Part shown: in pieces, positions 1 through 64,000 of the stretch | Layout of the letters: each line of letters starts with the position of its first letter | How positions within the stretch are numbered: the first letter of the stretch is position 1 | Assembly (NCBI GenBank): GCA_016124935.1 | Contig: WGMS01000007.1 | Span: forward strand, 178,472 to 242,471 | Length of the DNA stretch: 64,000 nt | Origin: a bacterium | GTDB lineage: Bacteria > Cyanobacteriota > Vampirovibrionia > Obscuribacterales > Obscuribacteraceae | Reading direction: 5' to 3' | Notes under the pieces: generated by a model | What the model was told of the DNA's origin: nothing | Seen by the model: only the letters and a program-made list of their open reading frames with translations | Database searches by the model: none | Program-made: the position numbers and the translations under genes

Positions 1-382
1 GCGACTGGTTAGAGTGGTCTGCGATAAAGAGAATGCGATAAAGAGAAGTTGATAGTTTGTACCGGAAAGGAGAATTTTTCAGGTACGTTGATTTTGATTG
101 ACCAGAATACCTTTTGAAAAGCGAATTGCCTTCAAAATTGTCCAGCCAGGTAAAGCGATTTATTAATTCTGCTTGACACCGTAAATGGTTGCATAGCAAG
201 GGTTTGAAAATGCAAAAATGCCCGAAAGTCCACTTTTACATTTCTTTGTAAATTAAGTCTTTTCGGGGATCTTGAAGGATAGTACCCTGGTCTCCGGCAG
301 ATCCTGTTTTGTAATCTAAGCCGGATTTTTATTCTCGTATCGCGAATCAGTTTGATATTTGCTTTGATTCGATTTGATGAGT

Positions 383-417
383 TTCTCTTCTCTTCTCTTC
401 TCTTCTCTTCTCTTCTC
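383..417. repeat. Pentanucleotide tandem repeat (TTCTC)x7 immediately 3' of the rlmN stop codon
   Basis: Direct reading: seven exact TTCTC units from 383 to 417. Confidence 0.95.
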
Positions 418-420
418 GCT

Positions 421-1491
421 TCAGCTCCGGCCTCTCTGGTAGGCGTTGTGAAGCTGGCCGCAGGCGGCGTCGATATCGGTGCCGCGCTCCAGGCGCAGAG
501 TGACGGTCTTGCCGCTGAGAGAAGCTATCTGTTTGAATTTCTCCTGTCTTTTTCTAGAGGGGCGGCGGTAGAGTGGCTCGCCATCAGGTTTACCCGGGTC
601 GGTGGTCGGGTTGTAGGGAATCAGATTGATGTTGCAATGCAGATCTCGGACCAACTCCGCCAGGTGCTCTGCCTGGTATTCATTGTCCGTTACCCCTTCG
701 AGTAATACATATTCGATGGTGACCCTGCGCCCGGTCAGCTCCCGATATTTTCTGAGGGAGTTCATCAAATCTTTGATAGGGTACTGCTTTGTAATCGGCA
801 CCACTTCTTCTCTTGTTCTGGAATCCGGGGCGTGCAGAGAGAGGGCCAGGGTGACCGGCAACTTCTCTTTGGCCAGGCGTTCTATACCGGGAATAATTCC
901 GGAGGTGGAAACAGTGATATGTCTGGCGCCTATCCCCACCGAATCGATGATCATCCGAATCGACTTGATAACCTCTTCGGTATTGAGTAGAGGCTCTCCC
1001 TGGCCCATGTAAACAATATTCGAGACGCGTTTGCCCGATTCTCGCTGGATAGACATGACCTGGTCGACAATCTCCTGGCTGGTGAGATTGCGCTTGAAGC
1101 CCAGATAGCCGGTGGCGCAGAACGTACAGCCGACAGCACAGCCGACCTGGCTGGAAAGGCAGGCCGACAGGCTCTCTCTATCTTGAAAGGCCATGAGGAC
1201 GGACTCTACCATCTTTCCATCCGGCAATTCGAAGAGATATTTGCGGGTGCCGTCCCGGCTTACTTGCAGATTGGCGGTGGTTAGAAGCGGAATTCGGGCA
1301 TCTTTGGTCAAACGCTCTCTGAGATCTGCCGCCAGGTTGGTCATTTCGGAGAATTCGGCCGCGTTTTTGCTGTAGATCCAGCTATGAATCTGTTTGGCTC
1401 TAAAAGCCGGCAGTCCCAGCTCTTTTACGTATTCGGTCAGTTGATTCAGGTCGAGGCCGGATAGGGCTCTCTTTTCGGTGCTCTGGTCCAT
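421..1491 (-). CDS. rlmN: 23S rRNA (adenine(2503)-C(2))-methyltransferase RlmN, radical SAM
   Basis: 356 aa; CAVGCTFCATG radical SAM motif, SNIVYMGQGEPLLN, GIGARHITVSTSG and ALSLHAPD motifs typical of RlmN. Confidence 0.95.
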   Translation of the reverse strand: MDQSTEKRALSGLDLNQLTEYVKELGLPAFRAKQIHSWIYSKNAAEFSEMTNLAADLRERLTKDARIPLLTTANLQVSRDGTRKYLFELPDGKMVESVLMAFQDRESLSACLSSQVGCAVGCTFCATGYLGFKRNLTSQEIVDQVMSIQRESGKRVSNIVYMGQGEPLLNTEEVIKSIRMIIDSVGIGARHITVSTSGIIPGIERLAKEKLPVTLALSLHAPDSRTREEVVPITKQYPIKDLMNSLRKYRELTGRRVTIEYVLLEGVTDNEYQAEHLAELVRDLHCNINLIPYNPTTDPGKPDGEPLYRRPSRKRQEKFKQIASLSGKTVTLRLERGTDIDAACGQLHNAYQRGRS

Positions 1492-1737
1492 TGGTGAAGC
1501 TCATACGGGGCAGGTACGGACATAGATTTCTCAAGTTTAATGCAGAATCGGCTGAAGCAAGGCTTTGGAAGCCTTCTCTCGCAGGAATTGTTCATGAAAT
1601 AACGGTTATCTCGACTTTACTGTTAAAATTTGCTGCCTCAATCTGAAAGATTATTTGATAATGCCGGGCTGAGAGCTGATTCCGGGTTAAGATACGTTTT
1701 TGAATGAATATGTTGCCAAGAGGCAGAGGTTTTCTGA

Positions 1738-4700
1738 ATGAGTTGGGATGAAAAAGGTCGCGAATGGTTAAAAGGTCTCTTCGGAGATACCAACGAAAGA
1801 CGGGTCAAAGACCTGCAACCTTATGTAGTCAAAACCGCCTCGTTCGAAGACGCGATCAAGAAGCTCTCCGATGACGAACTCAAGGCCAAAACCGCCGAGT
1901 TCAAAGAGCGCATAGAAAATGCCCTCAAGGACGTGCCTGATCTGAAGCTCATTCCGGATGACGCCCCCAAGATGCCCGGTCGTTTCCGTACTCAGAAAGA
2001 CAAAGTGCTGGCTGGTGTGCTCGATGAGATTCTGCCGGAAGCCTTTGCCGTGGTTCGGGAGACCGGGGTCAGAACCCTGGGAATGCGTCACTATGACGTC
2101 CAGATTATGGGTGGGGCAGCGCTTCACTTCAACAAGATTGCCGAGATGAGAACCGGTGAGGGTAAAACCCTGGTGGCTACTCTGCCGGTTTATCTAAATG
2201 CCCTGGCCGGCCGCGGAGTGCATATCGTCACCGTCAACGACTACCTGGCTCGGCGGGACTCGGAATGGATGAGCGCCATCTATAACTTTCTGAACATGTC
2301 CGTCGGTCTGGTTTATTCTCACCAGCCGGATCATGAAAAATATCAAGCCTATCGTCAGGACATCACCTATGGTACCAACCATGAGTTCGGATTCGATTAT
2401 CTGCGCGATAACATGAGAATCAATATCGATGAGTTGGTTCAGCGTCCTTACTATTTCTCCATCGTCGACGAGGTCGACAACATCCTCATCGATGAAGCCA
2501 GAACTCCTTTGATCATATCCGGCGCTCCGGCGGAGTCGTATCAGGAAGTATACCAGCGCATGGCTCAGATAGTGCCGATGCTGGAAAAGGGCAAAGACAA
2601 AGAAGACGAGGATTGTGATTACTGGGTCGATGAAAAACAAAGAAATGTTCTTGTCACCGAGCGTGGTGTCATCAATTCCGAGAAGTTGCTCGGGGTAAGC
2701 GACCTCTTCGACATGCACTTCAACTTCCATCACCACCTTGTGCAAGCGCTCAGAGCCAAAGAGCTTTATCGCAATGATCAAGAATATGTGATCAAACCCA
2801 ATGAGGAAGGCGTTCCCGAGGTCGTTATCGTAGACGAATTCACCGGACGGATGATGCAGGGCAGACGCTGGAGCGAAGGACTGCACCAGGCTGTCGAAGC
2901 CAAAGAAGGAGTCCCGATTCAAGAAGAGACCATGACCTTCGCCTCCATCACCTATCAGAACCTTTTCCGGCTCTATCCTAAACTTGCCGGTATGACAGGT
3001 ACCGCCATGACCGAAGCGGCCGAGTTCAACAAGATCTATAACCTCGATGTGGTGGCAATTCCCACCAACAAATCTTCGGTGCGGGTGGATTATCCTGACG
3101 TTATCTATAAAACCGAACGGCAGAAGTATTATTCGGTGGTAGAAGAGATTGTCGAGATGCACCAGCTCGGCAGACCTGTGCTGGTTGGTACTGTCAGTAT
3201 CGAGAAGTCCGAGTTGATTTCGGAATTGCTCACCAAGCCGCAGAAGATGAACGAATATCTTGTCCGCAAGATAGGCGACGTCGCTAACTACATTAAGAAG
3301 AAGAATCTATCCGGCAGCACTATCGACGCGCTCAAGAAGATCCTGGAGCGTCCCGGTGCCATCGACCAGGAAAAGCTCACTGAAATAATTCAATCTATAG
3401 AAAGCGAGTTCGGCAAGAAGCATGAAGAGTTGATAGAGCGGCTCTATTCCATCGATATGACTCACAAAGTGGTTGCCGAGATTCGCAAAGGTATTCCTCA
3501 TAACGTTCTCAACGCCAAGCACCACGAAAGAGAGGCTCATTTCGTCGCTCAGGCCGGTCAGAAGGGTGCGGTCACCGTCGCCACCAACATGGCTGGTCGG
3601 GGTACCGACATCCTGCTCGGTGGTAACGCCGAGTTTCTTGCCATGGAGAAGCTGGCCAGAGACGGTGTCGACACCGAAGCCGAAGACTATCAAGAAAAAC
3701 TCGCCGCCGAGACCAAGAAGTTCAAGGCGCAGACCGACAAAGAGCATGATGAGGTCGTGAAGCTAGGCGGGTTGCATATCATCGGTACCGAGCGACACGA
3801 ATCAAGAAGAATCGACAATCAGCTCCGAGGTCGCGCAGGTCGTCAGGGAGACCCAGGCTCTGCCCGGTTCTTCCTCTCTCTGGAAGATACTCTGATGCGG
3901 ATCTTCGGTGGAGACAAGATTGCCGGCTTGATGAATATGATAGGCGCCGACGAAGAGATGCCTATCGAGCACAAGATGGTCTCCAACTCTATTCAGAACG
4001 CTCAGAAGAAAGTGGAAGCGCATCACTTCGATATCAGAAAGCACGTTCTTCAATATGACGATGTGCTCAATACCCAGCGGGAAGTCATCTATCGAGAGAG
4101 AAAAGAGATTCTCCAGAAAGAGAGCCTGCGGGACAATATCCTGGACATGATCGAAGAGCACGTCCAGCTGGTGTTGGCCGCTTATGTAAATCCGGAAGAT
4201 CCGCCTGAAGTCTGGGAAGAGAAGGGAATTCCTGAAACCCTCGCTTTCCTCGAAAATGATATTCCTTTATTGAACGATGTCGATGTGGCGCCCCTGGCTA
4301 ATCTCTCTTATGAGGATTTGCGCGAGGAGCTCACTGCAAAAGCCAAACTGGCCTATGAAGCCAGAGAAAAAGAGCTTGGCGAAGAGAATATGCGTGAGCT
4401 AGAGCGTCAGGTGTTGCTGCGTACCATCGACACCAAGTGGGTTGATTACCTCCACAATATCGATCTTTTGAGAGATGGGGTCAACTTAAGAAGTTATGGT
4501 CAGAGGGATCCGTTGCAAGAGTACAAGCGGGAAGCTTTCGACATGTTCAACATGCTTTTGCGCAGCATTCAGCAGGAGTCGATTCAGCTCATATTCAGAG
4601 CGCAGTTGCAGTCTCAGGAACCGGAGCTGCCCCAGGAGCTGATTGATGCTTTGATGGCTACCGGTCTTAGCATCAGCGATGGTGAAATGTCCGAAGAAGA

Positions 4701-5088
4701 AATGGCAGAGTTTATTCGAAACTTCGGCCAGGGCGGTATTCCTATCGACCTTGATGCTCTCAGAAAAGAGAAAAGCCCGGAAGAGATCAAAGAGTTTCTT
4801 GCTGAATTAGGATTGCCCGATATAGACCTCGACGATCTAGAAGCCGATTTGAAGAGATTGGCCGATAGTGAAGAGGACGAGGGTGAAGACGATAGCGAAG
4901 AAGATGACGATGAGCCCGAAGCCACCGCCGGTGTCAAAAAAAAAGTTGACCCGGATCTCTTGAGTGATCTGGGTAACATCGAGAGCATCAAAGCGGAATA
5001 TGCCACCGAAAATGGTGAGGACCCATCAGCAAAAGGTAAAAACAAAGGCAAGAAGAAGGGCTCTAAAAAGTCCAGGGCTGTGAAGTAG
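1738..5088 (+). CDS. secA: Preprotein translocase subunit SecA
   Basis: 1116 aa; MRTGEGKTLVATLP, VDEVDNILIDEARTPLIISG, NMAGRGTDILLGGN and LRGRAGRQGDPG motifs. Confidence 0.97.
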   Translation: MSWDEKGREWLKGLFGDTNERRVKDLQPYVVKTASFEDAIKKLSDDELKAKTAEFKERIENALKDVPDLKLIPDDAPKMPGRFRTQKDKVLAGVLDEILPEAFAVVRETGVRTLGMRHYDVQIMGGAALHFNKIAEMRTGEGKTLVATLPVYLNALAGRGVHIVTVNDYLARRDSEWMSAIYNFLNMSVGLVYSHQPDHEKYQAYRQDITYGTNHEFGFDYLRDNMRINIDELVQRPYYFSIVDEVDNILIDEARTPLIISGAPAESYQEVYQRMAQIVPMLEKGKDKEDEDCDYWVDEKQRNVLVTERGVINSEKLLGVSDLFDMHFNFHHHLVQALRAKELYRNDQEYVIKPNEEGVPEVVIVDEFTGRMMQGRRWSEGLHQAVEAKEGVPIQEETMTFASITYQNLFRLYPKLAGMTGTAMTEAAEFNKIYNLDVVAIPTNKSSVRVDYPDVIYKTERQKYYSVVEEIVEMHQLGRPVLVGTVSIEKSELISELLTKPQKMNEYLVRKIGDVANYIKKKNLSGSTIDALKKILERPGAIDQEKLTEIIQSIESEFGKKHEELIERLYSIDMTHKVVAEIRKGIPHNVLNAKHHEREAHFVAQAGQKGAVTVATNMAGRGTDILLGGNAEFLAMEKLARDGVDTEAEDYQEKLAAETKKFKAQTDKEHDEVVKLGGLHIIGTERHESRRIDNQLRGRAGRQGDPGSARFFLSLEDTLMRIFGGDKIAGLMNMIGADEEMPIEHKMVSNSIQNAQKKVEAHHFDIRKHVLQYDDVLNTQREVIYRERKEILQKESLRDNILDMIEEHVQLVLAAYVNPEDPPEVWEEKGIPETLAFLENDIPLLNDVDVAPLANLSYEDLREELTAKAKLAYEAREKELGEENMRELERQVLLRTIDTKWVDYLHNIDLLRDGVNLRSYGQRDPLQEYKREAFDMFNMLLRSIQQESIQLIFRAQLQSQEPELPQELIDALMATGLSISDGEMSEEEMAEFIRNFGQGGIPIDLDALRKEKSPEEIKEFLAELGLPDIDLDDLEADLKRLADSEEDEGEDDSEEDDDEPEATAGVKKKVDPDLLSDLGNIESIKAEYATENGEDPSAKGKNKGKKKGSKKSRAVK

Positions 5089-5096
5089 AACTCACT

Positions 5097-5858
5097 ATGG
5101 AATCGGCGGCAGCGAAGCTAAGAATGGTTTCGTTCGACACCAGCGGCAGGGCGCTTTCGCTTGCCCTGATGGAAGACGGAGTCTTAGTAGATTCGATATT
5201 AATAGAGCCGCAAGGCGCCGATCGCCAGGAGGCGGTGAGCGCGCTCATTCCATCCATAGATAAGATGCTTGCGAAGAACAATTGGGAAAAGTCGGATATC
5301 GAATATCTGGTGGTCGGTATCGGACCGGGAAGCTTTACCGGAGTGCGAATAGCGGTAGTTACCGCTCGTACCCTGGCCCAGGCTCTCTCTCTTCCTCTTC
5401 TAGGCGTGGATCGGTTTGCCGCTCTGAATTTGCATCATCAACGTCTTGGTAAGAGTGATGAGGAACGGATGATTCTTCTGGATGGCGGAAGGAATTTTGT
5501 TTTTGCCGCCGCATTCGATTCCTCCGGTGTCGAGCTTCTTTCGCCAGCGATGTTTCGTCTCGAGGAGATCGAGACTGTTCTCTCCAGCCAGAGCTTGCGG
5601 TCTTGCCGTATTTTTGTAGAGGTCAAATCCGATTCGGATAGATTTCTCGAAAGCCTTGCTAGTCAGAGCGATAAAGAACTAGAACCATTCTCGGTGATCG
5701 AAGACATCGCTCCGCTTCAGGCTGAGATCGCCAGACAACGAATAATTTCTTGTAATTTTAAAAGCGATAAATTCGCTTTCGAAGGGGTAAAACCGTTATA
5801 CTTACGCGGTGCGTCGATCACGTTGAAGGGCAATGCAAGTAGAGCTTCGTCCAATTGA
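5097..5858 (+). CDS. tsaB: tRNA threonylcarbamoyladenosine biosynthesis protein TsaB
   Basis: FDTSGRALSLAL and VVGIGPGSFTGVRIAVVTARTLAQAL motifs; followed by rimI as is common. Confidence 0.9.
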   Translation: MESAAAKLRMVSFDTSGRALSLALMEDGVLVDSILIEPQGADRQEAVSALIPSIDKMLAKNNWEKSDIEYLVVGIGPGSFTGVRIAVVTARTLAQALSLPLLGVDRFAALNLHHQRLGKSDEERMILLDGGRNFVFAAAFDSSGVELLSPAMFRLEEIETVLSSQSLRSCRIFVEVKSDSDRFLESLASQSDKELEPFSVIEDIAPLQAEIARQRIISCNFKSDKFAFEGVKPLYLRGASITLKGNASRASSN

Positions 5859-6444
5859 AGTGAGAGCCCTGGAGCTCAGCGACCTGGACTCGATCATGGT
5901 GATCGAGCCGAGGGCCTACGGCAGCCATCACTGGTCCCGCCAGTCTTTTATCAGTGAACTCACTAATCCCAGCGGTCATTATCTGGGAGCTGTTTGCGCC
6001 GGGGATTCGTCCCTGCTTGGCTATACCGGGTACTGGTTGATTGGTGACGAAGCCCATATCACTACCCTGGCGGTACATCCGGACTTTCGTCGCGAGCGGG
6101 TGGGCGAGCGTCTTTTAGTCGCCAATGTTCTCGATGCCAGAGCCAACGGTGCTCTCTGGTTGACGCTGGAAGTACGGGTCTCTAACGAGGCTGCCCAGGG
6201 ACTCTATTTCAAATACGGATTTAGAAACTTAGGGGTGCGCCGTCGCTACTATCAGGATAACTCGGAAGATGCCCTGGTGTTGTGGACCGATAGAATCACC
6301 GATGTTGCCTTCGCCGAACAGTTTGCCGACAAGGCGGCCGCCATGGGTGACTATTCTAAGAAGGCGATTTTGAAAGAGTTGCTTGCTGATAAGCATCAAT
6401 ATACGGACAATGAGTGCGATTTCAGTAAGCTTGCCAGTGCTTGA
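5833..6444 (+). CDS. rimI: Ribosomal protein S18-alanine N-acetyltransferase-like GNAT protein
   Basis: GNAT motif (HITTLAVHPDFRRERVGERLL, LEVRVSNEAAQGLYFKYGFRNLGVRRRYY); overlaps the end of tsaB. Confidence 0.85.
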   Translation: MQVELRPIEVRALELSDLDSIMVIEPRAYGSHHWSRQSFISELTNPSGHYLGAVCAGDSSLLGYTGYWLIGDEAHITTLAVHPDFRRERVGERLLVANVLDARANGALWLTLEVRVSNEAAQGLYFKYGFRNLGVRRRYYQDNSEDALVLWTDRITDVAFAEQFADKAAAMGDYSKKAILKELLADKHQYTDNECDFSKLASA

Positions 6445-6566
6445 TCATAGGCGCTTGGAGCTGAGCCTTCTTTTAGTTTCGAAAAAATTGAATTAATTGC
6501 AGGTAATTCTTCCTTCATTTCCGGTGCGTTTTGGACTAAAAGGAATCATAATTTGAAGATCCGCAT

Positions 6567-7415
6567 GTGGGGGTGAACAGGTCGTTGCATCTTGTAGAAG
6601 AAAGGCGATTGAGGCGTAAAAAACGAAAGTCGCTGGTGGGACGTACTGTGCTTGTGGGTTGTAGCTTTGTGCTGCTTTTCTGCATGGCGTTCACCGTATT
6701 TCAGTTTCCTATCGCACTGCCCCTGAATCTATCCAATTTTTTCCAGGCCACGGCAGTAGAATTTGTGGCCAGTCTTCCCTACACATGGCAGACAAAAGTA
6801 TCCGAGTATTTCCCTGCTCTTCTTTCGAAACCTCTACCTTACGAAGTATCTAACTATACGATGATGGGTCCTGTGGCCATTGCGCTGGGCTATGTTCTCG
6901 GTCCGGTGCTGGTTCTCTATGCCATCGGCGCCTTTCTTCTTCTCGGGCTTGTCGGACCGCTATTTCATATTTATCCTTTCGCCGACGGCGGTGGCACAGC
7001 GTACTACCTTCAGCCCGGTTTCGGTTATCTAATCGGATTGCTGGCGGCGGGCTGGGTGGCAGGCAGAATCACCCTGAACAAGCGCACTTCTCTTTCTCAG
7101 GCAACCGGTATTCTTGCCGGACTGGTTTGCTTGCATGGTATCGGCGCGCTCTATCTATTCGGCACTTATCTGTATTTTTATCTCACCGAGGGCTCCAAGA
7201 CTTACTTAGAATGGCAGCCCTGGATATTTCAATACATTAGAAATCTAACTTGGTATTCGCTACCTTATGATGTTATCTTTGCCTTTCTGCTTGTCGGGCT
7301 TGCCTTTCCACTTCGCTGGTTGGTGAAGACCCTGACTGTTCCTTACGACTCTCCTAATAAAGGACGGAGAGGCGGTTATGAAACGAGAATAGTCGAGGAA
7401 GTCGGCGCGAATTAA
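6567..7415 (+). CDS. BioY-family biotin transporter-like membrane protein
   Basis: GTG start; multi-TM; LGPVLVLYAIGAFLLLGLVGP and FADGGGTAYYLQPGFGYLIGLLAAGWVAGRI resemble BioY S-components. Confidence 0.6.
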   Translation: MGVNRSLHLVEERRLRRKKRKSLVGRTVLVGCSFVLLFCMAFTVFQFPIALPLNLSNFFQATAVEFVASLPYTWQTKVSEYFPALLSKPLPYEVSNYTMMGPVAIALGYVLGPVLVLYAIGAFLLLGLVGPLFHIYPFADGGGTAYYLQPGFGYLIGLLAAGWVAGRITLNKRTSLSQATGILAGLVCLHGIGALYLFGTYLYFYLTEGSKTYLEWQPWIFQYIRNLTWYSLPYDVIFAFLLVGLAFPLRWLVKTLTVPYDSPNKGRRGGYETRIVEEVGAN

Positions 7416-7438
7416 AAGTTTGAGGTAATCGTTCGGTC

Positions 7439-8407
7439 ATGGATGTGAACAAAAAAGCGTTTTTATCCGCCCTGGGCGTGGGAGCCGGAGTCGGTGCCGC
7501 CGCCTATCTGCTTGCCAGAAGAGAAGCCTACAATTTCAGAATCGACTTCCTGACCATCGACAAAACTCGTGATGCCCAGGCTGTTTTGCCTACCGGTCTC
7601 ACCCGTCGCAAGACTCTGAAGATTCTGCATATCTCAGATCTGCATCTGGCCGGTCACGAAGTGAAGAAAAAAATCTCTTTTTTAGATTACATCACCAGTC
7701 AGGAATATGACCTCATTTTTCTTACCGGCGATATCTTCGAACACGACGAAGCAGTTAAGTACGCACCGCATCTGATTGCTCGCCGTCCGCGCCTGGGCGC
7801 CTATGCCGTCCTCGGCAATCATGATTATTATCGCTACAATATGACCAACAAGATTCTCGGTCGTATCTACAAGCCGCTTAGAAATCCTAAGGACCATGCC
7901 CGGGACGAAGGTCCGCTAGTGGATGCTCTGGAGCATGTCGGCTATCGGGTGCTGCGCAACCAGGTCGAACACCTTGAAGGAGAGTCGCTTTCCATTGTCG
8001 GAGTCGACTTTCCCGGAATAGAGCCGGAGCGACTTTCCGACCTCAGCGCCACCATTCCCTACGGCAATCTCAAGCTGGCGCTGCTGCATATGCCTGTGGC
8101 CCTGGATATGTATGTCAAAAACGAGATCGATGTGGTCTTCGGTGGTCACACCCATGGCGGCCAGGTGCGCATTCCTGGAATAGGAGCCCTGATAACAGAT
8201 TCGGAGCTAGCACGAGAACATGCCAGCGGTCTTTTCAAGCGAGAGAAGACGCACTTTCACATCTCCCAGGGGTTGGGTTCGGATCCCAAAACCAACTTTC
8301 GAGTTTTCTGTCCGCCCCATGCCACCGTCTTAGAGATAGAGTATGAGCCGGTCTATGCCACGGCAAACTTTGCCGCCCCGGCAGAGAAGGTAGGAATTAC
8401 AAACTAG
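7439..8407 (+). CDS. Metallophosphoesterase, membrane-anchored (YkuE/YaeI-like)
   Basis: LHISDLHL, FLTGDIFE, AVLGNHDYY and FGGHTHGGQVRIPG motifs; N-terminal hydrophobic segment. Confidence 0.88.
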   Translation: MDVNKKAFLSALGVGAGVGAAAYLLARREAYNFRIDFLTIDKTRDAQAVLPTGLTRRKTLKILHISDLHLAGHEVKKKISFLDYITSQEYDLIFLTGDIFEHDEAVKYAPHLIARRPRLGAYAVLGNHDYYRYNMTNKILGRIYKPLRNPKDHARDEGPLVDALEHVGYRVLRNQVEHLEGESLSIVGVDFPGIEPERLSDLSATIPYGNLKLALLHMPVALDMYVKNEIDVVFGGHTHGGQVRIPGIGALITDSELAREHASGLFKREKTHFHISQGLGSDPKTNFRVFCPPHATVLEIEYEPVYATANFAAPAEKVGITN

Positions 8408-8421
8408 CTAACGCAACAAGA

Positions 8422-8910
8422 TCAGAAAGGCAGATGGGCCTTCATGATCTTATGAAGCGAAGCGCTTGGATCTCTTTCCAGTTTCAATTTTACCGACTGG
8501 CCGCCTGAAGTCAGGACAGCGTCTATCTTGCCGTCTTTGTAGACACCGTCAACTTGCACCACCACAGTCTTGTGGGACTTCTCCTTTTTGGCAGAGGTGA
8601 AAACCAGATGAATCTGATCGTCTCTGGTATTGTCGCTGTTATTCAGAACGAGCATCTCTCCGCCGGCAAGGCTGAGGTCGCCCTCTATGCTGGCCGGCTT
8701 GCGGACCAGGGAGAGGACCACCGGGCTACGAAAAGAGCCTTGATTGACCGAATAGACCCCGGAGATATCCGAAAAAATCCACTGGCAGCCGAAGATGGTC
8801 AGGAAAATAACACCCAGGCATAAAAGCATGTTCAGATACAGTCGCCGGGAAGCGGAGCTTCTGTCATCTTCACCATTATCGTAGTCTCTTGGATCTCGGT
8901 AGGAGCGCAT
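8422..8910 (-). CDS. Hypothetical protein with one N-terminal TM segment
   Basis: 162 aa ORF; hydrophobic LNMLLCLGVIFLTIFGCQWIF; consistent position between genes. Confidence 0.6.
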   Translation of the reverse strand: MRSYRDPRDYDNGEDDRSSASRRLYLNMLLCLGVIFLTIFGCQWIFSDISGVYSVNQGSFRSPVVLSLVRKPASIEGDLSLAGGEMLVLNNSDNTRDDQIHLVFTSAKKEKSHKTVVVQVDGVYKDGKIDAVLTSGGQSVKLKLERDPSASLHKIMKAHLPF

Positions 8911-8923
8911 TAGAATAGTGGAA

Positions 8924-9829
8924 TTAAGGTATCAAATCCGGTGTCAATCGATATAGATAGCGCACTGTGGCCGCGTCACTGTTGGAAATGGTGCCGTTTC
9001 CATAGAAGAGGCTCATCAAGTCGGCCGGATTACGACTGTGCCCTTCTATTCCCAGGCAGTGCCCCATCTCGTGAGCGGCTGCCGCTTTCATTTTTGCCGT
9101 GGACATGGGCTTGCCGTATTTGTCCGTAGCTCGCAAGATTACCACAACCGGTTTGAAATTGGCTCTTTTCCCCTGCTGAATCAACTTGTAAGAGAAGCTG
9201 CGTTTTGCCGTATAGCCTCGAATATCGTGAGAGAAAAGGGCAAGACCGAGACGATTGACGAAGTGATTTACCCAGAAAACGTGAATATCGGCTTCCATGG
9301 GATTGTCTGTGAACTCGAAAGAGAATATTCCCTCTTTTTCGAACCTTTTCCAGAGACCGATCCCTTCTATGGCTGCCTGGCGATGCTGGGGTAGATAGCC
9401 TTCGGTAAGTGGAAGATTCTCCAGTTGCCCGGGTTTTTCAAGGATGCTTGCGACCAGATCGGGCCACTTTGCTGTGTCCTGGGCATTGGCATAAGGAGCG
9501 CCCAGAGCCGGGTCCAGAACCGAATCAATCGCCTGACCGTTGGATACCCAGACTCTCAAGGGCATCTGCTCTTTCAGCCAGCGGATCACACCATGCCCAC
9601 TGCGAAATTCCGGATAGACTCCTGCCGGACCGGAAGGAGCGGCAGTTCTGTTGTGATTATGGGATTGAGGGCGATTGGTCGAGGGCAAGCCCCTGGTGGA
9701 AGGCAAATTAGTATAGCTAGAGCGAAACTGCGCCTCCGCTCCTGCGGGGTACAGCAAGGAGGATAGAAAGAGTGTGGCGATCAAGCCGGGGATGAATGAT
9801 CGGGATGATTTGAGTCTTGAAGCTCTCAT
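8924..9829 (-). CDS. Secreted matrixin-like metzincin zinc metalloprotease
   Basis: Signal peptide; HEMGHCLGIEGH (HExxHxxGxxH) followed by a Met-turn-like NPADLMS. Confidence 0.8.
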   Translation of the reverse strand: MRASRLKSSRSFIPGLIATLFLSSLLYPAGAEAQFRSSYTNLPSTRGLPSTNRPQSHNHNRTAAPSGPAGVYPEFRSGHGVIRWLKEQMPLRVWVSNGQAIDSVLDPALGAPYANAQDTAKWPDLVASILEKPGQLENLPLTEGYLPQHRQAAIEGIGLWKRFEKEGIFSFEFTDNPMEADIHVFWVNHFVNRLGLALFSHDIRGYTAKRSFSYKLIQQGKRANFKPVVVILRATDKYGKPMSTAKMKAAAAHEMGHCLGIEGHSRNPADLMSLFYGNGTISNSDAATVRYLYRLTPDLIP

Positions 9830-10044
9830 TCGTCAATCCTGTTTCTGTCCTAGCTCTGTCCTGAAAGGTGATTGCTCTTTGTAAATAGATAATACCGTGA
9901 TATTTCGGACCTTGCCAGAATAATGTCAGGGGGGAGGAACATTTATTGTAAACAAGCGTCTTTTAATACTGTTCTGTGATTAGAGAGATTTTGCCGGGGT
10001 CTTCGCAACAATTGTTTCTCTCGAAAATGAACGAAAGGTTAATA

Positions 10045-10222
10045 CCAGCGGGAATTTCCGGATAATCGGATACAAATATACATGCCCGCTGGGCACGCAT
10101 CGCAGCATCTCCAGACGAGAGGTACCAGGGATGGAACCTGTTGGGGCAGCACCAACGCTGCGGACATTTTACAGAAGATGGACGATTCGCAGATTCCCCG
10201 ACTCTTAGAGTTGGGGATTTTT
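10045..10222 (+). promoter_or_regulatory. Candidate structured 5' leader / transcription attenuator upstream of glmU
   Basis: CCAGCGGG(10045-10052)/CCCGCTGG(10085-10092); AGGTaCC/GGaACCT (10120-10139); competing pairings of GTTGGGG(10140-10146); terminator at 10195-10222. Confidence 0.45.
10195..10222 (+). terminator. Rho-independent terminator in the glmU leader
   Basis: TCCCCGACTC-TTA-GAGTTGGGGA followed by TTTTT (10-bp stem, one G-U). Confidence 0.7.
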
Positions 10223-10259
10223 GCCATTTCTAAACTCAGGGACACAGGTAAATTGATCA

Positions 10260-11693
10260 ATGACCAATTCTAAGCAACCTCTAAGAGCAGTGGTCCTGGC
10301 TGCCGGTCAGGGCACCAGGATGAAATCGGGAATGGCCAAAGTGCTTCATCGAGTTCTTGGCAAAACCATTCTTGACCGAGTGTTGGATGCGGTGCACGGA
10401 GCCGGCGTGGAGAAGGCTCATCTTGTTCTGGGCCATGGCAAAGATCAAATCGAAGCGCATCTGAAGTTGTCACCGCCGGAAGTATCGTGTGAAACTCACC
10501 TTCAAGAGCCTCAACTGGGCACCGGGCACGCGCTCATGCAAGTGGTCGACTCTTTGGCAGGGTCGGGTTTTTCCGGCAATCTTATTGTCACCGTGGGAGA
10601 TGCGCCTTTGTTAAGGGCTGAAACCCTCAGAGCTCTTGTGGAAACCCACGAAGAGGAAAATGCGCTGATAACGGTGCTGTCGACCATTGTCGATGATCCC
10701 AAGAGTTACGGTCGAGTGGTGCGTTCCGAAGACGGCAAAGTCAAAGCGATTGTAGAAGCAAAGGATGCAACCGAAGCGGAGAAGAGGATCTGTGAGGTCA
10801 ACTCCGCCATATATTGTTTTAAGTGGCCGGAAGCTGAAGCAGGTCTTCGACAACTCAAGAATGACAATGTCCAGAAAGAGTATTACTTGACAGATCTTAT
10901 CGGCTGGGCGGCAGCCGGTGCCGGCAATCTGTCCTGCGTGGTGGCTGAACACTGGTGGGAGGTGGCCGGCATAAACTCGCGCCTCGAACTGGCGGAAGTG
11001 ACCCGGCATCTTCGTGACCATACTGTAAGAAAACTGGCTCTCGAATCCGGGGTTACCGTAGTCGATCCTGAAAGTGTGTGGATTGCGCCCGAGGCCGAAA
11101 TTGGCAGAGATACGGTGGTGTATCCCGGATGCGAGATAACCGGACCGGTAAAAATCGGCTCTGAATGTCAGATCGGACCCGGCGCGACCATAAGAGGCCG
11201 AGTCGAGTTAGGAGACCGTTGTACTGTTCTGAATTCCGTGGTTCTGGATTCTATCCTTGGGGATGATTGTCGAGTCGGTCCTTTCGCCCATGTCAGGGAA
11301 GGTAATGATTTAGCCCAGGGTGTGCGGGTTGGAAATTTTGTCGAGCTCAAAAAGACCACTGTCGGGAAGAAGACCAATGTTTCGCACCTTAGCTATGTCG
11401 GGGATGCCGTATTGGGGTCCGGAGCCAATATTGGAGCCGGAACCATAACCGCGAACTATGACCATATAACCAAGCGTAAGTGTAATACCACTATTGGTGA
11501 TGGCGCCAGCACCGGCAGTAATTCGGTTCTGGTGGCACCGGTGACCGTAGGTGACGGTGCGGTGGTCGGCGCCGGCTCGGTGATCACCAAAGATGTGCCG
11601 GCGGGAGCGCTGGCTGTCAGTCGAGCCAAGCAGGTTCAAAAAGAAGGCTGGGCGGACAAACGCAAGAGCGAAAGTGCGCCGTCCATAAGTTAG
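10260..11693 (+). CDS. glmU: Bifunctional GlcNAc-1-phosphate uridyltransferase / glucosamine-1-phosphate acetyltransferase
   Basis: VVLAAGQGTRMKSGMAKVLH N-terminal motif; left-handed beta-helix hexapeptide repeats; VGDAVLGSGANIGAGTITANYD. Confidence 0.97.
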   Translation: MTNSKQPLRAVVLAAGQGTRMKSGMAKVLHRVLGKTILDRVLDAVHGAGVEKAHLVLGHGKDQIEAHLKLSPPEVSCETHLQEPQLGTGHALMQVVDSLAGSGFSGNLIVTVGDAPLLRAETLRALVETHEEENALITVLSTIVDDPKSYGRVVRSEDGKVKAIVEAKDATEAEKRICEVNSAIYCFKWPEAEAGLRQLKNDNVQKEYYLTDLIGWAAAGAGNLSCVVAEHWWEVAGINSRLELAEVTRHLRDHTVRKLALESGVTVVDPESVWIAPEAEIGRDTVVYPGCEITGPVKIGSECQIGPGATIRGRVELGDRCTVLNSVVLDSILGDDCRVGPFAHVREGNDLAQGVRVGNFVELKKTTVGKKTNVSHLSYVGDAVLGSGANIGAGTITANYDHITKRKCNTTIGDGASTGSNSVLVAPVTVGDGAVVGAGSVITKDVPAGALAVSRAKQVQKEGWADKRKSESAPSIS

Positions 11694-11699
11694 AGCTGG

Positions 11700-12011
11700 T
11701 CAGGAATCCAGTTTTTCAGATTCCGGAATATTGTCTGTTTCCAGATCCGCTACATAGGCAAGGCGTCTTCGTTCTGCCTCGGCAAAGGATGAAGACTCTA
11801 TGGTTATGAATTTGACCAGATTGAGCGGCACCAGATGCTTGGAGTATTCGTATTTATAACCGGACTCTGCTTCTCCGTAGGATTCCATTTCGACATAGTC
11901 GTGACCGACTCTGATAACCCTGCCGGTCAGGGTGGTTCCGTCGGCGAAGTGGAGTTTTACCCAGGAACGGGTGTCGCAAAGGCTTTCCAGTCGCAATTTT
12001 AAATTGAGCAT
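11700..12011 (-). CDS. Hypothetical small protein, possibly Sm-like beta fold
   Basis: 103 aa; WVKLHFADGTTLTGRVIRVGHDYVEM resembles Sm/LSm-type strands. Confidence 0.55.
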   Translation of the reverse strand: MLNLKLRLESLCDTRSWVKLHFADGTTLTGRVIRVGHDYVEMESYGEAESGYKYEYSKHLVPLNLVKFITIESSSFAEAERRRLAYVADLETDNIPESEKLDS

Positions 12012-12339
12012 GATTCTTCTGAGTGGTCTGAATGATATGACTGATTTATAAGAAGCTGATCTTCTTCAATATTAACACTACTTCAGTGAGGGTGACGGAT
12101 AATTGGAGCCGGAAGCTGAAATCGGCTTCAGGAGAAAGATATAGAGTGGCGCATATTCTTTATGCAGAGCAGAAACCGATCTTAAAGTTTAGGTTGGCTC
12201 TGATTGCTCAGCTGTTCTTTGATTCGTTTCTCTGAAGAGGTTTTTACAGGGTAGTCAAGTATTGTCCTTTCCCCTGCCGCGACTAAACTGGATGGTGGTA
12301 CCGGTGGTTACATGAACAAGAACTAGAGACGAGGGTTTG

Positions 12340-12528
12340 ATGTCAAACGATAGTATTTTGGGTTCGTTGAAACAGCGTATAGAAGATTTGAAAGATCAAG
12401 AAGAGAGCTATTGGGCGGATGAGTTCTATTCTTTCGAGGCTCTCACCAATCCGGAATACAGGCAAGTACTGGAGAAGTCCTTCAACCTGGATCCACTGGG
12501 TCCTCTGCCGGAGCGCCAAGTAGATTAA
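12340..12528 (+). CDS. Hypothetical small acidic protein
   Basis: ATG at 12340 preceded by GAGGG; no recognised family. Confidence 0.45.
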   Translation: MSNDSILGSLKQRIEDLKDQEESYWADEFYSFEALTNPEYRQVLEKSFNLDPLGPLPERQVD

Positions 12529-13258
12529 TCCCTTTTAGAGTCAGGTCTTCGTCGATAATCGACACATTGTCTATATGTTTTGCGATCAGACCGGCAAGAC
12601 CGCCTGTCGCTACTGTTTTTATGGGCAGATCGAGATATTGTCGGCAAGTATGCAACCATCTCTCCACCATTCCGAGATGACCGATTATGGTGCCGTTAAG
12701 GATGGCCTGGTCTGTGGTCAGAGCAAGAGGGCTCAGGGCGGCAGAATCGAACTCTTCGTCGAAATCGAGGATGGGGAGTTGTTCCAGGGTGCTGTTTACC
12801 GAGCTAAGCGTGTTTTTCAGGCCAAGGGTGATCATGCCACCGAGAAAAGCGCCATCCGGTCCGACCACCGACAGAGTGGTGGCGGTGCCGAAATCGAGCA
12901 CCACTAGAGCCAGGCTTTTCTCTCCATGCAGTTTATGCGCAGCCACCAGATTGGCAAGTCTGTCGGTGCCCATGGTCGGATAGGTGTTGCCGATTATAGA
13001 TTGGCTGTCCAGGCGGATTATCGAGTGGTTGATTTTACTTCTTCCCAGAAGTTCTAACAATCGTCCGGTAGTTGAAGGCACCACCGAGCTGATTATCACC
13101 TCCAGTCCGCCATTTTTTTGTTTTTGCAAATCGTCGATTTTTTGGAAGGCACCATCCACGCTGCTGAGCGGGTGGTACCATTTTTCCAGCAGTTCCAGGT
13201 CACGAAAATAACCGGTGGCAATTCTCGAATTTCCCAGGTCTACAGCCAGTCTTTCCAA
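12482..13258 (-). CDS. coaX: Type III pantothenate kinase
   Basis: LAVDLGNSRIATGYF, YPTMGTDRLANLVAA, DFGTATTLSVVGPDGAFLGGMITLGL; TTG start at 13258 with an AAGGAG upstream. Confidence 0.9.
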   Translation of the reverse strand: MERLAVDLGNSRIATGYFRDLELLEKWYHPLSSVDGAFQKIDDLQKQKNGGLEVIISSVVPSTTGRLLELLGRSKINHSIIRLDSQSIIGNTYPTMGTDRLANLVAAHKLHGEKSLALVVLDFGTATTLSVVGPDGAFLGGMITLGLKNTLSSVNSTLEQLPILDFDEEFDSAALSPLALTTDQAILNGTIIGHLGMVERWLHTCRQYLDLPIKTVATGGLAGLIAKHIDNVSIIDEDLTLKGINLLGAPAEDPVDPG

Positions 13259-13275
13259 AACAATTCTCCTTCCTA

Positions 13276-15219
13276 TTATCCGGCTGGACCAAGCAGATAA
13301 TTGGACAGACCCTCTAATATGGCTTTTGCGGCTTTCTCCTGGACACTGTCTTGAATGAGCTGAGCGTATTCTTCCGGATTGATCATAAAGCCCACTTCGC
13401 ACAAAATCGCCAGCATCTGGGTCGGACGTGTCAGAGCCAGATTCTGGTAGCGAGAGCCTATATTGGGAAATCTGAGACCGGCAACCAGGGCGTCGTTGAC
13501 CGAGCGAGAAAGCTCCGAGGCTTGCTTATTATAGAAATAAACCGAGGTGCCGTGCTCTTTCCAGGGGTCCCTGCCATCGGGCAGAGAGTTGTTGTGGACC
13601 GATACGAGAATATCCGCATTGTGGGAGCGAGCCAGATCCACCCGTTCGTGGAGACCGAGGGTGCGGTCGTCCGTCCGGGTGATGAAAACCTGGGCGCCTG
13701 CCTTTTCTAGCAGGGCTTTCAATTTGAGAGAAATCGCCAGGTTGACTTCAGCTTCTCTTATGCCCGAGCAGCCCATGGCGCCGGGCTCTTTGCCGCCATG
13801 TCCCGGATCTACGCAGATCTTCAGACCGGCAAGACTTCGGCCTGTTCCGGTTAGAACAGGAGGGTCTTTTATATGAAGAAGAAGGCGGTTTTGATCGTAG
13901 GAGACTGTGTGACCCCACTGTCTTCGCCCTTTCAAATTGATATTCAGCTCATAGACATCGTCTTCCACCTGTTTCCAATCTACGCTCTCGACAAGACCAT
14001 CTCGAGGGGAATTATTGGTGTTGGTACCCTCGCCTTCGAAGGCTTGCCTGTATTGTTGCGAGACCCAATCGGTGTCAGCTACCGCGCCATAGAGGCGCAG
14101 AGTCAGTTTGTTGGGCTTGCCGACTGTATGCATGACTTCGTAGGGCAGTGGTTGCTCGAGTGGTATCACTATCGCGTCACCATATACGCTGCGACTGAGG
14201 TTGACTGTTTTTACGTGGCTACTCGGCACCGGACCCGATACCGCTGGAGCCCCTTCTTCAAAAGCCAGTTCTCTATTTTTGATCCAGACATGTTTGTTCT
14301 TGCCATAAAGACAGCGAAAGTTGTCGCCCTGCCAGCCATCGACCAACAGTCGCACACCTCTCTCCAGAGGGGTGAGGCGGGCGGCATCGGGAGAGACTCG
14401 AACCACTGCGTCCCTTACTGTGGTCTGGGCTAAGATAGGCTGACGGACTAAAGAAACCTCGGCATTGCTTTTTACCTTCAGTACGCGACTATCCTTCTTG
14501 AGCACGAAGACCGGTTTTATCTTGTCGAAATTGTCAGTGGGTTGGATCTTATAGAATCCCACATAGAGATCCGGAGCGCTGCCAGGAAGGTTCTGGAAGA
14601 CTTTGCCGTAGGCGACAGCCTGACCCCAGTTCACCTGGGGAGTCGGCTTGCTTTTTTTAGATCGGGTGCTTCTTACAAGGTTTGCCGGGCTTAAGTTAAT
14701 CACTCGGTTTTTGAGAAGCACAGAGACATTGCCGCCGGGGGTGGCTTTCGCTTTTAGTATGAGCAGATCGCCCGGGGTTAGACCCATGGACTGGGTCGGC
14801 GCCAGAGGAAGCAACTTCCATTCTTTTTCCGTTATGGAGTTCGGTATCTGAGGGCGGTTTATCTCGATGGCGCCCAGGGGATTTTTGCCCGCTCCATCGG
14901 TGAGAGCGAAATTGTTCTTGCCTCGATTTAGTTTGATTACATGGGCGAAGAAACCCTCTTTGCTCATTTTCACCGGCTGATCATTTATCTTTAATCCGGA
15001 TTGAGGTGAGCTCTTTCCTATTATGAAGCTGGCTGAAGAGTTTATTGTGACTTTCTCATTTCTGGGATAGGCCAGATAGAGACCATCACTTTGAGCCAGT
15101 GCCGCATATGGTGCGTTAAGCGTAGAAATGGTTATTGCTGCAGCGAAGACCGGCAATATCCGGTTAAGAACCGGTCTTGCCATTGGTTTTTTGAGGAGCT
15201 TCTTTCTTATCGGTTTCAT
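13276..15219 (-). CDS. N-acetylmuramoyl-L-alanine amidase (Amidase_3) with AMIN/SH3-like N-terminal region
   Basis: CVDPGHGGKEPGAMG, REAEVNLAISLKLKALLEKAGAQVFITRTDD, SVHNNSLPDG, CEVGFMINPEE; signal peptide; start may be 15183. Confidence 0.92.
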   Translation of the reverse strand: MKPIRKKLLKKPMARPVLNRILPVFAAAITISTLNAPYAALAQSDGLYLAYPRNEKVTINSSASFIIGKSSPQSGLKINDQPVKMSKEGFFAHVIKLNRGKNNFALTDGAGKNPLGAIEINRPQIPNSITEKEWKLLPLAPTQSMGLTPGDLLILKAKATPGGNVSVLLKNRVINLSPANLVRSTRSKKSKPTPQVNWGQAVAYGKVFQNLPGSAPDLYVGFYKIQPTDNFDKIKPVFVLKKDSRVLKVKSNAEVSLVRQPILAQTTVRDAVVRVSPDAARLTPLERGVRLLVDGWQGDNFRCLYGKNKHVWIKNRELAFEEGAPAVSGPVPSSHVKTVNLSRSVYGDAIVIPLEQPLPYEVMHTVGKPNKLTLRLYGAVADTDWVSQQYRQAFEGEGTNTNNSPRDGLVESVDWKQVEDDVYELNINLKGRRQWGHTVSYDQNRLLLHIKDPPVLTGTGRSLAGLKICVDPGHGGKEPGAMGCSGIREAEVNLAISLKLKALLEKAGAQVFITRTDDRTLGLHERVDLARSHNADILVSVHNNSLPDGRDPWKEHGTSVYFYNKQASELSRSVNDALVAGLRFPNIGSRYQNLALTRPTQMLAILCEVGFMINPEEYAQLIQDSVQEKAAKAILEGLSNYLLGPAG

Positions 15220-16072
15220 GGTTCGGGGTCTTTGACGTGATCCCTTTTAAATATTCCAGCGAGTTCAGTCTGTGGTCTATTTTAGAAAAGTAGGTCTTGG
15301 TCAACATAATATCCGTTAAATCTGGACATTGTTCCTTGGTTAGATAAAGAGTACACATCGAAAAAGGATCCTGATCTATCTGGGCGAACTTTCTTGCATA
15401 ACGCTTCATCAGGTTGGAGATCAAAAAAGCTCCTGTCGAGCGGTTGAAATAGACGTTCTTTTCGTTGGTGATATAGCGATAAGCGGCCACTTTAGCGTCA
15501 TTTTCGAGATTAGCAGGCAGAATGGCCTGTTCTGTGAGCGGAGGATAGGCAAGACTGCCTCCGCAAATCAGGAATACTGTTTCTGCCGGAATCGCTCTGT
15601 TCATTATGACCGGCATCAGTTTGTTGCCATAGAGTTTCTGGATGGATAAGGATTCACCGCCTACGACAAACCTTCTCGAGGCACGGTCGAGCCCTATATC
15701 TTGCAGGGTTTTAACAGGATAACGGTCAGTTATAACCTTTATTGTCAACAGGTTATGGGCGTTGAGCCAATAGCAGACCTGGCTTTCTAAATTGAGGTTT
15801 GAAGGAGAGGTGGATGCCAGCTCATTCAGGCTTTTCTCCAGAAGGTCCGATTTTTTCAAACCTCTATAATCCACCAGTCCGTCTTTGACAAACTCTTTGA
15901 GCAGCTTGTCGTAGCTCTTAAAAGAGTATTCCCGCGGACTTTCGATCCGGGTGAAGAGGGCCACCGTGACAGCCGGCAGGTTGCGGATCATATAAACCCC
16001 GATAAAAATAAGACCCGCCAGGAAGATGAACAGGGGCGCGAATTTTACCAGGGATAAGGTACTTTTGAACAT
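15164..16072 (-). CDS. DUF547 domain-containing membrane-anchored protein
   Basis: YDKLLKEFVKDGLVDYRGLKK, CYWLNAHNLLTIKVITDRYPVKTLQDIG are DUF547 hallmarks. Confidence 0.75.
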   Translation of the reverse strand: MFKSTLSLVKFAPLFIFLAGLIFIGVYMIRNLPAVTVALFTRIESPREYSFKSYDKLLKEFVKDGLVDYRGLKKSDLLEKSLNELASTSPSNLNLESQVCYWLNAHNLLTIKVITDRYPVKTLQDIGLDRASRRFVVGGESLSIQKLYGNKLMPVIMNRAIPAETVFLICGGSLAYPPLTEQAILPANLENDAKVAAYRYITNEKNVYFNRSTGAFLISNLMKRYARKFAQIDQDPFSMCTLYLTKEQCPDLTDIMLTKTYFSKIDHRLNSLEYLKGITSKTPNHETDKKEAPQKTNGKTGS

Positions 16073-16134
16073 GCCGAATTCGAGAAGTTGTTGTCACTCC
16101 GACTCTAATTCTATATCTTTGTGGAGATCCTTGC

Positions 16135-16944
16135 TTGAGGCTCTTTCGAACCATGGTTGTCAGGGTTCTGCAGTTTACCGATACCCATCTATTCGCCACC
16201 GTCAAAGCAAGGATGAAAGGCGTGGATACCAGTGCCTGTCTTGCGGCGGTGCTCGAACATGCCTTCTCCAATCACCAGGCCGACATTGTCGTCTTGACCG
16301 GCGATCTCTCCCAGGACGAATCTAAAGAGTCCTATATCAACCTGGCCGACATGATCTCTGGTTGTCATCGAGAGATTCACTGGCTGCCGGGTAACCACGA
16401 TTGCAAGCCCTTGATGAAAGAGGTGTTTAGCGCTTATCCTGCCTTTAAGGCGGAGCGATCCAGGCAAATTGGTTCCTGGCGCTTTCTTTTCCTCGATTCG
16501 GCGGTGGAAGGCCGAGTCGAGGGCGAGCTTTCGGCTTCGGAGCTAGAGAGAACGCGGGCCTGGTTGATAGAGAATTCGGGCGATTGCCACCGGGCGATTT
16601 TTTTGCATCACAACCCTGTGACCATGGACAGGCGCAGAGAGGATAGGATGATGCTCAGGAATAGCGAGGTGTTCGAAGCCCTGCTTGCCGAAAATGGCGG
16701 GGTGGAGGCTGTCATCTTCGGGCATGTCCATCAGGACTGTGTGCAGGGGCGGGGTAGGACGCTATATATCGCCAGTCCTTCCACCTGTGTACAGTTTCGA
16801 CCGACCGCCACCGGTCTTACTATAGACAGGAAGGCTCCGGGCTATCGCTATATCGAATTTGCCGGGGATGGCGCCGTCAAGACCGAGACCTTTCGCGTCG
16901 ACTCCCTTCCGGAGGGGCTCAGGCTGATCGAAGGCGATTTGTAG
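16135..16944 (+). CDS. CpdA-like 3',5'-cyclic-nucleotide phosphodiesterase / metallophosphoesterase
   Basis: QFTDTHLFA, GVDTSACLAAVL, VVLTGDLSQD, LPGNHD, FGHVHQD motifs. Confidence 0.8.
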   Translation: MRLFRTMVVRVLQFTDTHLFATVKARMKGVDTSACLAAVLEHAFSNHQADIVVLTGDLSQDESKESYINLADMISGCHREIHWLPGNHDCKPLMKEVFSAYPAFKAERSRQIGSWRFLFLDSAVEGRVEGELSASELERTRAWLIENSGDCHRAIFLHHNPVTMDRRREDRMMLRNSEVFEALLAENGGVEAVIFGHVHQDCVQGRGRTLYIASPSTCVQFRPTATGLTIDRKAPGYRYIEFAGDGAVKTETFRVDSLPEGLRLIEGDL

Positions 16945-16964
16945 AAGGCTTTGTTTTATAAAAG

Positions 16965-17040
16965 TGGTGGAGCGTGGGGGATTCGAACCCCCGACCTCTT
17001 CAATGCCATTGAAGCGCGCTACCAACTGCGCTAACGCCCC
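16965..17040 (-). tRNA. tRNA-Ala (GGC anticodon)
   Basis: Reverse complement GGGGCGTTAGCGCAGTTGGTAGCGCGCTTCAATGGCATTGAAGAGGTCGGGGGTTCGAATCCCCCACGCTCCACCA folds as a cloverleaf; loop ATGGCAT; CCA encoded. Confidence 0.95.
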
Positions 17041-17176
17041 GCAAGGTCAATTTATACCAGAAATGATCTCGATAAGACAAAAGGATTTCTTAAAAAATGA
17101 ACTTTAATTGCTGGTGCTTTGCAAGGTTTTGGCGTCGGCGGTATTAAATATGGTGGCATGCCATGGCGCCGGCAAG

Positions 17177-18283
17177 TTATTTGGTTCTCCCCACCGGCTC
17201 CTTCTTCTCGGTCGTTTTGGGCTGATTCACCGGATTGCTCGAAATCGCTTTCAGAATTTTGTCTCGATCGCCTGCCAGTTTCCTGGTCAAATTGAGGCTG
17301 GATCTGGCTTCTACATACTGTTTGAGTTTCTCTTTGCTCCAGCGAATCTTGCTGAGCACATTGAGAAGAAAGTATTTGTCCGGCGGCCACAAAAAGGAGG
17401 TCTCGAAATAGCACCATATAGTGCAACCCTGGCAAAAATCCCAGGCGCCTTCCTCTTTTCGGCGTTTCTGCACATGGGCGCTATGCCAGATTTCGTCCAG
17501 GTTGGAGCGCCCGTTTTCGTGTTTGATTTTGAGGCGCTCATCGTGCATGTGATAGCAGGGCAGCAAGAGATGGTCATCGGGAGAGACCACCACGGTAGAT
17601 GAGATAGCCCGGCAGCGCGGAGCCTCTATCTGGTTGCCGCCATCTACGTAAAACTCGGCGAATGCCCAGTTGACGCAGACATTGTCGTATTTAGAAAGCC
17701 GTCTGATCTCTTCGACACTCTCTTTGCGCAGCAAGTCGTTGTCGCAATAGTCGAAAACCGGTCCGAGCAGGACTATCACACCCAGTTCCTGAGCCAGTCC
17801 AATGACATCCTCCATCTGTTCTATAGAGTCCGGCGTGGCGGTGGCGATGATTGAGGGCTGCTCTCCCAGGCTCTTGGCGATTTTAATGCTCTCTATTACT
17901 TTGGTGAAGCCGTTGATACCTCGCTCTTTTCGATAAGCTTCCGGATCTATGGTTGAAAGCGAGAACTTGAGATCATCGATCAGTCCTCGGAGCTCTTCCG
18001 CTTTCCAGGGATAAAGAGTGCCTGTATTGGCGACACTGGTATAAAGCCCTATCTCTTTGGCCGCCTTGAGAACCTCGGGCAGATGTTTATAGATCAGGGG
18101 CTCTCCACCGGTGAAATCGACCACTTTTACCCCCAGTCGCTTGAGGGCGTGGAGATTTTCGATGATCACTTCAGGCGGAGTCTCCTTGATGCCTATGTTT
18201 GCCGGCTTGACCGGAATGTCGCAATAGGTGCAGCGGGAGTTGCATTTATAGGTCAGGTAATAATTGGCAAGTATTGGTGGCAA
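17177..18283 (-). CDS. Radical SAM protein with SPASM-like C-terminal cysteines
   Basis: KCNSRCTYCDIP (CxxxCxxC), VDFTGGEPLIYK, C-terminal LLPCYHMHD...CQGCTIWC. Confidence 0.88.
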   Translation of the reverse strand: MPPILANYYLTYKCNSRCTYCDIPVKPANIGIKETPPEVIIENLHALKRLGVKVVDFTGGEPLIYKHLPEVLKAAKEIGLYTSVANTGTLYPWKAEELRGLIDDLKFSLSTIDPEAYRKERGINGFTKVIESIKIAKSLGEQPSIIATATPDSIEQMEDVIGLAQELGVIVLLGPVFDYCDNDLLRKESVEEIRRLSKYDNVCVNWAFAEFYVDGGNQIEAPRCRAISSTVVVSPDDHLLLPCYHMHDERLKIKHENGRSNLDEIWHSAHVQKRRKEEGAWDFCQGCTIWCYFETSFLWPPDKYFLLNVLSKIRWSKEKLKQYVEARSSLNLTRKLAGDRDKILKAISSNPVNQPKTTEKKEPVGRTK

Positions 18284-18418
18284 GATACTTCTCTGTTTTC
18301 CATAGTTTCCATTCAGTATACAAATATTCCCGATTAAGCTTCAGATAAGACCGGAAAGATTGTACTATCTCCCTGGAGAACCTCCTGAGGGCACCTATTT
18401 GGAATTTGGCGGGAATTT

Positions 18419-18982
18419 ATGAGACATCCTAATATTTTGGGACGGGATCAGGCTGTGTTGTTCATAGTCGACGTACAGGAGCGATTTCGTGAGCATATTG
18501 TCGGTTTCGACCATCTGGCCGCCAATATAGCTGCTCTGATCAAAGCAGCGGCTATTATGGATTTGCCTGTCATAGTCACGGAACAGTATCCCCGGGGACT
18601 GGGGCCCACCGTCGGCGAGATTCGTTCGGCCCTGGATGAACTTTCCGGTTTCGAGTATTACGAAAAGAACTGTTTCAGCGGCTTCAGCGATCCTGCTATC
18701 TGCGCTTATTTAAATGCCAGCGGACGAAAACAGGTCATTTTGACCGGTATCGAGACCCATGTCTGCGTCAATCAAACTGCTCACGATTTGATTCTCAAAG
18801 GATATAGCGTTCATCTGGTCATGGACGCGGTATCCAGTCGCAGTGAAGGCAACAAGAGAATTGGCGCTCGAAAAATTGAAACCGCCGGTGGTGTTCTGAC
18901 CAGTGTCGAAACCGCTCTTTTCGAAATGCTGGTCGAATCGGGGACAGAGACATTCAAGGCTGTACAGAAACTGGTCAAATAA
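18419..18982 (+). CDS. Isochorismatase-family hydrolase
   Basis: VLFIVDVQERF, VIVTEQYPRGLGPTV, VILTGIETHVCVNQTAHDLI motifs. Confidence 0.88.
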   Translation: MRHPNILGRDQAVLFIVDVQERFREHIVGFDHLAANIAALIKAAAIMDLPVIVTEQYPRGLGPTVGEIRSALDELSGFEYYEKNCFSGFSDPAICAYLNASGRKQVILTGIETHVCVNQTAHDLILKGYSVHLVMDAVSSRSEGNKRIGARKIETAGGVLTSVETALFEMLVESGTETFKAVQKLVK

Positions 18983-19161
18983 GTTGATGTCAGTAGCAGG
19001 GCTCTAAATCGGCAGAGCTCCTTTATTACGGTACTTTACCCGATTGAAAAAGCGATTCCGAATTTCTTCTAAAGTAATAGAACGGTCATTGAGCGTACTC
19101 TTGTACCTGAGCATGCAGATGTTGCCGTTTTCTTGGAATCCCTGAACAATCGAGAACTGGT

Positions 19162-21111
19162 ATGAGATCCTGGTCGAAGCTCCCCACAGCCCGAACGCTT
19201 TTCCTCTCCATCTCTTTTGTAGCTTTTCTTGGCGGGAGTCGAGCTTTTTGTGCCGACTACAGCCCGGGTGACCCTGCTCCTGATCTGAAGGTGGAACAGG
19301 GTCGAATCCAGCCGGTTACGACTGATTCCACCAAGCAGAAAGAGAAGAAAGAGACGGCTCTTCAGAAAGAATCTTTAGAAGCTGAGTTAGATGAGCCCTT
19401 AAAAGGGCTTTCCGAGCCGTTGAAAGAGAATACCGATTCTAGAACCGGTCTTTCGGAGGAGCAGGCTACCGTAGATAAAGGTCTGGAGAGCGGCAGCCGC
19501 AAAGACGACTATGATGTGATCAATATTCAGGCAAAAGAGTTCCGCAACCGTTTCTTGAAAGGCGAAGCGATTGAAGTGCGTCTGCCCATGCCTGATCAGC
19601 TTATTCCGCTGGGGAGCAAGCTTCCGCCCATTCGTCTCGATGCCAGTTTTACCCGACCGGTATCTTTAAAGGCGGTTGTGGACCATGCCATCGATCATAA
19701 CCTCGATATCAGGATAAGCGAGGCGGATAGAGATTCTTCCAAGTATCTCTATTATGGATCCCTCGGAAAGTTCCTGCCTGACATAAATATGAGCTATCGC
19801 TGGGAGCATCTCCAGGGGGGTAGATTAATCGGTGGTATTATCCCGACCAATTTCAATACTCCTAACGTGACCACATCGGCGGGCTTCAACTACTGGGGAT
19901 TTAGAGGCGGCAGCATATTCTATGGCGCTCTCGAAAGTCTGCATCGCTATAAAGCCTCTAAAGAGCTGGTGCATGGCACCATCAACGATGTGCTGCTCAA
20001 TATTACTCAGAACTACTACAACATGGTCCGTAATGAAGCGCTGCTCGAGATTCAGACCAGAGCGGTAGAGGTTTCCCAGGCCCAGGTCGATTTGAATCGC
20101 CAGCTCGAAAGCGCGGGAACCGGAACAAAGTTTCAGGTTCTACAATCCGAGACTCAGCTTGCTCGAGATCAGCAGAATCTCCTCACCCAGCAGGTCGATC
20201 TCAGGAAGTCCGCCATAGATCTTGCCACTGCATTAAACTTGAATGCGGCGGTTAATTTGCTATCGGTCGAGAACGAAGTACGAAAAGTTCGGTTGATAGA
20301 CTCGAAAACAGATATCAACCGATTGATTGACATCGCGGTGCGCAATCGTCCAGAGTTGAAACAATTCGAACAACTGCGCATCGCTGCTAAACGCAACATC
20401 CAGGTCCAGGCGGCGCCCTTGTATCCCAGGTTCTCTTTCTTCGGCTCTGTCACCGGAAGTGGTGCTACACTGTCTCGCGCTTTCGCCTGGTCGGATCCCT
20501 CTTACCAGACCGTGGCTACCGGCACTGTTATTCCTGGACCGATCATCGATGAAACCGGTTTGCCCCGCTTTGCCGCCGATAATTCCACCCTGGGCTTCGG
20601 TGGTGGTGGCGGCGCAGCCAATAGCACCATCTACCAGGCCGGGCAAGTGCTGGTACCCAGTCAGAGAGTCTCTCGGCAGGTTCGCAAATCTTTCACAATC
20701 GGCTTCCAGTTCGACTGGAACTTCACAGCCCTGGGCGTTCCGGACTTTGCCAATGTGGCTTCTGCCAAGGCTATCGCCCGCAAAGCGATGCTCCAGTCCA
20801 ATCAGCAGTTGATGAACGTTCTCAAGGAAGTCCGTTCCTCCTATCTGACCAGCCAGACTGTGGAGCGTCAAATAGAAGTAGCCGACAAAGAAGTAATCTC
20901 CTCTGCCGAGCAGCTTCGTCTGGCTCGGGTTCGACTGGCCAACGGTGTCGGCACCAACATCGATGTTATCAATGCCCAGCGCGATTTTACCAACGCTCTG
21001 GTAAATAAAGCCGATGCGATTATCGCTTTCAACATAGCCCAGGCCCAGTTGCTCCGAGACATGGGTGTGATCAGTCGTGATTCACTCACTTCCGGTCGCC
21101 TGATTCGGTGA
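19162..21111 (+). CDS. TolC-family outer membrane efflux protein
   Basis: 649 aa; two OEP-type repeats (ITQNYYNMVRNEALLEIQTRAVEVSQAQVDL; QLRLARVRLANGVGTNIDVINAQRDF); signal peptide. Confidence 0.88.
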   Translation: MRSWSKLPTARTLFLSISFVAFLGGSRAFCADYSPGDPAPDLKVEQGRIQPVTTDSTKQKEKKETALQKESLEAELDEPLKGLSEPLKENTDSRTGLSEEQATVDKGLESGSRKDDYDVINIQAKEFRNRFLKGEAIEVRLPMPDQLIPLGSKLPPIRLDASFTRPVSLKAVVDHAIDHNLDIRISEADRDSSKYLYYGSLGKFLPDINMSYRWEHLQGGRLIGGIIPTNFNTPNVTTSAGFNYWGFRGGSIFYGALESLHRYKASKELVHGTINDVLLNITQNYYNMVRNEALLEIQTRAVEVSQAQVDLNRQLESAGTGTKFQVLQSETQLARDQQNLLTQQVDLRKSAIDLATALNLNAAVNLLSVENEVRKVRLIDSKTDINRLIDIAVRNRPELKQFEQLRIAAKRNIQVQAAPLYPRFSFFGSVTGSGATLSRAFAWSDPSYQTVATGTVIPGPIIDETGLPRFAADNSTLGFGGGGGAANSTIYQAGQVLVPSQRVSRQVRKSFTIGFQFDWNFTALGVPDFANVASAKAIARKAMLQSNQQLMNVLKEVRSSYLTSQTVERQIEVADKEVISSAEQLRLARVRLANGVGTNIDVINAQRDFTNALVNKADAIIAFNIAQAQLLRDMGVISRDSLTSGRLIR

Positions 21112-21121
21112 TGATTTCGAG

Positions 21122-21826
21122 TTATTTGACGAAGTACATCTTGTTCGGCAGCTTCTGGCAATCGAGAGCGTAGCCGCCCACCAGATCCGAGACCTGGTCG
21201 CCTATATTGACCACGATTTTGAAGCCCATCTCTTCTATCTCTTTACGCACTTTTGTCTTCAGCTTGATGGCGGAGCTGTGCCGATCACTGTCCGGTCTCA
21301 TGTACAAGCCATCGTAAGCGATGTCATTCTTGACCAGATTCATTATCGTGTACGGTCTGAGCTTCTCCGGTCTGCCGGTGACAAGAAAGATACTGAAACC
21401 GTTTCTGCGTGCCCATTTTAGAAAAGAGGCTGTCTGTTTTAGATTGGGGGCGTCCGCTTTCTCTACCCATTTTATGAATTCCGGCCAACTGAACTCTTCG
21501 ACATGGTTGAACAGTCCCCGGTTGTCCAAAAGAGTCTCATCTATGTCAGAGACGATTGCCAGATTCCTGGTGTCGGGGTTCTCGCGCTTATATTTTTTGC
21601 AGAAGTCTCTCGCTTCCCTTACAGCTTTTGCGAATTCCTGTTTGAAGCGGCTGGTTTTGGTGTATTGCAATCCGGCTTCATTGCTTATGTCATAAGGCTT
21701 CTCTATCGCTTTGGAAAAATTCTCCGGGGGCTCAGCCAGGCCGGGCGACGGATAGAGAGCAAAAAGCGCCAGAACCATCAAGGCTGGCGCAGTATTGGAC
21801 TTTTTGAGAAAAGGGAGAAATTGCAT
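21122..21826 (-). CDS. HAD-superfamily acid phosphatase (class B/IIIB type), secreted
   Basis: IVSDIDETLLDN, FLVTGRPEK, IVVNIGDQVSDLVGG motifs; signal peptide. Confidence 0.87.
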   Translation of the reverse strand: MQFLPFLKKSNTAPALMVLALFALYPSPGLAEPPENFSKAIEKPYDISNEAGLQYTKTSRFKQEFAKAVREARDFCKKYKRENPDTRNLAIVSDIDETLLDNRGLFNHVEEFSWPEFIKWVEKADAPNLKQTASFLKWARRNGFSIFLVTGRPEKLRPYTIMNLVKNDIAYDGLYMRPDSDRHSSAIKLKTKVRKEIEEMGFKIVVNIGDQVSDLVGGYALDCQKLPNKMYFVK

Positions 21827-21835
21827 GCCGGCTGT

Positions 21836-22105
21836 TCAGGCTCCTCTTCTCGACACACCCTTGCCCTGGGAGTAGGACGCCGCTCCATAGACACTGGAAT
21901 ACTTCCCTGCCAGGGGCTCTACATCTACGCTTCCAACTGATTTTTCCGGGTCCGCTTCGTCATATACACCCCAGTAGGAGGAGCCCACGGTTTTTTTCTT
22001 GCACAGTGGATGTTTGGGACAGAGCTTCTCCGGAAAGGCGATCATGACCACCAGCACCACCACAACGATGAAGCAGCCGCCGTAGAAAACAAAATCCATT
22101 CTCAA
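21836..22105 (-). CDS. Small membrane protein, hypothetical
   Basis: 89 aa with N-terminal TM segment. Confidence 0.5.
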   Translation of the reverse strand: MRMDFVFYGGCFIVVVVLVVMIAFPEKLCPKHPLCKKKTVGSSYWGVYDEADPEKSVGSVDVEPLAGKYSSVYGAASYSQGKGVSRRGA

Positions 22106-22190
22106 AAACCTCTTACCGAAGCAGATTATCCTACTTTATGAATTGACTCTAGGGGATCCGAAGCTGATTGTCCATCGTATTCTCCGCATA

Positions 22191-22223
22191 CAAAAGAGAA
22201 GAAGCCTGGCTTCTTCTCTTTTG
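22191..22223. terminator. Bidirectional hairpin, likely intrinsic terminator
   Basis: CAAAAGAGAAGAAGCC-T-GGCTTCTTCTCTTTTG, perfect inverted repeat with A/T flanks. Confidence 0.75.
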
Positions 22224-22249
22224 CTAAGGAGGGCTGTGATAGCTTTGTT

Positions 22250-22411
22250 TCAGGCTTTCATCACCTGGACCAGGTCTCTGTAGAGTCCGGCTAATTGAGT
22301 AGTTACCATTGCTGTTTTCGGATTGTCTTCGCTGTACTGACTGAATTCTTCCGCCTTAGACTCGAAAAGTTCTCTAAGACGAAGTTGAAGTGCCTCTGCG
22401 TGCTTGTTCAT
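22250..22411 (-). CDS. Unlisted small ORF, 53 aa hypothetical
   Basis: ATG at 22411 (minus): MNKHAEALQLRLRELFESKAEEFSQYSEDNPKTAMVTTQLAGLYRDLVQVMKA*; followed by the 22191-22223 hairpin. Confidence 0.5.
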   Translation of the reverse strand: MNKHAEALQLRLRELFESKAEEFSQYSEDNPKTAMVTTQLAGLYRDLVQVMKA

Positions 22412-22580
22412 GGTGATTTTCTTTCTAGATTAGCGCCAGCGCGGGGCATGCTTTGCGTGCCCTCGGGATGGAGATGGAGTTGGAGCCGATTAACTGAGAA
22501 GTCAATTAATTTTCTCTCAAAAGGTCGTCAAGCTCAAGGGGTTTGGGCAAATATCTTGAATTATAGGAAGTAAAAAATAG

Positions 22581-22607
22581 AAAAGGACTCTATCGTTTTC
22601 GATAGAG
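22581..22607 (-). terminator. Intrinsic terminator downstream of hupB
   Basis: CTCTATCG-TTTT-CGATAGAG hairpin with A-rich tract (T-run on the minus strand). Confidence 0.7.
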
Positions 22608-22647
22608 CCCATACTTTCATTCTGTCTCTTGCGTTGACTGCTAAAAA

Positions 22648-22986
22648 TTAGCGACGCTTGGACTTTTTCTTGGCCTTGGCGCCGGGAGCACTCCAGTTAC
22701 CTTGACGGGCTTTGCCGTTCACGATGCTCTTCAGTTCCATTCCAGCTCGGAATGCGGGAACTTTGCTTGCGGGAATGCGAAGCGGAGCGAGGGTGCGGGG
22801 ATTGCGACCGGTACGAGCCTGACGGGTGCGGCGCTCGAAAGTACCGAATCCTACCAGAGTCACTTTCTCACCTTTGGCGATGGCGCCGGTGATACTGTGC
22901 AGCATAGCGGAAAGAGTGGTGCTTACCTGGGTCTTGGGCTGACCGGTAAGGTCCGAAACTTCCGTGATCAACTCAGCACGGTTCAT
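22648..22986 (-). CDS. hupB: HU-family DNA-binding protein with basic C-terminal tail
   Basis: MNRAELITEVSDLTGQ, EKVTLVGFGTFERRTRQARTGRNPRT, KVPAFRAGMELK; tail AKAKKKSKRR. Confidence 0.9.
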   Translation of the reverse strand: MNRAELITEVSDLTGQPKTQVSTTLSAMLHSITGAIAKGEKVTLVGFGTFERRTRQARTGRNPRTLAPLRIPASKVPAFRAGMELKSIVNGKARQGNWSAPGAKAKKKSKRR

Positions 22987-23201
22987 AGTGTTTTCTCCTT
23001 ATTCCTAATAAACCACAAACGGGTCTCCAAGTCGGAGACTTTATCACCACAAATCCGGTTATACAAGAGAGTTGATGCGGATTCCGCTAAATTCTGGTTC
23101 TTCCAACCGGATCAAATCGAGTTTAGATAAGCATTTTGAGATTTTGAGGGATGTCAGAAGACGGTCTATTGTTGTCAGTAGCCGGGATATGGTAAGCATA
23201 G

Positions 23202-24785
23202 ATGTTAGAGATAATGCGCAAATCTACTTACACTTACATGCCAAGTTTGAAAAGACTGCTCGACTCTCCGGTCATGGCCGGAGCCTGTCTTGTGTCGGGC
23301 GATGCCTATCTGAGTCGGGAAATAGAGCAGGTGGCAGGGCCGGGTGATTCTTTCGAAAATGGCGAAAGATGTCTGTTCGTTCTCGACGCCGGTTTCGACC
23401 CCGAAAAACTGGTGCCGGCTTCGGCGCTCTGCCTTGTGGCGCCCGGTGGCACAGTCATGGATAGTTATCTCGAAACTAAGAACGTCCAAGATCTTACGGA
23501 CTATTGCAATTCTATAAATGCACCGCTTTTGATACTACCCGGAAATGGCGATTGTGCTAAGTCCCTGGCCAATATCAGAAGCACCCTGATTGAACTGATA
23601 CAGGAATCGACAAATCATCTGCATCAGCAACTTTTCAATACTGTTCTGGAGAGGGGAATTGAAGGGTTGATCGCTCTGGTGCAAGATGTCATCGATAAGC
23701 CGGTCTCCCTTGAGAGTGCCGAGTTCAAGCAATTGGTCTCTTGTGGCATGAAGTCGACGCCGTCAAGACAACGCAAATCAATATCAGCTTTCGCAGCGGA
23801 TTTGCTCGAATCCCTGGCCAGCGGTTCAGAGCCACCTTCACGTTACTACTACCGATCCGATGACCGGATCGTTATCCCTCTTATTCATAACGATAAGAAC
23901 TTAATTGGTTATCTCTCGTCCTCCGTGAAGATGACGGAGAATGCAAATGACTATCTCTGGATTCTCAAGCCGGTAGCGCTTTCTTGTATGGTTGATTTAG
24001 TACAGCGCAGTAAGAGTGATATCGGGCTCAATACTGCATCGAAGAGTTTGCTTAAAGAGTTGATGTCCGGTCAGAGTCTCTCTGCTGTGGAATTGGAGCG
24101 AGTAGAGCGTCATTTCGGCTTCGATCTCTATGATGGATTTTTTGTTTTCGCCATCGATGCCCTTAGCAAAAAGGGCGAGAGGGTGACAAGGGTGCATTGG
24201 CCGGAAGATAGCGCTGTTTCGGTGGAAGTAGAGGGCACCCGGGTTTATGTTCTACCTTTTCATAAACGCTCTCGTGGGCAGTGGCAGGAAGAGCTGCAGA
24301 ACATGCTGGTGCCGATTCGCAGCCGCAACAAGACATTGAAGTTTCAGGTCGGCGCTTCAAGACCGGTGGATAACGTTCTCGAGTTTCACGAAGCTTATCG
24401 ACAGGCCAGGCAGTCCCTCATTATAGGTTCGATGATGCACACCGGAGAGGAGTGTGCCATCGGATATGGTGAGCTCGGCCTGATGCGTTTGCTTTATCTT
24501 ATCGTCGATCATCCCGAGTTCGAGCAGTTCTATCAAGAGACTCTGGGTCCGCTGGAGGCTTATGACAAAGAATGGGATACCGACCTGACCGAGACTCTCA
24601 AGGTCTATGTCGACCATGGCGCCAATCTAAATTCCGCTGCCCGGGCGCTCTACATTCATCGCAATACCATGCGCTATCGACTGGAGCAGATCGAAGAGGA
24701 TATTCTCAAAGTAGATATAGATTCTCAGGAAGTGCTGCTCAATCTGCAGGTGGCCTATATTATCAAGCAGCTTCGCAATCGCTGA
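23202..24785 (+). CDS. PucR/CdaR-type helix-turn-helix regulator
   Basis: C-terminal TLKVYVDHGANLNSAARALYIHRNTMRYRLEQIEE (HTH_30); actual start may be 23238. Confidence 0.82.
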   Translation: MLEIMRKSTYTYMPSLKRLLDSPVMAGACLVSGDAYLSREIEQVAGPGDSFENGERCLFVLDAGFDPEKLVPASALCLVAPGGTVMDSYLETKNVQDLTDYCNSINAPLLILPGNGDCAKSLANIRSTLIELIQESTNHLHQQLFNTVLERGIEGLIALVQDVIDKPVSLESAEFKQLVSCGMKSTPSRQRKSISAFAADLLESLASGSEPPSRYYYRSDDRIVIPLIHNDKNLIGYLSSSVKMTENANDYLWILKPVALSCMVDLVQRSKSDIGLNTASKSLLKELMSGQSLSAVELERVERHFGFDLYDGFFVFAIDALSKKGERVTRVHWPEDSAVSVEVEGTRVYVLPFHKRSRGQWQEELQNMLVPIRSRNKTLKFQVGASRPVDNVLEFHEAYRQARQSLIIGSMMHTGEECAIGYGELGLMRLLYLIVDHPEFEQFYQETLGPLEAYDKEWDTDLTETLKVYVDHGANLNSAARALYIHRNTMRYRLEQIEEDILKVDIDSQEVLLNLQVAYIIKQLRNR

Positions 24786-24788
24786 TTT

Positions 24789-25583
24789 CTATTTGTTGGT
24801 GGCGACAATAAAGCGGCTGCCGCTCTCCAGAGGGGTGATCGAATCGATTGTCCAGTTCGTGTAGAGCTCTTTCAGTTCACTATCTGAATAATTGCGCAGA
24901 AGCATGCCTTTCCGGGCTTTGTCCGTATAAACATGGGTGTCGTCTTCGAGTTTGAAATATTCACCGGCGCCCATTCCTACTTCGTCGAAGCAGGTAATCA
25001 AAGTGCCTCCCGGCTTCAGTACGTTTTTCAGCAGTTTGAAGATATCCCGGGTCGCCTCCAGGGGAAAGTGTTCGAAAATCGAGTTGGCCACTATCGCTTC
25101 GAAGTCGCCCTCGTCATAGACCAGGTTGGCGATGTCCATTGCCTGGAAATCGATGGTCAGGTCTTCTTTTTGTGCCCATGCCCGGCCTAGATTGACTGCA
25201 TGCTGGGAGATATCGATGCCGGTGACCAGAAAACCGTGGCGAGCCAGAAAGACCGATAACCAACCAGAGCCACAGCCCAGATCCAGCACTTTCTTCGCGC
25301 CTCTTTCTTCGAGGGTCTCCGGAATGAGGGGTAGATACGGTAGCTCCGGCATCTGGGTGTAGGCTGTTTTAACCCCTCCCCAGGCTCTCTCCCAGAAGCA
25401 GATGTTGTCCTTGTAGACTTCTGAGTTGATAAGCTTCTCCAGACCTTCGCTCGGTTCAGGTCCTCTGGTGCTTGTTTCGGTTGCTGATTTCTTTTCGGCT
25501 GGCATACTCGTGGTCATTTCTCTAGAACACTCTGGGCGAAAATTATAAGAATCCATCATGTTATCATGAGATCCTGATTTCAA
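24789..25583 (-). CDS. Class I SAM-dependent methyltransferase
   Basis: VLDLGCGSGWLSVFLARHGFLVTGIDIS, IVANSIFEHF, LKPGGTLITCF. Confidence 0.85.
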   Translation of the reverse strand: MKSGSHDNMMDSYNFRPECSREMTTSMPAEKKSATETSTRGPEPSEGLEKLINSEVYKDNICFWERAWGGVKTAYTQMPELPYLPLIPETLEERGAKKVLDLGCGSGWLSVFLARHGFLVTGIDISQHAVNLGRAWAQKEDLTIDFQAMDIANLVYDEGDFEAIVANSIFEHFPLEATRDIFKLLKNVLKPGGTLITCFDEVGMGAGEYFKLEDDTHVYTDKARKGMLLRNYSDSELKELYTNWTIDSITPLESGSRFIVATNK

Positions 25584-25816
25584 GACCGTTATAGATTCGA
25601 CCGGACAAGGATCTTTACTCTAAAGCCAAGCTGTCACTGCCGTTTTGCCGGGATCCTCTTGGTAACATTACTGAAATGAACGGTATTCAGTAGATTAGTA
25701 CAAATCTATGAGGGGTATTTAATCACTGCAAGAGGTTTTAAATTCTCCTGTACGAATAAGGCACGAGTGCAGTTTGCGCTTTTGATGGACAGAGTAAGGT
25801 TAGGTCAGGTTAGGCA

Positions 25817-28800
25817 ATGATAGAGCCCAGCCGTATCCAGTTACAGATGATGCTTGTGCAGCAGGCAGGGCCAGGCGCGCTGCCGCTCAGTATCATCAAT
25901 CCCCAGAAATTTCTGCCTTTCCTTCGAACGGTGGAGCAGCTCTCCATTGATGAAAACCTCAAGCCGATTCTGGTCTACTGGTCCTGTCAGAGCGCCGGCC
26001 GCCTGTTGCCTAAGGGTCCCAAGTTCAGGGACCTTATGAAAGAAGCCGAATGTGTCTCGATCTATTCGGAAGAGCGGTCTGATCCGCCGGATGAATGGGG
26101 CTTTCTTCTAGAGAGTCGCGGGCTCTGTCTGGTGGTTTATGGTCAGCAAGCCTCAGAATCTCCGGATGGGGATAAATATTCTTGCACCGGCTCCATGGAC
26201 CCGACCATTGTCAAACAGGCTTTCGACAGGCTTCTGCCCCGTTGGGAAAGACTTGAGAAAGCTGAGAGCGAGCGCTTAATAGATCATCGCCAGAAACTCG
26301 GTCCCAGCGGCAGCGCCCAGCCGTTCATGCAGAGGGTACGTCAGGCCTGGCCCATCGTCAAAGCGCCCATACAGCAGGGCTTCATCCTTGATCCTCTACA
26401 GGGCCTCTCCTTTCCGGAGATAATCGATGCCGGTGGTCCGCCGCAGCCCGATAGCGGCAAAGTGAAGCCTATTGCCGTCGACATAGCTCCATCGCCTTCG
26501 GCTTCCTACACCGGTCTCAATCCTATATCCTCTCTGGTCGGCTCTCCCAAGTCAGGCACCGCTTCCATGGCGGTTCAGGTTCAGAATCAGCCGATTGTCA
26601 CCGGTCGCGATGAGCCGAAACTCAAGACCTCCATCGAGGATGACGGCGGTGCCGGCAGTCGCAAAACCGCGGTGGGAGCGCCGGAAGCTCAACCTTCACC
26701 GGAGGAGACCGGCGAGCACGTGCCGGTCATTCCCGTAGCCGCCCAGACTATTATTTCCGACATCATCGGCAAGCTCAGACATTCCAGCGACCTGCAATCT
26801 ATTCTCCAGTTCGCCATCGAGAAACTGGTGGAGACTGCCGGGGCAGAAAGAGGGTTGATCTGGCAGATTGACGGGGATCATCTCAAGGTCACCAACGAGT
26901 ATGCCACCAGCGGCAAAGAGGCTTTTGTAGACAACAAGCTCTCTCCCCAGGAGTCCACCGCCATCGTACTGGAGTTTCTGTCACGCTTCCCGGATGAGAC
27001 CGGGGCTGGTGTAATCAGTATTCCGGACACATCCGAAGACACCAATCTGCACAAAGTCTCCCCTACCCTCTCGTCTTTAATAGAGCTTGGTGGCGTCAAC
27101 GCCAGGCTCATGGCACAGCTTCGCTCCCGGGGTATATTCTCGGGCTTTCTTGAGTTGCAGCAGTGCTCCGGTGCCCGGGAATGGAGCACTGTGGATGCCG
27201 TGGTCCTTCAGAAAGTAGCCGAGGTTCTCTCGGTCGTTGTTCAGCAGTCTGCCGACCAGAGCAAAATCGAGATGGACGCCCAGGAGATGAAGCTGATCAA
27301 TGAAATCGCCAGTCTTTTCCGGGAATCCAGGGGGATAACCACCAGGGATTCGCTGATCAAATCGGTCATGCTGGTGGCGGAGCACATGGGCTTCAGCCAT
27401 TCAGAGATCTATTTGATCAATCAGTCCCAGAACGAACTGATACCCCAGACTAAAGACACTAGCTCTGATTCGGTCGATCTGGAGAATACCGATAATCCCT
27501 TTGTTGAAGTCTTCAAGTCCGGTCGCGGCAAGATGATCAACATGGAGTACAGCCGCAAGCCGGATCCCTTCTTTCATCATGATATGGCGCTTGTGCTGCC
27601 CCTTACTTCCGAGGGTGCAAGACTGGGTGTGATCGGGCTCTGGAAACGCCTTCCCAATCGACCGGATTTCCGCCCACAAGATAGAGAACTGGGTCTGACC
27701 ATTGCCGGTCATATGTCCAACGTTATCCGTGCCGACCAGGCTATTCAACAGATTCGATCGGACCAGACCAGGGCGGCTATTATCAACCGGGTCACAGAAG
27801 GTATTCGTAAGTCTCTCAAGAGCGCTGATCAGATCATGGAGACCTTAGTAGATTCTATTTACGACTATTTTGATCTGGAACAATGCGTCTGTGCCTTATT
27901 CGACGTCCAATCCGACTCTTTTGGAAAGTCAAAAGAGAAAGGACTTGCTCCTTCTGAAAAAGAGAAAGAGAGCGGAAGCGGAAGTGGAAACGGAAACGGA
28001 AACGGAAACGAACAGGATGAGCATTTGCTGGAAGGCGGAGAACATGAGCCGGAGAACCTCGGCGAGTTTCTCTTGCGAGCCCTGAAAGAAGAATTGAAGC
28101 AGGGTCAGATTGTTTTTCTGAGCCGCGACCAGATCATCGACAGATTGAAAGATGATGATGACGCTCCGATAACCGACGCGATTAAATCAGCCACCCTTGT
28201 CCCTCTTTACTATGCCGGTAATTTCAAAGCTGCCCTCTGTATGATGTCAGCCGAGATGTCCAGACCGCTTTCGGCCAAGGATGAACATTTCGTTCTCGAC
28301 CTTGCCGACCGGGTGGCGGTGGTCATATCTCACGCCGAACTATTCAATCAGGTCGAGATGGAAGCGATAACCGACCCGATGACCGGTTTGCACAATCGCC
28401 GTCATTTCGAATCGCAGCTTTCTAAAGAGATAGATCGTTATCAACGATTCGGTCACCCCTTCTCATTCATCATCATCGACCTCGATTTCCTCAAAAAAAT
28501 CAACGATAATCTCGGTCATCATTATGGTGACGAAGCGATCAAGCATATCGGTAAGGTCTTGAAGCGCAGTGTGCGGGATGTGGATACCGTGGGAAGATTC
28601 GGAGGAGAAGAGTTCGTCGTTCTGCTTCCGGAGACTGATCTGAAGTGGGCTCGAATGGTGGCTGAGAGAATTTGTTCTTCAATTCGGGAGAAACATGTAG
28701 AAGGGGTAGGCACGGTCACTGCTTCTCTGGGTGTGGCTGTTTTCCCCCAGGATGCCGACGACAAAGAGAAGCTTTTCGAACTTGCCGACAAGGCTCTCTA

Positions 28801-29569
28801 TCTGGCCAAGACTCGCGGTCGAGATCAGGTGTGCACCGTGGCTGATGACCTGATGCCGTCGGGTACCGAGATTACTATTCCGGAGAAGTCAAAAGAAGCT
28901 AAAGAGGCGGAAGACCGCGATCGCTATGGTACCAGCGCCGCCGAAAAAGTACGCATGGATGATAGCATTCATTCTTTCGATCTAGAGATGATCGCTCAGA
29001 AAGGCATTCTTGGGCTTCTTGCCCAGGTGATTAAAACCCTTGAGGAAAAAGATGCTTACGGCACCGAGCGCTCGCCCAGGGTTTATGGCTATGCTTCTAG
29101 AATGGCTCAATCTCTGCATCTGTCTAAGGAGCATGCCGAGATTGTGTCACTGGCAGCGGTGCTGTGTAATCTCGGCAAAATTACCATCCCTAAAGAGATT
29201 CTCCAAAAACCCGGTGAGCTGACCGGCGAGGAGAGAGCCTTGATAGAGCAGGCACCCCAGGTCGGGGCCAAAATTCTTGAACCTGCCAAGCTTTTATTTC
29301 GAGTTTCTCAGATAATCTCTGCTTGCCACGAGCACTGGGACGGCAATGGTTATCCCAACAAATTGCGCGGTCAGGATATTCCGGTGGAGGCTCAGATTGT
29401 CTCCCTTGTAGATTCCTACATAGCCATGACCAGCGACAGACCCTATAGAAAAGCGCTGACCAAGGAAGAGGCCTTACAAGAATTGCAGAGTGCATCGGGT
29501 AAACGCTGGGATTCTCGTCTTGTCAAGATCTTTCTCTCTATCTTGCAAAAAGAAGAAGAGCAAAGCTGA
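25817..29569 (+). CDS. Multidomain signalling protein: GAF domains, GGDEF diguanylate cyclase, degenerate HD-GYP
   Basis: 1250 aa; TGLHNRRHFESQL, RFGGEEFVVLLPETD, DKALYLAKTRGRDQV; C-terminal HEHWDGNGYP and TSDRPYRKAL. Confidence 0.9.
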   Translation: MIEPSRIQLQMMLVQQAGPGALPLSIINPQKFLPFLRTVEQLSIDENLKPILVYWSCQSAGRLLPKGPKFRDLMKEAECVSIYSEERSDPPDEWGFLLESRGLCLVVYGQQASESPDGDKYSCTGSMDPTIVKQAFDRLLPRWERLEKAESERLIDHRQKLGPSGSAQPFMQRVRQAWPIVKAPIQQGFILDPLQGLSFPEIIDAGGPPQPDSGKVKPIAVDIAPSPSASYTGLNPISSLVGSPKSGTASMAVQVQNQPIVTGRDEPKLKTSIEDDGGAGSRKTAVGAPEAQPSPEETGEHVPVIPVAAQTIISDIIGKLRHSSDLQSILQFAIEKLVETAGAERGLIWQIDGDHLKVTNEYATSGKEAFVDNKLSPQESTAIVLEFLSRFPDETGAGVISIPDTSEDTNLHKVSPTLSSLIELGGVNARLMAQLRSRGIFSGFLELQQCSGAREWSTVDAVVLQKVAEVLSVVVQQSADQSKIEMDAQEMKLINEIASLFRESRGITTRDSLIKSVMLVAEHMGFSHSEIYLINQSQNELIPQTKDTSSDSVDLENTDNPFVEVFKSGRGKMINMEYSRKPDPFFHHDMALVLPLTSEGARLGVIGLWKRLPNRPDFRPQDRELGLTIAGHMSNVIRADQAIQQIRSDQTRAAIINRVTEGIRKSLKSADQIMETLVDSIYDYFDLEQCVCALFDVQSDSFGKSKEKGLAPSEKEKESGSGSGNGNGNGNEQDEHLLEGGEHEPENLGEFLLRALKEELKQGQIVFLSRDQIIDRLKDDDDAPITDAIKSATLVPLYYAGNFKAALCMMSAEMSRPLSAKDEHFVLDLADRVAVVISHAELFNQVEMEAITDPMTGLHNRRHFESQLSKEIDRYQRFGHPFSFIIIDLDFLKKINDNLGHHYGDEAIKHIGKVLKRSVRDVDTVGRFGGEEFVVLLPETDLKWARMVAERICSSIREKHVEGVGTVTASLGVAVFPQDADDKEKLFELADKALYLAKTRGRDQVCTVADDLMPSGTEITIPEKSKEAKEAEDRDRYGTSAAEKVRMDDSIHSFDLEMIAQKGILGLLAQVIKTLEEKDAYGTERSPRVYGYASRMAQSLHLSKEHAEIVSLAAVLCNLGKITIPKEILQKPGELTGEERALIEQAPQVGAKILEPAKLLFRVSQIISACHEHWDGNGYPNKLRGQDIPVEAQIVSLVDSYIAMTSDRPYRKALTKEEALQELQSASGKRWDSRLVKIFLSILQKEEEQS
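27973..28010 (+). repeat. In-frame hexanucleotide repeat encoding an SG/NG linker
   Basis: Period-6 CGGAAG/CGGAAA units encoding SGSGSGNGNGNGN. Confidence 0.85.
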
Positions 29570-29630
29570 AATTGGCTTTTCAGGCAGATTACGAGTGGTC
29601 CTTACAACTATTTAATCTGGGCTCAGGGCC

Positions 29631-29658
29631 TTGTCGGCTCTTGGAAACTTGCTATAAT
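29631..29658 (+). promoter_or_regulatory. Putative sigma70-type promoter
   Basis: TTGTCG (29631-29636), 16-nt spacer, TATAAT (29653-29658). Confidence 0.55.
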
Positions 29659-29663
29659 ACTAA

Positions 29664-29822
29664 TAGATCGTCCGAATCAATTTAGCTCTCCAAAAGCGGG
29701 AATCCGTATTGGACCCGAATAAGTCTCACGTGTTGGAGCTGACACGGAGCGATCTTTGGAAAGAGGAATGATCTAGGAGCAAACCCCTCTGTGTCCGGTG
29801 GGTGAACCGGCAGAGGGGTTTG
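29664..29822 (+). ncRNA. Candidate rod-shaped structured ncRNA (6S-like architecture), unnamed
   Basis: Nested pairings TAGATC(29664-69)/GATCTA(29770-75), TCCAAA(29689-94)/TTTGGA(29755-60), TCCGT(29703-07)/ACGGA(29744-48); promoter upstream; hairpin 29780-29822. Confidence 0.4.
29780..29822. terminator. Strong hairpin, terminator-like
   Basis: CAAACCCCTCTG ... CAGAGGGGTTTG, 12-bp perfect stem with nested CCGGT/ACCGG; weak T-tract. Confidence 0.55.
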
Positions 29823-29833
29823 AGTTTGCGGTA

Positions 29834-30094
29834 TTATATTTGGTGTCGGCTTTTTTCTCGTTTCTCTTCTTTGAGTTTCGATGGCACTTCCCTGGTTCGG
29901 TAGCTTGTACATTCGAAAGCCATTGGCCTTTCGTCTTTCAAGCAGTCTGTTGCGTTGTTGAATCGGCAATCCTGGCAGAGGAAGCGTCCTCTCCCTCGGC
30001 CGGTGCTCACCGCGTATATTGTGAGAGCCGAGGTGCCCACGGATAACAAGACGAGGACAGAGATATATATGTACGGTTCAAAATATTCTGCCAT
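29834..30094 (-). CDS. Small membrane-anchored cysteine-containing protein
   Basis: 86 aa; N-terminal TM; LCQDCRFNNATDCLKD...FECTSY; starts just after the ABC permease stop (operon). Confidence 0.6.
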   Translation of the reverse strand: MAEYFEPYIYISVLVLLSVGTSALTIYAVSTGRGRGRFLCQDCRFNNATDCLKDERPMAFECTSYRTREVPSKLKEEKREKSRHQI

Positions 30095-30096
30095 CC

Positions 30097-31209
30097 TCAG
30101 GAGACCCCCTGCATTTTTGGATCGAGCACATCTCGAAGCGTGTCACCGACGGTATTGAAGCACAGGATAGTGATGAAAATCAAAATCCCCGGGGTGATCA
30201 ACCAGGGCTGATTGAGAAGATCGTTGACGTTATCCATGGCGAATTTCAACATATTGCCCCAGCTCGCGTCCGGTTGTTGAATACCCAGACCGATGAAAGA
30301 GAGCCCGCTTTCCGATAGGATAAAGCCGGGTACCCGCAAGGTAGCCGCGACGATAATGAAACTGGCGGTCTGGGGAATGACATGAATCAAGATGGTCTGC
30401 AGTTCGGACATACCGGCCGCTTTTGCCGCCTGGACGAACTCTTCTTCCCTGACTGCCAGAACCATTCCCCGGATTACCCTGGATAGTCCCGCCCAGCCGA
30501 TGAAAGAGAGAATGACAGTGATCAGGGCAAAACGCTGGGAGCTGGACATGGAGGGAGGCAATATCGCCGCCAACCCGATAAGCAGGTAGAAGCCCGGGAT
30601 AGACATAATCGCTTCAGCCACCCGCATCATGATCGTATCTACTATGCCTCCGAAGAATCCGGAGATGCCGCCATAGACAATACCAATCGGAAAGGCGATC
30701 AGAAGACCGAGAAAACCTATGGTCAGGCTTTTCTGGGCGCCGAAAAAGAGTCTCGAAAAACTGTCTCTGCCGTTTATGTCCGAACCCAGTAGAAAAATTC
30801 TAGCGGGTTCCTGAACGGAAAAAAGGTGAATATCCATCGGGATGAAGCCCAGGAAGCTATAGCTCTCTCCCCGGGTGAGCAATTGGATAGGATATTTTTT
30901 TTCGGTATTCTCCAGATAGGATTGTTTGAAAGTCTCCACGTCGAAGGAGCGCTCTACCTTATGGACATAGGGCCAGCATATAGCGCCGTTCTCATCGGTA
31001 AAATGAACCACTGTGGGAGGAGCATTGGCCAGATCCGGATCGTTGAAGTGCATGGAATAGGGTGATATGGAATCGGCTAGGAACGCGCTTCCATAGAGAA
31101 AGGCGAGGACAATCAAAGAAACTCTTGCCACCGGATCCGCCCAGAGCCTCTGCCAGGCCGTGCGTCTTCTCTTGGTCGAATTCTGGCTTGCGCTTGCCAC
31201 TACAGTCAC
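30097..31209 (-). CDS. Peptide/nickel-type ABC transporter permease (DppC/OppC-like)
   Basis: BPD_transp_1 signature (EEFVQAAKAAGMSELQTILIHVIPQ), LGSDINGRDSFSRLFFGAQKSL. Confidence 0.9.
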   Translation of the reverse strand: MTVVASASQNSTKRRRTAWQRLWADPVARVSLIVLAFLYGSAFLADSISPYSMHFNDPDLANAPPTVVHFTDENGAICWPYVHKVERSFDVETFKQSYLENTEKKYPIQLLTRGESYSFLGFIPMDIHLFSVQEPARIFLLGSDINGRDSFSRLFFGAQKSLTIGFLGLLIAFPIGIVYGGISGFFGGIVDTIMMRVAEAIMSIPGFYLLIGLAAILPPSMSSSQRFALITVILSFIGWAGLSRVIRGMVLAVREEEFVQAAKAAGMSELQTILIHVIPQTASFIIVAATLRVPGFILSESGLSFIGLGIQQPDASWGNMLKFAMDNVNDLLNQPWLITPGILIFITILCFNTVGDTLRDVLDPKMQGVS

Positions 31210-31218
31210 TTTTCACCC

Positions 31219-32190
31219 CTAACTCTCTAAGCTGATTCTCGGATCGGTTACTTTTAAGAGCACGTCAGCCACCAGATTACCCAGGATTAGCATCACCGCT
31301 CCCAGCATTATGGAAGCCATGACCAGATTCATGTCCTTTGTGAGCACTCCTTCCAGGGTTAGCCTGCCCAGACCCGGATAGGCAAGCACCATCTCGGCCA
31401 GGGCCGAGCCGCTGAGCAAAGAAGCGAACTCGAAACCGAATAAAGTTATAAGTGGATTGATGGCGTTTCTCACCGCGTGTTTATAAATGACTACGTTTTC
31501 CGAAAGACCTTTGGCTCTTGCCGTGCGGACATACTCTTTGCGGAGGACATCCAGGAGGCTGCCGCGCATCTGTCTCTGGATGGTGGCGAGCGAGAAAAAG
31601 GTAAGCACCGTGACCGGAATAATTAGATGGTGAGCCAGATCCAATGCCTGACCGAATGGATCTCGTTCGAAGAAATCCGGACTGGTGAGGCCGCCTATGG
31701 GCAGCAGACCTGTGCCCAGGGCAAACATGAGGAGAAGCAGGCTGGAGAGAAAGGTGGGCATGGACATGCCCATGGCGGTGACTATTCCGAAAAACTTGTC
31801 TACGAATTTACCCCGGTGTATGGCGGCATAAGTGCCTGCCGGAATGGCGATCAACCAGGTGGCTATGATGGTGAGCACACTGAGCATCAGGGTATTACCG
31901 GCTCTCTGTTTGAGTAGTTCGAATACCGAGCCGCCGGTGGTGGAGACTCCCAGATCTCCTTCGGCCAGATTGCGTAACCATATATAGTATTGGATATGAG
32001 GCGGTTTGTTCAGACCCAGCCTCTCTTCTTCGTCCTTTATCGCCTGTTGAGAGATGGCTGGATTAGCGCGCAGATGGGCAAGGGGATCTACCGGAGCGAC
32101 TTTCAGCATGGTGAAAGCCATGAGAGAAATTAAGAAGAGAAGCGGAACGGCCTGGAGCGCTCTTTTCAGGATATAGACCGGGATCGACAC
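31219..32190 (-). CDS. Peptide/nickel-type ABC transporter permease (DppB/OppB-like)
   Basis: LRANPAISQQAIKDEEERLGLNKPPHIQYYIWL, KEYVRTARAKGLSENVVIYKHAVRNAINPL. Confidence 0.92.
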   Translation of the reverse strand: MSIPVYILKRALQAVPLLFLISLMAFTMLKVAPVDPLAHLRANPAISQQAIKDEEERLGLNKPPHIQYYIWLRNLAEGDLGVSTTGGSVFELLKQRAGNTLMLSVLTIIATWLIAIPAGTYAAIHRGKFVDKFFGIVTAMGMSMPTFLSSLLLLMFALGTGLLPIGGLTSPDFFERDPFGQALDLAHHLIIPVTVLTFFSLATIQRQMRGSLLDVLRKEYVRTARAKGLSENVVIYKHAVRNAINPLITLFGFEFASLLSGSALAEMVLAYPGLGRLTLEGVLTKDMNLVMASIMLGAVMLILGNLVADVLLKVTDPRISLES

Positions 32191-32194
32191 CGTA

Positions 32195-34330
32195 TCATTT
32201 GCCTCCGTCGGTCTTATAGATCTCTTCTATGTTATGCAAAGTTCCTTTCGGAGTGTAATAGATGCCTATGGGGGTGGGGCGGTAGTTGCCGATGGTATTG
32301 CGGGCTGCTGCAATATCGAGCATTGAATACAGATAGATAAATGGCACCTTGTCGTAGGCTATCGCCTGGAACTTGTCGAAGAACTGATGACGTTTTTTGT
32401 TGTCGAAAGTGGTGGCACCCTGGTCGAAGCATTGATCTATCTCCTTTTCCCAGATGCGGGCGTCGGTGACGGATACATTGCCCTCGGAGTCAGGCAATCG
32501 CTGGTCGAACATATGCATTCGGCCGCTGGACTTCCAGACATTGGCAGAGTCATAGGGCTCTATCTTGTTTCCGGTCAAGCCCATGAGCACCGCGTCCCAA
32601 TCGAGCTTGTGGTTGATGGCGTTGATCAGGATGTTGAAGTCCACCGGTTGATAGTTGACTTTTATCCCCAGTTTAGCCAGGTCGTTTTGAATCATCACAC
32701 AGGTTCCATCCCGGGCTGAGTTGCCAGAGTTGGTCTGCAGGACAAATTCGACCGGGTTGTCGTCAGAGTCATACAGCTGTTTGTCTTTTAATTGGAAGCC
32801 TCCTTGCTCAAGAAGCTGCTTTGCTAAATTCAGATCCTGTCCGTAGTGCTTGAGATCTATTGCATACCATAGCGACCCGGCAGAGTAATGGGCGAAGATA
32901 GGAATTCCCACACCCTTTAAAATGTTGTCGACCAGCTTCTGTCTGTCTATGGCATGGCTTACTGCCTGGCGGAAATAGAGATTGTTGAACCATTTGCGCT
33001 TGATCGGATTTACATAGGGCTTACCTGTCTCGGGATTGTTTCTTCTATTCATGTTGAACATGATGAAAGTGGTGCCGTCATCGGGACCGAGGTTATACAT
33101 GGTGAAGTTGTTCGTCTTCTCGCGTTGTTTCATCAAGGCAGCGTCCAGACCGCGCACGCTTTTGATATCGAGAAAGTCCAGCTCGCCGCCATAGAATTTT
33201 AAAATCTGGGTGTTTTGATCCGGAACGATTACCTCTACGAATTTGTCTAGATAAGGCAGTCTACGACCATCTTTGTCCACCACCGAATAACGCGAGTTGC
33301 GCACCATCTCTACCCGTTGTCCGGGTACATAGCGTTTTAATTTGAAAGGACCGCTGACTACCATGGTTTCCGGATCGCAGTTGATGTCCCAGAATCCATG
33401 GAACTCTTGCATCGGCTTCTTGGTAATTGCCGAAAGAATATGCTTGGGAGCAATAGCTACATTGTGGATTCCGTTCAGAAAAGGTGAGAACGGCTCCTTT
33501 GTCTTGAATTTGACCGTGAGGTTGTCGACTTTGGTCACTTCCGGAAAATAACCTTTATGGGTTAGTGTATCCCGGGCGCTGCAGCTTCCGGCGCCGTAGC
33601 CTTTTTTAATAAGTGTGTTGAAAGTATAGATGACATCGTCGGCGGTGAGAGGACGTCCGTCCGACCAGACCAGTCCGTTGCGCAGAGTTATTGTGTATTC
33701 CAGCTTGTCATCGCTCAGTGTGAAGCTTTTGGCTAGTTTGGGATTCATCTCTCCGGTCCAAGCGTCTACCTCTACCAGGGAATCGAACATCAGCAAACCC
33801 AGTCCATGGCTCTGGGCATCGTTCGCTGCCCAGACATTGAAAGTTTTCGGTCCGGAGCCGAAAGTCGATAGGGTAAGAACGCCGCCGAACTTTCCTTTCT
33901 CGCCCCGGGCCTGCCAGACTTCGGCGCCACCTTCGAGTTCGACCAACTTATAGGGACCGGGATTCGGGATGGTAGTCCTGGCAGCCTGGAGGATTTTCGC
34001 TGTTGCCAGCAAGCGCCGTTTCTCGACTTCGCTGAGGGCTTTTCCCGATTCTTTTTCGGATGGCGCAAAGGTCGAAAATTGAAATTCGAGCAGTTGATCC
34101 GCTAAGGAGCTGTTGTTGCTCTCTTCTCCGCCTGTACTATCTTCTTCGGCGACTCCTTCTTCGCTATCCGGTTCTGTCTCGGTCTTGACCACAGGTTTCT
34201 CGACTACCGGTTTTTCTGCCGGGGCGGTAGTATCGGCAGCCTGCTTGGCGTTGCAAGAGCAGAGCAGAAGCAGGCTTACAGTGCTAAGTAAAAACTTTAG
34301 ATAGATGCCCCTATTTATTTTCATCAGCAT
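32195..34330 (-). CDS. Peptide ABC transporter substrate-binding lipoprotein (SBP_bac_5)
   Basis: Lipobox LLLLCSC; KLEYTITLRNGLVWSDGRPLTADDVIYTFNT. Confidence 0.88.
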   Translation of the reverse strand: MLMKINRGIYLKFLLSTVSLLLLCSCNAKQAADTTAPAEKPVVEKPVVKTETEPDSEEGVAEEDSTGGEESNNSSLADQLLEFQFSTFAPSEKESGKALSEVEKRRLLATAKILQAARTTIPNPGPYKLVELEGGAEVWQARGEKGKFGGVLTLSTFGSGPKTFNVWAANDAQSHGLGLLMFDSLVEVDAWTGEMNPKLAKSFTLSDDKLEYTITLRNGLVWSDGRPLTADDVIYTFNTLIKKGYGAGSCSARDTLTHKGYFPEVTKVDNLTVKFKTKEPFSPFLNGIHNVAIAPKHILSAITKKPMQEFHGFWDINCDPETMVVSGPFKLKRYVPGQRVEMVRNSRYSVVDKDGRRLPYLDKFVEVIVPDQNTQILKFYGGELDFLDIKSVRGLDAALMKQREKTNNFTMYNLGPDDGTTFIMFNMNRRNNPETGKPYVNPIKRKWFNNLYFRQAVSHAIDRQKLVDNILKGVGIPIFAHYSAGSLWYAIDLKHYGQDLNLAKQLLEQGGFQLKDKQLYDSDDNPVEFVLQTNSGNSARDGTCVMIQNDLAKLGIKVNYQPVDFNILINAINHKLDWDAVLMGLTGNKIEPYDSANVWKSSGRMHMFDQRLPDSEGNVSVTDARIWEKEIDQCFDQGATTFDNKKRHQFFDKFQAIAYDKVPFIYLYSMLDIAAARNTIGNYRPTPIGIYYTPKGTLHNIEEIYKTDGGK

Positions 34331-36263
34331 TTCCTTTCGCCTTCGTCTTACTACTTTCTATCCATACTTCTTCAATGTTGTGAAGACCGAGGACCAGCTG
34401 GGAAAGCTGGGTGGGCTGGTAGTTCTTTATAGTGTTTCTGGCGCCGATGATATTCATCGCGTCGCACAAATATACAAAAGGCGCCTGCTCGTAGAGAATC
34501 TTTTGAAATTCATCATATAGCTCTTTTCGTTTGTTCTTGTCGAGAGTGGTGGCACCTTCTGAAAAAATGCTGTCTATGCGCTTCTCCCATTCCCGGGCGT
34601 CTTCGACCAAGATTTTGCCGTCCGGATCAGGCTGTCTCTGGTCAAATAGATGAAGCCGGCCATTGCTCCGATAGACATTGGCTCCATCATTCGGCTCAAA
34701 AGGGTCTCCGCCGCTCAGGGCGTAGATGCCGGCATCCCAGTCGCAGGAGGTATGGACTTTGTCCATCAATATATTGAAGTTGATCTCCTGGAAGTTCACC
34801 TTCATTCCCAGTTTCTTCAGGTCTTCTCTGACCGTTTCTCCTATGAAGGGCAAAAAGGTGCCACCGGACATGGTGACCAGGTCGAACTCGACAGCATGAC
34901 CTTCTTTGTCCAGCAGTCGCCCTGCCGCATCTTTTTTAAAGCCGGATTTTTTAAGAAGCTCCATGGCATAGTCCACATCGGGTTCGAAGCCCTTGAGCTG
35001 GTTGTTGAAAAACGGACTGACCGGCGATATGGTGGTGAAAGCGGGATAGCCTAGACCTTTGAAATAATTCGCCACCATGGCATCCCGGTTGAGGATATGA
35101 TTGACAGCCTGCCGGAAATTGACGTCATTGAACCAGGCTGATTTAACCGGGTCTACATAGGGTTTCTTTGTTTTTGGATCCACTCTTCTGTTCATGTTGA
35201 ACATCAAGAAGACCGAACCCAGCGATTGTCCAAGGTTGTGCAGAGAGAAATCGCCGCTCGCTCTTTCTTTCATCAGCTCAAAGGTATCTCTGGAGCGGAC
35301 CTGGGTGATATCAATCTCTTTGCCTTTGAATTTCAGGAGATTGGCCTGGACATCGGGTACGAAAACATAGACTAGTTTATCTAGGTAAGGCAGTCTCTTT
35401 CCTCTGGTGTCCACCATAAAGAAGCTGTCGTTACGTTTGAGCTCTACTCTCTGGCTCGGGATAAAGCGCTCCAAAATGAAAGGACCGCTAACAACCAGGG
35501 TCTTTGGCTCTATGGTCGCTCCCCAGAAGCCTTGAAAGCGTTTGCGTCCGTCTTTGGCTCTGATTATCGGCTCGACCACATGTTTGGGCGCAATCGGAAT
35601 CGCTCCCAGGACTCGCATGAACGGAGCAAATTTCTTGGCGGTTACATATTTGTTGGTTCGTTCATCGACAGAGGTCACCCGGGGCGACACTCCATCGACT
35701 GCTGTGACATCGCGCAGAGAACTATTGCCATAGCCTCCTGCTACGATTGTGTTCCATGTGAACTCCACATCGGCGGATGTTATCGGTTTGCCGTCACTCC
35801 AGGTCAGACCTTCTCTGAGGGTGGTGGTATATGTGACACCATCTTCGTCGACTGAGAAAGCTTCTGCTAAATAAGGTTTGACTTCACCGTTGTACATATC
35901 GGTGACCATCAGCGAAGCGAACATCAGACCGGCGATTCCCGAGGAGGTCGTGTCGCTGGCTGCCCAGGCGTTGAAAGTCTTGGGGTCGGAGCCGACCAGA
36001 GAGCGTACTAAACTGCCGCCGAATTGGCCCTGGGGGAAGCGGCCTTGCAGAAATTTCTTACCGTCGAACTCCACTACCTTATAATCACCAGGATATTCCG
36101 GATTGGCTACTGGCAGGGCCGGTTTCTTCTTCTCTGAGGAGTTATTGCCGGATTTCGTCGATGACCCGGAGTTAGTACAGGCACTAAGAAATGGTGTAAA
36201 TATCAACAGAATCACTGAAGCGGTCAGGATTGTCAACAGAAACAGGTTTCGATTGGTCCTCAT
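34311..36263 (-). CDS. Paralogous peptide ABC transporter substrate-binding lipoprotein (SBP_bac_5)
   Basis: Lipobox FLSAC; GVTYTTTLREGLTWSDGKPITSADVEFTWNT; closely similar to the downstream gene. Confidence 0.88.
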   Translation of the reverse strand: MRTNRNLFLLTILTASVILLIFTPFLSACTNSGSSTKSGNNSSEKKKPALPVANPEYPGDYKVVEFDGKKFLQGRFPQGQFGGSLVRSLVGSDPKTFNAWAASDTTSSGIAGLMFASLMVTDMYNGEVKPYLAEAFSVDEDGVTYTTTLREGLTWSDGKPITSADVEFTWNTIVAGGYGNSSLRDVTAVDGVSPRVTSVDERTNKYVTAKKFAPFMRVLGAIPIAPKHVVEPIIRAKDGRKRFQGFWGATIEPKTLVVSGPFILERFIPSQRVELKRNDSFFMVDTRGKRLPYLDKLVYVFVPDVQANLLKFKGKEIDITQVRSRDTFELMKERASGDFSLHNLGQSLGSVFLMFNMNRRVDPKTKKPYVDPVKSAWFNDVNFRQAVNHILNRDAMVANYFKGLGYPAFTTISPVSPFFNNQLKGFEPDVDYAMELLKKSGFKKDAAGRLLDKEGHAVEFDLVTMSGGTFLPFIGETVREDLKKLGMKVNFQEINFNILMDKVHTSCDWDAGIYALSGGDPFEPNDGANVYRSNGRLHLFDQRQPDPDGKILVEDAREWEKRIDSIFSEGATTLDKNKRKELYDEFQKILYEQAPFVYLCDAMNIIGARNTIKNYQPTQLSQLVLGLHNIEEVWIESSKTKAKGNADENK

Positions 36264-36423
36264 ACGGATTCACCTTTCTTTATGCAGGGTGGTGCGAGCT
36301 GGTAAGACTGGCATTTTACCCGAGATGGGCGCTGCTTTTATGGACAACAGATAATCAATAAAGCCCGCAGATTGTTATCGATGCGGTTATTATGGTTCTA
36401 TTGCCTCGAAAGACCGGCTTATT

Positions 36424-37233
36424 ATGAATACAGCATTAAGATACCCCACCAACCTTAAATTATGCTTCTTTCTCCTGGCTGCAGCCCAGATTCTCTGGGC
36501 TATTTCGAGCTTGCTTCCGGCTCGAGCCGAAACCAAGAAGAGTCCCTCTAAAGTAAGTGCCTGGAAAATCCACCAGACCAGCAATTTGATCGGACCGATT
36601 CAGTGCCTGGTATCCGAGCGGGGGGTTAGACTGAATGCAGAAAAACTGGGGCTTTTGTGGATTTTCAAAGCGCCGGACTGGGATGCCTATCTTTATAACC
36701 AGGAAACCAAGAATTATTGCAGCTTCAAGTACGAGGTCTGGAAAAAACGCGGATTCTTCATGACCGGAGGAACTTCAAGGAGGAGTGCACCGGCTCAGGG
36801 CCAGGACGCCTTGAAAATGACCAGGGTCAGGAGAACAGGTAAGACCACGAAGATTGCCAATTTGACGGCCGAGCAAGTGGAGCTTCAATATAACAATGGT
36901 ATTAAGTGCGGTGAGTTCTGGTTCACTTCTCAGATAGTTGTCCCAGAGCAGTTCAAAGAGGTGGTCTCTAATATGTTGCATCTGCCCTTGCAGCAGGGCG
37001 GCACCCCTCTAAAAGCAATTGTTCGCAATAAGAGCGGTAAATTGGTGCCTGTTCTAGAGACTGTATCAGCCAGCCAGGTGGTGGTTAATGCTGAGCTTTT
37101 CAAGCCTCTTAAAGGTTATGATCGGGTAAAGGATGAAATGGCGCTACTATTTTCCGGTTCCGAGCTTTTTGGCGGTGACAATGGCACCATGGCTGGTGAG
37201 GGCACGGCGAAGCCCAGAAAACACCCGCAATAG
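36424..37233 (+). CDS. Hypothetical secreted protein
   Basis: 269 aa with signal peptide; no recognised domain. Confidence 0.65.
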   Translation: MNTALRYPTNLKLCFFLLAAAQILWAISSLLPARAETKKSPSKVSAWKIHQTSNLIGPIQCLVSERGVRLNAEKLGLLWIFKAPDWDAYLYNQETKNYCSFKYEVWKKRGFFMTGGTSRRSAPAQGQDALKMTRVRRTGKTTKIANLTAEQVELQYNNGIKCGEFWFTSQIVVPEQFKEVVSNMLHLPLQQGGTPLKAIVRNKSGKLVPVLETVSASQVVVNAELFKPLKGYDRVKDEMALLFSGSELFGGDNGTMAGEGTAKPRKHPQ

Positions 37234-38403
37234 TTATTTCGAGTTTGTGGCGGTAGAGAGATTGTCAAATAGTTCCGGCGCGACTTCTTTTATGAGTTGA
37301 GCTTTGACAGCGCCGCTGAAGCTGGTCAACTCTGCTCCCTGCTTGTTCTTGAAGCGCATGGAGACAACGCCCACTACTTTGCCCCTTCTATTGACCAGGG
37401 GCCCGCCGCTCATGCCGGTAGTGACCGAAGCGTCGACTTGCAGTGTCTTGGGGGTGACTCGGCTGATTCTGCCTGTGTTGAAAGTCGGGGCGAAGTATTT
37501 TGACGAATCTTCATCGAGGGCATCGGACGCCGTCGGATAGCCAATTGCCTGAATCTCCTGGCCTTCGGAGGGTGATATCGTATCCAGTTCTATCGGAGTA
37601 ACTCTGGCTTTTTTCACTACAAGAATCGCCAGGTCCGGTCTGCCGTTCTGGCAAGCTTTGTAGAGAGAAGCCTGAAGTGGGCGCTGGGTAGCGAGACCGG
37701 GTGGGTGGAGGAAGTAGCCGGTTTCGAAAACAGGCATTGACTCTTTTGAATATTTATTGAATAGAGCGCGCCCTTGTTCGGTCTGGGGTGAAAGATAGGT
37801 CTGATAGCAGTCCCAGATTCCATCTACTGTTTGGGAATACATCACCCTTTCGGCGGTATTGAGCTCTTGTTTCGCCGAAGGCAGGCTCACAATAGTTCTC
37901 AACCTCGAGAAACGCTCTTCTACATCTCCGCCCGAGGCGGTCTGTTCAGCATACAGTCTCATCGCCGCAAAGAATTTTTTGCAGTTGTCCATTACTTCCA
38001 GATGACTTGCCACCACATGGTGGTTGGTGACGAAATAAGTATCGCCGCCCCGACTGATGACCACCGGAAAGGATGTGCCGAATCCAACCACGCGATAGCC
38101 GAAATCCTTGTCATAGGCGGCAAAGACCGGGCGTCTGTATTTGGGAGAAAAATCCGATAGCATGGCGAAGCTGCCGTCTTTCAGTTTTATCTTCATAGCA
38201 ACGTTTATATGATAGACCCGAGCTTTGAGCTCCCTGTCTATTTGCTCCCAGGACTTTGCCTGACTAAAGGCAGGTGGTCCGGACCAGGCGGAGAGGATAA
38301 GGAATGCTGCCGCCATGGCGGTGGCGGCGAGGAGCTTATTTGAATTTTTCAAGTAATCAAAAATCATCTTAATTACTGATTCTACTCGGCTATCGATCTT
38401 CAA
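37234..38403 (-). CDS. Trypsin-like serine protease, secreted
   Basis: YFVTNHHVVASH and TTGMSGGPLVNRRGKVVGVVS motifs; N-terminal hydrophobic segment. Confidence 0.82.
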   Translation of the reverse strand: MKIDSRVESVIKMIFDYLKNSNKLLAATAMAAAFLILSAWSGPPAFSQAKSWEQIDRELKARVYHINVAMKIKLKDGSFAMLSDFSPKYRRPVFAAYDKDFGYRVVGFGTSFPVVISRGGDTYFVTNHHVVASHLEVMDNCKKFFAAMRLYAEQTASGGDVEERFSRLRTIVSLPSAKQELNTAERVMYSQTVDGIWDCYQTYLSPQTEQGRALFNKYSKESMPVFETGYFLHPPGLATQRPLQASLYKACQNGRPDLAILVVKKARVTPIELDTISPSEGQEIQAIGYPTASDALDEDSSKYFAPTFNTGRISRVTPKTLQVDASVTTGMSGGPLVNRRGKVVGVVSMRFKNKQGAELTSFSGAVKAQLIKEVAPELFDNLSTATNSK

Positions 38404-39895
38404 AGCAAACTTCCAGCTCGAATGTGCGCTTCCAGGGGAAGCTCACCCTCAGGTTGCCGGGTTCGAATCCCATGGATTGACCGATTCTGCCCAAATAGGG
38501 GCTTATCAACTGAGCCAGTTTGTCTATGGAGGCTTCAGCATCCAGCTGGCTGCGAACCTGAGATTGATAAGCCCAGTCATCGGCCAGTCTGGTAAATAGT
38601 GATTTTTGAAATGCTCTATCTGTTATCTGGTTGCGTCTATTAGTGCGAACCGAATGCATCCTGGCTATTCCCAGGGCGAGGGCCGAACCTACCGAATTGC
38701 CGGTGGTGTTCCAGCCTGCATAGCCCACCAGTTTGCCCACCAGATCCTTCCTTTTGAGCAATTCTTCCACAAGAATAGGATCGGAGCCGTTGGCATAGGC
38801 GACATCGCAGAGGACGCAGGGAGTGGTGGCTCTTTCCAGGCTGGCAATGGTAGCTGCTACCTGCTCTCCGGTTTCAAGCTGCCTTAAATCCGGGCTTCCG
38901 GGCAGAAGAATATGGTCTCCCTGGATGTCGCCGCCGTGGACTATTACCGTCAGATCGATATTGTTCGGGTGCGCTCCGGTGAAGTCATTGACCTGGTGTA
39001 TCGAGAGCGCCTCTAAATTGGCCGAGATGGTCTCTCCGATACTCTGACCTTCATAGCGACTGCTGCAATCGACGGCGGATTCCGGACTGTAGATCACCCT
39101 GGCCCTGACCTCGGCATTCGATTCTTTGAGGCGGTTTCCTATCCACATGGCGAACAGAGCCGAGAGCACTTCATCGGCACCGGGATAACAGCGCACCCGG
39201 CCGTTCAGTTTCTGGTCCTGGGCTCTGGCGATAAGTTTCTCTTTCTCCAGCACGTTCAAACCGAGCTGGCCGGAATCATCGACACTCATGATCAATTGGT
39301 CGATGATGCCTTCTTCCACCAGGTTGATGATCTCGTTATTGATCTGGAAATTGCGAAAGCGGGTGTCCAGATAATCGGTCCTTATCTCTTCGGGAATTCG
39401 TTTTTCGTAGGATTCGAGAATACCCTGATCTACCGAACTGCCTTTCAACATTCTGTACATCACTGTCGACCAGGCGAAGATCTCTCGACCGTAACGCGCC
39501 CAGTACTGTTTCTCTTCTGTGTTGTCGTAGTTGTCCGAGATCCGCATGATGCTGGTCTGGGCGTAGATCTTTAGACCGTTTTTGCTCTTCTGCTTCCACT
39601 TCTTTATATTGGCGAGACGTTTCGATATGGTGGCGAGATTGTCTTCGCAGCGCCGTGAAGTTATAAGCCCGCCATATAGCAAACTGTCCAGTCCGACCAT
39701 CAAGACTTCGGGCTGGGTTTTTTGAATAGCGTTGTTGACCCAGCCAAATAGCGAATCTATCTGGGCGGCATGAAACAGGGAGCCCATTAAGGAACGCGGC
39801 GGCACCACCACATCGATGCCGGCTGTATTGGCAACCATGCATGGATAGACATAGGTGACAGGTCGGTCGTCTAGAGGAATGAGAAGTACACTCAT
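38390..39895 (-). CDS. DUF4127 family protein
   Basis: LLIPLDDRPVTYVYPCMVANTAGIDVVVPP, VGLDSLLYGGLITSRR, GYAGWNTTGNSVGSALALG. Confidence 0.85.
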   Translation of the reverse strand: MSVLLIPLDDRPVTYVYPCMVANTAGIDVVVPPRSLMGSLFHAAQIDSLFGWVNNAIQKTQPEVLMVGLDSLLYGGLITSRRCEDNLATISKRLANIKKWKQKSKNGLKIYAQTSIMRISDNYDNTEEKQYWARYGREIFAWSTVMYRMLKGSSVDQGILESYEKRIPEEIRTDYLDTRFRNFQINNEIINLVEEGIIDQLIMSVDDSGQLGLNVLEKEKLIARAQDQKLNGRVRCYPGADEVLSALFAMWIGNRLKESNAEVRARVIYSPESAVDCSSRYEGQSIGETISANLEALSIHQVNDFTGAHPNNIDLTVIVHGGDIQGDHILLPGSPDLRQLETGEQVAATIASLERATTPCVLCDVAYANGSDPILVEELLKRKDLVGKLVGYAGWNTTGNSVGSALALGIARMHSVRTNRRNQITDRAFQKSLFTRLADDWAYQSQVRSQLDAEASIDKLAQLISPYLGRIGQSMGFEPGNLRVSFPWKRTFELEVCFEDR

Positions 39896-39915
39896 GGGTC
39901 TGATATGGCTCCTGC

Positions 39916-40719
39916 CTAAGGTTGTCCTGTGCTGAGACTGGCACCCTGGGTGCGCTGACTCAAGGGAATGGCTGAATCAGGGACTATTCTAATCCCTTTC
40001 TTCTGGGGAAGATCGCCTGCCATGAAGACCCCGTTTTTCGCTCCGTTCTCGCTGTTTGCCGCCACGGTCTCCGCAAATGCGGTATCTCTCATATCCTCTT
40101 CTTGCCAGATAGCCGCTTCGAAGAAAAGTTGCTGACCAATCAAATCTCCTTCTATAGGAGTGCCGATGTAGATCTCTAAAATTCCGCTTTCAGGAATTTT
40201 GCCCACGGCGACAACTTTTCGATCCGGACCGAGGCGTACTTTGTGTCCCATAACGGGCTTAGAGCCCGAATCTCTATCGGCCATGGCCAGGGCTACTTTC
40301 GAGCCGGCTTTCCCTTTGATTACAAACTTGGCCGATTTACCTATCGTCATTCGCTCGGGCAGGTAAATTCTTGCAGGGACTAACTTTCGGCTCAGGGAAA
40401 GGCGGGAAGAGAGGCTGGCAATATCGTTGTTGCGGGGGGCGAGCGAAATCGTTCCCAGGGGAGAATCTCCCTTGGGCTGGATGATCGATTGTCTGGCTTC
40501 TTCTTTTCGGCGTGCCGCATTTTCGAGGGATGCGCCGCTAAAAGGGGTCTTCATCGTTTTAAGAAGATTCGGCGGACCGTAGCACTCGTCCTGCGCTCCG
40601 TCATTATCTGTCGCCACCCCGGGTAGGACACCCAGGCAGGCGCTTATAATCAGGGCAGGAATTATCGACGACTGGCGCATATCTGAATTAATGACCCCAC
40701 GGCTCCCTAAAAGTTTCAT
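39916..40719 (-). CDS. Hypothetical secreted protein
   Basis: 267 aa with signal peptide-like N-terminus. Confidence 0.6.
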   Translation of the reverse strand: MKLLGSRGVINSDMRQSSIIPALIISACLGVLPGVATDNDGAQDECYGPPNLLKTMKTPFSGASLENAARRKEEARQSIIQPKGDSPLGTISLAPRNNDIASLSSRLSLSRKLVPARIYLPERMTIGKSAKFVIKGKAGSKVALAMADRDSGSKPVMGHKVRLGPDRKVVAVGKIPESGILEIYIGTPIEGDLIGQQLFFEAAIWQEEDMRDTAFAETVAANSENGAKNGVFMAGDLPQKKGIRIVPDSAIPLSQRTQGASLSTGQP

Positions 40720-40789
40720 CCGGACGGAATGAACACCATGTATGCTTTAGGTAGGCCTAATACTATCACCAGCATGGGTTTCTGAATAC

Positions 40790-41107
40790 TTGAAAACAGC
40801 CAATGAGAATAAAAAGGGTGAAATTGCCGGGGCTTGTGCCGATGCTTCGGATGTAGCGCGTCTTCCTCTGGTTTCATCGAGGGATTTTGTTAAGTGGCTT
40901 AAAGAGCAGCTTCCCCTGGTCAACTGTCTTTTCGTGGCCTTGAGTCTTCATGTCGTTCTCATCCCGGTGCTCTGGATCATGGGTTGGGCCCTGCCCTGGC
41001 CCCGACCGCCCGTGATCACCACGGTGATTGAATATGATCTGACCAACTGGCCCCGGGTGGCGAAACCGAAAAAAGTCTTTCAGCTGGTCGACCCGGACCT
41101 GAATTGA
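40790..41107 (+). CDS. Hypothetical single-TM protein
   Basis: 105 aa, TTG start, one TM segment. Confidence 0.5.
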   Translation: MKTANENKKGEIAGACADASDVARLPLVSSRDFVKWLKEQLPLVNCLFVALSLHVVLIPVLWIMGWALPWPRPPVITTVIEYDLTNWPRVAKPKKVFQLVDPDLN

Positions 41108-41389
41108 TTTATTAATGTATATGCGATGTATTCAAAATAAGATCGTTAAGGAAATTTTTTGTGCGCTTTTTCCGGTAGATAAAAACGAATAATAGCTAGG
41201 GTTGATAGATCCTTTTGTGCTTCGATCTGGTGGCACATGCATATCCCCGGGGGCGACAGGGGATATGGTTTTATCCTCGAGTGGATCCGGTGTCGATTTA
41301 GTATCCTGAGAGATCATCAACATGCCGCTGTGCCGCTTTTTTAGATTTCGACGCGGTGCCTTTTGCTCCTTACGGAGGAATCAATCTCA

Positions 41390-44038
41390 ATGCCAAGTTC
41401 CAGCTCTAAAGGAAATATCTGGGTTTTTCCCCAGGCATTCACCGTGCCTGAAGCAATCAAAGAGCTGGTCTCCGGAGACGAAGTGCTTGCCAGTCTTCTG
41501 GTTCAAAGAGGCTATGATACAGAGGAGAAGGCCAGGGAATTTCTCGACCCGGATACTTCTTACAAGCCTACCAGTCCGATGGAGCTTCCTGATGTCGACA
41601 AAGCGGTCAGGAGAATAACCGAGGCTATACAGAAAAGTCAGCATATCACTGTATATGGTGATTACGATGTAGACGGTGTTACCGGAACATCGGTACTGCT
41701 TTCGGTGTTGAGGGAATTGGGCGCGGACGTCGACTTTTATATTCCCAATCGCATGTCTGAGGGTTATGGTCTCAATCTAAAGGCGGTAAGCATACTAGCC
41801 AGTAAGCATAAGACCAAGCTGATTATCACTTGCGATTGCGGAGTATCAAATTTTGCGGAGATCAATTTTGCAAAGTCTCTGGGTGTGGACACCCTTGTTC
41901 TAGATCATCACACCATGCCGGAGATCATGCCTCCTGCGGTAGGAATAGTTCATCCCAAGCTGCTTGATTCTGAACATCCTCTTTATGATCTGCCCGGTGT
42001 GGGTGTTGCCTACAAAGTCTGCGAAGCGCTCCTTGCCGACAACGGCAAGGCCGAAAAGGCGGACGATCTGATTGATCTGGTCACCATGGGCATGATCGCC
42101 GATCTGGTTCCACTGGTGCGTGAGAATCGATATTTAGTTCGAATCGGGCTTAAAAAGCTGATTGAGACCAAAAGAGTCGGGCTGCAGGCTTTGTTAGGTC
42201 AGGTCCGGCAACAGAAGAGCACCGACCTGGTCGGATTTGGGATCGCACCCAGAATAAACGCAGCCGGTAGGCTTTCCGACGCCACCAAGGCGGTGGAGTT
42301 GATGACCACGGAGGACCCCGTAAGAGCCGAAGAGATAGCCGACGAACTTCAAAAAGAGAACGTGCGCAGGCAAGAGCTGTGCGAGAAGATTTTTCTCGAA
42401 GCCGACGCCAGGGTCTCTGCCGATGCCAATCTTGCTTCCAAGAAGTGTATCGCGATCTATGATGCGGGTTGGCACCACGGTGTGGTAGGCATAGTGGCAT
42501 CCCGGCTGGTGGAAAAGTATCATCGTCCTGTGTTCATCGGCCAGTTGGATAGAGAGGAAGGTATTGTAAAAGGCTCCGCCCGTGGTGTCAGTCAGATTGA
42601 TCTCTGGGAGGTTCTTAAAGATAACGAGCATCTTCTCACCAAGTGGGGCGGTCACAAGATGGCCGCCGGATTCGCAACAGAAGCCGATCGAGCCGATAAA
42701 CTCATGAAAGGTCTGGTCGCGACCTGTAACCGGATGCTTGCCGGCAAGCCCCTTGCCGGGATTGTCAGCATCGATTTTGTCGCCCAGCCTGAAGTTGTGA
42801 ATCTAGACCTGGCCAGAGATCTTCTCAAGCTGGCACCATTTGGAATGGGTAACAAAAAGCCGCGTCTTTGCATGACCAACCTGACTTGTTCCGATACCCG
42901 TCCTCTGGGCAAAGAGCAGAAACATTCCAGGATAATGGTCAAAGGAGATGATCAGGAGTTCGAGTGCGTACTCTGGAACAGCAAGGGTTGTGTGCCGGAA
43001 GTCGGTCAGACCATGGACATAGCCTTCACCCCGGAGGTCAATCACTTCAATAATCGTGATCGTCTGCAACTGGTGCTCGCCGACTGGCGCAGCCCGGGCC
43101 GGATTGATCTGACCAGAGAAGAGGCATTCGAGAAGCTGGATTCTCTGAATATTCCTGCTTCCGAAGAGAAGGAGGAAGTGAAAACCCAGGAGACCATGGA
43201 CTTCTCTCCCACCGCTTCTTCCGAGCAGAGCGAGGACCGCAAAGAGAGCAAGAGTCTGATCGAGTCTCTTTCTCTTCCGACCAGGGAATTGAAACAACCC
43301 GCCAAACAGAGCTGGAAAGATCTGCGCGGACATGAAGCGCCCACCGATCTTCTGGAGCGCGCCGTTTCCAAGCTTCAAGACAAACTGGTTATCTTCTGCG
43401 AAGCGGAGCAGGCTTCTGCCATCAAAATGCTTGATAGAACAGATATGAAGCCCTCCGAGAACCTGATGCTCTGGCAGTATCCGCCATCCCAGGAGGTCTT
43501 TCAGGAATTGCTCGCCCGGGTCGCTCCTGCCAATATCTATTTAATTGGTCATGCACCGGCCAGTTTCGATGAGCCGCGCGCGTTTCTGAAACGCTTGTTC
43601 GGACTGGTTCGATTTGCGATCAATCAAAGAGATGGTCAGATATCCGGCGAAAAACTGACTGCCCTCATGGCATCCGATAAGTTGTCGGTAGCTCTTGGCC
43701 TGGCAGTTTTAAGGAAAGCTAATATGGTCGACTGGTTTGCCGAAGAAGGAATGATTAATCTGGACCTGCTCGGTGATACGCCGGGTAGACTGGATGATTG
43801 TCAGGAATTCGAACAGCTTTCGAAGAGGCTTTCTGAAATCAAGAGCTTCAGGCATTGGTGTCGAGATTCAGCCATAAAAGATATACAATTGGCTCTTGTT
43901 AAAAACGGTGTCCTTCTTCAGAAAGATTCTGTCGAAGAGGCAGCCGGTGTCGAAGCGGTCAACAGGAAGATGAGTCAAGATTATGGTAATGCAGACGGAA
44001 AAAATCGAGCCCCGGGAGTTGGAGCTGCCCCTCAGTGA
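41390..44038 (+). CDS. recJ: Single-stranded-DNA-specific exonuclease RecJ
   Basis: VYGDYDVDGVTGTSVL, CDCGVSN, LVLDHHTMPE, GFGIAPRINAAGRLSDA, HHGVVGIVASRLVEKYHRP, GGHKMAAGFA; ATG at 41390 with GGAGG upstream. Confidence 0.93.
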   Translation: MPSSSSKGNIWVFPQAFTVPEAIKELVSGDEVLASLLVQRGYDTEEKAREFLDPDTSYKPTSPMELPDVDKAVRRITEAIQKSQHITVYGDYDVDGVTGTSVLLSVLRELGADVDFYIPNRMSEGYGLNLKAVSILASKHKTKLIITCDCGVSNFAEINFAKSLGVDTLVLDHHTMPEIMPPAVGIVHPKLLDSEHPLYDLPGVGVAYKVCEALLADNGKAEKADDLIDLVTMGMIADLVPLVRENRYLVRIGLKKLIETKRVGLQALLGQVRQQKSTDLVGFGIAPRINAAGRLSDATKAVELMTTEDPVRAEEIADELQKENVRRQELCEKIFLEADARVSADANLASKKCIAIYDAGWHHGVVGIVASRLVEKYHRPVFIGQLDREEGIVKGSARGVSQIDLWEVLKDNEHLLTKWGGHKMAAGFATEADRADKLMKGLVATCNRMLAGKPLAGIVSIDFVAQPEVVNLDLARDLLKLAPFGMGNKKPRLCMTNLTCSDTRPLGKEQKHSRIMVKGDDQEFECVLWNSKGCVPEVGQTMDIAFTPEVNHFNNRDRLQLVLADWRSPGRIDLTREEAFEKLDSLNIPASEEKEEVKTQETMDFSPTASSEQSEDRKESKSLIESLSLPTRELKQPAKQSWKDLRGHEAPTDLLERAVSKLQDKLVIFCEAEQASAIKMLDRTDMKPSENLMLWQYPPSQEVFQELLARVAPANIYLIGHAPASFDEPRAFLKRLFGLVRFAINQRDGQISGEKLTALMASDKLSVALGLAVLRKANMVDWFAEEGMINLDLLGDTPGRLDDCQEFEQLSKRLSEIKSFRHWCRDSAIKDIQLALVKNGVLLQKDSVEEAAGVEAVNRKMSQDYGNADGKNRAPGVGAAPQ

Positions 44039-44576
44039 AGAGAGAAGCAAGTGGTTGATGAGCACCGTCCGGGATGTCCCGGATTTCCCCAAAGAAGGGA
44101 TTATGTTCAAAGATATAACCACTCTTCTGAAAGATCCCACCGCTCTTACTTTCGCCATCGATGCTCTCACCGAAAAATGCAGAGCCTTGAAACCCGATGT
44201 CATTGTCGGCATCGAATCCCGTGGCTTCATCATGGCACCGGCCATCGCCCGCAATCTCGGTATCGGCTTTGTGCCGGTGCGTAAGCCGGGAAAGCTCCCT
44301 GCCAGAACCGCTCGTCTTGAGTATGAACTGGAATACGGCACCGACGCCCTGGAAGTTCATCTTGATGCGGTGGAGCCCGGTGAAAGAGTCGTTATAATCG
44401 ACGATCTGCTTGCCACCGGCGGTACCGCCAGGGCAGCCCATGATCTGCTGAAAGATCTGAAAGCAAAAGTGGTTGGTCTCGGATTTATCATCGAGCTGGA
44501 CTTTTTAGATGGCCGTAAGAAGTTCGACCAATCTGAAGAAGCTTTAGAGATATTCTCGCTCTTGCACGTCAACTAA
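43983..44576 (+). CDS. apt: Adenine phosphoribosyltransferase
   Basis: RDVPDFPKEGIMFKDITTLLKD, GIESRGFI, GFVPVRKPGKLP, VVIIDDLLATGGTARAA. Confidence 0.95.
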   Translation: MVMQTEKIEPRELELPLSEERSKWLMSTVRDVPDFPKEGIMFKDITTLLKDPTALTFAIDALTEKCRALKPDVIVGIESRGFIMAPAIARNLGIGFVPVRKPGKLPARTARLEYELEYGTDALEVHLDAVEPGERVVIIDDLLATGGTARAAHDLLKDLKAKVVGLGFIIELDFLDGRKKFDQSEEALEIFSLLHVN

Positions 44577-45427
44577 CTATAGGAGCCATCCTGGCTTCTT
44601 ATGCTGATCTCGCCGGCACGCAAAAGACGTGTGCCGGCACCATCTCTGGTTTTGACCAACAAAGCGCCGCTTTCGTCTATGTCGAGCGCTGTTCCTTCGA
44701 GGTCGCCACTGCTGGTTTTGATCTCTTTGCCCAGGGTGACCGATGCCGCTCTCCATTCATCCAAGAGAATGGCTTGATCATCCGCTTCTATGCGCTCATA
44801 AATAGACTCTATCTGATAGCACAGTTCAGCGGCCAGCTCGATGGTATCGATAGTGGTGCCATCACCCAGGGCATCTTCCAGATAAATCGCTTTTTCCGCT
44901 ATCTCTTCCGGCAGTGTTCCCGGAGGATGCTTTATATTGATGCCGATCCCGATCACAAGGGCTCTGGAGAACCGTCCTGTTTCGGAGGTTTTGCCGCCCA
45001 CCGGCAGCTCTACCAAAATGCCGCCGGCTTTTCTTCCGTTATAAATAAGGTCATTCACCCACTTTAGGCCCAGCTCCAGTCCGGTCACCGCCTGTACCGC
45101 CCTTTTGACCGCCACTCCCAGGCAGAGAGTGATCACCGGCAACTCTGAGATGTTTTTAGTGGGACGAAGCAGAGTGCTCAGATAAAGACCGGAATCGGGG
45201 GCAGAGACCCAGGCCCTGCCCAGGCGACCGCGACCGGCAGTCTGTTCCCTGGCAATAATAGTGGTCCCTTCGGGGGCACCTTCTCTTGCCAGGGCGGCAA
45301 GCCGGTTATTGGTAGAGTCTATAGATGCCAGATATTCGTTGGCGCCAGAATTCGGCCGACCGACCACCCTGGTTTTGAGCGCCTGTTCGAAGTCAAAGAG
45401 CCGCTTCTTTTCCTCTTCGCCGGCCAT
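44573..45427 (-). CDS. birA: Biotin--[acetyl-CoA-carboxylase] ligase
   Basis: IDSTNNRLAAL, REQTAGRGRLGRAWVSAPDSGLYLS, LKWVNDLIYNGRKAGGILVE, GIGINI. Confidence 0.92.
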   Translation of the reverse strand: MAGEEEKKRLFDFEQALKTRVVGRPNSGANEYLASIDSTNNRLAALAREGAPEGTTIIAREQTAGRGRLGRAWVSAPDSGLYLSTLLRPTKNISELPVITLCLGVAVKRAVQAVTGLELGLKWVNDLIYNGRKAGGILVELPVGGKTSETGRFSRALVIGIGINIKHPPGTLPEEIAEKAIYLEDALGDGTTIDTIELAAELCYQIESIYERIEADDQAILLDEWRAASVTLGKEIKTSSGDLEGTALDIDESGALLVKTRDGAGTRLLRAGEISIRSQDGSYS

Positions 45428-45435
45428 AGACAGGA

Positions 45436-45852
45436 TCAGGCTTTGCTGACGGTGGTGGCTATCTCTTTGGGACCGACCATGAGCTTGTGAATCGGGCACT
45501 TGTCTGCGATTCTTTTCAGATCTTCGATCTCGTCTTCGCTCAGGTCGCCGACAAGCTCAATCTCTCGCACGATGCGTGGCATAGAGCGGCTCGGATTTTC
45601 CGGATCTTCGGTCTTTTCTTCTTTGAGGGCGATTGTCACTTTGTCGAGCTTGTAGCCTTTTCTTTTGGCGTACATTTGCACTGTTATAGAAGTACATGCC
45701 CCAAGGGAGCTCAGCATCAACTGGTGCGGATTCGGACCTTTCTCCTCTCCGCCCAGGTCCTGGGATACGTCGGAGAGCAGGTTGAAAGGCCCTGCATTGA
45801 TCTCCTGGGTATAGTTCTTGTCGGTGGACGCTTTAACAATCACATCTGCCAT
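45436..45852 (-). CDS. OsmC-family protein
   Basis: GGEEKGPNPHQLMLSSLGACTSITVQMYAKRKG, DKCPIHKLM. Confidence 0.87.
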   Translation of the reverse strand: MADVIVKASTDKNYTQEINAGPFNLLSDVSQDLGGEEKGPNPHQLMLSSLGACTSITVQMYAKRKGYKLDKVTIALKEEKTEDPENPSRSMPRIVREIELVGDLSEDEIEDLKRIADKCPIHKLMVGPKEIATTVSKA

Positions 45853-45945
45853 GGTCGAACTCCGCCTCATTTTTAGTAGGATCTTGATGGTATTTGCTTG
45901 ACATTGGCTTGTATATTTCAGAGCAACGATGATTTACTTTGTTTG

Positions 45946-46494
45946 ATGTTTCAGATCGATACCGAACGCATGATTTTGAGAGATTGGCAACCTGGCGATT
46001 TCGCCGACGCCTGTCTCTATGCCGCCGATCCGGAGGTCTCCAAATACATGGAATGGGGACCGAATTCGGAGCGCGAGACCAGGGATTTTGTCTATGGCGC
46101 TATCCATAGCGCTCGCGAGAAGCCTCGCCGTGCTTATGAACTGGCCGTCGAGCTCAAGACCGAGAAAAAGGTGATTGGCGGCATTGGCCTGGCTATTAAA
46201 GATCCGGGCTATTCCACCGGATTTCTAGGCTATGCCTTCAATCGCCATTATTGGGGTCGGGGGCTATGCTCGGAGGCTGCGCTCGAGATGTTGCGCTTCG
46301 GATTCGAAAATCTGGATCTGCATCGGGTTTTCGCCACCTGCGACACCCGCAATGACGGCTCTCGTCGAGTTCTGGAGAAGTCGGGCATGCGCAGAGAGGC
46401 GCACTTTCTAGAGGACAGCCATATAAAAGGCGCCTGGCGCGATTCTTATCTGTATGCCATTCTCAAACGGGAGTGGCTTATCAGGGTAGTTTAA
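45946..46494 (+). CDS. GNAT-family N-acetyltransferase (RimJ/RimL-like)
   Basis: TERMILRDWQPGDFADACLYAADPEVSKYMEW, LGYAFNRHYWGRGLCSEAALEMLRFGFENLDLHRVFATCDTRN. Confidence 0.88.
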   Translation: MFQIDTERMILRDWQPGDFADACLYAADPEVSKYMEWGPNSERETRDFVYGAIHSAREKPRRAYELAVELKTEKKVIGGIGLAIKDPGYSTGFLGYAFNRHYWGRGLCSEAALEMLRFGFENLDLHRVFATCDTRNDGSRRVLEKSGMRREAHFLEDSHIKGAWRDSYLYAILKREWLIRVV

Positions 46495-46885
46495 AAGGAT
46501 CGAAATCTATTAACGCCGCTTTTTGAATCAGGGCGGTAGTTGCCCTGGATATGGCAAGCCTCGGGTCGGGCTCTTTTTTATCGATAGCTTTTTCCGAAGA
46601 AATGGCAGGAGCCAGATCGTCCTCATTCAAAAATACCGAATCGTCTCCTTCTCGCTGCTCCACAAAAATGTTGGTCTTCAGGGAGGCGTTGGAGCAACGG
46701 GGATCGCCGCAGTTACAGCCTGGCTTATCCGGCGTCAGTCCTGCTTGACTCATTATCTCAGCCAGGGATTTTGCCGAGTTTTTTTTCGATTGCCTGGTAA
46801 GGTCGGTCTTCGCCGGCGCCGGTGAAAGGGGCAGGCGATAGATATCGAAGCTTATCTCTAAATGCTTAGAAAACGAGGAGGACAT
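46481..46885 (-). CDS. Hypothetical protein with Cys cluster
   Basis: 134 aa; PGCNCGDPRCSNAS. Confidence 0.5.
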   Translation of the reverse strand: MSSSFSKHLEISFDIYRLPLSPAPAKTDLTRQSKKNSAKSLAEIMSQAGLTPDKPGCNCGDPRCSNASLKTNIFVEQREGDDSVFLNEDDLAPAISSEKAIDKKEPDPRLAISRATTALIQKAALIDFDPFKLP

Positions 46886-47007
46886 ATTTGTTTTTTTTGA
46901 ATACGACAGGGGACCTTCGATATTAGTCCTAATTTGTGAAGTTTTGGTGCCGCGAAGGTTTTGTATAATGCCCGGAGCTTCCCTCTTAGTGGATTTCTTG
47001 TCTGTCG

Positions 47008-47763
47008 ATGTCAGCTTCTTCCGTGGCGAGAGCCGCTGCCAGAATTAAGAACGCGAAACGCCTGGTCGTATTGACCGGCGCCGGTGCCTCGAAAGAGAGC
47101 GGTATTCCGACTTTCAGGGACGCGCTCACCGGTCTCTGGGCTAATTACAATCCCGAAGAGCTGGCGACCCCGGAAGGGTTTCAGCGCAATCCTTCCCTGG
47201 TATGGCAGTGGTATGACTGGCGCCGACAGCAGCTTCTGGAGGTGCATCCTAACAAAGGGCACTATGCCATAGTCGAGCTTGAGGAATTGGTAGAACATCT
47301 TGCCGTGATCACCCAGAATGTGGACGGTCTTCATCAAAGAGCCGGTTCAAAAGATGTGGTGGAGCTGCATGGTTCCATAGAGCGTTTTAGTTGTTTCGAT
47401 CAAAGACATCCCATGAAGGATATCGAGTTCGGTCTTGCCGAGCCTCCTTTATGTGCTTATGGCAACTGTCGATCTAAGTTGCGACCGGACGTGATCTGGT
47501 TCGGCGAAGCGCTGCCTGAAGCGGCCATATCGAGAGGTTTTGTCGAATGCGAAGAGGCCGATGTCATTCTTGTGGTCGGCACCTCCGGTATTGTGCAGCC
47601 GGCTGCCTCTCTGCCTTTTGCCGGTAAGAGGCGAGGCGCTTTTTTAGTAGAGGTCAACCCGGAAGAGAGTGCGCTTACCGACGCCTGTGATCTTTTTCTA
47701 AAAGGACCGGGTGGAGAAGTGCTGCCTGCCTTGATAGAAGCGATCAAAAAAATGGAGCTCTGA
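47008..47763 (+). CDS. cobB: NAD-dependent protein deacylase (sirtuin)
   Basis: VVLTGAGASKESGIPTFRD, TQNVDGLHQRAGSKDVVELHGS, LRPDVIWFGEALPE, VVGTSGIVQPAASLP. Confidence 0.9.
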   Translation: MSASSVARAAARIKNAKRLVVLTGAGASKESGIPTFRDALTGLWANYNPEELATPEGFQRNPSLVWQWYDWRRQQLLEVHPNKGHYAIVELEELVEHLAVITQNVDGLHQRAGSKDVVELHGSIERFSCFDQRHPMKDIEFGLAEPPLCAYGNCRSKLRPDVIWFGEALPEAAISRGFVECEEADVILVVGTSGIVQPAASLPFAGKRRGAFLVEVNPEESALTDACDLFLKGPGGEVLPALIEAIKKMEL

Positions 47764-48057
47764 TCTATATTTGCTTTATATCTTTTAGGCTCGATTGGTG
47801 GAGGGAGTCGTGAACCGGCTAATAAATGAGCCTACATCGAGTGGATATGCGCTTTATGGCCAGTCGAGCATGAACATATTTCAACCAAGGAATGTTGTTC
47901 TACTTGAATTCGGGCGAATAGCGCTACCGGTGGTGGTTGCTTCTCTCGGTATGTGTTCGGCATATACCTTTGCGGTAATTGCAGTTTGTTCCCACGAGTG
48001 TTAACTTTTAAGCACCTGATCAAAAGGGAAATCACACACATACCATAGTACTCGGCA

Positions 48058-48185
48058 ATTTACGGAGCCCTAGATATAGTGGCTTGGTGGGGGAAGTGTG
48101 GTGCGAAGCCACCGCTGTCCCGCAACTGTAATCGGACTATATACATATAAATGTAGAACCGGAAGCCAGACTACCCACTCGAGTA
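48058..48185 (+). promoter_or_regulatory. Cobalamin riboswitch
   Basis: GCCACCGCTGTCCCGCAACTGTAATCGG (B12 box CGCTGTCCCGCAACTGTAA) and downstream GGAAGCCAGACTACCC; precedes nrdA. Confidence 0.92.
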
Positions 48186-48255
48186 CTGAGGGCGCTTACT
48201 CTTCGAGGACCATGAGAGAACGTCTTGAGAACGGATTAACTTTACTGTTGCGTCC

Positions 48256-48299
48256 GACGCTCCTCTTGGTACTCCTCTCTCCAAGAGAGGGCGTCTTTT
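48256..48299 (+). terminator. Intrinsic terminator between the cobalamin aptamer and nrdA
   Basis: GACGC-tc-CTCTTGG ... CCAAGAG-agg-GCGTC followed by TTTT. Confidence 0.7.
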
Positions 48300-48330
48300 C
48301 GCCAGCTATGCTACTTTCGGAGGACCGATA

Positions 48331-51240
48331 ATGAACCAAGCCACTGCCTACAAGAATCCTGAAACCTCAGGAAATATTGAGGAATCTATGCCCTTTACCG
48401 GAGCGACTGCCGGCAAGACGCATAGTGGTTCAGAGTTTAAGGTTGTGAGAAGAAACGGCTCGGTAGCCGATTTCGAGCCGGGCAAGATAGCCACGGCCAT
48501 GACCAAGGCATTTCTTGCCGTAGAAGGTGAAGGTGGCGCCGCCAGCTCCAAGATAAGGGACCAGGTGCGTCGTCTTACCGAGCAGATTGTCGGAACTTTG
48601 CAAGGGCGGCTGCCTGAAGGTGGTGTTTTCCACATCGAGCATGTGCAGGATCAGGTCGAGATCGCCTTGATGCGCGCCGGTGAGTATGAAGTGGCACGTA
48701 AATACGTTCTATATAGAGACGAACGGGCAAAGGAGAGAAAAGTCGAAGAGGCTGCCAGTGGAGAGACCTTATCCAGGCAGATTTCAGTGACCCGTAGAGA
48801 CGGCAATAAAGTCCGTCTTGATGTTACCGCCCTTGAAAAAGTCGTGGACGAAGCTTGTTCCGGTTTTGGAAGAGAAGTCTCCCGCAATCTGATTCTCGAA
48901 GGCGGTCTCGGTGGTCTCTATGACGGCGTCTCCGAAGCGGAGCTATGGAGAGCGATTATCTTCAGCTCTCGTGCCTTGATTGAAAAAGAGCCAAATTATA
49001 GCTATGTAACCGCCCGTCTTCTTCTCCATACCGTAAGGGCAGAAGTGTTGGGAGAGGAAGTCAGCGCAGACGAAATGTGCACCAGGTATGGTGAGTACTT
49101 CAAAACTTACATCGAAAAGGGAATCGAGAGCGGCTTACTAGATGAGCGCTTGAGAGAGTTCGATCTGGTTCGCATCGGCAACGCCCTCGACGGCAATCGT
49201 GATCTGAAATTCCAATATCTTGGTTTGCAGACCATCTATGACAGGTATCTGCTTCACAGTGACGGTGTCAGATTCGAGCTGCCCCAGGCGTTCTGGATGC
49301 GTGTCGCCATGGGGCTTTCGCTCAACGAAGTCAACCGCGAAGAAAGAGCAATCCAGTTCTACAATCTGCTCTCCAACTTCGACTTCGTCTCTTCTACCCC
49401 GACTCTCTTCAACTCCGGAACAAGAAGACCGCAGCTTTCTTCCTGCTTCCTGACTACGGTCTCGGATGATCTATCCGGTATTTACGAATCTATCAGAGAG
49501 AACGCTCTCCTTTCGAAATTCTCCGGTGGACTCGGTAACGACTGGACACCGGTAAGAGCCCTGGGTGCCCATATTAAAGGCACCAACGGCAAGAGTCAGG
49601 GTGTGGTTCCTTTCTTGAAAGTGGTCAACGACACTGCTGTCGCCGTTAATCAGGGCGGCAAAAGAAAAGGCGCTGTCTGCTGCTATCTCGAAGTCTGGCA
49701 TTCCGATATAGAAGAATTCTTGGAATTGCGCAAGAACACCGGTGATGATCGCCGTCGCACCCACGACATGAACACCGCCGCCTGGATTCCGGATCTTTTC
49801 ATGCACCGGGTCATGAACGACCAGAAATGGACTCTCTTTAGCCCCGATGAAGTCTCGGATCTGCACGACCTCTATGGCGCTGAATTCAAAGAAGCCTACG
49901 AGAAGTACGAAGCCAAAGCGGCCCGCGGCGAGATGAAGCTCTCCAAAGAAGTATCCGCCGTCACCCTGTGGCGTAAGCTTCTTTCGATGCTCTTCGAGAC
50001 CGGTCATCCCTGGATCACGTTCAAAGATCCCTGCAATCTGAGAAGCCCGCAACAGCACAAGGGCGTGGTGCACAGCTCCAACCTCTGCACCGAGATCACG
50101 CTCAACACTTCAGACAGCGAAACCGCCGTCTGTAACCTGGGCTCGATCAACCTGGTCGCTCACCTCAAAGACGGACAGCTCGACCATGAGAAACTGGCTA
50201 ATACCTGCCGGGTCGCCATGAGAATGCTCGATAACGTGATCGACATCAACTATTACAGCGTGCCCAAGGCTAGAAACTCCAACCTCAAGCACCGCCCGGT
50301 CGGTCTGGGAATGATGGGCTTCCAGGACGCTCTGCTCTCCCTGCGTATCCCGTATGCTTCTAAAGAAGCGGTGGAGTTCGCTGATACCGTATACGAAGCT
50401 ATAAGCTTCTACTCTATCGGAGCGAGCAGCGAGTTGGCCGAAGAGAGAGGTCGTTATCCAAGCTACGAAGGCTCCCTCTGGAGCAAAGGCATTCTGCCTA
50501 TCGACAGCATCGAGCTTCTGGATGATGCCCGTAAGCAGCTCAGTGGCGACGGTGCCTCCTACCTTGATCTGGATCGCAGCTTCAAGATGGACTGGACTAA
50601 AATCCGTGAGCATGTGGCTCAATTCGGTATGCGTAACAGCAACTGTCTGGCTATCGCTCCCACGGCTACAATCGCCAACATCGCCGGGGTCAGCCCCTCG
50701 GTAGAGCCGACTTTCCAGAATCTCTACGTGAAGTCGAATCTCTCCGGTGAGTTCACAGTGATCAACACCTATCTCGTCAACGAACTCAAGAATCTCGGCA
50801 TCTGGGACGAAGTGATGATTCATGACCTCAAATATTTCGACGGTAGCGTCATGCCCATTGAGAGAATCCCCGATGAGATCAAGGCTATCTACGCCACCGC
50901 GTTCGAGATCGACCCCCTGTGGCTTGTTGAATGTGGTGCCCGTAGACAGAAGTGGATCGATCAGTCCCAGAGTCTGAACCTCTATGTCTGTGAGCCCAAT
51001 GGCAAGAAGCTGGACGATCTTTATAAGACCGCCTGGTTGAAGGGCTTGAAGACCACCTATTACTTGAGAACAACCAGCGCTACATATACAGAGAAATCCA
51101 CCTTCGATAGTGGTGCACTGAATGCGGTGCAGTCGTCGGTCAGCGCTCCAAGTAGTCCTAAAGTCAGCCCCCAGATGATTCCGATTGTCTCAGGAGCAGT
51201 CTGCGATCCCAACGACACTGAATGCGAAGCTTGCCAGTAG
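48331..51240 (+). CDS. nrdA: Class I ribonucleoside-diphosphate reductase alpha subunit
   Basis: N-terminal ATP-cone(s), STPTLFNSGTRRPQLSSCFL, NLCTEITLNTSDSETAVCNLGSINL, MRNSNCLAIAPTATIANIAG; C-terminal CEAC. Confidence 0.95.
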   Translation: MNQATAYKNPETSGNIEESMPFTGATAGKTHSGSEFKVVRRNGSVADFEPGKIATAMTKAFLAVEGEGGAASSKIRDQVRRLTEQIVGTLQGRLPEGGVFHIEHVQDQVEIALMRAGEYEVARKYVLYRDERAKERKVEEAASGETLSRQISVTRRDGNKVRLDVTALEKVVDEACSGFGREVSRNLILEGGLGGLYDGVSEAELWRAIIFSSRALIEKEPNYSYVTARLLLHTVRAEVLGEEVSADEMCTRYGEYFKTYIEKGIESGLLDERLREFDLVRIGNALDGNRDLKFQYLGLQTIYDRYLLHSDGVRFELPQAFWMRVAMGLSLNEVNREERAIQFYNLLSNFDFVSSTPTLFNSGTRRPQLSSCFLTTVSDDLSGIYESIRENALLSKFSGGLGNDWTPVRALGAHIKGTNGKSQGVVPFLKVVNDTAVAVNQGGKRKGAVCCYLEVWHSDIEEFLELRKNTGDDRRRTHDMNTAAWIPDLFMHRVMNDQKWTLFSPDEVSDLHDLYGAEFKEAYEKYEAKAARGEMKLSKEVSAVTLWRKLLSMLFETGHPWITFKDPCNLRSPQQHKGVVHSSNLCTEITLNTSDSETAVCNLGSINLVAHLKDGQLDHEKLANTCRVAMRMLDNVIDINYYSVPKARNSNLKHRPVGLGMMGFQDALLSLRIPYASKEAVEFADTVYEAISFYSIGASSELAEERGRYPSYEGSLWSKGILPIDSIELLDDARKQLSGDGASYLDLDRSFKMDWTKIREHVAQFGMRNSNCLAIAPTATIANIAGVSPSVEPTFQNLYVKSNLSGEFTVINTYLVNELKNLGIWDEVMIHDLKYFDGSVMPIERIPDEIKAIYATAFEIDPLWLVECGARRQKWIDQSQSLNLYVCEPNGKKLDDLYKTAWLKGLKTTYYLRTTSATYTEKSTFDSGALNAVQSSVSAPSSPKVSPQMIPIVSGAVCDPNDTECEACQ

Positions 51241-51293
51241 TCAGTAATATGTTTCAAGACGGAATAAGAATAAGGTAGAACGGAGAACACAAA

Positions 51294-52487
51294 ATGGTAC
51301 TTGATTTTGGTGACGCCACCAGCACCCAGAGCGTACAGCCTCAGACCTCTTTCGCGCCCCCTGGCTCTAACTTGAACCCGGCAGCTCCTATGGCCGGTCA
51401 AGCAAGAGCAGCGGTCGGGCACGATCAGGGTGCCGGGGTGACCGGGCTTGAAGAGATCAACTTCAACGCATCCAGAATAAATGTCGACGACAAGAGAATC
51501 ATCAACTGCAGAGCCGACCTCAATCAGCTCGTCCCTTTCAAATACGAGTGGGCCTGGCAGAAATATCTCGATGCTTGCGCTAACCACTGGATGCCCCAGG
51601 AAGTGAGCATGTCCAGAGACATCGAACTCTGGAAAAACCCTAATGGCTTGAGCGCTGACGAAAGGATGATCATCAAGCGGAACCTCGGTTTCTTCTCCAC
51701 CGCCGATTCTCTGGTGGCTAATAATCTGGTGCTGGCAATCTACCGTCACATCACCAATCCCGAGTGCCGTCAGTATCTTCTTCGTCAGGCTTTTGAAGAA
51801 GCGATTCACACCCATGCCTATCAGTATGTGATCGAGAGCCTCGGTCTTGATGAAGGCGAGATCTTCAACATGTACCGCGAAGTACCCGCTATCCATGATA
51901 AGGATGTTTTCGAACTGCAATTCACCCAGGAGCTTGCCGACCCCAACTTCCATACCGGTACAGAAGCCACAGACCGTCGCTTCCTGCGTAATCTAATCGG
52001 CTACTACATCATTATGGAAGGGCTATTCTTCTATGTCGGTTTCGTGCAGATGCTCTCTTTCGGACGGCAAAACAAGATGACCGGTGCTTCTGAACAGTTC
52101 CAGTATATTCTTCGGGATGAGTCCATGCACCTGAACTTCGGTATCGATATGATCAACCAGATCAAAGTCGAGAACCCGCATCTCTGGACACCTGATTTCC
52201 AGCAGGAGATTATCGATCTGATCAAAGAGGGGGTCGAACTGGAGTATCGCTATGCCGTAGATACCATGCCCCGGGGCGTTCTCGGCTTGAATGTCGATAT
52301 GTTCAGCGAGTATCTGCGCTTTGTAGCCAATCGACGTCTGAGACAGATAGGGCTCCCCGAGCAATTCCCGGGTGCCAAGAATCCTTTCCCGTGGATGTCC
52401 GAGATGATCGATCTCAAGAAAGAGAAGAACTTCTTCGAAACTCGAGTTATCGACTATCAAACCGGTGGAGCACTCTCCTGGGAGTAA
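51294..52487 (+). CDS. nrdB: Class I ribonucleoside-diphosphate reductase beta subunit
   Basis: [48 protein letters not shown] metal-ligand motifs. Confidence 0.95.
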
Positions 52488-52504
52488 GCTCTTGAGTGAG
52501 GAAT

Positions 52505-52540
52505 AAAAAAGGCTGGCTCCTGGAGCCGGCCTTTCTTTTT
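52505..52540 (+). terminator. Intrinsic terminator of the nrdAB operon
   Basis: AAAAAAGGCTGGCTCC-T-GGAGCCGGCCTTTCTTTTT. Confidence 0.8.
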
Positions 52541-52557
52541 CTATTTAACAGGGTACT

Positions 52558-53217
52558 TTATTCAACTATCACCGCCGGTGGTTGATTATTGCCTTCGGGA
52601 ATGACGTCCTCGGCGCTGGCACCGCGGTTTTCTGCTTGCTCCAGCAAAGCTTCCCGGGCTTGCTTCGCCTTGTCGCTCTCCTTGGGGTGGACATAGACCC
52701 GCGGGTCTTCACCATCGGGCAAGTCACCTGATAGTTTGGCGTCAACGTCGTTGGGCAGGAATTCATCGGCTACAGGGAAGCCGACCGCCTCGGCCGCTTC
52801 TTCCATACCTCTGCCCACTTTTTTGATCAAGCGATGCTTTTCTTGAGGAGTCTGATTGGTCAGATTAGTCTGAGAATTTTGAACGCCGGCAGCACTACCG
52901 GCATTAACCGCGCCAGTTGCATTGCCCGGAACTACCTGGGTGTTCGTCGGTTTATTGATCTGGAGATTTTGATCTCTTTGAATTACTTCGTTCCAGTTCT
53001 TGGCCCGATTAAGCCGGGGCGGCATCTTGATCATCTTGTCGAAGCGGCGGCTTGCCTCTTCCATCCTGGTCGGATTGAAGCGGGCGCCGGAGTCGAGAAA
53101 CTGTCTGACGTCCGAGCCGTCGATAACTCCGGATGCGCCTGGATCGCTGTCCTGGGCCAGGGCGGGCTGGGCGGCCACGGTCAGAGCGACGATTAAAGAT
53201 AGATAACTTAGTCTCAC
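52558..53217 (-). CDS. Hypothetical secreted protein
   Basis: 219 aa with signal peptide; no recognised domain. Confidence 0.6.
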   Translation of the reverse strand: MRLSYLSLIVALTVAAQPALAQDSDPGASGVIDGSDVRQFLDSGARFNPTRMEEASRRFDKMIKMPPRLNRAKNWNEVIQRDQNLQINKPTNTQVVPGNATGAVNAGSAAGVQNSQTNLTNQTPQEKHRLIKKVGRGMEEAAEAVGFPVADEFLPNDVDAKLSGDLPDGEDPRVYVHPKESDKAKQAREALLEQAENRGASAEDVIPEGNNQPPAVIVE

Positions 53218-53401
53218 GACCGCTTACCTCAAATAACTTCTTTTGTTCAACGTCAGCATTTTTACCATGAGTTGTAAGTATTTAACTGAGAGTTTTAAAA
53301 GGTATGACAACTGTGGCGCATTAGCAGCGCCCCGGCGCCTTTATATATTAAGATTGTCGAGTCCGTCTCCGCTTATATTCGCTAATTCGAGATTTCGTCC
53401 C

Positions 53402-55636
53402 ATGCGTATCTTCAATCTATCGCTTTCTTCTCTGGTATCGATAGCCTTCATTTTGACGCTTTTGTTCCAGTTTTTGTCAGGTGACTCGGCTTCGGCGGCA
53501 GAGCCCGCAGCGGATCGACCGATTGCCGACAAGTGGGCCCTGGTTATCGGCATAGATAAGTTTGCCGATCCTAGAATTCCGACTTTGAAGTACTCGGCCA
53601 AAGATGCCCAGGACTTCGCTTCTTTTCTTGTGAATAAAGGCAACTTTCAAAAGGACCATGTCCTGACCCTGCTCAATGAACAGGCCACCCACGAAAACAT
53701 TGCCGCCGCCCTTGGTGACACATGGCTGCCACGCCGGGTCATGAAGGACGACCTGGTTTTGATCTTTGTCTCTACCCACGGCAGTCCCAAAGAGCTTGAT
53801 GTCGGCAATGAAAACTGGCTCATAGCCCATAATACCAATGTCGATCGGCTCTTCTCCACCGGTGTGGAGTTGCGCATGCTTGTGGACACCGTCAAAAGAC
53901 GGACGGGTTGCGATCGAATCGTTCTTCTTCTCGATGCTTGCAACAGTGGTGCTGCCCAGACCGAAGGCGGCAAAGGTCTGGTGCGCACCAATAACTTCGA
54001 TGTCAACTCTATAGTCGGGGAAGGAGCGATTGTAATCAGCTCTTCTGATGCCAGTCAGCGCTCCTGGGAGTCGAAGCGTTATAAGAACGGAGTATTCACA
54101 AGGCAGTTGATCAATACTCTCGATAAAGGTGGGGACAAGGTTCCCCTGGTGCAGGCTTTTGGCGGACTGCAAGATAGTGTCGCCCAGGAAGTCCGTTTCG
54201 ATAGAAAAGTTACCCAGACTCCCGTACTGAAGAGTAAGTGGAAAGGCAAAGCTCTGGCGCTTCTTGCTCCACCGATGCGACCGCGCACTATTCAAGCACC
54301 ATCTAGCAGCGATAGTCTCTTCCCTTCCCTGCCTTCGCAACCGGCCCAGGATAATCAGCCCTCATCCTCATTCTCTTCTCCCAGAGCGACGCCTGTCTAT
54401 TCTTCTGATACACCAAATGCGGTTACCGGCATCGCCAGGCAAGTAGAAAAACTGACCGAAGAAAAGCGCTATGCCGAAGCTTTCGAACTGGCTCACAAAG
54501 GGGCTGAGAGCGGTGATTCTGAGTGTATGAAGCAGATGGGCAATTTCTATTGTTTTGGTCAGGGAGTGGCTCAGGATAATTTAAGAGCGCTCGAATGGTG
54601 GCATCGTTCTGCTGAAAAGAATAACGGCCGAGCAATGACCAATATCGGTATCTGCTATCAAAACGGCCAGGGCGTGGATAAAGACGAGAAGAAAGCGATT
54701 CAATGGTTTGAAAAGGCGTCTGCCCTCGACATTCCCCAGGCTAAGTATCAGCTTGCTATGTGCTACTTTCGCGGCCAGGGTGTGGCTAAAGATCCGAGCC
54801 GGGGCCTGGAGCTTTTAAAGAAAGCTGCCGACGGCGGTTACGATATGGCAGTAAACGACCTCGGTGTTCTTTATCTGGAAGGCATCGGCGTCAACAAAGA
54901 TTATGGTTCTGCCGTAGACTGTTTTCGTAAAAGCGCTCTCAAAGGAAACGCCATTGCCCAGTTCAATCTCGGCCGTTGCTATTATGAGAGTCTGGGAGTC
55001 AAGCAAGACTATGTTCAGGCGGTGAACTGGTTTCAGAAAGCGGCAGCCCAGAACAATGCATCTGCCCAGAACTATCTGGGTAACTGTTATGCCATGGGGC
55101 GCGGTGTTCCCACCAATCTACCCCAGGCGGCAGAGTGGTATCAAAAAGCTGCCGCCCAGAATGATGCCGCCGCCCTCAATAACCTTGGAGCGGCTTACCA
55201 GAACGGCATAGGCGTCACAGTGGACATAGCCAAAGCTATAGAATATCTGCAGCGGTCGGTAGATATGAATTATGGTCTGGCTTGTTTCAACCTGGGCTCT
55301 CTATATGATGCCGGTCGCGGTGTGCCTGTAAATCATGCCAAAGCGGTGGAGCTCTATACTAAAGGTGCGCAACTGGGACACTGTTGCTGTCCCAACGCTG
55401 TCGGACTGCATTATTTCTACGGCAAAGGGGTTCCCCGCGATTACAATAAAGCGGTGCAGTGGTTTCAAGAAGGGGCGAAGCGGAACTGCCACCAGGCTCA
55501 AAACAGCCTGGGCTGGGCTTATCTGAAAGGCAAAGGGGTGCCCCGGGACAAAGCCACGGCGCTTACCTATTTCAGGCTTTCTGCCCAGCAGGGCAATAAG
55601 CTGGCCCAGGACAACCTGAAAAATTACGGCAACTAA
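53402..55636 (+). CDS. Secreted caspase-like (peptidase C14 / orthocaspase) protein with C-terminal Sel1 repeats
   Basis: WALVIGIDKFAD, LIFVSTHGSP, VLLLDACNSGAA (His/Cys dyad); many Sel1-like repeats; likely start at 53402 with signal peptide. Confidence 0.88.
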   Translation: MRIFNLSLSSLVSIAFILTLLFQFLSGDSASAAEPAADRPIADKWALVIGIDKFADPRIPTLKYSAKDAQDFASFLVNKGNFQKDHVLTLLNEQATHENIAAALGDTWLPRRVMKDDLVLIFVSTHGSPKELDVGNENWLIAHNTNVDRLFSTGVELRMLVDTVKRRTGCDRIVLLLDACNSGAAQTEGGKGLVRTNNFDVNSIVGEGAIVISSSDASQRSWESKRYKNGVFTRQLINTLDKGGDKVPLVQAFGGLQDSVAQEVRFDRKVTQTPVLKSKWKGKALALLAPPMRPRTIQAPSSSDSLFPSLPSQPAQDNQPSSSFSSPRATPVYSSDTPNAVTGIARQVEKLTEEKRYAEAFELAHKGAESGDSECMKQMGNFYCFGQGVAQDNLRALEWWHRSAEKNNGRAMTNIGICYQNGQGVDKDEKKAIQWFEKASALDIPQAKYQLAMCYFRGQGVAKDPSRGLELLKKAADGGYDMAVNDLGVLYLEGIGVNKDYGSAVDCFRKSALKGNAIAQFNLGRCYYESLGVKQDYVQAVNWFQKAAAQNNASAQNYLGNCYAMGRGVPTNLPQAAEWYQKAAAQNDAAALNNLGAAYQNGIGVTVDIAKAIEYLQRSVDMNYGLACFNLGSLYDAGRGVPVNHAKAVELYTKGAQLGHCCCPNAVGLHYFYGKGVPRDYNKAVQWFQEGAKRNCHQAQNSLGWAYLKGKGVPRDKATALTYFRLSAQQGNKLAQDNLKNYGN

Positions 55637-55637
55637 A

Positions 55638-56159
55638 TCAAAACGAACCGAAGAGATCCGCCGGTTCCGGGGCTTCCGGGGTCTCCAGGTCTGATTCGGG
55701 TGGGTTTAGCAGTCTATTGGGATGCATGAACTCGATGCGCATGCCCCAGCCTTCTTTGTCTGCTATCAGGGCAAGAAATTCTTTGCCGGTGAGGTAATTG
55801 TCGTCCACGCGCACGACCAACTCTCCAGGGCTATCATCGCCGCTTTCCCGCCAGGTCACTACCGAGCGGAGTACATCTCCTAATAGGCACCAATCACCCG
55901 ATTCGGAATCTTTTTCGATCTGGGCTTCGCCTTCCGGCATTTCTCTGAGCTGGGTACTGTTGACCGCGTCCTGGATGTTTCTTATATAGTTGTTGAAAGC
56001 TTCAAGAATCTGCCCTTCCGAAAGGGTGGCGATGTCGGCTTCGTCCAGGGCGAGAACACCGTCTTCGGGCAGCAATTTGTGAGAAAGCAGCACTTTCCCG
56101 TTCTTTCTTCTGGCAACCAACTCGGAGGCGCTCAGGGCAAATTTATACTCGATTTTCAT
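55638..56159 (-). CDS. Hypothetical protein
   Basis: About 173 aa from ATG 56159; no recognised domain. Confidence 0.55.
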   Translation of the reverse strand: MKIEYKFALSASELVARRKNGKVLLSHKLLPEDGVLALDEADIATLSEGQILEAFNNYIRNIQDAVNSTQLREMPEGEAQIEKDSESGDWCLLGDVLRSVVTWRESGDDSPGELVVRVDDNYLTGKEFLALIADKEGWGMRIEFMHPNRLLNPPESDLETPEAPEPADLFGSF

Positions 56160-56224
56160 TTTGAGAATGTTGCCAGATCGAAGAGAAACAATCAAGAGGC
56201 GAGATTGTCAAGGGTTCATTCTGC

Positions 56225-57703
56225 CTAGATAGTGGCGCAGGCGAAGGCACCTTTAAGGGCGCGCTTCCAGCCGTCATACTCCGCCTCTCTGTTTCTAGCC
56301 GGGGCAAACTCGTGATCGCATCTCCAGTCTTCGGACAGTTTCTCGGGGCAGTCAATAGCACCGCATTTGATGCCTGCCATGGCAGCTACTCCCCAGGCTG
56401 TCGATTCTACTTGCTCTGCTCTTTGAACCGGTATATCGAGGATGTCACTCTGGAACTGAAGCATGAAATTGTTTTTTGTGGCACCACCGTCGACTCGTAA
56501 CCGGCTGACGTCGATGCCGTCTTCTTGCATCGTGTCGATGACGTCTTTCACTTGATAGGTCATGGACTCGAGCGCCGCTCTGACAAAGTGTTCTCTACTA
56601 CTGCCCCGGGTCAACCCAACAATAGTTCCTCTGACATCGGAGTTCCACCAGGGCGAGCCCAGGCCTACTAAGGCAGGCACAAAATAGACTCCGTCATTGG
56701 ACTTTATCGAAGTGGCCAGATTCTCCGATTCTTCGCTGTTTTCAATCAGACCTAGACCATCTCTCAACCATTGAATCGCCGCTCCTGCCACAAAGATTGC
56801 TCCCTCAAAAGCATAAACAGGCTGCTTGCCTTCTTGTTGCCAGGCAACCGTGGTGAGCAATCCGTCGGCAAGTTTGAACTTTTCTCCGATATTTGAAAGC
56901 AGAAAACTGCCGGTACCGTAGGTGCATTTTGCCATACCCGGCTCAAAACAGCCCTGGCCGAAAAGTGCCGCCTGTTGATCACCTAGATCAGCCAGTACAG
57001 GCGCTTCGAAGCCAAGCAACTCTTTTGAAGTGGTGCCGAAATTATAGTCGGAAGGCACTACAGTAGGCATCATCGATTCCGGAACATCGAGCACTTGCAT
57101 AAGTTCTTTATCCCAGACCATTTCTTTTGTGTTAAACAAAAGAGTGCGGCTGGCGTTGCTCGCCTCGGTGTAGTGATTCTTCTCTTTCGTCAAGTTGGCG
57201 ATGAGCCAACTGTCGATGGTGCCGAAGGCAAGTTCTCCTTTTTCGGCTCGGGATCGGGCTCCTTCCACATTGTCGAGAATCCACTGTATCTTCGGACCAG
57301 AAAAATAAGCATCAGGCACCAGACCGGTTCTCTCCCTAAAGCGGCTGTCTTCTTTGATGCTCTCGGCGATATTTTGAGTGCGGCGACATTGCCAGACTAT
57401 GGCTCTATAAACCGGTTTCAGAGTCTTTTTGTCCCAGACAACAGTGGTCTCTCTCTGGTTGGATATTCCGACACAGGCGATTTCTTTAGCGCCGTCTCCG
57501 GCTAAGGCTTTTTCTACCGCCTCTTTTATGCAGGCAATCTGAGTGGTGAGAATCTCTTCGGCATCATGCTCGACCCAGCCCGGCTGAGGATAATGCTGGG
57601 TGAATTCCCGCTGACCGATTGCGATAATGTCTCCTTTCGTGTCGAAGACAATCGCACGGCAACTGGTGGTTCCCTGGTCGATACTCAATAGGTATTTCTT
57701 CAT
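56225..57703 (-). CDS. glpK: Glycerol kinase
   Basis: LLSIDQGTTSCRAIVFD, FTQHYPQPGWVEHDAEEI, CTYGTGSFLL, LRVDGGATKNNFMLQFQSDILDIPV. Confidence 0.96.
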   Translation of the reverse strand: MKKYLLSIDQGTTSCRAIVFDTKGDIIAIGQREFTQHYPQPGWVEHDAEEILTTQIACIKEAVEKALAGDGAKEIACVGISNQRETTVVWDKKTLKPVYRAIVWQCRRTQNIAESIKEDSRFRERTGLVPDAYFSGPKIQWILDNVEGARSRAEKGELAFGTIDSWLIANLTKEKNHYTEASNASRTLLFNTKEMVWDKELMQVLDVPESMMPTVVPSDYNFGTTSKELLGFEAPVLADLGDQQAALFGQGCFEPGMAKCTYGTGSFLLSNIGEKFKLADGLLTTVAWQQEGKQPVYAFEGAIFVAGAAIQWLRDGLGLIENSEESENLATSIKSNDGVYFVPALVGLGSPWWNSDVRGTIVGLTRGSSREHFVRAALESMTYQVKDVIDTMQEDGIDVSRLRVDGGATKNNFMLQFQSDILDIPVQRAEQVESTAWGVAAMAGIKCGAIDCPEKLSEDWRCDHEFAPARNREAEYDGWKRALKGAFACATI

Positions 57704-57775
57704 TCTCGCCAACTCTTGTTATGATCAAAATAGAACTACATCGGTGACATTTTACCGTTTAGCGGAGATAGATTC

Positions 57776-58003
57776 ATGACTCCTATTGTCAACGATTCGC
57801 CTATCAGTTTTACCTGTTGTGTTTGCGGCAGTCCGGTAAACCCGCTAGCCAAGGGCCTGCCCGATCTGTTCGGAGAGTTCTCCACCAAGTGCAGGAAGTG
57901 CAGAATGGCTGTTTGCCGCGAGCATTTCGACAAGAAAACCGGCGCCTGTACCAAATGTGCCGCCAAAGGCTCGGACTGGTGCGGTACTCCGGATGTGCTT
58001 TGA
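57776..58003 (+). CDS. Small Cys-rich (zinc-binding, treble-clef-like) protein
   Basis: 75 aa; CCVCGSP...CRKCRMAVCREHFDKKTGACTKC. Confidence 0.6.
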   Translation: MTPIVNDSPISFTCCVCGSPVNPLAKGLPDLFGEFSTKCRKCRMAVCREHFDKKTGACTKCAAKGSDWCGTPDVL

Positions 58004-58011
58004 TAAGCCCT

Positions 58012-58698
58012 TCAGGCAAGCGTCTCCATCTCGTGCAGGCTCTCTTTTGCCAGCTCTTCTATAAGAGTAAGCACTGTGGCGCGCATGATAGAGAGTTTCT
58101 CTTCGTCTGAGCCGTCGCCTATCTCTAGATTACCTGGCAGATGGACGAAAAGGGTTTTAGAAAGATGGGGATTCTCTTTTTGATAGAGAAGACTGCGAAA
58201 GTAGATCTCGTTGCAGACATAGGTGCCGGCGTGGTTCGAAACCGAGATCGGGCAGCCTTTTTCAGTTATCTTCTCCTTCAGGCTCTTCAGATCTATCAAG
58301 CTGAATAGAGCGTTCTCGGCTTGCTCGACAATCTTTTCGACCGGGGGCTGATGTCCCTTGTTGTCGGCGAAGCGATAGTCTCTTAAATTGAGCGCCACCC
58401 GCTCCATTTCGATCTCGCCCCGGGGTTCGGCAAGCCCGAGCATGACCAGCACAATCGTTCGATCTGCCCGGCTTTTTAGCTCGGCTTCGAGGCTATCCCA
58501 AGATTCTGTACAACAGGTAGAGAGGGTAAAAGCTGAAAGTGCCGCCTGGCGCTCCTCGATCTCATCAGTCAGGTCTATCTTTCCAGGCATCGAGGCGGCG
58601 ACGATTTCGCTTGGATTGACTGAAAATTCCCCGAAAGGGTCGAATCCAGTGACGATGATCTCTAAATCGATAGGCATAGTGGAGGCTGATGAATTCAA
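58012..58698 (-). CDS. pcp: Pyroglutamyl-peptidase I-like (peptidase C15)
   Basis: VTGFDPFGEFSVNPSEI, SVSNHAGTYVCNEIYFRSLLY, FVHLP motifs. Confidence 0.8.
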   Translation of the reverse strand: MNSSASTMPIDLEIIVTGFDPFGEFSVNPSEIVAASMPGKIDLTDEIEERQAALSAFTLSTCCTESWDSLEAELKSRADRTIVLVMLGLAEPRGEIEMERVALNLRDYRFADNKGHQPPVEKIVEQAENALFSLIDLKSLKEKITEKGCPISVSNHAGTYVCNEIYFRSLLYQKENPHLSKTLFVHLPGNLEIGDGSDEEKLSIMRATVLTLIEELAKESLHEMETLA

Positions 58699-58844
58699 GA
58701 GGTTACTTTTCGTTGACGATCGCAGGCGGGCTTCTATTCTGCACCTACTGAGCGCTTGGATAAATTACAGCTTCTTAAACCCGGCTGAGATTGAAGAGAA
58801 GAATGACCTTAAGGGGTGCATAGTGTAAAATGACATCGCCTTGT

Positions 58845-58930
58845 GCCGAAGTGGCGAAACTGGCAGACGCACCTGACTCAAAATCAGGCGAGGGTTAAAC
58901 CTCGTGTCGGTTCAAATCCGACCTTCGGCA
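58845..58930 (+). tRNA. tRNA-Leu (CAA anticodon)
   Basis: GCCGAAGTGGCGAAACTGGCAGACGCACCTGACTCAAAATCAGGCGAGGGTTAAACCTCGTGTCGGTTCAAATCCGACCTTCGGCA; long variable arm; loop CTCAAAA. Confidence 0.96.
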
Positions 58931-58993
58931 AATTTTTCCTTTAACCTCATATCCTGGCCCTGGCCAGGGGCTGCGGTGCAAAGTTCGCGAACG

Positions 58994-59887
58994 ATGTCAG
59001 AAACCACCACCCCAACCCAGGACTGGGCCCAGGTCGAGTTCGAAGCCAGTGCCGACCAGGAAGACATTGCCTGCTGGCTTTTGATGCAGTGTGGCGCGAA
59101 CGGATGCGAGGTCAAGCCCGCCGAGAACAAGAAGCTTCTGATCAGCGGCTGCTACGAAAAGCGCGGACTGACTGAAAAGACCATGCGCATGGTGGTCTCT
59201 CACCTGGAAGAGTATGGACTCTCCAACTGTCTTAAAACCCTGCGGGTTTCGCGGGTTCCGAACGAAGACTGGCTCGCCAAGTGGAAAGAAGGCTTCGAGC
59301 CTTTTCGAGTCGGCACCCAGTTCATGGTCTGCCCCTCATGGAGAGCAGATAGCCTTTCTAAAGAGACTCTGGAGAGGCGCAGTGTTATCTATATAGAGCC
59401 GGGCATGGCTTTTGGCACCGGGCTCCATACCACCACCCAGTTCTGTCTGAGGGCGCTGGAGTCTTTTCCGCCGGAAGGCAAAATCATCGATGTGGGCACC
59501 GGAAGCGGTATCCTCGCCATCGCCTGCGTGCTCAAGAATCCCAAAGCTACTGTAATCGCCGTCGATACCGACCCCCAGGCGGTGGAGATGGCTCAGATCG
59601 ATATCGAGCTCAATGATCTCGAAGGCAAGGTCGATTTGCGCCTGGGCTCGCTCGATTCGGTTTTAGAAGAGCAGTTCGACATGATACTCTCCAACCTCAC
59701 CTGTGAGGATATCGTCGCCCTTCTGCCGGACTATGTGAAAATGCTGAAGAAAGGCGGTCGTATCATCGGTGCCGGCGTGCTGCGCGAGAAGTTTCCGCTC
59801 TTGAAAGAGGCGGTGGAGCGTTATCCTCTGGTGATTGAATACACCGAAGAGCTGGGCAGCTGGATTGGCGTGGTTCTCCAGGCCTGA
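58994..59887 (+). CDS. prmA: Ribosomal protein L11 methyltransferase
   Basis: IEPGMAFGTGLHTTTQFCLRALE, IIDVGTGSGILAIACV, LSNLTCEDIVALLPDYVKMLKKGGRIIGAGVL. Confidence 0.92.
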   Translation: MSETTTPTQDWAQVEFEASADQEDIACWLLMQCGANGCEVKPAENKKLLISGCYEKRGLTEKTMRMVVSHLEEYGLSNCLKTLRVSRVPNEDWLAKWKEGFEPFRVGTQFMVCPSWRADSLSKETLERRSVIYIEPGMAFGTGLHTTTQFCLRALESFPPEGKIIDVGTGSGILAIACVLKNPKATVIAVDTDPQAVEMAQIDIELNDLEGKVDLRLGSLDSVLEEQFDMILSNLTCEDIVALLPDYVKMLKKGGRIIGAGVLREKFPLLKEAVERYPLVIEYTEELGSWIGVVLQA

Positions 59888-60035
59888 CGGCATCGCTATT
59901 GGCGTCTTGTTCTATATTGGTTATAATGACGATTGAGCGCATAAAATCGTCTCCCGGCTTTGTAAAAGCCCGGTTCGCACCCTGAAAATTGAATATCGCA
60001 AGAGCAGAGGCTACACCCGGAACCCATTTATACAT

Positions 60036-60431
60036 GGGGGCGTTTAGATTCGACAGGGTTGTTTGGTCACAGGCTGCAGGTCGAGGGTGCTGTTCCCTCG
60101 TAAATCAACAAGCAAACAAATATAGATGCCGATAATAACGTCATCGCTTTCCCGGGCGCTAAGCCCGCGCTCCGCGCTGCTTAACTAGATTAAGTAGGGA
60201 AACTCGCTCGGAGCTTTGCTACCCGCTCCGACTCGGGTCAACCATGGTGGCTGCCATCGTGCCAAATTAGCGGTTGATAGCACGGTCTAAGATATAATCG
60301 CGAACCCGGTTGGTTGTTCTGGCCGACTTCAGCGGTTTCTTCGGAATAACTGAGGTAATGCAGAACTAAGCTTGTAGATGCATGTTTCCTTTCTTCTTTG
60401 GACGCGAGTGCGATTCTCGCCGCCTCCACCA
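60036..60431 (+). ncRNA. ssrA: Transfer-messenger RNA
   Basis: 5' GGGGGCGTTTAGATTCGACAGGG and 3' GAGTGCGATTCTCGCCGCCTCCACCA; tag ORF GCC(60128)...GCTGCTTAA encoding ADNNVIAFPGAKPALRAA. Confidence 0.95.
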
Positions 60432-60589
60432 TTTTCAATTTGAACAGGCTTTAAAGCGGTACCGGCTCAGGCTTTCGGGCATTCGCGTTTTTGCGTTTGC
60501 ACGCAGGTGTGGCCCCTTTTGTGGCCCGTCAACTTATTTTTGGGAACTGAGATCACTGGGTTTTGGTAAGGATTTTTGGGTGACGTAAA

Positions 60590-60919
60590 ATGTCATCTAT
60601 GTGGACAGAACCAGAACACATATCGACGCTTGTAATTCCTGAGCCAACACATTTCTATTGCCAACTTGATGAAGACCACTTTTTCAAATGGCTGCAAGAA
60701 ATTGAAGGCGTGAATGAAGTGCGCGGGCACCTTACTGACTTGACGGTCTATCTGTCGGTCCGAGTTCTCTCAGATTCCGCTTTGCGTGATTTAATCGGAC
60801 TTCTTTATCGTTACGACGTTCAGATGTCTGTTCTACGTTCGCAGCTTACGCCGAAAAACGAGCATTGGTTCAAGGATTCAGAGAAGTATTGGTATGAGAA
60901 GATCTTTGCCGAGGCTTGA
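60590..60919 (+). CDS. Hypothetical protein
   Basis: 109 aa; HFFKWLQEI...WFKDSEKYWYEKIF resembles a widespread small hypothetical family (from memory). Confidence 0.65.
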   Translation: MSSMWTEPEHISTLVIPEPTHFYCQLDEDHFFKWLQEIEGVNEVRGHLTDLTVYLSVRVLSDSALRDLIGLLYRYDVQMSVLRSQLTPKNEHWFKDSEKYWYEKIFAEA

Positions 60920-60925
60920 TTCAAC

Positions 60926-61366
60926 CTATCTGTGCTTTTGTTCAAGATAATCCCTGATCAAGGGGACCATCTCTTGCGCGAGTATGGTGTACTTCCCGGC
61001 ATCAGACGGGCGCTCTCCTTTGAAGAGAATTGGCGGCCACCCTTTGGCGAGATCGCATTCTTTTTCAAAAACCCACATTGTGACATCGCCGCCGACGCGC
61101 GCATTGCGTCCGTAGCACATCTCGCCAGTGGGCAGAAATGCATCGATTTGAAGCGGAATCATGCAGTTTGTAAAAACAACCCTTTCGACCAATCCTGAAT
61201 CCATGAGAATCTGACGCGCGCCATCGCGTTCGAGCCGCAACTCGCGCTCGAATCGCTCCTCATTCTCTAATTCTTCAGGAAGGATCCAGCTCATTCGCCC
61301 GCCTCTCAGTAAGCCGCACATTGACTCGCTATTGTAGTTTACAACGGCAGCGAGTCTTTCGCTCAT
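60926..61366 (-). CDS. Hypothetical protein translationally coupled to the integrase
   Basis: 146 aa; start overlaps the integrase stop by 4 nt. Confidence 0.6.
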   Translation of the reverse strand: MSERLAAVVNYNSESMCGLLRGGRMSWILPEELENEERFERELRLERDGARQILMDSGLVERVVFTNCMIPLQIDAFLPTGEMCYGRNARVGGDVTMWVFEKECDLAKGWPPILFKGERPSDAGKYTILAQEMVPLIRDYLEQKHR

Positions 61367-62472
61367 GCTTCTGTCTGCCGCCGTTGGATTGGTGTTAGCA
61401 GTTGCTCCATGCGCGCTTCATTCTCACGAGATGTATCTTTGATGAATCTCGCATAGTGCTTGAAGGTCGTTTGCAAAGTTGAGTGTCCGAGTACGTTAGC
61501 AAGCCATCCAGGTGCTACGCCGCTTTGTAGGCACAGTGAAGCGAATGTATGTCTCAATTGATACGATGGGCGATGACGTAAACCGGCTTTTCGCAACGCA
61601 CTCCGCCAAACGTGATCTAAGTGTTTGTCGATTGGCTGGCCATTCTTGGTCGTGTATACATAGCCATCGAGATTTGCTGTACCTCTGCCTTTCAGTTGTT
61701 CCAGCGCAGTCCTCACAATAGAAAGCATTGGAATAATTCGCGAACTCGATGCCGTCTTCGGAAGATCTTCAGAGCCGCGCACGCGACCCTTGTTAATACG
61801 AATTTCGCCGCGATTGAAATCGATGTCCTTCCAGCGTAGGGCGAACAGCTCATTGGGTCTGGCGCCGGTCCATGCAAGACAAGTAAAGAGTGGTCGATAA
61901 TGAGGAACGATTTTGGAAATTGCAAGATCGAGTTCTTCCTTGGTTAGAGGATCTATTTCGGGTTGCTTTTCGGTAAGTGGACGTACTCCGACCGTAGGAT
62001 TTTCAGTGATCAGTTTTCGACGGAGACACACTTTCATGATGTAGCGGAGCAAACCCATAATGTTGTTTGTTTTCACTGCGGAAACACTCTTCGACACTTC
62101 GGCTTGAAAGCGGGCTACATCCTCCTCGGTGATGTCGCTCACTTCCATCTTTCCGAACGCCGGAAGTAAATAGTTCTTTAGTACTTCGCGGTAGCCGCGT
62201 AAGGTGCTGTACTTCAAGCTCGCTCGTTCGGCGAGGTAATCTTCAGCAACTTCTGCGAATGTTTTGCGAGTCTTCGGCTTCGTGAATTCAGCAAGACCAG
62301 ACCAATCATTGGTGGCATTCGCAACTGCGCGATGCTTCAAGATTTCTGCTAGCGCAAGCTCTGCGGCCTTGCGGTCGCGGCCGAAAGACTTGACTCGGCG
62401 CCGGCCATTAACCTTTACCGAGATGTACCAATTGTTACCACGGTTCCAGATACCATCTTTGACGCCTGCCAT
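61363..62472 (-). CDS. Tyrosine recombinase / phage-type integrase
   Basis: GARPNELFALRWKDID, YQLRHTFASLCLQSG, LGHSTLQTTFKHYARF (R, HxxR, H, Y); ATG at 62472 with CCGGAGGAAAG upstream. Confidence 0.93.
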   Translation of the reverse strand: MAGVKDGIWNRGNNWYISVKVNGRRRVKSFGRDRKAAELALAEILKHRAVANATNDWSGLAEFTKPKTRKTFAEVAEDYLAERASLKYSTLRGYREVLKNYLLPAFGKMEVSDITEEDVARFQAEVSKSVSAVKTNNIMGLLRYIMKVCLRRKLITENPTVGVRPLTEKQPEIDPLTKEELDLAISKIVPHYRPLFTCLAWTGARPNELFALRWKDIDFNRGEIRINKGRVRGSEDLPKTASSSRIIPMLSIVRTALEQLKGRGTANLDGYVYTTKNGQPIDKHLDHVWRSALRKAGLRHRPSYQLRHTFASLCLQSGVAPGWLANVLGHSTLQTTFKHYARFIKDTSRENEARMEQLLTPIQRRQTEA

Positions 62473-62563
62473 GGATCTTTCCTCCGGCGCGCGATTTGTT
62501 GAGGTACTATATACGGTGCTTGCATGATCGCACATTTAACGAGTATTTGCTAGTTAGAAAATC

Positions 62564-62582
62564 AGCATCAGGACTTGATGCT
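62564..62582 (-). terminator. Putative hairpin between the excisionase-like gene and the integrase
   Basis: AGCATCA-GGACT-TGATGCT followed on the minus strand by ATTTTC. Confidence 0.4.
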
Positions 62583-62608
62583 AGCTAGTGTGAGGTGTGT
62601 CAATTCCC

Positions 62609-62833
62609 TTAGCGGTAGACAAACTTTCGAGCAATGTTGTCGGGATCAAGTTTGTTGATTGTGCTTGCTTGAATGAACTCGTTCATAGCGTCTGTTGATA
62701 TGAGCACACGACGATTGATTTTGATGAATGTTATCTGACGGGAGTTGATAAGCCGCCACATTGTTTTCAGCGACACGCCGAGATGGTCGGCCGCTGCGGC
62801 TACTGAATGAAGCTTGGGAAGTGTTTCGGACAT
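62609..62833 (-). CDS. Excisionase/MerR-like helix-turn-helix DNA-binding protein
   Basis: HSVAAAADHLGVSLKTMWRLINSRQITFIKINRRVLISTDAMNEFI (HTH_17 excisionase pattern). Confidence 0.8.
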   Translation of the reverse strand: MSETLPKLHSVAAAADHLGVSLKTMWRLINSRQITFIKINRRVLISTDAMNEFIQASTINKLDPDNIARKFVYR

Positions 62834-62903
62834 GATGATCTCCTTGCCCGCCGGTCAGAAGCCGGGGCGGGAAAATGTCGCTTCTTATTGCGACTTTTAG
62901 AAC

Positions 62904-62935
62904 AAAAAAGATCGCCGGAACAAAATTCGGCGATC
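62904..62935 (-). terminator. Intrinsic terminator upstream of the excisionase-like gene
   Basis: GATCGCCG ... CGGCGATC with AAAAAA (T-run on the minus strand). Confidence 0.65.
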
Positions 62936-63210
62936 AAGAAGAGAAATAACTGTCAACGTTCGCGCTTGTGTTTGCGCAGTTGTTACTACAATTGTCATCG
63001 ACACTTCGATTTTCTGTCTCTAGGGAAATTACTGATTGCGTTTTCACCCATGCTAGCCTGAGGGCACCACGTGGATTGTTTCTCCTGTACTGAAGATGCA
63101 CGTCTGGTAAATGATCCCGAGTATTTGCAGTGGATTTTGCAAATACGGTCCGTCGATCCTCTACTTAAAAACTTTGCCAGACATGCCATTCGGGCTCTTT
63201 AGAGATTCCC

Positions 63211-63251
63211 TTTATCTTGCCTTACCGAATGGTTGCCACCATCGGTTCGGC
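63211..63251 (+). repeat. Palindromic intergenic repeat A, copy 1
   Basis: TTTATCTTGCCTTACCGAATGGTTGCCACCATCGGTTCGGCT. Confidence 0.8.
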
Positions 63252-63440
63252 TGCGCTTCGCGGCCACTCAACCTGCTGGTATCGCTTTCGTCCAGAGCCC
63301 GAACATTCGAAAGAAATCGGCTTGACCGTTCTGCTAACGTTCAACTCGCGACGGCGGCTCTTCCTTTTTGATCTGCTGTCCATCGAATCGCCGTCGCCCG
63401 AAATGGGAAGAGCAGAACGAGTCAATGCCCTACCTTCATG

Positions 63441-63489
63441 TCGGTTCTTAAAATGCTTACTCTGGGCGCAATTGCGAATAAGAGGACCG
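63441..63489 (+). repeat. Intergenic repeat B, copy 1
   Basis: TCGGTTCTTAAAATGCTTACTCTGGGCGCAATTGCGAATAAGAGGACCG, similar to 63515-63562. Confidence 0.75.
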
Positions 63490-63514
63490 GATTTTCTGGA
63501 TCTCTACGATCAGA

Positions 63515-63562
63515 GCGGTTCTTAAAGTGCTCACTGGGGGCGTATTTCCGGATAAGAGGACC
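63515..63562 (+). repeat. Intergenic repeat B, copy 2
   Basis: GCGGTTCTTAAAGTGCTCACTGGGGGCGTATTTCCGGATAAGAGGACC. Confidence 0.75.
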
Positions 63563-63567
63563 TACTC

Positions 63568-63611
63568 TTTATCTTGCCTTACCGAATGGTGTGCCACCAT
63601 CGGGTTCGGCT
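63568..63611 (+). repeat. Palindromic intergenic repeat A, copy 2
   Basis: TTTATCTTGCCTTACCGAATGGTGTGCCACCATCGGGTTCGGCT. Confidence 0.8.
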
Positions 63612-63677
63612 CGCTATTCTCGAAGTGGTGCTTTCGTGCCCGCGGTTCTCAAGCGGCATCGTGCAGAGTGATAGAAT

Positions 63678-63899
63678 TTGACGGTTATGCAACAGGTCTT
63701 ACAAACGCTTACTGACTTTGAGAGAGACGGCTTTGCGCTCTTCAAGGCTGTTGTGCCGGCTCCGCAGATTGAGCAGCTGACTGATAATGTAGAAGAGGCG
63801 CGCACGGAGAAGGCAGCGCCTGGTCTGCGAAATCTGCTGAAACGTTGTGCAGAACTTAGTGTCTGGCGTCAAATTAAATTGCCGGTCGCGACAGTTTAA
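63678..63899 (+). pseudogene. Possible truncated N-terminal fragment of a phytanoyl-CoA dioxygenase-like protein
   Basis: LTDFERDGFALFKAVVPAPQIEQLTDNVEEAR...GLRNLLKRCAELSVW resembles the PhyH N-terminus, then stops at 73 aa. Confidence 0.4.
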
Positions 63900-64000
63900 A
63901 TTTGCCGCTTGATTACCTGGTGATTTCGGACAGCATAGACAAGAAAGCTGAGCCGATTTGTACATGTCGTTTAGTAGATGTCCAAGCTCCTCTCTGGAGC

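Follow-up and report, generated by a model that had tools for sequence, protein, structure and literature searches.

A cloverleaf RNA family in non-photosynthetic relatives of cyanobacteria, with a probable standalone small RNA gene upstream of glmU

The 64,000-nt stretch of DNA analysed here, called the window, carries a conserved cloverleaf RNA upstream of glmU. We consider it probable (roughly 0.7) that positions 10084 to ∼10222 are a standalone small RNA gene with a product of roughly 135–140 nt. The structured RNA is, as judged by sequence comparison, a new family, undescribed with respect to the Rfam library. The family is nearly order-wide, multicopy and strongly conserved, in environmental bacteria that are non-photosynthetic relatives of cyanobacteria. 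The initial annotation of this DNA had proposed an undescribed attenuator or riboswitch in the glmU leader. An undescribed structured RNA, as far as Rfam goes, is indeed there, but the attenuator or riboswitch reading is not supported, given the RNA's own promoter-like sequence and terminator, a glmU that mostly has its own −10 element, and copies of the RNA at unrelated genes. A leader-like hairpin and a terminator before a gene need not mean an attenuator.

The conserved unit is a cloverleaf of 67–75 nt (window 10101–10162 plus flanks in the alignment of 42 copies), in which the stem P1, CGCAG/CUGCG, encloses the three hairpins P2, P3 and P4 with invariant loops (Table 1). The consensus of these 42 copies has the loops CAGN in P2, A-GGGA-U in P3 and GGCAGCA in P4, followed by RNCAWUU. 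Blastn searches of relatives likewise limited the conservation to ∼70–80 nt (window 10098–10172). This stretch recurs in the majority of genomes from the window genome's own family and also in the order's second family, frequently two or more times per genome. The hairpin AGGTaCC/GGaACCT and the pairing GTTGG/CCAAC, both proposed earlier, exist and correspond to P3 and P4, respectively. An 8-bp closing stem formed by CCAGCGGG (10045–10052) and CCCGCTGG (10085–10092) was also proposed. It is present in the sequence, but is absent from the other copies and was not confirmed as functional; as its 5′ arm lies between the upstream box and the −10 element, upstream of the inferred start, the stem is probably not part of the transcript. 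At the position of the short 5′ hairpin several relatives have different hairpins and others have none.

Table 1. Positions of the RNA, its putative promoter and terminator, and glmU in the window.
Feature	Position	Strand	Remarks
Promoter-upstream box GAACGAAAGGTTAA (consensus AAACGAAAGGTTAA)	10029–10042	+	present in 32 glmU-type copies
−10 element TACAAAT of the RNA's own putative promoter	10071–10077	+	TACAAAT/TATAAAT kept at fixed spacing from the box
Short 5′ hairpin UGCCC-GCU-GGGCA before the cloverleaf	10083–10095	+	from sequence
P1 5′ strand CGCAG	10101–10105	+	partner 10158–10162; 99% of cells paired
P2 hairpin CUC-CAGAC-GAG	10109–10119	+	middle pair U-A, C-G, A-U or G-C among copies
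P3 hairpin AGGTACC..GGAACCT with nearly invariant A-GGGA-U loop (GNRA type)	10120–10139	+	6 of 7 pairs changed on both sides
P4 hairpin GUUGG-GGCAGCA-CCAAC, 5 bp, 7-nt loop	10140–10156	+	arms 10140–10144 and 10152–10156; three outer pairs changed on both sides
P1 3′ strand CUGCG	10158–10162	+	partner 10101–10105; 99% of cells paired
Unpaired conserved 3′ flank, RNCAWUU	10163–10171	+	CA nearly invariant
Linker AGAAGAUGGACGAUU	10173–10187	+	common to a subset of glmU-type copies, also L099, L111, L117 and L119
Intrinsic terminator, hairpin 10195–10217 then T5	10195–10222	+	38 nt before the glmU ATG
glmU, ORF of 477 aa	10260–11693	+	named from N-terminal motif and similarity to collected homologs

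Covariation in relatives had been named as a check on the fold, and it speaks clearly for the cloverleaf. Among the 42 sequences used for model building compensatory changes occur in 10 of the 20 pairs, together with strong conservation, and 97.8% of the pairing cells are paired, compared to 88.3% for shuffles and at most 43% for slid partners. Double changes were seen in 14 of 20 pairs among 102 distinct model matches, in an alignment that is itself fitted to the model. RNAalifold run on the 42-copy alignment gave the same helices as those drawn by eye, and the top eight covarying column pairs by mutual information are all helix pairs. P1 is almost invariant and therefore contributes little covariation. 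As G-U and U-G pairs are common, the RNA is read from the plus strand. The region 10030–10240 folds at −74 kcal/mol (z = −4.8), with 0 of 200 shuffles as low, and the lowest-energy structure of the predicted window transcript folded alone lacks P1.

Covariation was also observed between the loops of P2 and P4 (model columns 18/25 with 52/56, and 20 with 57), perhaps reflecting a contact like that of the tRNA elbow, with two subfamilies as a confounder. We did not retain it as a tertiary contact, since the shared ancestry of the two subfamilies may explain the signal. The linker between cloverleaf and terminator can be read as AUG GAC GAU, with stops that differ in place.

The box upstream of the RNA resembles repeats spaced ∼11 bp apart, as seen for regulators of the OmpR/PhoB type, and its regulator is inferred to be of the OmpR type. 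From the start of the box to the −10 element there are 41–46 nt in 26 of the 32 glmU-type copies (42–44 nt in 22), unlike the distance from box to cloverleaf, which varies between 59 and 97 nt. Judged from the −10 element, the RNA would start at the cloverleaf itself or at the short 5′ hairpin before it, which for the window suggests a start at ∼10083–10086. Copies linked to a MerR-like gene instead have a sigma-70-like promoter, mostly with a CTGACA-like −35 element, a spacing of 17 bp and TANNNT (mean best score 8.9, compared to 7.7 in shuffles). A promoter of its own, as an independent small RNA gene would have, is thereby predicted from sequence. Shared upstream sequences before L131, L134, L142, L150 and L154, and before L121, L126 and L155, suggest that there are more promoter classes.

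The RNA also appears to have a terminator of its own. The hairpin with TTTTT that had been placed about 40 nt before glmU is present, and an intrinsic terminator was found within 85 nt behind 63 of 100 copies (28 of 32 for the glmU type); the rate in shuffles was 10%, and of 100 upstream flanks 3 had one. Both the sequence of the terminator and its distance are free to vary, and the arms are wholly different between genera. The earlier proposal of mutually exclusive pairing between GTTGGGG and the terminator arm CCCCGAC must be seen in this light: it is possible in the window, but not conserved. Comparison of terminator arms with their own cores gave 821, against 797.6 ± 14.4 with the cores of other genomes, and 12 of 200 permutations were as high. 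As this is not significant, antiterminator pairing was rejected as a family feature, and may occur in the window genome and a few relatives.

Between terminator and glmU start an extended −10 element (TGNTANNNT) is present in 13 of 21 genomes (10% in shuffles), and some other glmU spacers carry plain TATAAT-like sites. The spacer in the window has no extended −10, only weak sites resembling TAAACT or TAAATT.

The preferred reading, a standalone small RNA gene, could work as follows. An OmpR-type response regulator would bind the box at 10029–10042 and drive transcription from ∼10083–10086. The transcript would open with the short 5′ hairpin, continue through the cloverleaf and end with the terminator hairpin, before glmU, which would be transcribed from a separate promoter. 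That loops and junction are so well conserved points to a specific partner; most likely the cloverleaf would serve to bind a protein, a metabolite or target mRNAs. Paralogues with other promoters are found elsewhere in the same genomes.

Covariance model matches were found in 51 of 53 genomes of the order, namely 48 of 50 in the family of the window genome and all three in the sister family, usually with 1–4 copies per genome (range 1–6). Outside the order, neither the 382 genomes drawn from the class nor the 386 drawn from the phylum gave a convincing match. Weak matches in other families of the phylum were treated as chance, and the best of them (L164) falls inside an open reading frame. In the phylum sample the exact sequence pattern matched only the two copies of the window genome. 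Photosynthetic reaction-centre genes are absent from the window genome and the relatives tested, and present in other members of the phylum. The host would accordingly be a cyanobacterial relative without photosynthesis, probably of the Obscuribacterales.

The initial annotation saw no match to the glmS ribozyme or another riboswitch, in agreement with the Rfam 15 scan, in which no family matched 10030–10240 at gathering cut-offs and none convincingly at relaxed E-values. Nor did any Rfam family match the copies in 20 loci that carry them, and no described regulatory RNA was found in the literature for this order.

The copies occur in several genomic settings. In one group, the RNA lies between the gene of a matrixin-like protease (Pfam PF00413) on the other strand and glmU, with glmU on the same strand behind ∼28 copies in two families. 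A second group (n = 17) lies directly behind a MerR-like gene, and the remaining copies are dispersed. Genus g23 has kept the protease neighbor, but has a minus-strand response-regulator gene in place of glmU. Many of the downstream minus-strand ORFs may be spurious antisense frames, and we therefore used only copies with clearly real neighbors. The second copy of the window genome G000 (L031:4957–5035; contig C11:79956–80034) is flanked by two minus-strand genes, and no plus-strand ORF longer than 101 aa starts within 1.4 kb of it. In this copy the entire cloverleaf sits inside a stem, ACCGGAC/GTCCGGT, with TTTT after it.

Other copies lack terminators. Tandem copies of this kind lie among small same-strand genes, four in L153:1522–5702 and two in L039:4822–5434. 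Those at L132:1574–1653, L136:1510–1589 and L137:4555–4633 lie a few tens of nt before start codons of genes named universal-stress-protein-like from sequence resemblance, with a Shine-Dalgarno sequence between copy and start codon. Not counting the sister family f2, about a dozen terminator-less copies have a start codon no more than 100 nt away. Copies in 5′ UTRs are a minority, generally more divergent and lower in score.

Clearly less likely than the standalone gene is a broader alternative, an order-specific tRNA-shaped module, with P2 and P4 loops that possibly dock like the two loops of a tRNA elbow. It would be a ligand or protein sensor used in free small RNAs as well as in 5′ UTRs, including control of glmU in one family. 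As in tRNA and the tRNA-like modules of Y RNAs, one stem closes three hairpins, of which the third has a stem of 5 bp and a loop of 7 nt. Unlike a tRNA, the window RNA has a P1 of 5 bp and a GGGA tetraloop on the middle arm, and it lacks a T-loop consensus and a CCA end; neither ARAGORN nor Rfam RF00005 called a tRNA at the cloverleaf.

Somewhat less likely is a cis-acting riboswitch or attenuator, in which a ligand-sensing cloverleaf would choose between termination at 10195–10222 and read-through into glmU. The terminator directly 3′ of the conserved fold and the highly conserved, aptamer-like loops would suit such a role, as would the link to glmU. A same-strand glmU behind so many copies in two families is more than expected of an unrelated neighbor; one ancestral arrangement is, however, sufficient to explain this conserved link. 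In sister family f2 the copies lack a terminator and run straight into glmU, whose start is 24–26 nt past the end of the model; there the RNA would belong to the glmU leader. Against a cis role in general are the alternative pairing, which is not conserved, the −10 element of its own that glmU has 3′ of the terminator in the majority of genomes, the freely varying terminator sequences and distances, and the many copies that have no same-strand gene downstream or an unrelated one. The sister family and the copies in 5′ UTRs leave this reading a minority share of the probability, and a cis role is possible for glmU in f2 and for some of the 5′ UTR copies.

Rather improbable is a portable protein- or metabolite-binding cloverleaf, present in free small RNAs that act as sponge or sensor and in 5′ UTRs, e.g., of universal stress proteins. 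It would account for the same core being intergenic where terminators are present and before start codons where they are missing (L132, L136, L137, L153 and L039), and for invariant loops and junction next to varying helix bases. The 5′ UTR copies are, however, mostly divergent and low-scoring, and almost every carrier lacks CsrA, the protein hinted at by the A-GGGA-U loop.

A mobile or repetitive intergenic element (REP- or MITE-like) without a function of its own is very improbable: although the family is multicopy, intergenic and sometimes tandem, there are just 1–6 copies per genome, the orthologous location is kept over many genera, compensatory changes and specific promoters and terminators are present, plasmids and phages gave no match, and no viral contig had the exact pattern.

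The standalone small RNA gene can also be compared with known RNAs. The Yfr2 family consists of short standalone RNAs that are almost universal in a large cyanobacterial group (PMC6778093). The window RNA would similarly be short and standalone, in a family of related RNAs that is near-universal in its group. By description it is set apart from Yfr2, being a four-helix cloverleaf of a non-photosynthetic order without an Rfam match. The glmS ribozyme-riboswitch (RF00234) and GlmY/GlmZ are likewise RNAs tied to an amino-sugar gene. The window RNA differs in having no Rfam match and in adjoining glmU rather than glmS, with a link that is positional and absent in many copies.

The A-GGGA-U hexaloop of P3 matches the CsrA consensus ARGGAU. 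Compared to CsrB/RsmZ, each copy of the window family has one such loop, and csrA is missing in most carriers: none was found in G000, and a search of 39 genomes from the order turned it up in just 2. A CsrA-binding small RNA was rejected for most carriers on this ground. The SRP RNA of G000 is at another locus and 6S-like matches are at other loci in many relatives (none in G000), so both identities were rejected. Elsewhere in the window Rfam identified a tmRNA at 60036–60431, not called by ARAGORN, and, above the gathering score, a cobalamin riboswitch at 48044–48196.
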